Positions 1 to 64,000 of a stretch of 64,000 bases of DNA are shown here, one piece after another. The notes below the pieces were generated by a model that made no database searches, was not told the origin of the DNA, and was given only the letters and a program-made list of their open reading frames with translations. A program made the translations under genes and the position numbers. This DNA is from Mesodorylaimus sp. YZB2_4 (Eukaryota > Nematoda > Enoplea > Dorylaimida > Dorylaimidae): assembly GCA_030248295.1 (NCBI GenBank), contig JASANH010001344.1:270174-334173 (forward strand), written 5' to 3'. How positions within the stretch are numbered: the first letter of the stretch is position 1; every line of letters begins with the position of its first letter.

Positions 1-1729
1 AGTGAAGGTGAGCATGATTTTCCGTTCAGCGTGTTCAAGGATGTGATTGGTCTTCGGCGGTTAGAACAAGAGGTCAGAGGTGCTGCGAGGAGTAATTGGA
101 AATGGTTTGGGAGAAATACTTTTTTGAACTTTTTGTGGTTGACTGTGTTTTGTTTGGTTTTGAGGGGTATGGTAATTCTACATAGAGCGTGTGAAATAGA
201 TGTGCTCACTGGACTTTAAGCTAAGATATGTTTGGGTAGAAGGAATGTTCTAATGATTTAAACTGTCCTTTCATGTTCACGAGTGTGTCTTTTATTGCGT
301 GATATAAAATTCGGGAAATACCCGTGAGCCTGGGCGTGGTTTGGGGCTATAGGTGATATGGTTTTAGTGAATAGAAAGGGTGAAGTACGCAACGAGGCTG
401 GACTTGGAGTGGAGTAATCTGGACGCATGGATTTCATAGATTGCTCCTGAACATCTGCAACTTCTAAAAACCAAACAGGTCAGCTCAGGAAAACAGTTTT
501 CACTGATTTTCTTGAAATTTGCGGAAGTTGATCAAAACTTACCGGGAATTTCGCGCTCTACAAAACCACGTTGTATTGGATTTTCTATCAGATCGTCAGG
601 TAATCAGTAACCTAAACCTTATATACCTAGAAAAGCAGAAAAGTGTAGGCAGGCCTCCCTGTCGCTGGAATCTGAGATCCCCCGCTGACCAATTGAGGCA
701 ACACAAATACACAAGCTACCTCGCCGACCCATTACATGGACAGTACCTTGGGGGAGACTCTTGTTCACGGAGTGAAAAGCTGAAAACAGGAGATACGAGC
801 GAAAGGTGCCTTCTTAAATATGTATTTTGCAGCAGGTAACTCGCTGGTTTTTATGCGTATTGCAGCATGCTGCGCTGTTTGTTCAAAGTGTGGCAGGCGT
901 CTGCTGAAAAGGGCCTTCCAAGATGCAGCAGTGTTCAGCCGATTGGTGGGATCGATCAAAGGTGCTCGCTCGACAGATATTGTTCCCGGGGCCACTTTTC
1001 AAGAAGGCGATTAGCGAAGATGGTTGGGCGTTCCGAAGGAGTCCTGAAGACGGGAGCCGAGATTCTGGCGTGTTCCTAAAGGGACGACCAGTCGGTGCAC
1101 TAGCAACCAACATCGCATCAACTGCACCCTCGGGTTCAAAGACGATTGTTAATGTGGCTCAATGGAGCTAGCTGAAAGACCGCATTGCTGGCCGCGCTGC
1201 TCAGAGTGGCAGAGTGAAATCCTTGGCTCGCCCCAGGGGGAACTACAGTAGGGCTGACCAGAAGAATGGAACGATCTCACGCAGTACACGACACCTCGTG
1301 ATCAGTTTATTGCCAACTACACCACAAGGCTCGCAATTTAGGCAGCGGCTAAAAGCTGGGTTCTGAGGTGAGCTCTCCCAGGTTGCACGACTTAATGCCT
1401 GACAGCCAAACCAAGAGGCAGACATTACCTGCATCACTGCACTTAGGTGCATCCACGCCTATCATAGCTGGATCGGACTGACACGGGCTGCGCTAACCGC
1501 CCCTAGCTGGTCGGCTGGTTTGAACAATGCGTGATTTCAGTGAAACAAACGGGTCGTTGCTAGCGCAGGGGCGTGCGCGGGATTTGAGGTGGGGTGCACA
1601 CCAAATAAGGTCAAAATTTACATCAATTTCAGGATTTTTGCAAAAACAGGATCGGGATTCAGGATTTTTTGGTAAGATGGCACAATGGAGAAATACTGGT
1701 CACTCACTACCTTGACACACTTTCTAGGG
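1..1729. other. intergenic, no gene recognised
   Basis: All open frames here are short, overlap on both strands and show no domain, signal peptide or supported splice pairs. The segment borders the cathepsin gene and a degenerate SINE copy. I see nothing that can be named. Confidence 0.5.
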
Positions 1730-1876
1730 AGGGGCCCCCCGCTACTGGTGCGTACCCCCTCTGGGTGGAGGGCTCGAGTCCCACCTGGGTAAAAAATATT
1801 TATCAAATTTGTGTTGCTTAGTCCTCGAGTGCGCTAAATAGCGTTCGGTCATGGATAAGGTATGATATGATACAGT
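1730..1876 (+). repeat. degenerate tRNA-derived SINE (family A), copy 1
   Basis: The 3' half of a tRNA-like head (B-box GGCTCGAGTCCC followed by ACCTGGGT) is joined to a tail carrying CCTCGAGTGCGC and an ATGGATAAG/ATGATATGA motif. The same order recurs at 4917-5080, 16512-16666 (minus) and 37979-38155. The 5' half with the A-box is badly eroded here, so this looks like an old copy. Confidence 0.55.
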
Positions 1877-1896
1877 ATAGCGATGCTTCAACATCT

Positions 1897-1902
1897 TTTA
1901 TT
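1897..1902 (-). terminator. polyadenylation signal of the cathepsin L gene
   Basis: AATAAA on the minus strand, about 140 bases beyond the cathepsin stop codon, at a usual distance for a 3' UTR. Confidence 0.5.
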
Positions 1903-2041
1903 ACAGTAGGGTACAACAATTTCCTTCTTCAAGTCAGTTCAGAGGAAATCTGCATCACAAGGCACTAAGAATCATTTCTTGCGTACATGGAAAATACATG
2001 AGTCAGAAACCAGGGTCAGGCGTCGTCAGCTTGTCGTAGTC

Positions 2042-3427
<1,386 letters not shown>

Positions 3428-3513
3428 GTTGATCGATGTGGCTTGAAAAAGGCTGGATTGAAGTGTTGTCAATGAGGATTCGAGGCTGGTGGTCTGCTAC
3501 CAAAACTCGCTGG

Positions 3514-3521
3514 CTTATATA
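3514..3521 (-). promoter_or_regulatory. TATA box of cathepsin L gene
   Basis: TATATAAG on the minus strand, 87-94 bases upstream of the cathepsin start codon. This leaves room for a short 5' UTR if transcription starts about 30 bases downstream of the box. Confidence 0.6.
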
Positions 3522-3639
3522 CTCTTCCAAATCACTCCATCTTTCCCTGACAGCTGCCAATGACGTCCGACATGGCCATCTCGGCATCTTATGACGTAGC
3601 CTTCACTGTCGAGCAGCTGTTTGTCATCATATCTCGTGT

Positions 3640-4916
3640 GCCAAGAGACCGAAAAAGTCCTCGTCACGCAAATGTATGCCAACAGTTATGTGTCTTCTTC
3701 GCCTACTAGGGCATCATTTTTGCCAAAATCGTAGCGTCATAAGAGCTGGCTTAAAATTTAGCTTGTTTGTTTTTGTAAACGCGGGGTTTATCGCGATTTT
3801 AAAGAATAGCCTTGACCTCGCTTGTTTTATGCCAATATTTGAAGAGTAAATAAAATGTACTCGATGAGTTTTTACAACACGCAGTGAGAGCGCTTTGTGA
3901 TGTCTTTGTAAAGCTTATTGTGAGATATAAAAATATGTTTTTGGAAAATCTTGTAGTATTAAAAATTCTCGACCTGTTTTTATATGCCTCGTAGCACAAT
4001 GGGATTTGAGCAGCTGAAAAGTTGACAAAAGCTTGATCAAACCTGATGATCGCACTAGGCTTTAACCAAATCTCTGTCGCCTCTGATGATGGTGATGCCA
4101 GTTTTTCAGCTTGAATGCGCCTGAAATTCTTGCAGGGGCTGTTGGTGTGCCCAGTTGGCTTGGTTGGAACCTTGGGCCGATTTTGTGCTCTCTGTCCCTC
4201 TCGATTCGACTTCAACCATCTGCTCCCAATTCAGGGGTAACCAGTCTTTTAAAATTCAGCTATCCCATTGGCAGATCTCGCGGGGGGGCTGCGCCTTCAG
4301 GAATCTGGATCGTCAGAGTGCCGCCTGTTTTTCTTTGGCGCCGTTGTCCGAATCTTTACTGACCGTTTCACAAAAAAACAAGCAAAAGTACTTCATTGGA
4401 TGAGACTGCTTTGTCAAGCACGAGCTGTTTGCTATCGCGGCAAGAGGAAAGCCCTCCATAGGGATGCGCTATTCTGCACCGCACGAAGGATGGTAGATGA
4501 CGCTTTTGTATGGGCACTGCGACTGCGTATATAGAACAATATCGAGAAGATGGATCATGATTTGACAAAGAACACCTGTCATCATGCTCTAACCCATTTC
4601 TTTGCAGTTTTAGGTTAGGTTTTCAACTGTGCGGGAAGAGTGATCTCTTTAAACCCACTCATCAAGTCATTTTGTCAGCAGCAGAGTCACACAGTCCATC
4701 AGGGCAGCCATTTTGACACTGATAGCCATCAACCGTTCTTAAGGCTTCCAGTTCCTAGTGCGCAAAATCATGCGGGCATGCAGAATATAAAGGCAAAGTG
4801 CGCGGTAGGTGGAGCTAACAAGACCAATCTGAAATGAGCATGGGCGTGGTCAAACTGTCAAGCGCTGTGCACGTACAGTACATATCAGTTTCTTCATTGT
4901 TCTGTTTATGCTTTAG
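3640..4916. other. intergenic, nothing recognised
   Basis: AT-rich sequence upstream of the cathepsin gene. Open frames are short, mutually antisense and lack credible starts or splice sites. Confidence 0.45.
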
Positions 4917-5080
4917 GCTTGTGGCCTGCCGGGTTAGGCGTCTGCCTCTCACGCCAGGTGCCCAGTGGGCGAGTGTTCGAGTCGCGGCCCGTGAATCATT
5001 TTGTTTCTCATGAGTCTTTTCACCCTCGAGTGCGCATACTTATATATATCCTATCCATTAATAACTAGTGCGAATACGTT
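4917..5080 (+). repeat. tRNA-derived SINE (family A), copy 2
   Basis: The A-box-like segment GTGGCCTGCCGGGTTAGGCG, then GTCTGCCTCTCACGC in the anticodon-arm position, a long variable region, the B-box GTTCGAGTC, and the family tail CCTCGAGTGCGC followed by CTATCCATTAATAA. It is less diverged at its head than copy 1. Confidence 0.65.
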
Positions 5081-5329
5081 GAACAATGAGGTCGGCGTTT
5101 CTGACCGCTTTTCTTCTTGACTGCAAGCGTACCATGGTAAAAGTCATGCACAACCAAGCAAACCCAAGCAAGCACAAATAAACATTCAGAACACAACTTG
5201 ATTACGCACGCGCGCACTCATGATGCGCAAAGCATGATTTGCATTTGATGTCATAGAAAGACAGGTCCCACGCATTATTCCCCACCTCGAACTTGAAACC
5301 CCCGCGATAACTTTAATATTTGTGGGGCA

Positions 5330-5397
5330 CTTGGGGTCGACTCAGTAAGATATTCGCCTTCCCCGCAGGTGACCGGGGTTCGAATCCTGGTCATTCC
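5330..5397 (+). repeat. tRNA-like sequence, probably another SINE head
   Basis: It resembles a tRNA-Gly with the anticodon position reading CCC and has a perfect B-box, GGGTTCGAATCC. The D-arm is shortened, the D-loop GG is missing, and the anticodon and acceptor stems pair poorly. I therefore read it as a tRNA-derived repeat rather than a working tRNA gene. Confidence 0.4.
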
Positions 5398-5399
5398 AA

Positions 5400-6458
5400 G
5401 TCTTTGTCGAAAAAAATCTGCGAATAAACACTGGAGTGAAACTGGAAGTTGGTGCTGGTTTACTCTGCATCAATCTCGGTAAGACGGGTTCCTGACGGCG
5501 CAGTCCTCTCCGACGCTCATACTTGCAATGATCTCAGTGCAGCTACGACACAGCTGACATCCACAACGCCATCCCCGATGGGCTGAAAAAGATCCCGCAA
5601 CCTCCCCTGAGCGGGATCGACGATGAGGACATTGCACTCCTCGAATCCTAACATGCCCACTACCAGTGCGGTTGTGCGTTCCAACAGCAACACTGGATAT
5701 GGCAGGGCCCGGGTAAGCTGAGAGAAAGACCTTATCGCTAGGTGAGAGGACGGCCCAGCGGGTCCATGATGGAAGAGAGGAGTCCCCATCGTTTTTTACG
5801 CCTTTTACAAGAAAATATTTTTTCTCTTTCTTTTTGTAAAACAGGGCAGATGGATTTTTTTAGAATTTTTGGGCTTTTTGTAGACTTGCAGATGCTGAAG
5901 AATTTCATGGTTTCTGCCAATCGAACAGCCTCGTCAACCGTTGGGTGAGCACTACTCGACCGCACGCCCATAACCAGTGCTCTGTGGAATCAAAAAGTAT
6001 CAGAAGATAAATCACAGTTGGCACAGAAATGCAATTTTCTGTTTCATTTCGCACATAAGGATAGACGATGCATGTGATAAGTGCTTCGCTTCCGCACATG
6101 GGACATCACGTCTTGTCATGATCAGTATACGCTTGGGAATGCACAGTTTACATGGGGTCATACAGTATATCATGCAACCAATCAAGTCACACCTGCGCTG
6201 ACCTCACCGACGTTTGCAAAAAAACGTTCAAAGCAAGCAGATGACCTGAACATCATTTCTCTGATTCCTTTGCTAAATAAAAAATAGCAGATAAAAATTA
6301 ACAAATTACTTGCCACAATAATGATAAGAGGAGTCTCATGGTTTCGTGGTGGCGCAGCTCCAAGTCTTACACTCGGCCAAAAAGACGGGTTACCTGCGCA
6401 ACAGCCATAGTTGCGAATGATTGTACCTAGCTATACAAACCGTAGGTAACGATAGTGC
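5400..6458. other. intergenic, nothing recognised
   Basis: Short frames only, with no conserved domain or phase-consistent exon series seen on either strand. Confidence 0.4.
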
Positions 6459-6459
6459 G

Positions 6460-6619
6460 CACGCACATACTCTGCCTCTTACCTAATTTATCACGCACAT
6501 ACTCTGCCTCTTACCTAATTTATCACGCACATACTCTGCCTCTTACCTAATTTATCACGCACATACTCTGCCTCTTACCTAATTTATCACGCACATACTC
6601 TGCCTCTTACCTAATTTAT
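6460..6619. repeat. 32-bp tandem repeat, five copies
   Basis: The unit begins CGCACATACTCTGCCTC and ends CTAATTTATCA. Five near-identical copies lie head to tail without spacers, so this is a minisatellite. It abuts the left terminal inverted repeat of the element at 6634. Confidence 0.9.
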
Positions 6620-6775
6620 CATCACCACATCATGGGGCCGTTGCATAACTAAGCCCTCCAACTCGTTTACGCCAACTGTATACCCATGTGCATATGAATA
6701 AGACAACTCCAACTCATTACGCCAACTCGCCGAACGCATATTGATATGTTGTGGTGTCTGCTAGAACTCCCGAAA

Positions 6776-8137
6776 ATGACGAGGCAAAAGTATCAGTCGA
6801 CGTTCTTGATGTCGTCCGAGGGGGTCCGCTCGTGTGTTTTGAGCATGAGCCCGCCAAAACGCGGTATGAATATCCAAAAGAATAATGCGAGAAACGTCCA
6901 AAAGAAGAAAGCGGACACTGTGGAGAAGGACAAGCCAGCCCAGCATCGATTGTCGGAGACGCAAAAGATTGTCATCGCTCATTTGGTCAAGGAGCAGAAA
7001 GTAACACTGTTTAGTAAGTTTTCCAAGGCCGAAGAAATCACCGTCGATAGCAAGAGTAATGCGTGATTACATTTTCATCTTTTGCGAAGTGTTAGAGAAA
7101 AGGCTTGAGGGAAGTGCGTGAAGTGTCAGTGTCGGTAGAGTATTGTGGGAGAGAAAGAGATCGCAACTAGAGAGACAAGAGAGAGACAGTGTAAAGTGAA
7201 AAGTACAAGCAGTGGATAGAGAGATTATGGGTAGCATACTGTACAGAATAGAGATGGGGCAGTACGTGATTTGCAACACGAGTATTTTCCATTTCAGTTG
7301 GACCAGGAAAAGGGCTTGAATATGCAGAAAGTTGTGTGGGGTAACATGAAGGCAGAAGTGACCAAGTCGCGTGATCAGTGCCACCGAATGGGTTCACAAG
7401 GACCCCGTTTCACGCTGTTGGAACAAATCGTCGTGGATATTTTGGGTCCAGATTCTGCCATGGTGAATGGCTCTCCATTGGTCGAACAGTGGGACGGCGA
7501 AGGAGAATGTGGTCCTTGTGCACAAATGTAAGTAAGACCTGTGCCACAACCGCATCGTGTCAACAGAGTGTGCGCAATAGAGAGCATATTTTCAGAGGAG
7601 CAACGGCGTTGCGCTCGTTTTTGACCGCCAGTAGTACTGCACCATCATGGCACGGCCCACAATCATCTCCTGCCGCCCAGTTCTCGCGCGCATCTTCTAG
7701 CACCTACCAATCCGATCCATATCATATCGATCTCGATCTCACAGTCAGCCCTCGTCACCACACTGTTTTCCATGTCCACGCCGATCCCAATCTCGACCTC
7801 GCAGTCGATCCTCGCCACCACGCTCCATCTCTCCGTGCTACTTCACCTCCTCTCCATGTCGATCCGCAGCTTATCGTGCGCATGCTGCAAACTCGGTAAG
7901 AAATATATTTATCCATCCTCTGTCTTATGCCTATGAAATGATTACTCGATACATGCTTACTCGTACGAGTACTTGTATTTATCTCGTTGCACAGTCAGGA
8001 ACATCGATAAGGAAAAACGAAAACAGGCCGTGTTGAAGACAGACCTCAAGTTTTTGCAGAAGAAGAACCTCATCTTGAAAAACAAGAAGTTAGAGGTAGA
8101 AATCGATGCATTGCGTCGAAACGCTGATCGTGAGTGA
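6776..8137 (+). pseudogene. Zeste/NAIF1-type Myb/SANT protein gene, frame unresolved at the first intron
   Basis: DNA-binding protein of the trihelix Myb/SANT type found as the accessory gene of Harbinger transposons and in domesticated NAIF1. Exon 1 (to 7062) encodes the first helix region (ETQKIVIAHLVKEQKVTLF, then SKFSKAEEITVDSKSNA). Exon 2 (7298-7527) encodes the later part, NMQKVVWGNMKAEV, and the following PRFTLLEQIVVDILGP segment. Exon 3 (7596-7895) is a low-complexity Ser/His/Asp-rich linker. Exon 4 (7999-8137) is a C-terminal coiled coil (LKFLQKKNLILKNKKLEVEI) ending at TGA. Exons 2-4 keep phase exactly. Exon 1 to exon 2 does not: joining 7062 to 7298 hits a stop and lacks about 12 residues of the domain. 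Either a small exon in 7063-7297 was missed or the copy is decaying. The start codon is uncertain. Confidence 0.6.
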
Positions 8138-8197
8138 TTATTGGTGTTACACGACAGGAGGATAGTGAAAGTTGACAAACTGACCATGTTGATCGAA

Positions 8198-8251
8198 TAC
8201 TGACTTTAAACTGACTGCTGACTGCTGACTGATACTGACTGACACTGGCTG
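8198..8251. repeat. ACTG-rich simple repeat
   Basis: Irregular run of CTGACTG and GACTGCT units just after the Myb/SANT stop codon, inside the TIR element. Confidence 0.6.
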
Positions 8252-8689
8252 ATTTCATCGCTTGAAGGTGCCAATAGATCCAAAACTCTAATCATACCGA
8301 CAAAAATACATATATGCAAACTAGTGGCATTCATTAAAGAGACAAGCCAACGTGGCTTGTACAATTAAAAAAAGACAGCCGTCGGGCGTATCTATCAGGT
8401 TGATCAACACCATAAGAACTCTGTCGGAGATGCTTACTTACTTGAGCGGCAAGTTCAAAAATTTGTCGTAATGACATCAAAAACCTGGCGTAAAACTGCA
8501 CGCTCGCTAAAGCTCCTCTCAGGTTTCATGAAATCTACGCTTGATTTACGCCAACTCACGCCAATTTTTCAGTTTCGCACCAGTTCCTACGGTGCCCATG
8601 TCATACGCAGTTATATGCTATAACACACGAAAACGAGTTGGCGTAAACGAGTTGACTTGACGTGAGTTTTATGCAATGGCCCCCAGCGT

Positions 8690-9541
8690 AGTCTAGGCAT
8701 TATTTATCACCCTTTCTCCTGTGCACAGATGATCACCGCGCGCCGGCGACGCTTTTCGACCGCCGAATGTGACTCAAATTCTATCAGTGAAAAGCTGACC
8801 TCAAAATCAATAAACCACCTTAGAATCAGCTCGCCTTGGTAGTATAATGAAGCTGCACATGTTGACGTGTCGCAGGCACATCTGCTGTGCATGCTATGAC
8901 AACACTACTATATAATGAAGTATAAAAGATCGCAACCTGTGTGCTCCTATAATCAATAACTTAAAATGCGGACACTCCAATCAGTCAATCCTTCCCGATT
9001 TCTACCCGATTCAAGGTATTTAATCAAATACTTATCCCAACTTCTCTAATCAGGATTTATACACGTTTATCAAATCGTAATTTCTACTGGGATGTTCAAG
9101 GCGAGAAACTCTACAGCCAATAAAACTTCAACCATTGCTTCAACATTTGCTCGAATCCTTCGCCTTCGCGTCGTCCATGCGCGCATTCAGAAGCCCCTGA
9201 GGATGCAGATTGCTGAAGTCACTCTGGCGCACGTGCACTTGCTGAACCCATTCCCCTTAAACGATAATTTCGAGGCGAGAATGTGCATTGCTCCACTCAT
9301 ATACTGTATTCGTCACAGCTAAATTTTCAATCATTTAAATACCCATTGCCTGAAACTGGTTTATAGTTTATGTCTCAAAAATCGTTTATTCAATAATTGC
9401 ACAACACAAGGAGACCATTAAGACTAAACAGGTGTGCTGTAAGATTTCACAGTGCGAAAAGTACTTTAAACACCGTTAAAGCTAACTCGTGCTCAGAGAA
9501 CGAGTGCTACTGTTTCAAACTTTTCCACTCACTTTCCAAAC
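8690..9541. other. intergenic, nothing recognised
   Basis: Between the TIR element and the 3' end of the MIEAP-like gene. AT-rich, with only short uninformative frames. Part is presumably 3' UTR of the minus-strand gene. Confidence 0.4.
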
Positions 9542-12500
9542 TCAAGTTATCACAACAGCTCGATACACACATTTTCGATTCGATGACTCTATCAATGCGG
9601 GCCAAATAAAACGTTTCACATGCTTAGCTTGTAAATCGGACGCATGAAAACGCATGTGCCGATCAGGATCGAATTCAGCGTCGTCAAATTCGATAGTGTA
9701 GGCCGGTCGAGTCGTGCCCAAATGCCAGGCTAACTTAGCACAATCGAGAATAAATTGATTGAGACGACGACATGTTTTCAATGATGCAAAGTCGTAGAGC
9801 GTCTGGTAAAGTTGTTCGCTGACTTTCTAAAAGGTAACGATGATAGTCACTAGCATGCTGATAGTACAAAGTTCTTTTCCTAGTCAATTTTGTTCCAGTA
9901 AGCCTAGCACGCACGTGATCATCTGACATCGGTCATCGCATCGAAAGTATCATCACTAATAACAAAAGCTGGAGAAAAAACAAAAGCGGAGCATAAAAAC
10001 CTAGGATCTGCTTTGCAGATGGGCAAGCCTCCAAGTATGACTAGCGCGACTCACCCAAGCAGTCCTTGCGTAATTGTCGGATCGTGCTTTCTCCAACATA
10101 TATTCTCCCAGATGGTACATTAGCACCGCCCCAGAACTGTTCGAATCACGCTCGATATCTCGCACTGTTCGATTTTCACGCAATGCGCGCCACACGTCTT
10201 CTTTAGCTTTATAAACATCTTGCCAAACGAAGCGAAATGAAAGCTGCATAAAAGTAAAAACCGCCTTTAAAAAGTAGATTCTCGTGCGGGAAAGGTAGTT
10301 TCAAAATTTGGCGGGAAACCTGTTTAAAACTTGTTTGGTTTGAAAATTGGCGAAATTTCTGCTGTAAGAGCTTACCACGACAACTGACAGGAGTATCTTG
10401 GTTTGCAGGTCTTCAGCATCGTGTAATTCGGGTAATCTATCCAATTCGAGCATAGTTTCTACTCGATCTCCAGAATACATGTTGCCGAATCGCTCGATCA
10501 ATTCAATTGCTTGAACCTGACTTTGGCTATTATATCGATTTTGAGCATTGATATTCTTCGTTGAAGCATTGAGAAATCTCCTGAAAGATGTTTCATGCTG
10601 ATAGAAAAAAAATCTTTTCAACATCCCTCAATAGTCACCTTCGTTTCAAAGGCGAAGTACATTCTAGAATCGATGTCGGAATATTAGAAAAGAGATTCAG
10701 CAACCACGCTTTAGAGGGGGCCAGAATTCTGGACCTCCAGCACCCATGCAAAAAAAGCCGCAATTCCTGATTCACAAAAAAAATTTCGACTTTTGTAATT
10801 TTAGATTGTGGTCCAGAATTTTGGCTACCCTGATAAAACGCAAGTACTGAATCTGAATATCACTCTTTTTTCAATATTCCGACATTAATTCTAGAGAGCA
10901 CTTTTTGTTTGAATAACCCTAGCACGCTAATTAGATATTTTGATCAGCGAAAAACTCCTGGAGTCCAAAACTCTTGAGTACCAAAACTCTACTCTATGTA
11001 CTTACTGCGAATTTAGTTGGTATTGTTGTTTTTTAATTCGCTCTTGAGCCGCCTCTAAGGCCGTATGTAACTGATCGACTTCCGAGCGCAGGCGTAATAG
11101 CTCTATTTTTTCTTGCTCATTCAACATTGTTGCAGCTGGATGAGGGTGATGACCTGAAAACTTTGGTTACGTTACGGCCACATACTGCAAGATCTGAACA
11201 GGCAGACAGGTCTTTTTAATATATTAGTGCAAAAACTTGATCGAAATGCAAATCACTGTGCATCTATTTTTTATATATTTTATGCCCTATTTACATATAT
11301 GCGATATACTTTTATATTTGTGTATGAGATAACATGTGAGCATGTGAGAGACTGTGCATACATATGACGAGAGTATCTAGAATGCAGGTGAATATATACT
11401 GTGTGCAGTATGTGGTACAGTACCCGAAGGAATCGGGTGAATGTTTCTGGTAGAAGCACCAAGTCCGACACGATGGCGATCAGAATCTATACTAATCCTA
11501 GTGATTATTTATGAAACCTGCATGTATGAGCGGCGGAAAATATATTGTATGTCATCCATGGTGATATCATACTTTGCTGTACAATATGTGCAGTACCTAC
11601 CGTTTATTAGTGCTTGCATTCCTCCAATAACCTCCGCTTGGTAACTGGCTCCATGCCCTTGTAGACCAGCTCCCTGCATCCAATTATTATTCAAGCAAGG
11701 CAAACTAGAGTAAATTCGTTCTGGTGCCAAATTGCTGATTGGCAGTCCACAGTTCATCAAAGATTCCATCGACGATCGACCACTTTGCTGAGCAAATGGA
11801 GATGGTGACCGGAAAATCGATAATCTTGGTTGCAATTGATCGCAGCGGGGATTTATTGCTCGAATAGGCGGTAGGCAATTGACGCGCGGGTCGCAGCTGA
11901 CTGGCGTCGTGGATGTGCCGGATCGACGAAAATAGGTGCATGGTTGTGGTCTTGAGGCGGGAATGCGAGGATGGTCCGTCATGTCGGTTGGTGGGAATTG
12001 AGGGGTGGCTAAAGCGAATGAACATTGGGCACTATCAAGTCTATGGGGTGTGGATTAAAACAGTCGCAGCAGCCCTCATTCACAGTTACGCGAAATCATG
12101 TTAGTTCATGTTACAAATCGAAGATACATGATTTTGGTGTTGGCAACTGAATTACTGAACGCAAGTGTACACACATACACAGCCAGTTGAATCTTACCTC
12201 CATTCGGACACCGTGCCCATGCAGTTGAAAAATCTTTCGGGTCGGAATAAATCCACGTAGGTGGCGCTGTTGTCGAGTCGTCACTGGCGTGTGTCTGGTT
12301 GTGATCTAATCATGAGAAATGCTTTAGTAAAAGGCAAAAAATGCAATCGATTGATTAGGGAATTCATGTTACGCGGGATGATTCATAATGGCTGATGCTA
12401 TTTAGTGGCCAGTCACGTTTTTTCGAGTGACAAACACCATTGTGATCGTCATTGTGACCATATACTGTATTTAGAATGCAGCAAAAGATCACGACAAATT

Positions 12501-14330
12501 TGGCAAGTTATGATAAAAATGATTCGTTTATCAGTGGCAGTGATACTGTTAGAAGCAGGCACGGCATGCTCTCATCATTTCAGCCTCTCAATCAGTTCAA
12601 CGTGTCAAGTCTTCTCATTCATTCGCCAGGACATCTAGATCCCCATGAATTCCCTGCAGTCACGTGAATTCCAGTCTTCTGCAACACGGCCTCGTGGTCT
12701 CTGCAAGGCATTCAATATTTCAAATATTCAATTCACCATGGTATTTAACCTTCGCCAAGTCGCAAGTCCTACGGAACTGCATTAGTGTACAAAGTTTAGT
12801 TTCAGTTACGATTTGATTACGCACAGACGGAGCCCAGTTACCTTCATGTCCGTGCCCATTCCCACTGATCACAGGATTGTCGTCCATCCTCCGTCCGCAG
12901 TGTCCACTATTGGCCGGCACTCCCACCGACGCACTCTTTTCATCGTCCTCGTCTCCCAACCCCGAATCATCCGTATTCGCTTGATTGGACGACGCGACCG
13001 CTGATCGCGGCATCAATTTCAATACTCTTTCGTATCCTTTGCTGAACAAAACCAAAACGTGCGATACAACTGGATCCTCCGAAGCCAGGGCGTAAGTGGC
13101 ATTTCGACGAGTCAGAAATGCAAATTGGGTCAAAATGTCGCGATCGTAGCGAATACGCTTTTGTAAAATTCGTTCCAGACTTTGAAGATCTGGATTGCGT
13201 AGACAGGCTTGGACGATTTGGATCATCTAATAACATAGAGTAGCGATCGGGAAATGGTGCAGTCGTTAATAAAAGCAGATACTTGGGTTTTCAAAATCAA
13301 AAGAAACCTCACTGGAAGAAGATGGCGATTCACATGACAAAAGCAACAGAAAACCAGAGCGCACTCAAAACCAGATTAAATTACTGGCCAAATGCTTTAA
13401 AACCTCAAAATACCAGTTATAACTAGCCAATAGATCCCAAAGCTGTCTAGGCTATAAACCTTTACTTACATATTCATTCCTCTGTAGCCGCATCTTGATT
13501 TCGGATAATCTCAAGTTCATCAGCCTTTGATGGCTCGATTGCGAGGGCACAGGTCCTTTCAAATCATTTATTGAATACGTGATGGAGTTGCCATCCTTTC
13601 CTCCAGCCCCACCACCATGGCCGTGATGTCCAGCTGCTCCCCCACCAGAACCATCGTTTTGTTGAACCATTTTATGCAACAATTTCTCCACTTGCTGATA
13701 CAAGGCCTTTACTCTGTGGTAATGATCACAGAGCTCATGTTTTACAGCTTCGCCAACTTCGATCAGTTGATGATCACCAAAATTGACCAGTCCATGCAAT
13801 CCTAATCCTTCCAACGCCTTCTCAATTTCGTCCTTCTCAACGCGTAATTGACGTTTGATCAGTGGACAAATCGAATGGATTACTCGAAGCAGATTACGTA
13901 ACCTCGGACCAACCAATTTCCAATCAGCAGCTTTCCTTTTAGTATTCCCTCCAGGATCCAATTCTCGCGTCAAGAACCAAATTAATTGCCTGACCAATCG
14001 ATCAGGTTTGAGCGCACTGATCGGAAACGGGTGGTCGATCGATTGGTGATTACCAGATGGGATTGTTGATTTCGCCGGGGATATGCTGGCGGCAAAAATG
14101 AAGAATTTTGAGTACAGAGTATCCAAAAGTAGTAAACTTTGTGGAATGCTATCGATGTATGCATCCAAGGGCATTGTGGGCAGACGAGAGCGCAAATCCT
14201 CTTCCGTCGCGTGGCTGATACTCATGGCAGCATCGGCGAACCGTTTGTTGTCATAGAGCACATTGGAAGATCGCTTTAGAATGAACACCTCGGGGGACGG
14301 GTGGTGATGTTGCATACCGCCGTTGACCAT
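9542..14330 (-). CDS. mitochondria-eating protein (MIEAP/SPATA18) homologue, eight exons
   Basis: MIEAP in vertebrates controls mitochondrial quality by promoting degradation of oxidised mitochondrial proteins. Exons, all phase-consistent: 13470-14330, 12842-13226, 12198-12305, 11601-12008, 11006-11153, 10376-10580, 10055-10243, 9542-9826, giving 862 residues. Exon 5 (about residues 596-637) is a coiled coil (EKIELLRLRSEVDQL). Exons 6-8 form the conserved C-terminal MIEAP domain, with AIELIERFGNMYSGDRVETM, then KILLSVVVLSFRFVWQDVYKAKEDVW, then NQFILDCAKLAWHL and the final VKRFIWPALIES block, which matches the vertebrate LYHVWPALME region. The N-terminal half (exons 1-2) is helical and ends with a Gly/His-rich linker. 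It makes the protein much longer than human SPATA18 (about 538 residues). The start ATG opens exon 1 and has a good frame. The domain call rests on remembered family patterns. Confidence 0.85.
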
Positions 14331-16084
14331 GTTTGGTTGGTTAAAAATCGATGATGGTTAGCTGGACACTTGGGGGTGAAATCATGGGAGAATCTGAAAT
14401 AAGCATATCTGAAAAACTGAAATTAACATGACTTAAAAAGTTTTGAGATCTCGGCACGCGTTCTCTAGCGGCTGAATGACAAGGTGCCAACATGCCGATT
14501 GGGATCTCAGGCTCCATCTCCGGTCTGAGTAAGCGTGTCTGCACTCTTGTGCAGCAGTCGCTATACGCAACCTCTACAGCAAGAAAAAAGTAGCAATAAT
14601 CTGAGTTGCATGACCAACTGGCGGACAGCTGGAACACACCGTCTGGCTAAAGCGTCGACAGAAGTTTTAGCCATGACAAGTGCGTGGCTACCACATCTGA
14701 CAGCAGAAAAATCGTGAGTCCATGAACACTGAACCATCTCGGTAGACCCACCCCAAAAGAAAGACCCAGCGTTATTATCCCTCTGTGCATGTTTCCATAC
14801 TCCACGATCAGATGACCCAGCCTCAGAATCTGCCACAGCTCGATGCCCCTGATGCCCTTGATTGCTATCGCAAGTATCCGCACACAATTTCCTGGCCTCA
14901 GCCACGGGTAGATGCTGAAAGGACACTTCGATTCTCCCCTCCACCCGCGATAGTGAGTCTCTATCTCAGTCTACCACCACACTTTTCCAATCAGACACGA
15001 CACAATTTTTCTTTCTTCAAGGCAGTACCCAAAAATGGGAATTCACGTTTTCCAAAACGACAGTTACGAGATAAAAAGTCAATAGTTCTAACTTTTACAC
15101 ATTATCCAACTCGCATCTCTTTCCCCATCGGCCATTTTATGACAATAAACACCTCGCGGAACTTGATGTCTTCTTGCGTAATTGCACTCAGTATGTCCTA
15201 GCCGCTGAGGGCATTCATCGGTCCTCGCGCGCTCGTCATTTTTTCTAGGCCATTCCTCAATCTTACAATTGAATGGGCACAAGAAAAGGGGAAAAGGCGA
15301 TTACCATCATTCCACATACTGCTCGACCCAAATACAGTATTCCGCCACTCACAAAAGCCATACCCTATTCATGTCGGTTGAGGTTAAAACAGTTTTACAC
15401 TAGTGACCCGCTAAAGATTACACTTTTTATGGCAACCATTTTCCACTATAACTTATTATTATCAACACGGCACGACTGCGAAGAAAGGCGTGTAATTGCT
15501 GACTTCGACGTGCGAACTAGAAAGGAATAGGGGCCATGTGGAGGTGACGGTGGCAGCAAAATCATGTTTCCATGTGGTTAGTGGATGAAAGAAAGTTGAA
15601 AAAAGATGCTTCAAAATAATATCATAAGCGGTGCGATAACATGTTTGAGTTGTTACTTTCAAAACTTTTTTCTCCCTGTACGACATTGCGGGAGCGCTGT
15701 CTTTGCTGCATTTCTGGTTTTCCTCCACCAGACATTGGATAAGGTTGATATCAGGTACAGCATTTGATGTAAGAATGTGGAAAACAGATACAGGTTTATG
15801 ATAAGGCTATCAGATATACTGTACGAGGCCCGTAAACGCAGGCTTTATGGTACAGAGTTTATGGAACCTACGGACTTTACGCAGACTTTATTGAAGTAAT
15901 CAATATTGAATGCACGCGATGTCATCGAAAAGAGTTCTCACATCTGGCAGCATGAATGATACTGTACCAGTGAATGTGTACTGTATAATCAGCAGACGAT
16001 TTTCACGGAGAACCGACTTACTCTGGGCCTGACAGTCCGATCATTGTTTATCATTAAAAAATTCAGCCAGTGTCAGCCTTTACT
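14331..16084. other. intergenic upstream of the MIEAP-like gene, nothing recognised
   Basis: Should hold the promoter of the minus-strand gene starting at 14330. The antisense frames around 14560-15200 look like random open frames without domains. Confidence 0.4.
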
Positions 16085-16261
16085 CAGGCGGTGGGGAAGT
16101 GAGAGACCAAAGTCTCCGTGACAAAAATCCAGACTGAAAATACGCAAGCCTTGCGACTATACTGTACCTGCACTAGAAACATCAACTGGAGAGGTTGACG
16201 TCTACCAGCCAGGGAAGAGTATCGATCTCCTGACCGCCAGGAATGCTGGTTACACCAGCAA
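16085..16261 (+). repeat. dispersed repeat family B, copy 1
   Basis: Contains the family core: CTTGCGACTATAC, an AAACATCAAC/GAGAGGTTGACG hairpin, CAGCCAGGGAAGAGTATCGA and GAATGCTGGTTACAC. The same core recurs near 19.1, 24.8, 38.5, 55.0, 58.9 and 62.2 kb. Confidence 0.75.
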
Positions 16262-16511
16262 TAGAATCGCTTCCTCTGCTCGTGAGCTGCTTCCACCTCT
16301 CCAACCTCATATAGTTACAATTTTGGGATGTGGATGCCTATGTGTCGCGGCAGTACAGTATGTGAGATTTAGTCCAGATCAGTTTAAATGTCAGGGTTTT
16401 ATATTCTTCCGTCATCTTTCCCTCATGGAAAAGCAAAATTCAACAATGATCTGATCTACCGCTGATCAGTGTTGTTAAATGTGCAGACAAAATTGAGAAT
16501 CATGTCATGTC

Positions 16512-16666
16512 ATATTTTATCCATAGCCAAGCACTATAAGGCGCACTCGATGGCTAGGGAACACATATTTGACAATCATTTTTCACCCAGGCGGGAGTTG
16601 AACCCTCCCCTGTAAATGCGCGCTTAGCCTGAGAGGCAGACGCCGCTAGGCCACAGACCCGGAATC
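16512..16666 (-). repeat. tRNA-derived SINE (family A), copy 3
   Basis: Read on the minus strand it runs GTGGCCTAGCGGCGTCTG, CTCTCAGGC, a long variable arm, B-box GGGTTCAACTCCC, CGCCTGGGTGAAAAA and the tail with CATCGAGTGCGCC and TGGCTATGGATAA. The order and tail match copies 1, 2 and 4. Confidence 0.75.
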
Positions 16667-16819
16667 AGATCGAGAGGGGCACTTGTTTAATAGTGATCTA
16701 TGCTGTGCTTGTTATCACTAACATAAAGTACCTTGTACGTATTCTACCTTTTCCGCGAAAACCTCAAAGAAAAGAGTCTTGTGCTTTTTCCTTCTACTCA
16801 CCGCACCTTTACACAAGCC

Positions 16820-16961
16820 ATGCCTATAATGCCACCGCAGCTACTTGCTGCTATCAACGGTCGAAGCTACACATTGGTTCCCATGGCGGCACCAAGGCTG
16901 CCGCGACAGCTAGTCAATAAAATATGGGCCATCCAGCATAAAACAGACTATCGAACCCCTG
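16820..16961 (+). other. possible 5' coding exon of the VWA-EGF gene
   Basis: An ATG-started frame (MPIMPPQLLAAING...) ends at a donor, CTG|GTAGGT, in the phase needed to join the exon at 17100 (G|TT gives Val before CQLD). It shows no clear signal peptide, so the true N-terminus remains open. Confidence 0.3.
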
Positions 16962-17099
16962 GTAGGTGCGTGCGGGACCGTTGGTGGATTGTTGCATTAA
17001 AAAGGTCCCCTCGTATCTTTTTAGCAGGTCTCAAAATTTTTAAATTACCATAAAGCTATTAATAATTGGAAATGGCAGCTGGAACTGCTCTTGGCTCAG

Positions 17100-20000
17100 T
17101 TTGCCAACTAGATACCAAATTGGACATTTATTTCGTTGTGGATGGTAGTGGTAGCATAGGACCTGAGAATTTTGACAAGGTCAGAGCATTTTTGAAAAGT
17201 GTCGTCAGGACTCTTCCAATTGGCCAGAACGAGAATAGGGTTGGAATTATACAGTTCAGTAATATCAATGCCATGGAACTACAGCTGAATACATTTTATA
17301 ATGTGTCGAAAATAGTGGATGCTATTGATAAAATCAATTATCTATTCGGTAATACTGCCATCGGAGAAGTAAGTATAACGATTTTTCATGTTATACAAGT
17401 GTATGTAGCCACTACAGATGCGATAGAAGACATGACATCATATCAACTCATCCAAGGCTCACTTTACAAATACTCTGATTATTACATTCACACAATCGTA
17501 TCTTTTCGCTGACACGCAGGATACCATGTACAGTGCATACTGCATGTATGGTGTGCGTATAAATGCAGTTATACTGTAGGTGATAAATTCTCTTGTTGTT
17601 CTGTCGTAATATTCAGTATGGAGCGCTGTATTTATAAGTTTATGCGCATTTTTATGCTATATATTGCACATTAAAACCGCAATTCCTATTCATAGATTGC
17701 TTGGCAGAAACCTGTTCGTAGACTTGTTGAAACTGTAGTCAAGCACAATAATATACTGTACGTATAAATTTTTAATATAGCTGTATTTATGAAAACATAC
17801 AGTAGGAGAATTTGCCAAATGCAGGCATATCTCACTCACTGTCAGCATCACTTCGCAACAAAAAATCATGCCCAAAAGCGTGCATTATTTTTGTAGAGTG
17901 TGTCAAATCACTGTCTCACTTACGAATTGGCATTTCAGGCAATTCAATTCACCCTGGATGAAGGCTTCGCCAAGAAATCTGGTGATCGTGCGTGCAGTAC
18001 TGATGTCATGATCGTGATGACCGATGGCCAGGATGATGGTTTTCTGGGCATAAACAGACCACTGGAAGAAGCCTCGTGTCGACACATACAAATGATCGCC
18101 ATCGGTATCGGGGACGAGGTGGATGAGCAGGAGCTGCTGTTGATAGCAGGCGGTGATTCCAGGCGAATGTTCCATGTGGAATCGTTTCCGGACTTGATGT
18201 CCTTGGTGAAACCATTGTGTGCCCAGATTCAGGGTAAGGATGCTTGTGAGAAAGATCTCTAAAACCTAATCGTAAAGGCCTCTAATGTACTGAGTATGCC
18301 GTAAAACTGTTTATAATTCCACCCTAAAATACAGTAGTTTAATAAATATACTTACAGTAGTATAATAAATACAGTTCCTCCAAGGTAGCATGGAACACCT
18401 GAATAGTGCGACAGTGCTATGTGGTTTGCGGTAAAGCCCACTCAATGGACACACTGCCATGTCATGATTTTTAGCGCAGGATAAGAATAAAGTGGTAAAG
18501 CAACTAGAACTCTGTGCTCATTGAGCGAATGCTGATAAGGTGTTTAGGCTGACTTATTAGGCATGAATTAATGAGTTATTTGGTAGAACTTGGCCTCGAA
18601 CCTATTTGAAATAATGATTTCCCTTGGATATTGTTGGAGTATGCGTTAATTTGACTCTAGAGGCTTTTGTCTTGTCCAAGCTGAGAGAGTGAATATCGAT
18701 ATAAGAGGCTCTATTGGTCCTCTGTGGCATCTGAGAGCGTCACCCCGTCCACCCGCCATGGATCAGGTCGGAATACTTGGTTGGGTCCCCAAGTATTCCA
18801 GTGCGCTAGCGTGGTGTAAAAGTCTCACCAGCGTGGTGTAAAAGTCTCACCAGCGTGGTGTAAAAGTCTCACCAGCGTGGTGTAAAAGTCTCACCAGCGT
18901 GGTGTAAAAGTCTCACCAGCGTGGTGTAAAAGTCTCACCAGCGTGGTGTAAAAGTCTCACCAGCGTGGTGTAAAAGTCTCACCAGCATGGTGTAAAAGTC
19001 TCACCAGTGTCCCCATATGGACCCAGGCGTACTACAGTTGCTTATAAATTGCTTGTCTGTAACCAGCATTCCTGCTGGCGGTTGGAGATCGGTACCCCCT
19101 CACCCAGGAGGTGGGAGATGTGAGAGCGAAGTCTCTGGGACAATAAAGTTCGATTGAAGGAAGGTAATTCTTGCGACTACACCTGCAGCTGAAACATCAA
19201 GCCGAGAGGTTGGCGTCTCTTAGCCATGGGAGAGTGTCGATCTCGCGACCACCGGGAAGGCTGGTACATCAACCGCATCATTTGCATGGAAGGCGGTCTT
19301 CAAAAGTGAGCATACTGTAGCACATTCTTGCGTACTAGGAAAGCAATCGAATCCATGCGATGGTGACACTTGCCACAATGGGGGCACTTGCGTACCTCAA
19401 TTCAATTCGAACAAGTATACTTGCGCTTGTCAACACGGATATAACGGGACTTTCTGCGATAACAGTAAGTTACCCGTTCCTGGAGATATATGGGGTAATA
19501 TGCAGAGATGTCGATCAGAATCGATACATTACAGATATCGACGATTGTGCAAGCGGCCCTTGCATGAATGGCGGAACTTGTTATGATCGTGTTGGTGAAT
19601 TCTATTGCAATTGCACGAACGGTTATCAAGGCGATAGATGCCAGTTCCCCATATGTAAGTATATGACCCGCTGACAGATTATCAATGAGTCTTTGGTGGC
19701 ACCGATTTTGTTTACATACACTGTGTGTGCTGTTCTTGAGATCAGTTTCCTGATTATGCTGTCCCAAATCTCCACTGCGGCCAACAGAGTTATGTACCTT
19801 GGATAGGATCAAATCGGCTAATTTTTCTATTGGCCTCTGACCATGAGGTCGCTCCAACATCTCTACGTGTGCATACTCGTGCTAGCCTAGAAGTCTTCTC
19901 GAGCGCTTATGACTGGCATTAAATTAACGCGATGTGTCCTAAATAACGAAGCTTCCGGTAGCCGTTTTAAGCCAATCCTTTCTGATAGCAAGCTGGAAAT

Positions 20001-22809
20001 CATACCTTGATAAGCCAATTACTCGCAGCTACAAAAGCTGGCTGGTCTCTTTAAGAGTGCTGAAAATCACTCCTCAGTCTGATATCGTTCCAATTTTAGC
20101 ATCATCGCTACAACTGCCACAGTCGATTAACCCCTGCCAGACCAGCTCATGTCAGAACAATAGTACATGCGTGCCTGAATTAGAATCGGCGCGGTTCAGT
20201 TGCGCCTGTCAACATGGATATAATGGAAGTTTGTGCGAGATACGTAAGTTTTTTGAGGCGAGGACCAAAGTGCGCGTGCATGTAGGGAAAATATGAATGC
20301 TAAAAGGATCATCTTTCATACAGATATCGATGAATGTGCAAACTCGCCTTGCATGAATAATGGCACATGCTATGATCGGATTGGTGCCTTTTATTGCGAG
20401 TGCACTGATGATTACCATGGTGATCGATGCCAGTATCGTAAGTAGCAGCATTGTTGACCAGTCATCAGATATCAGTGTATAACATGGTGATATGCACAGT
20501 CATTAATTTCGTCGAGGTCACACATCTGCCGTATATCTGATATTCGATTTCTATGCGGTCCTAAATTATAAGGCAAGCAGTTGCGATAAATAACCTAAAA
20601 AAATATCGAAATTCAATTCTAAGTTTCAGGAGCATAAATGAAAAGGCTTTATTTCAGGCAACTGTTCTCAATGTGACATTCTCTGCCCGTGGCTTTGGCT
20701 CCTGTCACTTTGCATTATTCTTGGTTTGCTACTATTATTAGCAATGATCGGATTGAGTTTGCAAAAGCGCCAGAAAAGTATGTTGAGCCGACGACCATGT
20801 GAAAGTTAAGAATTTTAAAACGAACTGAATTTCAGAAAGGCTTTTCCAGCGATCACCAGTGACACCAGCGGCACCAGTGGAAACGGGACCTGTCAAACAA
20901 GAACTACCGAGCCCCATTCTTTTGCCACCTCCCAGGTCACCAGCTGCTCCAACACCATCACCCCTTCTTCCAAGCCCAGTCCCTGGCACTCCACCACCTG
21001 TGCCGGTGTCGCCACCACCTTCAGTTCCAGTAGGAGTGGGAGAGGAGTATGTTCTGCCTTCAATGGTCCCGACTCTCGCACCTGTCCCGGTCGCAGTAAG
21101 TCAGAAATAATATCGTGCTGACGGGTTATAACGTATTATTTTTAGAAACATAGAATTCTACCGCCACTCGATGTCCTATTCATCGTCGACAATAGTGGTA
21201 GCATTGGGTTATCGAACTTTAAACATGTGAAACACTTTTTGAAAAGTCTCATCAAAAATATCGATTGGGAAAATGATCGATCCAAATTATGCATTATTGT
21301 GTACAATGTGGAAGCAAAAGTAAGCAGGCACTGCAATTATGTTCCCAGGCAACAGGAATGAATGCCGTTAGATTATGGTCTACTGTTTGAGCAAAGTAGG
21401 TGTAACATGCTTGCATGTCACTGTACACGGTACATAAATGTGTATGCACAGGTATAGGGGGAATATAATTAGATGTAAAGACATATGCTGATCTGGTTAT
21501 GTACACGCTAATGGATAGGGAAGATATTTACTTAAGTTACAGTATAGCTGCCCACTGCGCTCTTTATGACTATCGAGGTACTACAATAGGATAGTTAAAG
21601 TTGAACAGGCCATCAAACACAGATCTACTGTACATGTTGGCATCCTAGAATTCACTTCCTTTGTGCTGACATCTTGAAGTACGAGATCTTCTCCAGACCC
21701 CAAGTCTTGGGGCAAAACATCTTGTGGGTACCCTTCGTATCATCTCACATGCGTGCGCACTTCAGGTACACCTTGATTTCGATTCCCCACTTTCCATGAC
21801 CAAAATCAATCAGGCTATCGATTCTATGCCATACGAAGGTCATGCAACACGATTGGGAGAAGCACTCAGACTGGCCTGCCGAGTTATGCCCCCAATTATG
21901 AAATCACGCACAGGCACACCGAAATTGATTGTGGTCGTGTCTGATGGCTTCACTGACGATGACTGTAATCAACCCATCGCCGCTTTGAAAAGTCTGCGAA
22001 TGCTGATTGTATCCGTCGCAGTCAGGAGGGTCAATCAAGTTTTATTAGAGCAGTTGACTGACGATGAAAGGCGAATATTCCACGTCCAAGATTGCGCCAA
22101 TTTGGATGCACGATTTAAGGAGTATTGCATCGATGAAATTGCAAAGAATATCGAACTTGGTAAGAAGGCACATGATCTACTTTCCAGTGAAGTATACGCA
22201 CAACGGTTCCAGTAGGTGTGAAATACTCGAGCGGAAGCTCGTGATTTAGAATGTCTCACTCTGAGACAGGCTTACTGCCAGATCGGATTGATGCAAGTAT
22301 CGTTGCGTCACTGTAGCCTGACTGTGAGACTTTGAAACCAGCGACTAGTCATAGCAGAAGAATCAGTCACTTCTCTGATGAACAAAATCCAAATTTTTAT
22401 CACACGAAATCTATTTCAATTGACTATTATGAATGTTGAGATTCAAAATTATAACATACAAATTTGAATTATCTATCTGCAAAATACAGTAGTTATACTT
22501 TTGGGGATTTGCAAGCTTTTTCATCCATACGGGTCTTTTACCTAAGCCGACATCCTGGTTCAAGTAAGAAATTTTCGTGGAAGCAAAGTATTCATCAAAT
22601 GCTGGGCCTAAAACGTGAACAAATCGGGGTAAAATGTGTACAAATCGTGTTCGTAAAAAAGGGGTGTACAAAGGGAGATTAGATCTTCTGAACTTGGTTG
22701 GAAAACCGTCGGCCTTGCTTACTCAGATTGCTTTAGTTGACGATTCTTTTCAGAAAAGAAAACTCGCAAGAGACGTCGTCACGCAAGTGCTGAAAGCGTG
22801 AGAAGTTAA
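17100..22809 (+). CDS. VWA-EGF(x4)-transmembrane-Pro-rich-VWA protein, 5' end open
   Basis: Probable cell-surface adhesion or recognition protein; no named orthologue recognised. Exons, phases all agreeing: 17100-17368, 17939-18233, 19339-19464, 19535-19654, 20100-20243, 20324-20437, 20658-20777, 20836-21095, 21146-21319, 21766-22159, 22754-22809 (689 residues visible). Exons 1-2 form a VWA domain with MIDAS DGSGS and a TDG motif. Exons 3-6 each encode one six-cysteine EGF-like domain; the second and fourth begin with NIDDC or HIDEC, a calcium-binding type. Exon 7 has Cys-rich residues then a strong hydrophobic membrane span (LSLCIILGLLLLLAMIGLSL) followed by QKRQK. Exon 8 is proline-rich. 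Exons 9-10 form a second VWA domain (MIDAS DNSGS, then SDGFTDD). The last exon is basic (KKTRKRRRH). If the 22159 donor is skipped, the frame instead stops at 22215. AATAAA at 22978 favours the spliced end. Confidence 0.8.
18811..19008. repeat. 22-bp tandem repeat, nine copies
   Basis: Unit GTGGTGTAAAAGTCTCACCA plus GC, repeated nine times almost without change and without spacers. It lies in intron 2 of the VWA-EGF gene. Confidence 0.95.
19068..19276 (+). repeat. dispersed repeat family B, copy 2
   Basis: Has the core CTTGCGACTACACCTGC, GAAACATCAAGCCGAGAGG, GGGAGAGTGTCGATCTCG and AAGGCTGGTACATCAAC, preceded by the GAGAGCGAAGTCTCTGGGAC leader also seen in copies 1 and 4. Located in intron 2 of the VWA-EGF gene. 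Confidence 0.7.
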
Positions 22810-22977
22810 AGCAAGCATCTTCCATCGTGTCCAGGATAATGAGTTTCTGCTGTATATTTGTACTGCGTTGCAGCAAGTCGACTTGGTCATACGCTCATAC
22901 AGTATACATATTTGAAACATGAAAGAAATCAAACCATTTTAAACGAGTGCTTAGAGAGCTGTAACAGATATGGAAAA

Positions 22978-22983
22978 AATAAA
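22978..22983 (+). terminator. polyadenylation signal of the VWA-EGF gene
   Basis: AATAAA 169 bases after the spliced stop at 22809 and 50 bases before the end of the convergent RASD-like coding region. Confidence 0.45.
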
Positions 22984-23032
22984 GGTATCCCAAATTCAAA
23001 AAACAGTTCGTAAATCACGCATTGCCCTCTCA

Positions 23033-24381
23033 TTACTGAATAGAACACTTTTTGTTTCTGCTGCCTCGATGCTTTCCTGACCTGCCCTCCATCGAGTCGC
23101 CACTTGCGGTCGATATATTACTGGACGTGGTCGAGTTCATTAGCGAAGCGCTCATTGGACCACCGCTCAAAAATTGCGACGATTTTTTGGCCCTCAACAA
23201 CATCAAATCAGTTCTGAGACTCGGTCTACGAACCTCGGCTTCAAAGGAGACTGCTGGCTCGTTATGCTTTGGTCTAAATCGTATGACAGACGCCCTCAGC
23301 GAAGCGGCGCGACTTGATCGCCGCGAATCGGACGTGGCTCCGGCCACTGGAGCTGACGATGTCGAAACTGCGGAATCGATCGATTTCTCTAAGGATACTT
23401 GCCTGTGTTGGCCGGGTGCCATCTGTTTTGGTAATTTGGCCAGGGCGAATAATTTAGCAAATACTTCATTCATGTTCAGGCCCGTCTTGGCCGAACATTC
23501 CACATAGACGCTGTGAGTGAACGATGTCAATATGGGTCGTATTTCGTCCATATCTAAAGCAAATTTAGATTGTGGCAAATCGATTTTATTCGCCGCTATA
23601 GCAATTGGAATGCGACAATTGGAAATCGAAATCGATGTGGGCATGGTGCCTGTCGAAGTTTTCTTGAAATTTTCTACCACGACAACGCTGCTCGATGAAG
23701 GCCCGTCGATTGGGTTCTTAGCATCAATTATTTGGTCGCGCAAACGTAAAATTTCGTCATAGGAACCAGGTTTATCAACCGAAAACACCAATAAAAATAA
23801 ATCACCTGAAATGAGTGATTTTTTAATATGTCACAAGAACCCTGTTAGTGGGTCCCGTTTTTCCTGCACTGCTTTTGGACACAGAATTATTTGCTTTCTC
23901 AGAAAAACCATCGGCACAATTCACTGATCTAGTAATGCATCAAAATCTGATTGGCTAGAAGTCATCCAATCAGAACCCGGCCGTTTCTCATTGGTCGACC
24001 AATCTGTGTCTGATTGGCCAATCAGATAAAGCTGGTATTTGTTATAAGATCCATAGAGAAACACTTCGGGTTTTTAAGAAAATCCAGTCAATATTCGGAG
24101 ACGTCAATTCAAAAAATCTTACCAGTCAGTAATGAAAGTCTTCTGGCAGCGGGAAAAGGATCATTCCCCGACGTATCCAAAATATCCAACTGATAAAATT
24201 CGCCATGTATTCGATAGAGTTTGCGATGAAAATTTTCAATGGTCGGAACATAACAATCATCGAAAGCGTCATTGAGAAATCGATTCACAATACACGTTTT
24301 CCCAGTTTGAGTCGATCCTAATACAACGAGTCGGCACGCTTTCTTGACTTGAGGCGAATTGGGACAAGATCCGCCTTCCAT
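23033..24381 (-). CDS. RASD (Dexras1/Rhes)-like small GTPase, two exons
   Basis: Ras-family GTPase of the RASD branch, membrane-associated signalling proteins with a long C-terminal tail. Exons 24123-24381 and 23033-23805 join in phase to give 343 residues. G1 is GSTQTGKT (residues 22-29). G3 is DTSGN (69-73), the RASD-specific replacement of DTAGQ, followed by the family motif PFPAARRLSLLTGD. G4 is NKID and G5 is ECSAK. An insertion rich in Ser/Val separates the DQIIDAKNP and CRIPIAIAANKID segments. The Ser-rich tail has basic clusters and ends in CSIQ, a CaaX prenylation box. The ATG at 24381 was preferred over an in-frame upstream TTG. It converges on the VWA-EGF gene. Loss of the catalytic Gln (Asn73 here) is shared with RASD proteins. 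Confidence 0.92.
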
Positions 24382-24784
24382 AATAGACAATTGTCGAGTG
24401 AGTTGTTTTAAATTTGATTGATTTGGATCGAGTTCCTAGATATATATTATCTCAGTCATTTAGGACAAATGTTCCGTGTCTCCTCATTTCTATCCTTTTG
24501 ATGGGACTGACCTTTGGTTCACCCCCCCCCCCCCCCCCCGGGATAAATCCATTTGCAGAATATGACGTAGCATAACGTGTGGATCGCTAAAACTGGATGA
24601 CAGAATGGATATTGGCTACGTATTGTACTTAAAATTATATGGTCCTCCAGTACATGTCCGAAATGGTCTTGGTTATGGCCCGAAATCATGTAGCCCTGCA
24701 GGTACAAGTTGCATGAGCCAACATTATTGGATCTACTTCTTGAGTGTTACAAGCAGGCATTACAGCACTCTGCCAAATGTTACC
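24382..24784. other. upstream of the RASD-like gene; poly-C run
   Basis: Contains a long C homopolymer at about 24522-24539. No gene seen. Probably includes the promoter of the minus-strand GTPase gene. Confidence 0.5.
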
Positions 24785-24934
24785 AGCGTGCCTAGGCGGC
24801 GGGAAGTAGTCTCTCTGGAGTAGGCAAGTCTTGCGACTATCCCTACGGCTGAAACGTCAACCCGAGGGGTTGACGTCTTCCAGCCAGGGAAGAGTATCGA
24901 TCTCCCGACCGCCCAGGAATGCCGGTTACACAAA
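24785..24934 (+). repeat. dispersed repeat family B, copy 3
   Basis: Core well kept: CAAGTCTTGCGACTATCCC, GAAACGTCAACCCGAGGGG, CCAGCCAGGGAAGAGTATCG, then AATGCCGGTTACAC. It is close to copies 1 and 4. Confidence 0.75.
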
Positions 24935-25072
24935 GAGCAAGTACTACAAAAACCAATTTTGCAAGGAAAAATCTGGTTTCGTGAAGCCCCAATCGATTTT
25001 GGCGCAATAATCGATGTATCCAAGAGAAGACAGGAAAATGCCCCTTCTTTCCCTCTCGCCCATTTTCAGGTT

Positions 25073-25285
25073 GTGACATCACTCACTTTTTCTTTCTCCT
25101 TTTCTCCGACGCTCGTCGATATCGTCAGGGTCCTCGCTGCCAGCTTCTTTGGCATTTTGCTTCTCTTAGTTCTGCGCTTATTAATCTATCAAACCGATCT
25201 GTCTCTCAGTCGTCTCGTTACCTCAACCAACAATCAGCGATTGTCTTCTTGTCGGGTGGCCAACGGGAATCAAGCTAATTCGTAG
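25073..25285 (+). other. possible terminal exon with a membrane segment
   Basis: After an acceptor-like CATTTTCAG a frame runs to TAG at 25285 and includes a strong hydrophobic stretch (VLAASFFGILLLLVLRLLIY). AATAAA occurs near 25396. No ATG starts the frame locally and no upstream exon was found, so it may be chance. Confidence 0.25.
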
Positions 25286-25399
25286 TCCCACTGTGCACAC
25301 CACGCCACCAGCTGTCTGTCATTGGGCGATCGAACATTCGAAACGTGCTGTCAACGCGCTTCCTCGTTCGAGTGCGACGGTTGATCCGGTCAATTAAAT

Positions 25400-28193
25400 A
25401 AAGCGCAGAATTCGGAACAGCCTTTGGTTCTGTTCCCTGGCTCGATACGAAAGGGAGCTAGTATGACCAGTAGGCGAGGTCCCCACGAGAGTTTTATCGG
25501 CTTGTAGATCACCTAATGAAATTCGACCAATTAAATTGTTTTCTCAAGCGACACGTGGACGACCGTGTAATGCCAACGTCTGATTCTTAGGTATGTAGGA
25601 CAGTGAGAGCCAGTACAGTTTAGACAAAGCACCATTGATGCATGAAATCCTCGGTGCTGAAATACGCGGAGTATGATGCGTCAAAAGAGCATTTTAAAAA
25701 GGCGTTGAAAACAGCTGGTGCTGTACACGAACCATGCATGCCTTTGAGATACTATTGCCCAAACATCAAGCGTCGGGGGGGGGGGGCAACAAACATTCGT
25801 AATTACTCACATTGAGCTATTTTAGGCACCTTCTTTTTGGAGTCTGCGCTGCCGTCTGGGTCAGTGTACACTAGGTATCCACTACTGTACGCTTACCTGT
25901 AAACATATTAGTCCTGTATATGGCCCACAGGCACGCCCACGAGGTGTAAATTCCAAAGGGAATTGCCCCTATTTTCTTGAGGTCTGAGAAAGTGGCGAGA
26001 CGGCGAAGAGCGGAGTAATGGTAGCTACTTGTTAGTAAGCACCCCAAAACTAGTATACGAGCCCCACTGCGACCATTATAGCAATTAGGAAAATCTCGTA
26101 ATTTCATAGCACCAGGAAAAGCAATGAAAACTTGACCCGAGCCTATTGATAGGTACCTATATGGCCAATCATGGAGAGCCCCATCGAGGGATTGCAGCGG
26201 GCCATGAGCAGCAATTGACCCGTCCGCGATCATGCGCCCATGTATGATAGGCGGAGAGCACGGGCAGCACTCGCCCGCCTCGTAAGCAACTGCCTGTAAC
26301 ATCCTATCTGTGCACATATCGAAACACAAGAGTAACGTTAGTTAAGCTTCGTCTCATTGATCCACGCTCGTCGGCGGCTGACAACGATGCTTCCTCTTCT
26401 TCAAACCGCCCGAGGACAATCTGGTCGAGGAGAACACATACCATATATTCCACTCGGCGCACATAAAACAGTACATGCCTCCGCACAGGGGCCGTACCGC
26501 CTTGTATATACATCGAGTTGAATTAGCTCCATGGCCTCTTTTCTTCTTCATGTATTTTGTTCATATAAAAAGATCTATAGGTCTTTCTTATACAGCCAAA
26601 GGCGGGTATAGATTACGCATTCAGGCCGACCCTTCCTCGTCCAATAAACCTATTCAATTACGATTTCTCGACTCACCCCTCGCCCCACGTATCCACACTG
26701 ACTGCTAGTGTTGGCTGTGCTCTTAATAAGCCGTCATACGGCCAACTAACTGCCCCTTCCTTCGGCTTACTTCAAATGCTTTCCTGTGCGCACATCCCTC
26801 CGTCCTCTATCCCTATTATGGCCTTACACTCACCGAAATGAACTCATCGACAAAAACATCCATTTCACTATCAACAACACAGCTGCCCGCACCGACACTC
26901 GCCGACGACGACGACGACGACACTGAAAGAAAGAGGCGAGATAATGCACTTTAGAAAATAAGCCCCTCTTATTTTCCCATCTCCTCTCTTCTAGCATGCA
27001 CACCACTTTTTCCTCGGCCCCGCGTATGCCAGGTGCTTCGAATACCTAAGTAATTATATTTTCAAAAAGGGTCATGATTGGTCTCTCCTTAGACAAGAAT
27101 TGATTCCAGCCTCGACTCGGAGCCGAGACCTTCGGGGCTTCGTCTCGATAACACTCCATGCTAAGAGCAAGACAAAGGCACTCGCGATATGGAATGGCCC
27201 CATGCAAAGTTGACACTCGATAGCCAGGCCCTTAATGCATATCCGAGAGGAAGGCCTTGAATGGGTGCGCACAAGCTAACACTATCTGCCAGCCATTAGG
27301 CCTAGCCATACACTCCTCCTGTGGATCCCCACCTGCTCAGATGACCTCATTGCATGAAAACCCAAATGAAACAAATCCATCGCCCTTCTCAATAAAATGG
27401 GCAGACATCCATCTCGAATAGACACATACGCAGCAGAAAACCTAATCCCAAAATGGCAATATCCCTAATTCGTCTCCCGTCTACGCACTACCTGCTTTCA
27501 TTTTGATTAGTTCATCTACTCCAAAAGAATATCCTTTTGCACGCCAAAAACTAGTTCATATCAAACAGCAAAAACACTTGGACCGACTGAGAGTCGACCT
27601 GTGGACCTTGACCTGAGAGCCCCATCACTTACCGCTGCACCAAAAACGGCAGACGACCCAATTACGGTTTTACGCCCTATGAGAAGAACCTCACGCGAGC
27701 CATCATGTTCCTAATGCTAGCCTAAACTTCATCTTCTGCCAAATATCCTCCGAAATACAGACTCATTTACTCACGTCCAAATATAGTGTCCACACGCTAC
27801 ATGCACGCACGACCAAATAGTTAGGTACTTCACATCGTAAAATACTTCAGTTACACGATTGGAAAATATGAGCATGCATGCCAAATTATAAACAAAGTGT
27901 AAGTTATGCATAAAACCCACATAATATTACGAGGAGCAAAAGAATTGACAAGAACCGTCTCTTTTGTTTAAAACACTCTTACATAACAAACTTCAAGAAA
28001 GTGTAGTATCCATTATACAATCTGAAAAAGACGAAAGTCACTTCTAAAAAGAAGTCGCAGTACAAATAGGGGAATGGAAACATAAAAAATTGTAGCCAGA
28101 AAAGTCCCATTATTCAATCCAATGCCACTCTCAAAATGAAGTAAATTCGTGTTACTGAAAATCAAAACTCGAACATACCAGATTCTTGTACTT
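25400..28193. other. long gene-poor stretch
   Basis: Only short uninformative frames. It holds a G run near 25777-25786 and a short GAC microsatellite near 26903-26922. The end nearest 28193 probably includes the 3' UTR of the RING1/RNF2 gene. Confidence 0.45.
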
Positions 28194-30169
28194 TCAAGCA
28201 GTCGACACCACCGCCTTGGCCTCACCACCATCACCGCTTGCACCACTCGCTGCTCCCACTTCCGGTTTCGTATTCTCGTCGATCGATCCACTTGGTCTCT
28301 TGGTCATGGTTTCTGGTGGCGGTGGCGCTGGTACCAGAAATAACAGCTCCAACGGTCGCTTGATTGTCCAGTATTTGTTGACCACCGTTTCCAAACTTAG
28401 ATGACCAGGTAGCAAAATGATTTGGCCGCTATTGCCTCCCTGTTCCACGAACACCTTGTATCCTTCTTCCTTGGCATCGCTGCTCGACGACTGGTCAGTG
28501 CTTTGCTGGTGCTGCGATTGCCCTGACAACGGAGCAGTGGCCGCTTGGGATTCAGTGGCTTGCGGTTGTTGCTCATCTGATGATGGCGACACAGTGGTCG
28601 CTTTCACGTCGTCTTTATTGTCCGTCGTCGTCGACGAGGTCGAAGTGTCCGCACCTGGTCCTGTTGAAGTTGCTGCTGAAGGTTTGAATTTTTCGAAAGC
28701 TTCCAATGAAGTCTCCATATTATTGCGCATCGCTTCGTCAGCATCCAGTTTGATTCGAATCGACAAGTAGGTCGCCAAGTGGTCCACTAAAATTCATCCA
28801 AAGCTGTTGTAGGTGGCAATATAGAAATTAGTTCTGACGTTCATAGACTAATTTCAACATAGTAAACACAGCTAGGGATAACAACTGCCAGACCTCTGTT
28901 AGCGGAACAAGCGGGAGCCAAGGGAATGGTTTCATCCGACACTTTAGTGGGGGTCGGCCAACATCAATCATCATTTTTGAAAGTCACAAAACTAGTAAAT
29001 TTGTGTGCGTAACTTGTGAAGACAAGAAAGATAACTCCGCACTCACTCGTTGCATTCGCCGTCGTCTTTAAATATCTGGTCTGTTTCACAACTGAAGCAA
29101 TTACGCTCGACCGTTCAGTATCCGGATGTGGTTTGAGTATCAGCTCGACCTGAAAGAAGAATTTCACTTTTACGAAAACCCCAAACAGTCAATGCTAATC
29201 TTGACTCACCTCTGAAGCTCTATTCTTGGCCATCCTCGTCGCCGATGCATCACTCGTCGACATATCGCCGACACTCGATTCACGATCCGGTGTCTGACGG
29301 CGACTGTTATCTTCCCTTTTTCGACGCTTGTTCCGCCCTGAAAAGAAGACTTATCGTTAATGCAAGCAAAAAATCGTGCAAATACAGTCAAAGCGAATAA
29401 ATCTCGCAAAGGTGCAAGTTTATTTTCTTGCACTTTTTGGCAAAACTAGAAAACAAACAGCGCGAAAACTCAGGAATAACTTACTCTCCCCTCCGCCAGC
29501 GCCATCGTCCTGTGGTGCTGACGACGCGCCAATATTGGTGGCACGATGCATCTTTCTCAACTGGGCCTGCAATTTCATCCCTTCTTCAATACTCTTTTGC
29601 AACGCCTCGGTGTTGTAATGCTTGCTCAGACGTGCCAACGCTCGTTCTTGCATCGCCTCGTATTCCTTGCGATCGGGATAAAGCTAAATATGAACGAAAC
29701 CAAATTAGGATCTGGCTTGAGCTGGCTTAGCCACGCCCACTCAGTGTATTTTGATTTGTCTTAACGTTCGGCCACACCCATTCGGTTCCAAAAATCGCAT
29801 GCGGAATGACAATTGCCAACTTACCTTCGATATCAAAGCATCAAAATTCGGATCAGGCCTCAGCGACCGCTTCGAAATCAACTTCTTCCGGCACGTTGGG
29901 CATTCCTTATTTCCACTGCGCAGCGCCGTGGTGATGCACTCTTGACAGAATCGATGCAAACATTCCTTGGTAGTCATGGTGTTCTTTAGCATGTCCAAGC
30001 ATATTGGACACATCAGTTCTGAATTCAACGATCGTGGCGAGACTGTGATCTCCGTAGCATCCGTGATTGGTTCATGCGGTATTCGATGCTGATCGTAGAG
30101 ACTCAATTGCCACGACTTGCCATTGCCACCACCAGGAGTTGGCAGCGCATTCTCGGCCCCGTTTTTCAT
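28194..30169 (-). CDS. RING1/RNF2 polycomb E3 ubiquitin ligase, five exons
   Basis: Catalytic subunit of Polycomb repressive complex 1, which mono-ubiquitylates histone H2A in the nucleus. Exons 29825-30169, 29485-29683, 29210-29337, 29047-29149 and 28194-28786 join in phase to 455 residues. Residues 54-93 form the C3HC4 RING ([17 protein letters not shown], then LHRFCQECI, then CPTC), preceded by the N-terminal arm segment [14 protein letters not shown]. The following [19 protein letters not shown] segment is diagnostic for the family. A basic linker (NKRRKRE) leads to a split C-terminal RAWUL region ([18 protein letters not shown], and YKVFVEQ with [15 protein letters not shown] and RPLELLF). 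A roughly 100-residue Ser/Thr/Gln-rich insertion makes it longer than human RNF2 (336). An acceptor lies just upstream of the ATG, so a non-coding 5' exon is likely. Confidence 0.95.
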
Positions 30170-30459
30170 CTCCCAACGCGCCTGAAACCACATGTTTCGT
30201 GTTAAAACTGGACACGAAATTAATCCGTAGAAATTCGAGAAATACTCGGCAGAAGTACCAAATTGATGCATTTGCAAGCCAAATATTCTTTTGAAAGCTT
30301 TACTAGTATCGTTATAATGATGAACGAGCTGACACATCATCTGAACGAACTCTACAGTCCTACATCAAATCAAGCAATTAGTAAGCTACGAAATCACTTT
30401 TAGCTTCATATATAAAACATTTCTCCTGACTTCATAGCTTCACGCCGCCAGTATAGTTT

Positions 30460-31300
30460 TCAACTGTTCTTGATCATTTCCTGACCCGTCTCAGCATTGA
30501 CTGTTCGTTTCTGCAGTTTAACTTTGTAATCGTTCAAAGCTGCTTGAATTGCGTCTTGAGCCAACACTAAAATACAGGCGATTCATTTCCAAGTCGGACA
30601 AAAAGAAAACTGGTGCTTACTCGAACAATGCAATTTGACCGGAGGCAAGCGCAACTCATCAGCGATTTGCTTATTTTTGATTTTTCCCGCATCATCTACC
30701 TGAAATTCACATCTTTCAATAAACATGCAAGCTTCCTCGATAAAAATGAAAAATCCGCGAAGCTCTCACCGTTTTTCCTTTAATCCATTCTGTAGCCAAA
30801 CTGCTGCTGGCGATGGCCGAACCGCACCCGAACGTTTTGAATTTAGCATCGATGATTCGACCATTTTCGTCCACTTTGATTTGCAGTTTCATCACGTCAC
30901 CGCAAGCCGGTGCGCCGACTAACCCGGTACCGACAGACGGATCGTTCTTGTCCAAAGAACCGACGTTACGAGGATTTTCGTAGTGATCGATCACCTGAGC
31001 ATTGAAAAAAGCAAGATAGTACAACAAACAAGTTAAAAAGACAAGCAGGTTGAGTAGCCTATCGAAGAATTAAAGAATTCCTCATAAGACGAAGAAACTT
31101 ACGATGAGGCAAAATACAACAATGAGAATTCAAACAAAATTACTCTCGTGTTTCCAGCATATCCAATCTGAAAATCATAAACGATCACTTACTTTCTCGT
31201 GATATGCAGCCGTGCTGCCGGGCAATGCATCGCCGACCGTCAAAGCTGGGCTCGAACAGATCCGCAACAAACGACCCATACAACGCGTCGACAAAGCCAT
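30460..31300 (-). CDS. iron-sulfur cluster assembly scaffold ISCU, four exons
   Basis: Mitochondrial scaffold on which the NFS1 complex builds 2Fe-2S clusters. Exons 31193-31300, 30770-30994, 30621-30699 and 30460-30566 join in phase to 172 residues. Residues 1-36 form an Arg-rich, acid-poor presequence fit for mitochondrial targeting. The core starts VIDHYENPRNVGSLDK. The three ligand cysteines are present: GAPACGDVMKLQI, FKTFGCGSAIASSS and PPVKLHCSMLAQD, with the chaperone-binding LPPVK motif intact. The C-terminal tail after DYK is longer than in human ISCU. It sits about 290 bases upstream of the RING gene on the same strand, with no sign of co-transcription. Confidence 0.96.
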
Positions 31301-33614
31301 TTTTCTCGAAATCAGTCCAAAATAGATCACAGAAATAAAAGTTTCGTTAATTATTTGTCGAAAGTTAGCCGAATTGGCAAATCTCGAAACCGAATTGCAA
31401 AACACGACCGCAAGACGCAAACAACACGCAAAAGTGACGAATGCAAGACACGTGCCATACACTACGCATTGCGCCCAGGAAAATCCCGGTCTCCTGTAGT
31501 GTAAAGTGGGTGCGCACGAAGACACAAAGGTACCAAGCCACTTATAGCAAACAAACCGGGAAATTTAAATTGTTGTGATGGCAGTTAAAGTATTAGGCTG
31601 CATAACAAAGAAAAATAGGGCAAAGTTGATGGAGGTATTCTGCGTGCATGATAAGTCTATTAAAGTAGGATGCTTTCAACCAAGCATGATTAAACGCCTG
31701 CCTGAATTACGCTTCCCTCACAATCAGACTGCTGAGACCTAAAATCCCTGAAATTGAAAAGCAGTAGTAAAGTCTGCAGTTTTGTGCCCTATATGCTTTG
31801 AGCCTTTGCCGATTACGTTGCAGTCGCAAATCGGCCCTAAGACCATCGCCCCAAATGACACTTGTGTATGGCCCCTAATTGATCCTACTCTCATCTCGAG
31901 CTGTTTGTCGGGATGTTTTAATTCATCTCTGTCAACCCAGAATGTGACCTAATAAACTCCCGGCCAAACAAACATCGAGAAGGGAATATAGTCTATCATC
32001 CTCCCAATCAAGGCCAGGAAAAAACCTGCTCATTGACGGATATCCTATTTGCCATCTTGCGTTTTCGTGTTGCCCTTCTCTCATCACATTGCATAAATGT
32101 TTCAGAAATGTCAGAAAACAGCGCAGTCAACTCCAATCGGCTTGATTATTCATGAGATGGCCTCATGAAGAATGGATGACCGAGTTGTTGTTATGGTGAA
32201 ATATCCAGGTACCCAAGGATGCCTACCTTATTTGACTCTGGTACATTTCGCCTCATCAATAATTGATGATGGAAGCCTGCCTTATCACCAAGTTTTCCAG
32301 AGAGGCACTGAGCCATTCGACACTGATAATGCGTGTGCGAAATCTAACGATGAGTAGACGGCGTGCGAAGACCTACTGTAGGAGTGTGAAGGGAAACAGA
32401 GGGGTTGACGCGAATTGGTGTCGTTGGTGACGGACGCGTGCCTTGTCTGCGGCGTATGCGTGATAAGATTTTATATACTTCTTTTGAACCGACCGTACAC
32501 TATGACAGCAAAGCGGAAAAAGGTCCGTTTTTACGTCCTACCATGATAACTGGCTTAGCGGGTGTAAAGTATCATCTATCTTCCTTCTTTACATCACTCG
32601 CGGTTGCTCTCCAATCCGCGACAGGGGTCAGACATAAACAGGCAGTTCGGCATGCTGTCTATTGCTTAGTACATATCATACGCATCATACGCGTGCCAAG
32701 AAGACGAGCTATCGTATGATCCTGGCCGGGCCTTATGTTCACTAGAAAACCTAATCACTATCACCTCCCTGTCATCACAAACAGGAGAATGGGCTCTGAT
32801 CCCTACTATACTGTAAGCCCACATTTTAATGTGGAGCTTATAACCTTGTTGAGCAATACAAGGCCTTATCACCTTATCACTGGGTGACGCAAATGATCAG
32901 TGAGTCTAAGCAAATGCCGCCATGTTATGACCCATCCATTATTGCTTATCATAGCTCCTACAGTGCCACCCACTCCAAACACTGCCATTGCCAGTAAATC
33001 ATTTTGTGTAGTGTGTCCTTTCGCCTTCCATTAGTGTTTGGTGATGTGACAAGACCTAAACACGATTGTCCAGCCAAACTTAGAATCCAAGCGTTTTTAC
33101 TGGCGCCCCGTTTTTGATCGAGAAAACAGCTTTGCCTAGGTCAATCTCACCAGCCAACTGGACCCCTATTCGATTTTGAGCAGTCAAAGCTCACTCCCAC
33201 GCGCCTATCGATTTGCGGACCAAGCCTAGTGTGGACGCAATACCTTTCCTGCCCTACGCGCGCTATGAAATTACTTAAAGTGAGCCTATCCCTCGCAGGG
33301 AGGTGAAGAGCAGAGAGGAAGAGGGGAGCAATAAGAAAATTGATGTACGCTTTACTCAGTCTAAATTAATGAAGGATTGACCGTCCTCTACAAGCCCAAC
33401 TAAGCCGAAGGGGCCCAATCTCTCGAGGATATCCGATTGACGCAGGGATAACGGGGCACCTAACATACTTTGATACTCGGGCGCGAGAAGTTGAACTATT
33501 CGATTCTCACTCATATTTTCCTTTTATGGTGAAGACCACCCGTCTGGCCCCGCCGAGTCAGTGCCGACAGATCTACCCTGACGAACAGACCGCTTCACAG
33601 GTGGCACGCGGACA
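31301..33614. other. intergenic, nothing recognised
   Basis: Promoter region of ISCU at its left end and of the secreted-peptide gene at its right end. No domain, signal peptide or exon series was found between them. Confidence 0.45.
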
Positions 33615-34055
33615 ATGGCCAATACTTCCCTGTCCCATAATTGGATCGTACTCCTGTGTCTCATCTACGCTCTCGACCAAGTCCATGGCCAATACCAGAA
33701 GCACAAGGCGGCCGTCCTGCTGACCCACGGATATCGGTACAAGGTCAACAAACCAGTGGGCGGCAGTGGTGGGCTCAGTCGGCGTGCCAATCTCGAGGCC
33801 AGTCCGTATTTGAATAAAAGAGAATTGGCGGGAATTTCAAATCCGCTCGAAGAAGTGGGAAATTCGAATTCGAAAGAAGATGAGGAGAGTGCATTGATAA
33901 CGCACGACAACGAATTCGATCCCCTACCCTCGACCAGTGATCAATATTGGGCGAAACGTGGCCGTGTATCGATGCAGCCCAAGGAGTCTTATCGGGCCAA
34001 GACCAAGGGCAACATGTCGGGTGTGGCGAGAGTCAATCCGCTGTGGGGCAAATGA
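33615..34055 (+). CDS. secreted peptide-precursor-like protein with C-terminal amidation signal
   Basis: No family recognised. The single open exon gives 146 residues. Residues about 9-26 are hydrophobic (NWIVLLCLIYALDQVHG), consistent with a signal peptide. There is no Cys after it. Basic cleavage-type pairs occur at 56-57 (RR), 68-69 (KR) and 114-115 (KR). The protein ends NPLWGK, where Gly followed by Lys is the usual substrate for C-terminal amidation, predicting a Trp-amide peptide. These features match neuropeptide precursors, but there is only one copy of each segment. AATAAA lies at 34286, about 230 bases downstream. An ATG at 33526 in another frame could act as an upstream ORF. It could equally be an unrelated small secreted protein. 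Confidence 0.55.
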   Translation: MANTSLSHNWIVLLCLIYALDQVHGQYQKHKAAVLLTHGYRYKVNKPVGGSGGLSRRANLEASPYLNKRELAGISNPLEEVGNSNSKEDEESALITHDNEFDPLPSTSDQYWAKRGRVSMQPKESYRAKTKGNMSGVARVNPLWGK

Positions 34056-34285
34056 TCAACCCGGTGATTATGTCTGTGCAAGAAGGCCTAGGGTCAACCA
34101 ATGGCCCGGGCGATTTATACAGTACGAGGGGACTGTAGTGGTTATGATATGCTCGGTCGATTCGGCCATAAGTAAACGGGAAGAGAAATCGGGCCATCAG
34201 TGAGACAGAGTGCCATGCCACCAGCAACATAATCGCAGATACAAGAAGAAATATTGCGATAAAAGAAAGCTCTGGCTGGAAACAG

Positions 34286-34291
34286 AATAAA
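34286..34291 (+). terminator. polyadenylation signal of the secreted peptide gene
   Basis: AATAAA about 230 bases downstream of the stop codon at 34055. Confidence 0.4.
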
Positions 34292-34295
34292 AAAC

Positions 34296-34384
34296 ATGCG
34301 TCCTGCGCGGGAGTCGAACCGGTTCCCGCTCAATGCTTTGAAGCGCGGGAGTCAGGCATCTGGTACAAGGACACAAGAGTACCT
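34296..34384 (-). repeat. tRNA-like fragment, not a working tRNA
   Basis: On the minus strand a B-box (GGTTCGACTCC) is followed by CAGGAC pairing with an upstream GTCCT, then a T run. The T-stem has mismatches and there is too little sequence for D and anticodon arms. Probably a SINE remnant. Confidence 0.35.
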
Positions 34385-34479
34385 CAGCACTCTCCCAAAC
34401 CAACCTCATAATGTTACTAAACATCATAAAATCATCGCAGCGTAAGGATATGTCCACAACCAGTGTCCATGCACTACTG

Positions 34480-36172
34480 TGCAAAATCGGTTGGTAATAT
34501 CATAGGTCAATATGTCTAGCATATCCTAATAGGCTCAAAATTATTCCGAAAGGAGGTTTCCAAGGGCACGAAGGCCCATCGAAACAATAGGAACTGTCTT
34601 TGAGACATGCAAAGCTGGAAAAACTATCTTTGAGCACGAGCATAGGACAGCTGCAACTTGGTGATTCAAGCAGGGCATAAAAGGGAAGACGTAAACTCAA
34701 ACTGAAATAATCAGCGCATAATTTTATGCCACTGACATGGGATACCGCAAACGAACCGTTGGATGCCGGTCAGGTTCATCGTCAGCACAGGCGCTGTCAC
34801 AATGCAATGGCCAGAACGGCTAACAGAAAACAAGCTGCACAAAACCCTTGTTATACATAAAATGTACAATATGTCATGGTTTACTACGGTAGTTGAAGAT
34901 TGATCGATATCTCCATAACCTGTCAAACTGAGCAAAATCGTTTGGTCGCCTCATCGTACTTCGAGGCACAGTGCACCATCACAGTGTTCGATAACTTTGT
35001 CGTGATTTCTCAACGAAAGTTCGAGAATGGGAACTTCTGTTCGTAGCCAAAATAAGGCAAAATTACGAAAAAAAAAGATCAAAAGTGTGTGCTCAAAATG
35101 TATCTTATGAAGAAGGCACCCAAGCTCGCACACTCGTGGATGCACTGTAAATAATTGAGGAGCTATGAGATTTCAAAGAGGTCTGATCAGCTTGGGGGTC
35201 AAACGTGAGGGATATGCAGTACAGGCCAGGATGTATGGAAGTAGCCTCTGTTAGCCTCAGTTATGCTTCAGTCAAAAATTATGCCAATCAATCGATAAAT
35301 TGGAAAATTAAAGCTAAAGATCGAAAAATTTCTTGGAACTGCTGCCGCACATTGTTGATGCTAGTGAGAAATCCCCTGCTGTCTATCATGAATCCTTCCC
35401 ATGATAAGGGGTAAGCAGCAGGGATAAGGTGGATCAAATGGGCGAAACAAGGGAGGGGATCATTGGATTTCAACAGAACATGTTCTTCAGCATATAATTT
35501 AGTCGATAGCCTGGTCCATATCCATTTGACTATCCAAATTTCAACGCTTTACAACCTTTGTGTACATAGCTACTGAATAATCATTTCTGTAATAACTACT
35601 CAGAACTCAAACAATGCTAATGGGTAATTATTATTTCGAGTAAGCCGAAGGCTGCTCAAGAGGAGCTAACGTCTGCTACAGTATTCTTACCCGATGCTGT
35701 AACCCCCCCCCCCCTGATATACGTCCTGGAGATGCAGGTGAGCTTACGGTCTCTCAAATGCAAATACTGTATGATGCCGCATGGCCTTCTCCAGGACGAG
35801 CGCTTGCAACGACCATATGACGCGCGTGTTGAAGCAGAGGTCCACATGAAACATCTTCATACTGACTGAGGCTAACAAAAGCTTGGTGCTTTCGGACTCC
35901 CGTCAAAAGAAGCAATAGCCATGCAGTATCGCACTGCTGTGTGTACAGGCGAGTAAGAATGCGGGGTCATCTACTGTGCGGTGTGTTTGTCCTTCTCAAA
36001 TGCAATTTATCGTTACTGCAGGGAAACCAGTCCGAGCTTGAGATTCGCGCGTCATTTAAGCATGTCTGCTAAATCGCGGTAAAATGGGTCCGGAAGATGT
36101 CTGCTTGCAGGCGCGATATTGAAACTGATCTCATCTTTCTGAAATTCGCGATTCTGACACTCGAATCCAACA
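34480..36172. other. intergenic upstream of DHX34, nothing recognised
   Basis: Contains a C run near 35703-35714. Open frames are short and unsupported. The right end should hold the DHX34 promoter; no TATA box is obvious. Confidence 0.4.
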
Positions 36173-39100
36173 ATGGATATTGATTGGGATCGTTACAAAA
36201 GCACGCTAAAACGTGCATATTTCACCGAAAATTCATTTCTGCCACGCGAAAGCGAACAGTTTGACGATTATTGGAAATTTTTTGCCCAGTATTTACTCAT
36301 GGCTAAAAAGAAGAACATTACGGCCGAGCGTCGCCCTTCCAGCTCGGACGTAACATTGAACGAATTAGGCATACCGTCATCTAATTATTCCAAATATCAT
36401 CGTCAAGTAGTCGAGTTCGAATTAGATAAACCATCGCGTTACATGCTTCGTGAAATTCCATCAAAAGTTATATCCGAATTCGAATTTGCACTTTCGTCAT
36501 ATGTCGTTTTTTGTCAAAGACAGAAATTCCAAAAATTGAAAAAATTACGTCAAGGTCAGCGCTCGCTACCGATCGCACAATTTCGTGAAGAAATTTTGAA
36601 TGTTCTCAGTCGTAATTCGGTGATTATTGTGGCTGGCGATACGGGTTGCGGAAAATCCACTCAAGTTCCTCAGTATTTGCTGGAACACGGTTTCGATCGC
36701 ATCGCTTGTACTCAGCCTCGTCGACTAGCTTGTATTTCATTAGCTAAGCGAGTAGCTTTCGAAACGTTGAACGAATACGGCGATGAAGTAGCTTATCAAA
36801 TTCGATTCGAGAAAACTCGAACTTCTAAAACGAAACTTTTGTTTTTGACCGAAGGCCTTCTTCTTCGTCAATTAGCCACTGATCCCGATTTGTCGATGTA
36901 CGATGTCGTGATTTTAGATGAAATTCACGAACGTCATATTCATGGAGATTTTCTATTAGGCGTTTTGAAAAATCTTATTCAACGACGTCCAGAATTGAAA
37001 CTTATTTTAATGTCGGCCACGATCAATTTGGATCTTTTCTCATCTTATTTTCAAAGCGCACCCGTCGTACAAGTGCCCGGACGATTGTACCCCATCAAGT
37101 TACATTATCGGCCACTGAGTCCTGAAGAAACGAAATCTGAACGTATCGATCCTGGGCCTTATCGCCGGATTTTGAGCATGATCGATGAACAATATCCGAG
37201 TACAGAAAGGGGCGATGTATTGATTTTCCTGAGTGGAATATCGGAGATTTCTACTGTGGCTGAATCATTGAAGGTAATTGGGGAGACTATCCTCTTTCGA
37301 TATGTCAGGATTTGGTCACAAGTTTCAATGAAAATGGTGATCTTTCCCACTGCACCTGTCAAACGACCTTTGGGAGCGTTTTTCTAAATAATTCTGTGTG
37401 CCATTAAAAGTTGAGAGCTAGGAACGACAGATTTCCAGAAAAGGTTTGGAGTCAGTTTTTTGGAGCTCTTAATTCGCATCCTTTGGATCGGCATCCTTTG
37501 CCTCGCCTTCGCTGTACAGGTATCTTTCGATCAAAATGAATCTGTGTCTCTGTTTTAGGCTTACGCGGATGAAACATCTCGTTGGATCATCCTAGTCTTG
37601 CACAGCACACTTTCGTTGGAAGATCAAGATCGCGTTTTCGATGTATCGCCCGAAGGTATTCGGAAATGCATCCTTTCGACCAACATCGCCGAAACGTCGG
37701 TCACTATCGATGGTGTACGTTTTGTTGTGGATTCGGGCAAAGTCAAAGAAATGCGATTCGATTCTGAAACTAAAATGCATCAGTTGAAGGAAACGTGGAT
37801 TTCGCAAGCCAGTGCTGAACAGCGGAAAGGACGTGCTGGTCGTACTGGGCCTGGTGCGTGCTATAGATTGTACAGTCAAGCGCAATTCGACGAATTCGCC
37901 ACGTATAGCACGTCGGAAATTAAATTGGTGTCGTTGGAATCGTTGGTGTTGCAGGTACGAGCACGAAATCTAAGCTCTCACCCAGGTCGTAGCCTAGCGG
38001 GTTAAGGCGTCTGCCTCTCACGCGGAGTGCGCGCTCACAGGGGAGGGCTCGACTACCCGCCTGGGTGAAATATAATTGTCAAATATATGTGTTACTTAGC
38101 CCTCGAGTGTTCTGTACAGTGCTTGGCTATGAATTAAGTATGATAGGACGACATGACGCGGCAGCTTTCCTGTGTGCGTATCAACTAGGAGCATCGCCAT
38201 ACGAGGGCATCGTGCGACAGCACCAGCGTCCCAGGATGATACTGGGCGAGAAGGAAGGGACCTTTCCCACTGGTCCTCCACAACCAGTTTCCTGATTCTC
38301 TACTCGTTCGCGTCCGCCACTTGACCGCACCGGGTTAGTCGCCCTCTGAAGTCGGAATAGGACTGCGGGCCTCTTAGTCAGGGTTGTTGACCCAACCAAT
38401 GCGAGGCCAACGCCTTTACTTACTGAGCCATTGACCGGCTCCAGTTGCACACGTGTTGGCTTGGGGCATGAAACCAGGCCTGGCAGGCGTAGGAGGGAGG
38501 CGGCCGAGCGAAGTCGGCGGGACAAAAACTCCGACTGGAGTAGGATAGTCTTGCGACTATACCTACGGCTGAAACATCAACCCGAGGGGTTGACGTTTCC
38601 CAGCCAGGGGAGAGTATCAATTACTCTCTCCCACTCGCCATGGCCTACCAGGCGGGGGGTTACAGGCAATACTGTACATATGGGGCAATTTCCTCGACCT
38701 CGAAGTAGAATACAGCGCCAACACCCCTTCCATAAATTTTTCCAGTTTCGTGTTCTTTATTTTTAGATGTACAATTTCGGTCTGAACGATCCCCGGCAAT
38801 TCGAATTCATCGAGCCACCGGAAACGGCGAGTATCGAACGCGCGATCGATCATTTGAAAGATCAAGGCGCACTGACGGCCTCGAACGAGCTGCTCACACC
38901 ATTGGGTCAAATGCTAGTGAAATTACCTGTCGACGTGGCGATTGGGAAAATGCTGATTATGGGATGCTTATTTCGACAAGTGGAAATCGTTCTGACATCG
39001 GCGGCGGCGTTGAGTGTTCAATCGCCGTTCACTAATCGATCGTATCGGGATTTAGATTGTATGACGTTGAGGAAGGATTTGATGTCGGATCAGGGCGATC

Positions 39101-41109
39101 CGTTCGCTCTACTCAATACCTACCGAGAATGGTTAGAGGTGAAGAAGGAGGGCGGCGAGTCGTCGAGACGCTGGTGTCGGAAACGTGGAATCGAAGAACA
39201 GAGGTTGTATGAAATTACCAAATTGAGGACACAGTTCAAGGTGAGGCTTGGTTATGATAAGTGGTGATGACGGGGATGAGAGATCTGTGATGGTATCTCA
39301 TTCTTCCTGACCGCATTCCCCCCTCCCCTCCCACTCACAAGTCTTCCCACACAAGTTAACCTTTCGGGGCAGAAAATTCTTCCTACAGAGCAAGTTATGA
39401 ACACCTCAATATGACTTACCTGGTGTGGACATGCGAGTATTAGTTGTTGCATATCCCAGATCACTGATGGGATAGTCTATGACATTACTGATGTCCTATC
39501 ACATATGACTATGCACACTGATGCCTGTTCATGTTCAATTTTTACCACATCACCAAACGCTTATGCGCACTCGAGGCGCGTATGCGCCTTGCCTCACTCT
39601 TACTTATCAGCGGTGATAAGAGCTATCAATGCATTGCATCACCATGTGCTGTATAAGCGATACGTTGGTGACAAGCAGGCCTAGATCACTGTTTGATGGC
39701 TCTTATCACCAGCTGATCGAACACCTCGATTATAGGAAATTCTGGAAGACGCCGACCTAATCGAACGTCAAGCACAGCACGATGTGTCCAGTGCTCAACG
39801 TCGTATACGTCAGGGCGAACTGAAACAATTACGCGATCTAAAACGAACTTATCAAAATCAACAGCGAAAACGAAAGGTTTTGAAAATGGAACATTACGAT
39901 TCGAAAATGCACGATTCGGATCAAGAGGATGATGGAGAAGGTGGGCCATCGAAGAAAGCCAAAGATGCGAGTGATGTACATTCGGTGGATTTTCTAATGC
40001 ATCATACGAATCGTGATTTGGAAGAACGACTGCAACAATTTCGAATGGATCATCACGAAGTATCGATTTTGAAGTTTATCCTTTGCGGTGGCCTGTATCC
40101 ACGATACGGTCTATTGGATGAGTATAATAACTATAAGGTAGGGTCGGACCAGATGGTGCACACTCGGCCTAAACCATTCGTCGTCTTACATCCGAATACG
40201 TGCTTGGCTCAGGAGCCGGAATCGTTATGTGTGCAACGAGACGGAATGGGAAGATCGAAACGGCATCAACTGATATTTTATGCGCTACTATTAGAAACGA
40301 CGAAACCATATTTGGTCAATATTGTGCGCGTGTCTGCTTTGCATTATTTAGCATTATTTGCTCGATCAGTGGATGTGAGCGAAGATTTTACGCGCCTGAT
40401 TTGCGATCGATTCGTATCGATCGATTTCGATCAGAAGGATAGACTGGATGTGGAAGAATTGATATTTCGTGTGGTGGAAATTAGGCGAACTGTGGAGAAA
40501 TGTTTGGAACGGAAATTGGATGGGCATCGGTATCATAGTCAGGAATTAGATCGATCGATTTTGAAATACTTGGATTTGGAGATTATGTATTCGATGAAAA
40601 GGCTGATGAAGGCGGATGTACAAAAGATGTATACGAATGGAGGCGAGACCAAAATGAAGAAATCGTTGGAGAAATGGATGAAAAAATTAGGTGGGAAAAG
40701 TGATCAGACGAAAGGGCCGAGGTGGAACGAGGAATGTGGTGGATTGCAGATCAATGAGTATCTGAACATTGGATGCGTGCCGTCTGCCAGCGGGCCTGCT
40801 GGTGAAGAGGCCAGTGAGCATGTGATCACCAAGTGGACATGTCCCGCATGTTGCGAAGAAATGTACGCGTCGGGGCTGGATCGATTGGAACATGCGGAGG
40901 TGTGCCGAGGTGATGGTGGGGATGGAGAGGCGGACGGGAAAGGTGGGGAGGGGAAGGAAGAAATGGGTGCAAGTGACGAGGTAAAATCGAGTTTCGATAA
41001 CAAGGACAATCCACTGAAGAGGCACTATTATTGTGATCAGTGTGAGCAGCAGTTGATGTTGACGCCAGTGGAGATTTTGAAGCATAAGAAAGGACACAGG
41101 GCTGGGTGA
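36173..41109 (+). CDS. DHX34: DHX34 RNA helicase, four exons
   Basis: DEAH-box RNA helicase that acts in nonsense-mediated mRNA decay with UPF1. Exons 36173-37273, 37559-37954, 38767-39240 and 39736-41109 all join in phase 0 to 1114 residues (human 1143). Walker A is GDTGCGKST (155-163), the DEAH box is DEIH (249-252), followed by [16 protein letters not shown]. The C-terminal RecA domain has [15 protein letters not shown] and [15 protein letters not shown]. After the winged-helix and ratchet region ([17 protein letters not shown]) comes [10 protein letters not shown]-like [15 protein letters not shown], a DHX34 hallmark. The tail has [31 protein letters not shown] and two C2H2-like pairs (TCPACCEEM and [20 protein letters not shown]) at the end, as in the human protein. 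Intron 2 carries two repeats. Confidence 0.96.
37979..38155 (+). repeat. tRNA-derived SINE (family A), copy 4
   Basis: Best preserved copy, in DHX34 intron 2. ACCCAGG at the head pairs with CCTGGGT after the T-arm. The anticodon arm TCTGC-CTCTCAC-GCGGA would give a CTC anticodon. A long variable arm marks a class II shape. The tail ends with CCTCGAGTGT and TATGAATTAAGTATGATAGG. Confidence 0.8.
38471..38670 (+). repeat. dispersed repeat family B, copy 4
   Basis: In DHX34 intron 2. Runs from GAGCGAAGTCGGCGGGACA through the core (TCTTGCGACTATACCTACGG, the AACCCGAGGGGTT hairpin, CAGCCAGGGGAGAGTATCA) to CACTCGCCATGGCCTACCAG and GGGGTTACAG. Confidence 0.8.
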
Positions 41110-43358
41110 AGTTAAATTGTTGTTTGTGCAGTGTTGTGTAATTAATGTTTTTTGGATTGTGTTCTTGTTTCACCACATCACCGCATGGAGGTATGTGGGT
41201 TTGTGTATGTGTCAAGTGTGAAGACGGGAGCATCATACAAAATGATTAAATGATTTACCCGACCGGGAATCGAACACTCGCATCATGGAAGCCTGATCCT
41301 ATGATGACTTTGTATTACACCTGCTGCATGTCGGTTTGATAGGCATGATTGGGTTGTGAGAGAGCTTATCGGTTGCGTCTTGTAGCCGGATATCACGCTC
41401 CAGACGAGGTAGCCTCTTCGATGTCGTTCCTAATGTGCTGCCCAGTTTGCCTCGTTGTTAGAGCTGCTGTTCGGCTCTAGGGCCTGGGGGGGGGGGGGGG
41501 GGATAAATCGTGAAAACGTTTCTTTGAACCTGAGTTCCGATAAATCCGGATCGTTTATCATGTCATTAAATCTGCGATAATCGTTTGATTTCGTAGAATG
41601 CGGTTCCAAAGGTTGCTCTAAGACACTTACGATCAGTGTGGAAGCGCATGCAATCAACACAGCACATAGCAAATGTTATCACATATCACGATCGAAATCG
41701 TATTAGCGTTACTGATGTCTTCGATGACCTTGACAGCGGAAGTGGCGCTTGGTTATTCTTGTGTTGTGGGATTGGATTGAACGAATTCTTTGTCCTGCAC
41801 GTTTCTACTGCTCCGATAAGTGACAGCGGTTCCTTTCTGAAAGTCTGCTGCATGCGGTGCGAACAGACCGCACTGCGCACCCACCCTTTTCATACGCACT
41901 GAATCGACACGCACATGAACAAGATCTGCACAGATACGCCGCACACAAGTTATCATGATCGAGATCGCTGGCGATTCTTGGCTGATTTCTTCCAAGGCGG
42001 ACGATCAGTCGATGGAATTGACACGGCAGGACACGAGCTTGATTCATTGTTTGTGGCCTGGCCGGTCTTTTCTTATACACGTCTTGACTGCTCAGGTTCT
42101 CCTCGTGACACATCGTGACCATTGAGTTGAAACGTACGGATAGATAGCAGACGGCTACGCTTTCATACCTGATAGGCAAAGTCGATTAGAGGCGAGATGG
42201 GAGCGCAAGAAGAGACCAAGCTTACCTCGTCGAGTCCTTGTCGACCAGCACGTTAGAGATGCGACGAGACCATCTTCCCTGGGCTGATCGTCCAGCCGCG
42301 TGCCAGTCGCATCGGAAGACTGTTCTGAAAGTCGATACGCTAGGAGTAAGTCTGCGGAATAAACGAAGCTCACCCCTGGTCTCGTCGATGGATCATTGTA
42401 TTCGACTGTCGACCCGATTGCCGCTTCTTTGGTTCTTCGTTCTTGTGTGACGTTGGCCTGATCGGGGAGACCAGTTTCCAGCTGCACCACGGGGAGGTCG
42501 TCACATGGCAGCCATTCCGATACACAGACCCATCTGGCGTTGGCCGAGACCAACATTCGTGGGCGACTGCAACGAGACCAGCCGGCGTGGGCAACAAGAC
42601 CCACATTCGCTGGCAACTGGCTCACTGGCGATGGCAACGGACTGACAGGCGTGGGCAACGAGACCCACATTCGTGCAGCCAAGACCATCATTCGTGAACG
42701 AGCAGTCAATCGGAATGGCGAGGCACGAACAGCAGCGCGCTTATATAGGCAGCGGGCGCAGTGTAAAGCGCCGAGAAGCTCAGCGAGGCTGTGTAAAGTG
42801 TCCAGAAAGCTTATCTCTTTCTGCAGCATGTATATTCTTGATAACTAGCCATCAAATTTAGATGGCGATAGATTCAGCTGAAAGAGCGCGGAAATTTGGC
42901 TAGGTCTGTCCAGTTTCTGTTGAGTGAGAAACTACACTATATGTAGTCGCAAAAACAGCAGTGAGAATGAGTTGGTTCTAATTGATCGTGAGTTCACTTC
43001 TCAATTATCAGGCAGTTATGACAAAATTGAATGATTTGTGCAGTGAGTGTGAGATACAGTGGATGTGCTGTCATCCAAGGTGGCAAACTTCAAATGCCCC
43101 GCCTCCTTTACGGCAATAAGGCCGCATCATATTTCGGGGAAACAAAGCCCAGAGTAAAAGGCGCAGTGCAGCAACAGGTCACAAGGTCTTGTTCCGCATC
43201 TGCTGATAGGCCAATATGGCCATGAGGAGAGTCTGTAGCGGATGGGTAATCGCAAATGTATGCAATACGCATGACCAACATTTCTTTGCAAAACATCGTC
43301 TAGAGCACAAGGGCCATAGAAGTTCGTGAAGTTACCACGGGGGCTTGCTTGTTGTTGA
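41110..43358. other. intergenic, degenerate repeats, no gene supported
   Basis: Contains a tRNA-like remnant on the minus strand near 41260-41345 (B-box GTTCGATTCCCGG, near-complete acceptor pairing), a long G run at about 41487-41502, and degenerate direct repeats of a GGCAACGAGACCCACATTCG-type unit at 42540-42690. The open frames crossing these repeats show no domain. Confidence 0.45.
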
Positions 43359-44577
43359 AGGCTCATTTATACTGGCCACCGAGTTCTCTGTGACAGAGCG
43401 GCGCACTGCTTGGAATGGTCCCAGATTTTCATGTTCGATGATTACTGTACTCTGTCCCAGACTTCACTGGACCCTGAAAACTCGGGGACCAGTATAAATG
43501 CACCAAAATTAGGAAAATGAGCATAAAAGCGTCCAGGACTAGGCGCCCGTACTGAGTCCCCGATCGGTGTCCCTGCGCGCTCTGTCCCTGCGTTTTTGCA
43601 CAAAAATTCAAAGTTTGTGCAAAAACGCAGGGACTCGTTTCTATCGAATCTAAAAATCGACGATCGTCTCTAGAATTTTGACCAGAGTGTGTACCGGTGC
43701 AGTTTTTATCGCTGAATCCGAAAATGAAGTCAAAATTTCGGTGTGAGGGTGATTTTGACCTGTATTTCCTCATTTTCTGAGCCTAGTTTTTCGCTTTTAA
43801 AGAGCTCACTCTATGATCCTCACATCATTGGCTGTGTGTGATTTATTGATCATGTTGTTGAACTCGAGTATTCGATTGATCATTGTGACCATATGATCAG
43901 TCAATATGATCGATCTAATCATTTATATCAATCGATTAATTGATTGATCGGGTGATCCATCATTCAATCTGTTGTTTGATTAACATAATAGTATGATTCA
44001 TCGATCGATCCATCAGTCTATTATATAGATCAGATCAGCTCATCGTATCGATCAGACCAGCTCATCATATCGATCACCCGATCATATCAAACAGCGAATT
44101 GATAAGCCAGTCATCCGCCGAGTGATCGGGCATTAATTGATCGGTCATTCTTATACGATTCTTTCATGATTTTTATTCTTATTGGCCGTATCAATATTTT
44201 CCGAGTACCCCACTCTAATCGATCAAAAGCACTACAGAAAAGCAATTGTGCATATGGCTATCACATCGTTCTGTTCTCGCGTATTCTAATCGTATAGGAT
44301 CTCTGTCCGGCATATAGCCCACGTTTCCGACTGGTTTCCGCCGCGCCTCGCCTCTTTGTGCAAAGAGCAGAAAATGTTTTCGTCCCTCTAGCGCCTCTCT
44401 GGGACAGCGCCTCTCTAAACGCAGGGACAGAGTTCCAGTTTCTGAAAACGCAGGACAGTGCGCTCTGGATCAGGGACTCTGTAGGCAGTATAAACGCCCT
44501 CTAGGTGACAGAGTGGCAGAGAACTCTGTCCTGAGCGCGCAGTCACAGAGAGCTCGGTGGCCAGTATAAATGAGCCT
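43359..44577. mobile_element. 1.2 kb non-autonomous TIR element
   Basis: An exact 25-bp inverted repeat bounds the element (43359-43383 and 44553-44577; starts AGGCTCATTTATACTGG). Both ends are flanked by TGA (43356-43358 and 44578-44580), a 3-bp target duplication. There is no coding capacity. Inside are an exact 21-bp hairpin (43584-43604 with 43614-43634) and a GATC-rich stretch. The 3-bp duplication hints at PIF/Harbinger, but the superfamily is not settled. Confidence 0.8.
43830..44170. repeat. GATC/ATCGAT-rich palindromic stretch
   Basis: Unusual density of TGATCG, ATCGAT and ATTGATC motifs with local inverted repeats, forming the core of the 43359-44577 element. Confidence 0.7.
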
Positions 44578-44580
44578 TGA

Positions 44581-45774
44581 GTGCATGCCGGTAGGCAGCT
44601 ACAGCTAGAAATTTATTGAGGTGAGATTCCTATTTCACATACCGTGAATCTTCGTTTTTAGGCTCTGGCTGCTCAGAATGCTCCAGCATATGGCTGGACG
44701 TCTGCTATTGTCTCGTCTTGCCTTCTTCTAAAAGTGGCAAATAAGTGAGCTGTTTTATGATATTGTCTGCTTTTCCCAGCGGTTTGTTCAGGTTTGTATT
44801 TCCTTTCCAGCATTTTTCAATTGTATCAAAAATCTTTTTTGATGCCCCACTTTGTTTACTATATAGTGCCTCGGTAGCATAGCCCATGCGGGTCCACAGA
44901 CGAGATTTTTCAGTAACGAGAGCGATGCAGAAAATTTCATTGAACTTGGTTGTTCTACTGTGCTAAATAGCGTAGGTCCAAAATGGCAGCAACCAATCAC
45001 TAATAATCAGCAACTTTATCACTTCCGCTGATAAATATGCGCAATCACTGATAACGTATCATCAACCCAACCGCGTACGCCATCTTTCGATTGCACTCCT
45101 GTCACTAAAGCACTGGGCTCAAACATATAGATTCCAAGTATCTGATAGAAATCACAGCTAAGATAATCGATATCCTATCTCCACATATTCCGCTAGGTCA
45201 TACAGGCAATAGCCTACAGGCGCACAGCATCAATCGCTAAAGGCACGCAATAGCAAATTATGTAATTAATACACGGATTGCACCAGCCTAATGACTCGTC
45301 TATATTCCATTTTCATTTCCAAAAAGCACCATTTTTGGTATGAAAACATTGCAGATTTCTTGCATCCGAAAAAAGCATTGGTTGCATTTTGCACAGGTTG
45401 CACACGGTCATAATTTGCACAAGGCATCTCAATGACCCTTCTTACCAGCTAGCAAGTCTCCCTTAAATGTTTCAATCACATTCCTCCACAACATCTGCAC
45501 GAAACAGTCATAAATTTATGTGATCAGTGATCATGTGATCAGTGTGATCACGTGATAACATCTGATCTGTATACGTTATCAACAGTGCGTAAAGATGAGA
45601 AAAGAGCAAGTACACCAAAGATATCTTATCAGTAACTAATGATAAGAATGGCAAAGGAACACACTTTGTACAGTGACCATACTTGAATGTGGTGCATGCA
45701 ACCTAGCTTACCTTTGTCCGCCCTACAGCACTCACCTATCTCACTCTTGGTAACATAATAGAATACTCTGGACC
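44581..45774. other. no gene recognised
   Basis: Between the TIR element and the stop of the coiled-coil gene. Probably includes that gene's 3' UTR. The frame at 44705-44887 (minus) shows no domain. Confidence 0.4.
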
Positions 45775-48700
45775 CTACCAAAACACACTCGCAGTCATCG
45801 ATGATGGTTGCCTCGTTAAATTGTAGGCCCTTAGATAGGCTGGATGCACGGTCAGTTGCCTCTCTAGACCCTCCGCGCGCGTCCGTAACGACCGATTGAC
45901 GTTGCGTAGGTCGTTCTGCAACAAACCAGTGCAAACTTGAAACTGCTAGCAAGTGTATTTTTGGAATGTAGGGATGGAGCATTTGGCACCAGTTGAAGCC
46001 GTTTGTTAGCAAAAATGCAAGGCAGGGCCAGATGCAAAGCAAGCAGAGGGAGACCTTCTGCGAATCTTCTCCACTGAGGTAGGGTTAGCTGCCAACACGT
46101 TTGCACGCATTCCATAAAAACGCTGGGAAGGACACAGTGTTTAGCAGAATCACAGACTCAAATGAAAACATTTGGGCTTTTGCACTCGTTGCAAATATTT
46201 TCCTACATGGACCATGCATATAGTTACAAACAGGAAAGAATCGCACCTAAACTTAGCGGCTGAGAAGTCTTGTCTGAAACTATATTTTACACACCACAAT
46301 TTCTGCCACGCCTACTCCATTGATCCAGCCTCAGTCGTATCCTGTCTCTTCTTGACACTGGCCCAGAAGAGTCATTGTGGTTACACCTCTTGCACACTCT
46401 GGGGCTCGCCTTAGCTGCAGACGATGCGTGTCGAAACAGAGGAAAGAACACAAGACATGCTAAAACGGCATTTGGTGCTGGAAAAGTGTCATTATTGCCT
46501 ATTATGGTCTCACAATCAGACGGGACTTGCCTTGGATGCAGACGGTCGCAAAGAAGGCCAAGACAGGACAAGACCACAAGCAAAGCAAGGCAAGGCAAGA
46601 TGAAACAATTTAACTAACTAAACCGTGCAAAAGCATGCAACTTATCAAAATAAGTCAAATACCAATTTCATGCCGGCTAATCTCAACAACTCCATATTTT
46701 TGTTCAAATAATCCACTTGTTTGCTGAGGTAAAAATTTTCTTGTTCCAGCTGAAATTGGAGGCAGTGAAAATGCAATAGGACATATCAGTATTTGAACGT
46801 GGATTGGCTCGGCACTGCTCGCACAACTGAGATGGGGTAAAAATATATTTATCAGCTGCCTGATAACAAATGGGGTCGTATATACACTATTCTGCTGATG
46901 AGATACCACTTGCGATCAGTGAACTTGCACTTACCAGCAAAAGATATTGTTACTGTCAACTTCATTTCTCCCAGCTTGCTGTTTTTTTTGTGAATCTTAT
47001 TTTTAGGAAAGCTAACAAACGAAGCAGGTGAAACATTTAGCTTCATAATTGCATGTACGATGCCCTGCATTCACAGTTTGCATATCAGCCGTGTTATCGA
47101 CTAGTAAACCTGTTCAGCCAGTGATTACTTGCATTTTGGGCATTGCAGGGCCTCGAATGTTCTCGCATCCCCTGCAAGCCTCGTGTATTCACCGTTTCCA
47201 AAAAGTGCCAGGCCAGGCTATCAAAGATAGATGAGCTTACACCTTACTCACCCCTCGCCCACAACTCACTAGTGTTTTCTTAGTCTCTACGTCAAACATG
47301 ACCTACATTTCCCTCCCTCCCCCCAGAAAGCATTCTCCTCACGTAGCGGATGTAGCGGTAAACTGAACCCTCGTAGAACACCCGTCATCATCAAGTACCA
47401 GCCAAAAATTTTTAAGCGCATCTCGTTATTTTTCTTGCAAGCCTCCTTTCCTCGCCGTGCATTCAGGGATGTGCATGCTGGCTCGAAGGCGAGGGTGTCC
47501 GAAAAAGCGAGATATAGATAGAAACTAGGGGAGTTCCGGTGAAGCGAAAAAATGTGATGCAGCAGGCCAAATGAGCTTGTTCTTCACGAGTGATGATGAA
47601 CGTGTGGCAGTCGTGTTGCCTGAACAGGCCACACTCAATCAAAGTCCTCAACAGACTATAATATGTTAAGGACGTGTTCTTCACGGGGTCTGGCAGGCGG
47701 CGTGCCATCCCTGACTCCTATCCCCATTTTTCTCCAAGGAAACCCTCATATCCATTCCCTGATGCAAGCAGTGCTCGAACCAAGTTCCAAGATAAAAACA
47801 CGGACATAGGAGAATTTGGCAGGGTGCTTACCCTATTTCTAGTTTCTCGTTCTCTGTAGAAATTTCGTTCCGATTGCTCCACTTGCGACTACAAAACCAT
47901 AAATTAGGCCAGAGTAGGTCGGGCATGTACGAGTGCTAACCTTGATCACCGCCTATCACTCCATAACTCAATCACTGGCCTAGCCCCCTAATTCGTCACC
48001 TAACTTACTTTCGCACTTCTTTCTTCCAAATTTGCAAAAACTATACGTCCTTGAGCGGTTACAGTATGCCCTAAAGGATTATGGCATATTTTGGACGAAA
48101 GTCATAAATTTCTATTGAGTTTTTGCATAGCTTTGAAAAATAAGGCTCGTCTGCACGCATCCATTTTATTTTCAAATTTTTGAAAATATGAATAGTAAAA
48201 GAATTAGCGACTGGGCTGAAACGCGATTTGTTTTAAAGGTGCAGTTTCGCCAATTCAAAAAAGATTTGCACCGATGATCATCAAAGTGGTTCCGTAAAAT
48301 ATGACTGCGGGAGATTCCAGTGCGCCATCGTGCATATAGTCCATAAAAAAAAAGCGGGAATCCAAACATGATTGTCCCTTACAGACTCAAATTTTTGAAT
48401 TCCCGCGTGCTGAAATACATTCTTGGAAGGTTCAGTTTCTAATAGCCTAGGCCTCATAAAAAGCGCGCGAATTTCAAAATGCAAAAATAACGTCCTACCT
48501 CATAAATGCTCCTAACGCTGCTTGGTGTGCCGTGGTCACTCATCCACCTGCTAATCCGTCTAGATGAAATTGTGTCGGACGGATAACGACTGTTTGGGTA
48601 GACGTTTCTCTAAACGGGGAGAGAAAGATGGATTCAGCACTGCAACTTGCGGAAGTCAAGCTCCAAATTTTGCATAAAGAGTGGACAGAAATGAAAATCT

Positions 48701-51700
48701 ACAATGAGTGCCCTAGAACAATATGTACATTCTGAGCCCTCTCAACGAAGACTGGCGTGCACATGTACCCCAACCTTGTAGATCCTGCCAATTTGCCCTG
48801 CCCACCTATATTCCTGCCAGCTATAGCTAGTTTCCTGTTCTCCTCACTCACTGATGGATGGCTAGTCAGCAAATCATAGAGCCTGTTATAATCTTATCTT
48901 TTCCACCGGAAACATTATCGTATGCGCCCATCTCCCTTATCACCAGCCCATGGTCGTGCGGGAACCTGACTTCAAAAGCCCTTCACCCAGCTACGTAAAA
49001 CATGCTTAGATTTGTATCCAATGCTAGACTAGTGCATTTAGATTTTACAGCACTCATTGACCGCTCAGAAAACTCCGCGAAGATCCATTAGCACTGGCAA
49101 AATTGTTAAAAAGCAACACGGAACACCTCAAAAAATGCGAACCTAAAAGCATCTTCTCTTCTTTTCAAACCAGACAATTTTGCACTCAAATTTTTGAGCT
49201 CGAATGAAAGCGCCAAGAATCTGCTTTTGAAAACAAAAGTTTCCATTTGACTTAGCAAAAAGCAAAGTCGAAGGCAGATTTTGATCTGCGTGGTCAAGTG
49301 GGCGCAGGTTAGTTTGACGTTGGAGAACTGTGCTGTGCTGAAATGCTGACAAGTCACGGACAGAGTCGTCAGCAAATGTTGAGCAAGGATAAAAGGAGTC
49401 GTCACACGTCACAAGTGCATTCTTTGGCTCTACTTGACATTTCTTGCTTCAATTTGAGCAATGAATGCTACTCGATGGTGCGTTGTCAAGGAATTTAGGT
49501 AGGGCAGCTGACGTCTAGAGCATACCATAAATAGAACGAGCCTATGTGCAGCGAGTGAAAAGGTTCGGCAATTTGCCGAAGAGCAGGTAGGCCACGTGCA
49601 GTGTAAAGTGCACAGGGAGTGTGCGGTGTAATGCATGGAGGGTGCTGGGTGGTACCCACAGGGACCTCTGTCAGGGGCGTGGACACTCGACACGAACATG
49701 CGACATGGTGTTAGCATGCAGGGCGGCGAGCGACATGCACGGGGCCTGGGCCCGACACCTACCCCTACGTACGCGCTGTATGGCCGTGACACGTTGTAGC
49801 GGGACGAATAGCCGTGCACGTTATTATCGTATACGTCGTTGATTCGTCGCACATAGTTATCAACGTGATCAACCTGCTTGTCGTACCAATGACTAATCGA
49901 ATCGGCCGGACTGGGCAGATTGGCACGAGAACTAAAATCCAAAGAAAATTTGTAAGAACATGATTGTTTCATGGAAGAGGGGTCGAATTCTTGCGGTTCT
50001 GTTCTTCAGGAGAAGTCTTAGACTACTAGAGAAAAACTAGCTTTAATAGGTTTCGGCTTTTCAAGTTTTTTGCATCTTAAAGTGTAACACAGCTTTTTGT
50101 AACGTTGTTCAAATTGGAAAAAGCGGGAAATGCGGTTAGTTGCAAAAACGCTTCTTCAGGGCGCAAACCTGCGTCATCTACTAGTCTTCTAAATAACATA
50201 GTGTGTACTGTGTGACAGACGACCAACCATCCTGACCAGCTGCTCACAAAATACAAGCGAAGTAAGAAACAGCAAGTTCACGGTCCATAACCACACCCAT
50301 TCACAGTACTCTGACCTTGTCGCATTCACTTTTGGACCACCAAAAATAAGCTCTGCGCTGTAAATTGACATCAGCTCATGTGTTTCAGACCATTTCAGCC
50401 CATAAAATTTTTGATTTTTGTATCACATCTACTGTATTAAACTGATTTTCTGTCTGCAGAAGGCAACGGAAGCGCAATTGGAAGCGCAGAAATTGGAGCT
50501 CAGAAAAGGCAGAGAAATAACGGGACTAAAACAACTTTATACCCAGCTGGGTAAAATATAGTTTGGTTTTCTTTAATAAAATTGTGAATCGAGGCCTATG
50601 GCAAGCCTGCAACAGGAGAGGAATGGGTTGTATTTAATACCTTATTCATGAATTCTGCTGACTGGACGGAGTCCCTGAACTCAGTCTCTAAAATCTGATG
50701 TACTCACGCGGTCCTGGTCAATCCATAATCGCCAGTATCGATGCCCACGTTGGCGCTACGACTGGATGATCGTTTCAGATTTCGATCAGTCGTGGATATG
50801 TAATCCATGAAATTCAAAAACGACCCCGTTCTGGAGGGTGCGGCCGATGGGTATCCACTTCCGTAGCCACGACTGGGCACTGAGAAATCGCGCGAGCGAC
50901 GCAATGGCGGGGGCGCCACGTATCCTCCATAGCCACCTCCATAGCCACCGCCGTAGCCGCCGCTGCTGATGGATCGGTCTCGTCGATAGGAGCCACGATC
51001 GCGAGTGCGTGATCGGGAACGGGCGCGGTCAGTGGCGTATGAACTCTGACTGAAGGCGCCAGTGCGCACGTAGCTGTCGAACACGTTGGTGTAGTGCGAG
51101 GAGGGGCGCGAGTAGGAGTAGCCGATGGTGTACTCGTTCTGGTATTTGTGCCCGTAGGAGGACGAGTAGGACGGGGCGTAGGTTTGGCCACCGGCGGGTG
51201 CCCACGACGAATAGGTCACATAGCTGGCCGTGCGCAATGGTGGCGCTGCTGAAGAGGCCGCGGCCGTGAACGTGGACGCGGACCGATCCAATGGAGCCGA
51301 CCGTTCGACCGGGGCGTAGGTGACGCGTTGGACGGGTCGTTCCTCCTGCTCAGCACGATCACGACGCGATTCGCGTTCGAATGCAGGCGAGGCCCGAGCT
51401 GGGGCTTCCTCAGCGGCTGGTTCTGGTTTGGCTTCAGGTTCAGCAGCGGGTTCAGGAGCTGCTTCAGCTGCTGGTGCTTCCTCAGCGGCTGGGGGCTCCT
51501 CGACGGCTGGGGCCTCCTCGACGGCGGGCGCCTGCTCAGCGGCGGCTGGTTCTTCAGCCGCTGGGGCTGGAGCCTCTTCGGCCTTGGGCTCCTCGGCCGG
51601 TGCAGGCTCTTCAGCCGGGGCTGGTGGCGCCTCCTCAGCTGGGGCTGGCGGTGCTTCTTCCGATTTCGATGTCTCCTCCACGGATGGTTGTTTCTTGCCT

Positions 51701-52563
51701 CGTTTCCACGAGGGCGATGCTGGTGGGGTCTGCTTCTCCTCAAGGGTCACCTTTCGCGGACCTCGCGTTTTGGGTGTTGGCGGCGGGGATGGCTCCTTGG
51801 GTGGTGGTGGAGGAGTGGGTTCTTTGGGAGGTGGTGGTGTCGGCTCCTTAGCTGGTGGCGGCGTCGGCTCCTTGGCTGGTGGCGGCGTAGGCTCCTTTGG
51901 TGGCTCCTCTGCAGGCGGAGGTGGTTCGGCTTCCGAAGCAGGGGCTGAAGCTGGCTCGGGTTCTGGAGCTGGAGCCTCTGGTTCTGGCTCTACGGCTGGC
52001 GCTGGTACTGGCTCGGCCGCGGGTGGCTCCTCTGCCGGTGGCGCTTCCTCGACCGGGGCAGGTTCCGGAGCTGGTGGTTCTGGTTCCGCGGCGGGAGCTG
52101 GTTCTGGCTCAGCCGCTGGTGGCTCCTCAGCTGGGGGTGCCTCTTCCTTGGGTGGTTCTTCAGGAGGAGGCGGCTCGGCTTCGACTGGGATATCGTGTAC
52201 CTCATCTACGCTCTCCTGCTTGCCTGGTTTATCCTCTTCGATTTCGGTAATCTGATCTTCCGTTTTCTCGTCTTCTGCCTGGGCCGATGGGGTCTCCTCA
52301 GCCACTGGCACCTCGATCACTGCCGCTGGCTCTTCTGCTGCTGGCGCCTCTTCGACTGGCTTGGCCTCCTCGGCCGGTGGCTCCTCAGCTGGTGGTGGCG
52401 CTGCCTCTTCGGCCGGTGGTTCGGCCGCGGCTGGCTCCTCGGCTGGTGCTGGTTCACCTTCGGCCGCACTGGTTTCCTGGGCAGCCGGTTCCTCAGCGGC
52501 GGGTTCGGCCGCGGGCTCAGTGGTGGCCTCAGCGGCCGCTGCTTCACCTTCAGCATCGGCCAT
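45775..52563 (-). CDS. Ala/Pro/Glu-rich protein with C-terminal coiled coil, five exons
   Basis: Not recognised. Exons 50708-52563, 49769-49931, 47832-47888, 46663-46749 and 45775-45915 have GT-AG borders and agreeing phases, giving 767 residues. Residues 1 to about 400 are a disordered head of repeated PAEEP/EAPAAEE and KEPTPPP units. Next come a basic patch (GPRKVTLEEKQ), Tyr/Ser-rich sequence (YSSSYGHKYQNEYTIGY), RS dipeptides (RARSRSRTRDRGSYRRDR) and a GGYGGGYGG run. Exon 2 has HWYDKQVDHVDNYVRRINDV. Exons 3-5 are a coiled coil with five leucines at exact seven-residue spacing in LEQENFYLSKQVDYLNKN and its continuation, then NDLRNVNRSLRTRAEGLERQ, ending SVFW. Composition and rod suggest a cytoskeletal or muscle structural protein, but that is inference. 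The last exon could instead splice at TTTTG|GTAGGG rather than stop at the overlapping TAG. Confidence 0.7.
50461..50562 (+). other. possible terminal exon of a plus-strand gene nested in an intron
   Basis: After TTTTCTGTCTGCAG a coiled-coil-like frame (KATEAQLEAQKLELRKGREI, then TGLKQLYTQLGKI) runs to TAG, with AATAAA about 12 bases later. It lies antisense in intron 1 of the Ala/Pro/Glu-rich gene. A possible first exon is the ATG frame at 48631 (MDSALQLAEVKLQILHKEW), but no phase-matched join was established. Confidence 0.35.
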
Positions 52564-54785
52564 TGCTCGTTGTCACTAATCGGTCAAATGAGGGGTTATA
52601 AATTAATGTTAGGGAGTTTCGATCAGGTCGAATTCGTGCCTTCGGGCAAATTGGCCTTGTCGTTGGGGACTGAAAAGCCATCAAGTAACTGAAGGTTTCA
52701 CTTCGGTTTGCAAAAGTAGCTGATTTGCAACACGAAAAATTCAAGCGCCATTTCCCGATTCGCAGTACTCGCTGTCGTTTGTGCATGGATCACGAGGAAA
52801 CCTATTTGAGTGTCTGTGTACTCAAATGGGTTACCTCGTCAAATTTTTTCTTTTAACCTCCAAATGCACAGCGGATGATAAAATAAGCACGTGTGATAAG
52901 CTAATGGAATGATTGATAACCTAACGACGGAAAATGCAAGGAAAATGGCTTATTCGTTAGATCCAAGCATCCAGAAAAGCAAATAAAAATCCTAGCAGAA
53001 CCTGAATCGACTAGAGGACTATCGAGAAAAAGAGAGACGGAAGCCCGACGGAGCTAGCGCCACTAATAAAGGGTGACAAGGATTGACGTTCTGGTGATAA
53101 ACTAGCTCCTAGCAAAAGATCCAGGAAACACCATTCGCGATTACTGCAGCCAGTGATAAGTTGATATGAAAAGATGCAATGCGGTCAGATAAGCTTGTGA
53201 CAAGCTGACAACAGCACCAAGAGTTATAATGGAGTATGTTTATATAAAACTGGTATGAAGCCACTTAACTGATAAGCAAACAGCTAATCACTAGCCCTCT
53301 GATAAGGGCTTGCAATTATCAGCCAAATCTGAAACATGAAACAAGTCGGTCACATCCGAGCGAACCGTCTTCAATCCAATCCCAAGCCCCGCATTGGCAC
53401 TAACCCACCCGGAGCAGTGAACTGGAACAAAAGGCCCGCGGCCTGGCGGGAGTGAAAGTATTTCTTTGCATTCATTTACGTCGTCGTTTACTTGGCCAAC
53501 GACGGACGACGAGAAGGCTCTGATGCAATGTAACCAAGACCGTGAATGCCCGTTAGCTTATGACGTTAGCCTCTTCTCGCCTCGCCTTGGCCCGGGCCAA
53601 AGCAAAGATGAAGAAGTAGATCTTGCAAGGGGTTTTATTTTTGGACCATCGCAGCCCTCCTTCTCCTCCTCGAGGAGAGTGCTGGCAGGGTGTGCGACGT
53701 AGCCAGAACGTAATGTGTTAGCTGCTTACATAGTTAGCATGCGGGCTCGAGCCGCTCCTATTTGCTAATGCCCCTCACGCCCTTCCTACCCTCGCCTCGT
53801 CTCCTAGTCGAAGGCAAGTTAGGTGGGAGAGGAGGCAGTGTCATTGGATACTCCTATCTAGAAGTATCTCATACAGGGTTAGAGTAGGACTCGTCCAGAC
53901 TCGAGTACATCGCCCTCCCACTTAAATATCGCAAAGGTCACCATTGCTAAGTGCAGTTTTTAGGGGCGTCTGGTAGGCATTGTTGCACTCTTTTTGCCTA
54001 TTAACTCACTCAGGTGCGCCTGGGTAGTGCAAAAACCAACATGGCATCTTTTTGCATTGAACTTACGAGAAAATAATGAATCTAAGAGGCTGGCAATACT
54101 TTGCCAAGGGCGGCGAAGGTGAGGCATCCAAAGAACAAATTGAAAATGTGAGTGCCAACGCGCACGAATCGTTTTGGGAGAAATTATGTGGCTAGTGGCG
54201 GCGGACTAAAATGTTAATTAAAGAAGCATTACATACGGGGGTGCAGCCTGTCAAGGAGACGCGCCTGCAGCCAGATAGTGACGGAGTGGTAGGCTAGGCA
54301 GGGTAGTAGTGTAAAGTGAGAGTGTGAAGAAGGTGTATAAGATTCAGCTATTATGGCGCACTGTCGTTTTCTATGAATCGAGTTACGGTCCGTGAAATAT
54401 GCGTGCGATTCTGCCGTCAACAAATCAATTTTCACTGCGCTAACCAACGACGACACACCCAGCTACGACCGAGCCTCCGTGACCGAACCGAACCAGGACC
54501 CGCGTTTTGGAGCCGAAACAGACCAAACCGGCCGAACTGACCGAGCCAGGATCAGCCCGCATGCCTAGTATCATTACATACTGACTGACAGTGCAAAAAT
54601 AGAAAAGTTATTGGTCCGGATAGCTTTTTGTGGAAGGTCATTCATAAACTAGGAATTATCATGAGTGTTTCTTGATCTGTATTGCAATCGAACAAGTTGT
54701 TGAGCTTTGATACAACTTGTCTGGTCTATCGTTTCTTTAAATTTTTTTGGGGCCCGCTTTTGCCTAAAGCCGGCCAGCAATCAAA
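52564..54785. other. intergenic, one weak exon candidate
   Basis: Promoter side of the Ala/Pro/Glu-rich gene. At 54076-54147 (plus) an ATG frame, MNLRGWQYFAKGGEGE and so on, ends at a good donor AAT|GTGAGT, but no following exon was found. Nothing else is supported. Confidence 0.35.
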
Positions 54786-55280
54786 TCATATTAGCACGGC
54801 TGGGCGGACACCCTCAAACAGCAGCTTCCCTCTGCGCGTCTCCACTGGGAGCACCTCCACGCGATGGCATCCTGGACTGGACACCGACTTCTTTGGACGG
54901 TGGCGGGTGGGCTTTGAACCCTGTGTAACCAGCAGCCCTGGCGGTTGGGAGTAATCGATACGCTCCCCTGGCTGGGACGTCAACCTCTCGGGTTGATGTT
55001 TCTAGGGCAGGTACAGTCGCGAGACTTGTCTTCGGTCTCGACCATCTCCAGCCGTCTGGATGCGCTGGTTGCACCCATCAGGGTCGGCCAGCCGAGACTG
55101 TCCTGTCGTTTGGCTACCGTCTCTCCTCTCGGAGCACCTTGACAGTACCGGGTGAGCCATCAACAGCCTGGCGTGCAAGGTCAGAGAGGGTTTTATTGTG
55201 CGCGGGACGAGCTCATTCGCTGCCAAACAATACGGAAAGAAGAATGTCGAACTGCTGCATCACCGCGGCCGCTGTCTAGT
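54786..55280 (-). repeat. long dispersed element, copy with family B core
   Basis: Reverse complement matches 57856-58140 along both flanks (GCGGCCGCGGTG, CTTTCCGTATTG, CAAGGTGCTCCGAG, AGACAGTCTCGGCTG-like; GAAGTCGGTGTCC, CGCGTGGAGGTGCTCCCAG). This copy also holds a family B core (about 54900-55050) absent from the other. Confidence 0.75.
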
Positions 55281-55352
55281 CTATCCTGACTACCAGCAAG
55301 AAAACTGTGGTTTATTTCGGTCAAGTTCGGGTCCTGCTCGGCTTGGTCGAGC

Positions 55353-55729
55353 CCCAGCATCGACCGATCCGACCCTAGGCCTGGATCCCGATCTCGATCC
55401 GATCCAGGGGCTGGATCGGCCCGATCCCGATCCGCTTCAGAAGATTTTAGATTGATGGGGATGACGTACTTGGCACTGCGTCCTCACAAACCTGCTCCGT
55501 TTCCTCGCTGTCAATCTCTGTCAGTCTGCTCCAAAGGACACAGGAGAGATGAACGGAGCCTAAAGTGGGATTGAATCCTGATTTGAGAGAAAAAACGGGA
55601 TTTTCTCATCATAGAATGCCGCATCTCATCATTCTTCAGCAGATACAGAGCGAAAAATTTCAGTTGCCGATCCGGCCGATCCAGCGATCGGATCGGTTCG
55701 GCCGGATCAGTGGATCGGTCGATGCTGGG
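55353..55729. mobile_element. short inverted-repeat element (MITE-like)
   Basis: An exact 18-bp inverted repeat, CCCAGCATCGACCGATCC, at 55353-55370 and 55712-55729, with further GATCC/CGATC-rich sequence inside both ends. There is no coding capacity. Target duplication not identified. Confidence 0.55.
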
Positions 55730-55739
55730 TCGAGCCTGG

Positions 55740-56979
55740 GGTGCAACTCCATAAGCTGCTCCAACTTTTCGTGAAATGGACACTACACTTCATGTTACAA
55801 GGACTTAGTGTCCTTCTGGACTCTTTGGGGTTTTTTAGGTGCCATTTGGGAATGTGTGGCTGATTTTGATATTTTACTCGTATGCTAGAATATTGCGCGC
55901 ATCGAAACAATTGTCGAGGCATCATGGTAAACTAAAGAGGCATTGAAGCGCAAGATTCGTGATCGACGGATCGAATTGTTGGATCAGCTAAGATCCCTTA
56001 CGATCAGTTTTTCTTTGCAGTCCAGCAGAAAGAGAAACAAAACGAAAAACCTGACACCCGAGCGGGAATCGAACGCTGAACACTGGGATAACTGGTGCAG
56101 AGTAGTAACCTAATGGAAACTGCCAAGATTGACAGTACAGCGAGTGTAAGGGGCTGCATCCCGCAGAAGAAGCAGTGGTACTTATAACTACAAGCTCATG
56201 CTCCCATGACAGCCGATAAAGGCCATGTTCTGTGAAACTAACACAAATTAGCAGTATCGGAATGATTTTGCATGTATCCCCACGGAGCGCTATTCCTGAA
56301 CATGAAACTGAGATGCGTCACTCGACGAAGCACCCTCTATGATCGCATACACTGATCGAATGGGCTCCTTTTCTGTTCACAAAATCACACTTATGTGGGG
56401 CCAAGATGAGGGCATGGCAACCGACAACCCCCCCCCCCCCCCTTCCCCCAATAACACTAGCCTCCAAGAACTCATGCCACTAAATCAGTTGGGAAATAAA
56501 CTCAGATACTTTACTTACGGCTAGATCAACTACCCTATCCTACTCAATCATCCTCGGCAGCCGTCTGTCTCCTCTTTCGTATTCATTTTTGTGCCTCCCT
56601 CCCGCCTGGGTAGCCAAACGATAGGAGTAGACACCTACCTCTTTCTGTAGTACTGGTAAGGGTGAGGGTACCCCCTGCCCGCTTTCTGTCATACGGAGTG
56701 ATGATAACCTGAATGAAATGCATTTCTGACAAGCTCATCACCTTATCAAAGTTAATTTCAAAATGAGTTCAGAAATGGAACCATTATTGTAACAATGATT
56801 GAACCCGATGCAGGTGGGACATAGCAGGGGGCCGCAATAAAAACACTCCCTCTCAGACAGTGCTTCTTATGTTCCTTAACTCATGCCAGTAAGAGTACGA
56901 CATATTCAATGTGCGAACAACATCAACAAAACGTCGTGTTTTTCTTCGCAACCTCATCAAACCTCTTCCCCAAACCCCA
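55740..56979. other. intergenic, tRNA-like remnant and poly-C run
   Basis: Minus-strand tRNA-like sequence near 56050-56125 (B-box GTTCGATTCCCG) and a C run near 56430-56443. No gene seen. The right end should contain the RRP8 3' UTR. Confidence 0.4.
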
Positions 56980-59900
56980 TCATCTTTTCTTATACAAGCA
57001 AGGTTTCAACATTAGGTTCCTCATATCACGCTTTTTCGTGTCGGACACCTTCTCAAAGTCCATTTGCACGAAATAATCATCTGGAAGTTTGACCTGAAGT
57101 GAAAAGAAAGAACTCAGTCATCATGGACTACTCACATAGTAACCACAAGATCCACGATGCCTGAAGCTAATAAATCAAAAGAATCATACAAGGGACATCG
57201 GGCATCAGCCAGCCAGTGATAAGCTGCGATTAATTTCGACCAGCAAGGCGCAGTCACAAACTTGAGCTGTGATCACCCTCTCTATGCTGCACATTCTTTC
57301 CACGTCAGGTTAGGGGCCCGTTCATCAGCAGGTGTGATCAGGACAGGACTAAGAGTACATGCCTTCCTTGCTGCAAAGAAGAAAATAAAACTGCCCAGCG
57401 TCCAGTCCAGTCCAGCAAAATGTGCGGTCGACCTAGCAGCGTGGGTTTTCAGGGTCGGAATCAGAACTATAATCCTAGGTTCGAAGACACGAGTTTGCTT
57501 GCCATGGTTTTCTATACTGATATATCTACAACACTAAGCACCTGAGGATTTGCAGAATCAGGATGACCGAAAGTAGCTGATCTGCTGCAGCAAAGGGAAA
57601 CAAATCTGATCGCGAGTGACTCCATGACCACATACGTCAGTGATCAATAACACTATTCGCCTGTGAATTATAAACAGTCATGTGTGTGCACACGCATGCA
57701 CCAGTCACCTGTGCACCATGCGTGAATGATCGGTGACACTATTCGCCCATGCACTATACTGTCACGCAGAAGACAAGTAGTGTACAGGTGGAGGAGCGCG
57801 AAGGTCATTGTCGCCTTACATGCCGACATGCACATGCTCACTTCCAACTTCGAATATGCGCGGCCGCGGTGGTGCATCGGTTCAGCATTCGTCTTTCCGT
57901 ATTGCTTGGAAGAGAGTGGCTGGAGCCGTGGGTGACTCAATCGGTACCGTCCAGGTGCTCCGAGTGGAGAGACAAAAGTCAAGCGAGTAGACAGTCTCGG
58001 CTGTCGAACACCGACAAGGTTCGCAGCCCACCCGCCATCGTCCGAGGAAGTCGGTGTCCTGTCCAGGATGCCCTCGCGTGGAGGTGCTCCCAGTGGAGAC
58101 ACGCAGAGGGAAGCTACTGTGTGCGCTAGTCCCCGCACAGCCCTGTTTAGAAGATTTGACTGCTGGGAGGGTGAGGGCAAAACGAGCTTCGGCCCACAAA
58201 ATTTAAAACAAAAACCTTCGAATATGCCACCGACACTAAAGCACTAGCTGATCGGGGGGCCCTGCTCGAAGGAGCAACATGCTTCGAATTGACACGTAGG
58301 TAATTCCAAACCTGATCCCCCCCCAACAGTCGTGGCCGTGCCCCTCGACCTCGTTTGGTGGCTACTACTTACATTCTTCAACATTTGGAATCCCATTTTC
58401 TCCACAGCTCGCCTGAATCGTCCGATCGATTCAAATCGACTGCGTATCTCTGCTATCTTCATGACGCCCCTAAAGTGCACGAAAAAAACAATGAATGCAA
58501 GCTCAAATATTCTGCCCATTTTCACGGCCCTCTGCATCTTCTCTCGGGGTAATGACCCGTTGCAGCATCAAGTTATCAACTGTACTATAGAACAGGTTTA
58601 CAGTACAGCAAGTCTTTCGGGGGAAGAATCGCTTGATCGACTAAAATCCGCACAGCATAGACGGATCAGTCAATGATCCTTCCAAACCATTTTGGAACTC
58701 CAGCTTGAGGACAGACTCTGCAGACGATTCGCCCGCATTACTGCAACCTCCTAACCCATGAATGAATATTTACTCATACTTGTGTGCACCATTTCAATGG
58801 GCAAGCCTGGTGGCGGGCGCAGGATGGAAGTCGAAAAAACTCCAACTTAACCAGGCAAGTCTAGCGACTAGACATGCGACTGAAACATCAACCCGAGAGG
58901 TTGACGTTCCCCAGCCAGGGGAGAGTAGCGATTACTCTATCCCACGCTATGGTCTACCAAGCATGAGGGTTACACATAATCAAGCCTGAATATGCCCCAT
59001 GGTCATTTGGGTGTATCTGTGTGCTGCTAAGAACTGTGCTTTCTACTCTTCAAACAGTGGAATTCGAATTGTAGACCCCTTCATAATTTTCTCGGCCCTT
59101 TTTTCCAAAAAATAAACTGGAGTCATTCAGGCGCTTCACACCGCTTTTCCAGCAGATGCTACGTACCATTTACGCATGTGCGTAGTATATCTGCGTACTC
59201 TGCGAAGGGTAAAACCATGACCCCCATTACGGTGCCACTGTCACAAAGCATTTTACTCACCCTTTCTTCAAAATTCTGTTCGCTTCAGCGACATAATCAA
59301 CCAAATTCGTGCCCATTAGCGACAAGCAGAACACGCACGTGTCCGCACTTCCATCCTCCACAGGCACCTGATGAAAAAAGAAAGAAATTGCTTCAGTGAC
59401 AGACCCTTCACTTACTGCAGACTACCAGACAGTCATTGTCATGCTCAGCGTGTGGGCAAACCCTGGCTCACATGATTTTGTCAAGGCGGAATACAGACAG
59501 ACCAGTCGCGACTTCCGAACAAGCTGACCAGGAATCGTGCATGAAACTTCCTGCTTGCGGTGAGGTTTCTACACGATTCCTGGCCAGGGAACGAAGTTAG
59601 TAAAATGAAGAAGAGTGCAAGCAAAGCTTCCCAACCAACAAGGATCCATTAATCGACCAATCCTTGCCGATAGAGCGACTTTTGATTACGCCTGCAGGAG
59701 AGGTGTGAAACAACATCAGTTCCCTGAACCAGAACTCGTGGCTACGTTGGGTGAAATCCAATATGGCCACCCCACAAGCCTTGTGTACTCACATGAGCAA
59801 TATCCGCTGGCACAACTCGATTATTGATGGCCACCAAATCGAACGAATGTACTTTTTGTTTGACACTGGCCGCGAGACGTGCTTCACCGCATCCCATGTC

Positions 59901-60886
59901 AGCAACGACCAGTTTAGATGATCTGAAATGATAAACTAAGGGGAACGAGCCATAGGACACTTTACAATAATCAAAGACAAGTTCAAGGCAGGCCTCTTCT
60001 GTTCTGCATTCGGGCTCTGTCTCCAATCCTGAAGCCCCGCCCCCCCCCCCCCGAGGTAGGAAGCACCAACTTACGTTCTGTTCAACTGCTTTATAATATT
60101 ATCCAATGGATCGAACGGCCATTTCTGATTTTGACTTTTATATCCATCGTGATAGGCTTGAAATAATTGAGGATCATTAGCGAACAATTGTTTAGCTTCT
60201 GAGCCAGTACTCGTGTACAGGATTTCATTTATATACCGAAAACGAGCTCCACTAAGTTTCTCTAAAATCTTAGATTTCAAATTGTCGCTTTTGGGTTTTC
60301 GATCGACATCTGAAATTTTGTGGGATGAAGTAGAAATCAAACCGAGCTTCTCCTTTTTCCGCTTTTTCACTTTAGGTGCTTGAGCAGTCGTTTCTTGGTC
60401 GCCTGCTTCGCCAGTATCAAAATCGAGCGATTCGTGATCACTTTTTGTTTTCTTCCGTTTCTTTTCTTGGACAATCGTTGTCTCCGCATCACTGACTTGT
60501 GTTCGTTTCCGTTTCTTCCGTTTATTTTGAGCTGAACTCGATTCCTCAGGAAGATGGACTGAGGATCTTGAATTGGCTTCATTTAGTTTAGGATTTCCAG
60601 GTCGAGTAATAGTCGATAATTCCGTGGAGGAATCGATGCCTGATTTTGGTTTCTTCAGTCGTTTACTTACCGATAATTTCTGTGGAGATTCACCAGCCTT
60701 CGATAATATCTTCGACTGATAATGTCCGGATGACAGCTTCGTCCTTTCATTTTCCAACGAAGACGAATTCGATCGTTTCGAAACAAAGTCCAACGAGTTC
60801 ATTTCTTTTATCAATTCATTTTGACGACGTACACGTTCAGACAAAGATAATCCAACTAGCTGTTTATACTTGTTTCGTCGCCCCAT
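56980..60886 (-). CDS. RRP8: RRP8 rRNA-processing methyltransferase, five exons
   Basis: Nucleolar S-adenosylmethionine-dependent methyltransferase that makes m1A in large-subunit rRNA. Exons 60075-60886, 59793-59922, 59261-59367, 58373-58469 and 56980-57093 join in phase to 419 residues. The first about 190 residues are Lys/Ser-rich with nuclear or nucleolar basic clusters ([25 protein letters not shown]). The catalytic part begins [15 protein letters not shown], then [16 protein letters not shown]. Motif I is [13 protein letters not shown], followed by HSFDLVAIN, then [11 protein letters not shown], then [13 protein letters not shown], and ends [10 protein letters not shown], as in human RRP8. 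Intron 4 (1.3 kb) holds a dispersed repeat in reverse orientation to that at 54786. The start ATG gives MGRRNKYK. Confidence 0.95.
57856..58140 (+). repeat. long dispersed element, copy without family B core
   Basis: In RRP8 intron 4. Matches the reverse complement of 54786-55280 at both ends but goes straight from the CAGTCTCGGCTG segment to the GCAGCCCACCCGCC segment. Confidence 0.7.
58800..58977 (+). repeat. dispersed repeat family B, copy 6
   Basis: In RRP8 intron 3. Core GCAAGTCTAGCGACTAGACA, AACCCGAGAGGTTGACG, CAGCCAGGGGAGAGTAGCG, then CCCACGCTATGGTCTACCA and GAGGGTTACAC. Confidence 0.75.
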
Positions 60887-61116
60887 TTTTCGATCAACAC
60901 AACATCGATACACAGCCCAGCCCCTCCACTTCAGTCCACAAACTTCGAGCCTACAGCAGACAAAATGCTCCGTGCCTGAAGATCACAGCTGCTTATTGCC
61001 AGTACTACTGTAATCCCTTGCCGGTATCGGCTCGAAGTGATTAGACACCAATCTTGTAGACTTTTTGAAACATTTTCCGTCCACATTAGCCTATTTGGAA
61101 ACGTCTTTTTTCGGCG
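60887..61116. promoter_or_regulatory. shared divergent promoter region of RRP8 and DCTN1
   Basis: Only 230 bases separate the RRP8 start (minus) from the dynactin start (plus). No TATA box is seen on either side, as is common for bidirectional housekeeping promoters. Confidence 0.5.
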
Positions 61117-64000
61117 ATGAGTTCGTCATCATTGAACGAGAAATCGCTTCGTGTGGGATCTCGAGTGCGATTGACTGGTACGTTGCAACAGTTTTTACAA
61201 GGTCGAACAGATTTTCAGAGCCCCGTTCGGTGAATTTTTACTGTCTGATTAACACATTTTGCTCATGTTATCTTATAACGTTAGAAAATAGGTGGATGAC
61301 TTTGATTCGAAAGTTGCATAGGATTTCGGAATCTTCGCTGATGACTCATCGATACAGTAGTGATTCACGATCGATATAGATCCCGAGTTTTCGTCAAAAA
61401 ATTGAGTTTCTGTGGAGCAGAAGACGTTCAATTACATTGCAAATAGAAATTTTTGCAGGATACTTCTGTGCAGGTACTGTTGTACCTTTCTCTAAATCTG
61501 CGAAATTATTTCTTTTCCAAAAGGAGGCGTGTCATGATGCATGCTTTACTTCTACACCGAAGATGATAGATTCAGATATAACTAGTTTAATTATTAATAG
61601 CGACCCGTTATCGCATTTGCTTTTGTCAAAGTTGAGTAAAAGCCCATACGCTGAAAAATTCAAATTTAGAAATGGCGGGAAGGTTAAACCTCATTCATAT
61701 ATTTGCACACACCTATTTAAATTTTTACTTGGTTTTGACGATAATTTTAGAGAAAAATCTGTTGGGCACAGTCGCTTACGTCGGTACGACTCTATTCTCG
61801 CAAGGTAAATGGATTGGCGTGATTTTGGACGAAGCGGCGGGGAAGAATAATGGAAGTGTGCAAGGGAAAGAATATTTTAGATGTAACGAAAATCACGGTA
61901 TTTTTGTCCGACCTGGACAAGTAAGCGAAGAGGTGGTATACTCCGTCATCGCAGAAATCAATATTTTTGGTTTTTGCTTCAGGTGGTGTCATTAGACGAT
62001 GAGAACGAGAATCTACCAGGCGGTGGTGGCGATGCGCCTGCGAAGGCAGAGGAGAAGGTTGCCAGCGGATTGCGACAACCACAAGCTACTAAGAGGCCGA
62101 TGGCTAAGGGTAAGCCATGACCCAATTTCATCATAGGAGGCCTCTGATGCATCCATGGCTGGCAGGCGTAGCAGAGAATGTGGGTCATGAACTCTGACTG
62201 GAGCAGGCAAGTCTCGCGACTGTACCTGCCTGCGGCTGAAACATCAACCCGAGGGGGTGACGGTTCCAGCCGGTGGAGTAGCGTTCGTTCGGGATCATTA
62301 TTTTCGGGATCGGGACAGGATCGGGATTTTGTGAAGAGAGCGCTTTTCATTGGCTATAGATGACCTACAACCCACCCTGAGTAGCCAGCAAATGAAAAGC
62401 CACAGATTACCTTTCCTTGGATAATTTTTAGTGCAGTATTTATCATTGCATTCAAAATCAGGAAAGCGAAGAATCAGTTACAAATTAGCAAACAAATCCC
62501 TTCCTTCCCCTCTATCAATTCAATTATCCGCCAAGGTCTCTATATTTCCCCTTCTGAAACATTTTGATGGCCATGACCATCTGAGTCAGTGTCAAGTAGC
62601 GTTCGTTCGGGATCCCGATCCCGATAAAAAATGGTCGAGTTTGAATGTTGTGGAGATGTGTGAAGAAGGAGAAGGGGAGAGGAAGGGATCAGGAAGGGAG
62701 TGTCCCAAAATGTTAAGCTGGAAAAACTTTGGTGGATGATTAAACTGGTAAAGAGGAAGTGAGGGATTTGTTTGCTAATTGGTGACTAATTTTAGGTCTT
62801 TTCGCTTGCCTGATTTTGAATGCTATGATGAATACTGCGCAAAAAAGTTTTTAGTTCTATATTTGCTGGCTACTTGGGGAGGGTTGTAGGTTACCTACAT
62901 CGAAGTAAAAGTGAAAAAACAACACTCTAAAAATCCCGATCCCGGCCGGGATTGAGCGAATCCCGATCCCGAAAAAAATGATCCCGAACGAACGCTAGTG
63001 TCAAGCAGCAGGTCGCCATCTAATTATGGCAAATGCGGGCACTAACTATAACCAACTGGGCGCAAATCGTTCGTCAGAAAAAGCAGGACTTGTGCATTTT
63101 ATGGGAGTAGTTTTATCCGATCATGCCATTATCACCCCTACAGCTTGTTTCCCATAAACCAGCCCCATTCCCTGTTGCAATATAAACATTCTATCTCCAC
63201 AATATTCAGTCCCAATCCCGACCACTTTTGATCGGGATCGGGTTCGGGAGGGGCAATCCCGACCGGGATCCCGAACGAACGCTACAGTGGAGATCAATAT
63301 TATCTCTCACTCGCCATGGCCCGCAGGCGGACTACATTGTCCAAGTAGTGTCTGGTCTGGACTACTTGTGCATGGCCTCATTTGTTCATGGACTACTTTT
63401 TTCGCCCCAACTAGGGAAACTAAAAACATCTGGGATGTCTCGACTGTCCGGTGTACAGCAAAAAAACCAAAACCTATCGTAAAAATTTCAGTTTCTCATA
63501 CAATGCAAAATATATTTATTGTAAAATTCAAACTTAAGCGTCTGATTAGTCAGAAAATCTGGCCGGATATTTGGAACTGGATGACCGCATATAGGCTGTT
63601 GATACCTTTGTGATAAGATGCCGTACCGTCTTGATACCTTAACAGCTCTATTCTGCTTTTAGGTGACGAGTCGAGCACGAAAGAACCATCGCCAGGCGCC
63701 GAGAGCAAAATGAAATTACCGACTTCTATGGTAAGTCCACACAATTTGTGTTCATATTTTCTAGAAAATACATACTTTTGTTTTAGAAATCTCGAATGAC
63801 TCCATCTGGATCAACTGAAAGACTGAAACAAAGCCCGAGCGTCGAGAAATTGTCTACTAGCATGCGTTCTAGTCCGAGCGTGGAGAAATTAAGCCATGTC
63901 AAGGAATCACCAGGTGAAGCAGAATCGACATCAAAAAAAGCTGCCGCGACGAAAAGCGGCATCGTGGCACCATCGAGTGCAATTAAAGAACCAAAACGAT
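61117..64000 (+). CDS. DCTN1: dynactin subunit 1 (p150-Glued), 5' part, runs off the window
   Basis: Largest dynactin subunit, which links dynein to microtubules and cargo. Exons 61117-61177, 61751-61920, 61983-62109, 63663-63730 and 63787 onward; phases agree. The N-terminus [20 protein letters not shown] opens the CAP-Gly domain, which continues [17 protein letters not shown], then GKNNGSVQG, and [12 protein letters not shown]. The GKNNG motif that binds EEY/F tails is intact. After it comes the Ser/Pro/Lys-rich basic region ([18 protein letters not shown] twice). Coiled coils would follow beyond the window. The small first exon was chosen because it completes the CAP-Gly strand and joins in phase. 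A frame at 61546 was rejected. Intron 3 (1.55 kb) contains nested transposons. Confidence 0.93.
62150..62278 (+). repeat. dispersed repeat family B, copy 7, 5' part (interrupted)
   Basis: Core CAAGTCTCGCGACTGTACC, GAAACATCAACCCGAG, CCAGCCGGTGGAG, cut at 62278 by the transposon at 62279-63284. The remainder resumes at 63293. Confidence 0.75.
62279..63284 (+). mobile_element. outer hAT-like short TIR transposon
   Basis: Begins TAGCGTTCGTTCGGGATC and ends with GATCCCGAACGAACGCTA. It is flanked by 8-bp target duplications CGGTGGAG (62271-62278) and CAGTGGAG (63285-63292), 7 of 8 identical. Without the inner insertion it is about 600 bp. CGGGATC motifs repeat under both ends. No transposase is encoded, so it is non-autonomous. 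Confidence 0.85.
62597..62997 (-). mobile_element. inner hAT-like short TIR transposon, inverted inside the outer copy
   Basis: 401 bp, same TAGCGTTCGTTCGGGATC termini, with exact 8-bp duplications GTGTCAAG at 62589-62596 and 62998-63005. Its reverse complement matches the outer copy along its length (for example ACCTACAACCC, AGTAGCCAGCAAAT, TTAGCAAACAAATCCC, ATCTCCACAA), so the two belong to one family inserted in opposite directions. Confidence 0.88.
63293..63345 (+). repeat. dispersed repeat family B, copy 7, 3' part
   Basis: Continues the interrupted copy after the transposon: ATCAATATTATCTCTCACTC, GCCATGGCCCGCAGGCGG, matching 38600-38655 in copy 4. Confidence 0.65.

Follow-up and report, generated by a model that had tools for sequence, protein, structure and literature searches.

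Two short elements, one inserted into the other, lie near the end of a 64,000-nucleotide stretch of the Mesodorylaimus sp. YZB2_4 genome (hereafter the window; C117:270174-334173), and both are almost certainly non-autonomous MITEs derived by internal deletion from transposons of the hAT superfamily with a full length of ~2.66 kb. At 401 and 597 bp, both are non-coding, carry terminal repeats, have many copies and show homology to the ends of a full-length element, which are traits of MITEs.

Structure of the nested insertion

The inner element (62597-62997, forward strand, 401 bp) is flanked on both sides by the exact 8-bp duplication GTGTCAAG, the left copy (62589-62596) being part of the outer element and the right copy lying at 62998-63005. 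The outer element spans 62279-63284 on the reverse strand and measures 597 bp once the inner element and one duplication are removed; relative to the transposase gene described below, its first part (62279-62596) is the 3' half and its remainder (63006-63284) the 5' part. The duplications of the outer element, CGGTGGAG on the left (62271-62278) and CAGTGGAG on the right (63285-63292), match at seven of eight positions. An 18-bp terminal repeat, TAGCGTTCGTTCGGGATC, is identical at all four ends (62279-62296 and 63267-63284 in the outer element; 62597-62614 and 62980-62997 in the inner). The bodies of the two elements face in opposite directions and can be aligned at 69% identity over 292 columns (gaps counted), with two further, shorter matching segments. 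Subterminal CGGGATC/GATCCCG repeats cluster at the ends of both MITEs; the window's first 62,000 bases have six of them. Nesting, boundaries, termini, both 8-bp duplications and the opposite orientation were thus read in the sequence just as a preliminary description of this DNA had claimed.

Copies in the genome and target-site duplications

The genome searched was the 145.1-Mb assembly of 1,067 contigs. With the inner element as query, 628 first-look candidates were obtained and 40 of them scored; apart from the inner element itself, the 39 best matches were 86-92% identical to it, and seven further matches comprised the outer element (68%) together with short terminal fragments. The exact 18-bp terminus occurred 388 times genome-wide (191 + 197) and a reversed control pattern 0 times, which ruled out chance termini; with up to two mismatches allowed, 1,002 occurrences (504 + 498) were found, against 1 + 2 for the control.

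Target-site duplications were examined in a non-random sample of 60 loci, composed of the 30 best inner-element matches and, from contigs C1-C5, the first 30 sites with an exact terminus. Termini were paired if neither had more than three mismatches and the distance between them was under 2,500 bp, and sequence-identical elements were merged, leaving 46 elements; a partner terminus within the tested limits was absent at six of the 60 loci (L027, L029, L033, L049, L058 and L059). The 8-bp duplication was exact in 26/46 paired copies, had one mismatch in 10/46 and two or more in 10/46, and exact duplications of other lengths were seen in 1/46 each for 3-6 bp and in 0/46 for 7, 9 and 10 bp. When flanks were re-paired at random, at most one mismatch was found in 0.057% of 89,978 pairs, versus 36/46 observed. 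The genome-wide search with the 401-bp inner element that had been proposed from the sequence alone returned many further copies, and among the 46 paired elements most had 8-bp duplications; the prevalence of another duplication length, which had been named as evidence to the contrary, was not encountered in this sample.

Base preference within the duplication (38 sites, symmetrised) amounted to T at 46% in positions 2 and 4 and A at 46% in positions 5 and 7. The consensus of Ac duplications is nTnnnnAn. That of Buster elements is given as nnnTAnnn (PMC3517528). The preference observed here is weak and mixed, and fits both patterns weakly.

Inner and outer element belong to two subfamilies, of ~405 bp and 664-686 bp, respectively. 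The inner element clusters with 33 elements of 369-455 bp (these 34 copies diverge by 8.7% on average) and is at least 5.0% different from any other copy of this subfamily, whereas the outer element groups with L031, L036, L046 and L054 (664-686 bp), with which it shares 94.6-96.1% identity without gaps and which are 96.8-98.2% alike among themselves. Of the earlier view that both were copies of one family with the same terminus, the common terminus stands, but the two are not one MITE. A further element, C3:1775581-1775633 (L050:1501-1553), is only 53 bp long, with two perfect 18-bp termini, 17 bp between them and the exact 8-bp duplication GCTCTGAG; it is either a very small mobile form or the result of a deletion after insertion.

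Full-length hAT elements with the same termini

The genome was searched for hAT dimerisation domains, with 149 matches at E <=1; 30 of these were cut as loci, and one, L082, had an exact terminus in its ~1.5-kb flank. A full-length relative of the MITEs was identified at C237:124588-127249 (2,662 bp); both of its 18-bp termini are exact, and its 8-bp duplication is ATTCAGAA. Its CGGGATC/GATCCCG repeats number eight on the left and four on the right, with none between bases 77 and 2605. Terminal inverted repeats of hAT elements are short, spanning 5 to 27 bp (PMC3517528), and those found here are 18 bp long and perfect in the inner element, the outer element and the C237 copy.

A single 677-codon open frame covers most of the C237 transposase gene. 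The 635 C-terminal residues encoded by this frame match the Pfam model Dimer_Tnp_hAT (PF05699) at 6.5e-15, with 55.1 bits against a cut-off of 21.4, and the Hermes transposase at 2.8e-18 to 2.9e-18. The stretches TTDLW, RDSGSN and SSEREF align to TIDLW, TDRGAN and ASERTF of Hermes and provide a catalytic D-D-E core like that of Hermes. Hermes structures (PDB 6dww, 8edg and others; four distinct sequences) were the only solved relatives found; the alignment is limited to a central stretch and the C-terminal dimerisation region. A hAT RNase-H model scored 13.5 bits on the C237 transposase, below its cut-off of 27. An N-terminal BED-like region was recognised by eye and contains an in-frame stop; no Pfam BED match was found in the 45-residue piece that follows this stop.

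The C237 copy itself looks defective because the frame that begins at element base 308 meets a stop at codon 20, after which it is open to the next stop at codon 698; translation from a later start, or a sequencing error at the stop, would alter this reading. A second full-length copy, at C1061:1137-3805 (2,669 bp), has an exact 8-bp duplication, GTCTATAA, and a left terminus with a mismatch. Its transposase is divided over two frames with two stops; identity to that of C237 is 98% for residues 1-563 and 96% for the remainder. As assembled, both full-length copies look defective, through stops or a frame break. A search for an autonomous copy with a hAT transposase and the same termini had been proposed from the sequence of the nest; full-length copies with such a transposase and such termini do exist, but the two that were found appear defective.

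In a protein search, C237 and C1061 were the only matches of at least 300 residues above 47% identity among 69 scored of 255 candidates. More distant hAT genes were found on C464 (46%, with stops) and C860 (47%, C-terminal part). Three further hAT transposase frames, each free of stops and 607-629 residues long, lie at C813:3670-5346, C330:78930-80555 and C25:106264-107970 and are 31-33% identical to the C237 transposase. No terminus with fewer than four differences was found in the flanks of L078 (C813), L081 (C330) and L084 (C860).

Eight-bp duplications are not unique to hAT elements, and no more than a weak base preference is seen across the eight positions, as would also be expected if the nest consisted of MITEs from another superfamily with 8-bp duplications (Merlin, P, Zisupton/KDZ or Novosib) that merely resemble hAT. 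This reading is vanishingly improbable and was rejected, as a hAT transposase lies between the termini of the nest family in two full-length copies, each with an 8-bp duplication, and both MITEs hold sequence homologous to the 3' end of the hAT transposase gene. The two copies are at separate loci, which makes it unlikely that both are chimeras. The hAT assignment, previously drawn from duplication length, is thereby supported: one full-length element has the same termini, an 8-bp duplication of its own and a hAT transposase, and another copy of this kind exists.

Relationship of the MITEs to the full-length element

Both ends of the full-length element are represented in the inner element: the last 290 bp of the former are matched at 75% by inner bases 119-401, and parts of the first 110 bp, in two segments, by inner bases 1-61. 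Similarly, bases 163-597 of the reversed outer element match the last 492 bp at 67%, so that the outer element still contains a decayed 3' coding piece of the transposase gene, and its bases 15-150, likewise reversed, match full-length bases 33-160 at 77%. Comparison was extended to 45 elements (43 from the sampled loci plus the inner and outer elements, with the 53-bp copy left out), of which 43 matched the full-length element in its 5' as well as its 3' end region. The other two, L034 and L039, match the C237 copy at one terminus only.

Nearly all of L034 and L039, together with inner bases 62-118, have no match in the C237 copy, a feature that would suit MITEs that arose apart from the transposase gene, acquired their termini by convergence or capture and were only moved by a hAT transposase. 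Such an origin is nevertheless highly unlikely, given that the alignments of inner bases 119-401 and of reversed outer bases 163-597 run across the end of the transposase gene into the 3' terminus, and that matches to both end regions are so general among the elements compared. Internal deletion of a hAT transposon is the reading that we retain. The 3' parts of the MITEs are only 66-76% identical to the C237 copy, and C237 can therefore not be regarded as their direct parent. Since the full-length copies appear defective and the 3' part of C237 differs from those of the MITEs by roughly one-quarter to one-third, movement of the MITEs was probably brought about by a related but diverged transposase with the same termini.

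Empty sites and order of insertion

Paralogous empty sites, which the preliminary description had suggested looking for, were found for both layers of the nest. For the inner element, all four relatives of the outer element (L031, L036, L046 and L054) are uninterrupted and carry a single CTTGACAC, the complement of GTGTCAAG, and the C237 element reads ATTGACAC at the position that matches the insertion point. For the outer element, its flanks were joined without the element and one duplication and used as query. A match at 38519-38655 of the window (forward strand; 79% over 141 columns) crosses the junction and represents an unoccupied copy of the repeat that the outer element entered; it is the only one of six window matches to cross the junction by more than 1-2 bases, the other five ending at or before it, to within one base. 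The repeat copy that was entered lies on the forward strand to the left (62182-62278) and right (63293-63330) of the outer element.

As read from these junctions, the nest is composed of three layers, namely a dispersed repeat, the outer element and the inner element. The side-by-side position of two bodies in opposite orientation could also be produced by a local inverted duplication or an assembly artefact, with no insertion at all. We consider this extremely unlikely: inner and outer element each have their own 8-bp duplication, the bodies are only 69% alike and so do not stem from a recent duplication, and a local inverted duplication was rejected on the empty sites of both layers. Insertion of one MITE into another remains the preferred explanation, and the earlier claim that the outer element came first holds from the nesting itself. 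The argument then offered for that order, an exact inner against a 7/8 outer duplication, is weak evidence and adds little, because 10/46 elements have one mismatch. Divergence alone would not have given the order either, as the relatives of the outer element are more alike than the members of the inner element's subfamily.

The nest lies in a predicted intron of a CAP-Gly gene (62110-63662, forward strand; boundaries from GT/AG signals only), with an exon encoding the CAP-Gly domain (1.2e-24) on one side and further likely exons on the other. The dispersed repeat is very abundant, with 2,738 first-look candidates; among the 40 scored, 39 other places were 94-98% identical to most of 38500-38680 (roughly its first 165 bp). 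Copies in the window were seen at 16161-16238, 19144-19254, 24804-24914, 38500-38680, 54963-55031 (reverse) and 58835-58945. Same-strand pairs 417-434 bp apart were found at C136:194893-195491, C29:632881-633479 and C293:81551-82131, an arrangement that would suit either a tandem unit or the terminal repeats of some larger element. Elsewhere in the window, tandem arrays of 22-bp units (18808-19010) and 32-bp units (6460-6621) were observed, as were inverted repeat arms ~3 kb apart that are 76-86% complementary (54801-54924 with 58014-58137, and 55078-55167 with 57925-58014) and possibly belong to another DNA transposon. The cuticle-collagen N-terminal family, typical of nematodes, had 133 matches in the genome, which points to a probable nematode, and SL1 RNA was not found among 50 scored of 31,302 candidates.

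Discussion

Several described hAT systems resemble the nest family. Mar is a hAT (Buster) MITE family of Drosophila willistoni that likewise comprises short elements with terminal inverted repeats and 8-bp duplications, explained as internally deleted forms of a full-length element of which relic copies survive (PMC3517528). Mar has 11-bp CAG(G/A)GGTAGGC termini and an nnnTAnnn duplication consensus (PMC3517528), in contrast to the longer TAGCGTTCGTTCGGGATC termini, subterminal CGGGATC repeats, weak mixed duplication preference and two length subfamilies of the nest family. Ac/Ds of maize combines an autonomous element with internally deleted, non-autonomous derivatives that have common termini and some subterminal repeats (PMC3260210). 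The nest family is alike by description in that deleted derivatives keep both features, whereas the termini of Ac/Ds are 11 bp rather than 18 bp long (PMC3260210). BuT2, of the Tip group of hAT, is close to the C237 element in size (2,775 bp) and has short termini, 8-bp duplications and a 643-aa transposase; its termini are 12 bp and its gene has five exons, unlike the single frame that holds most of the C237 gene (PMC3942097). The terminus strings of the nest family had no match in literature text (transposon libraries such as Dfam and Repbase lay outside the scope), and none of the literature on the topic and on hAT groups, surveyed by titles and abstract openings, was recognised as describing it. 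The family may thus be undescribed.

In the mechanism that we propose, a transposase supplied in trans would bind the termini and the subterminal CGGGATC repeats, cut the element out and integrate it elsewhere; a staggered cut of 8 bp in the target, once filled in, would leave the target-site duplication. A dispersed repeat was already present in the intron when an outer element of the 664-686-bp subfamily entered it, and an inner element of the ~405-bp subfamily later entered the transposase remnant inside the outer element in the opposite orientation. A bolder proposal is that the transposase needs almost only the termini, that the 53-bp element transposed as such, and that termini and CGGGATC repeats alone govern cross-mobilisation. 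We regard this as unlikely; if true, MITE interiors that are at least a quarter different behind invariant termini would reflect such cross-mobilisation.

Overall, the nest is a well-supported case of real hAT-derived MITEs, an ordinary kind of mobile DNA that leaves knowledge of hAT elements and MITEs unchanged. With two subfamilies, full-length relatives, duplications and empty sites for both layers, it provides a nearly complete and checkable case of MITE origin, and it helps to annotate repeats in the genome of Mesodorylaimus sp. YZB2_4.
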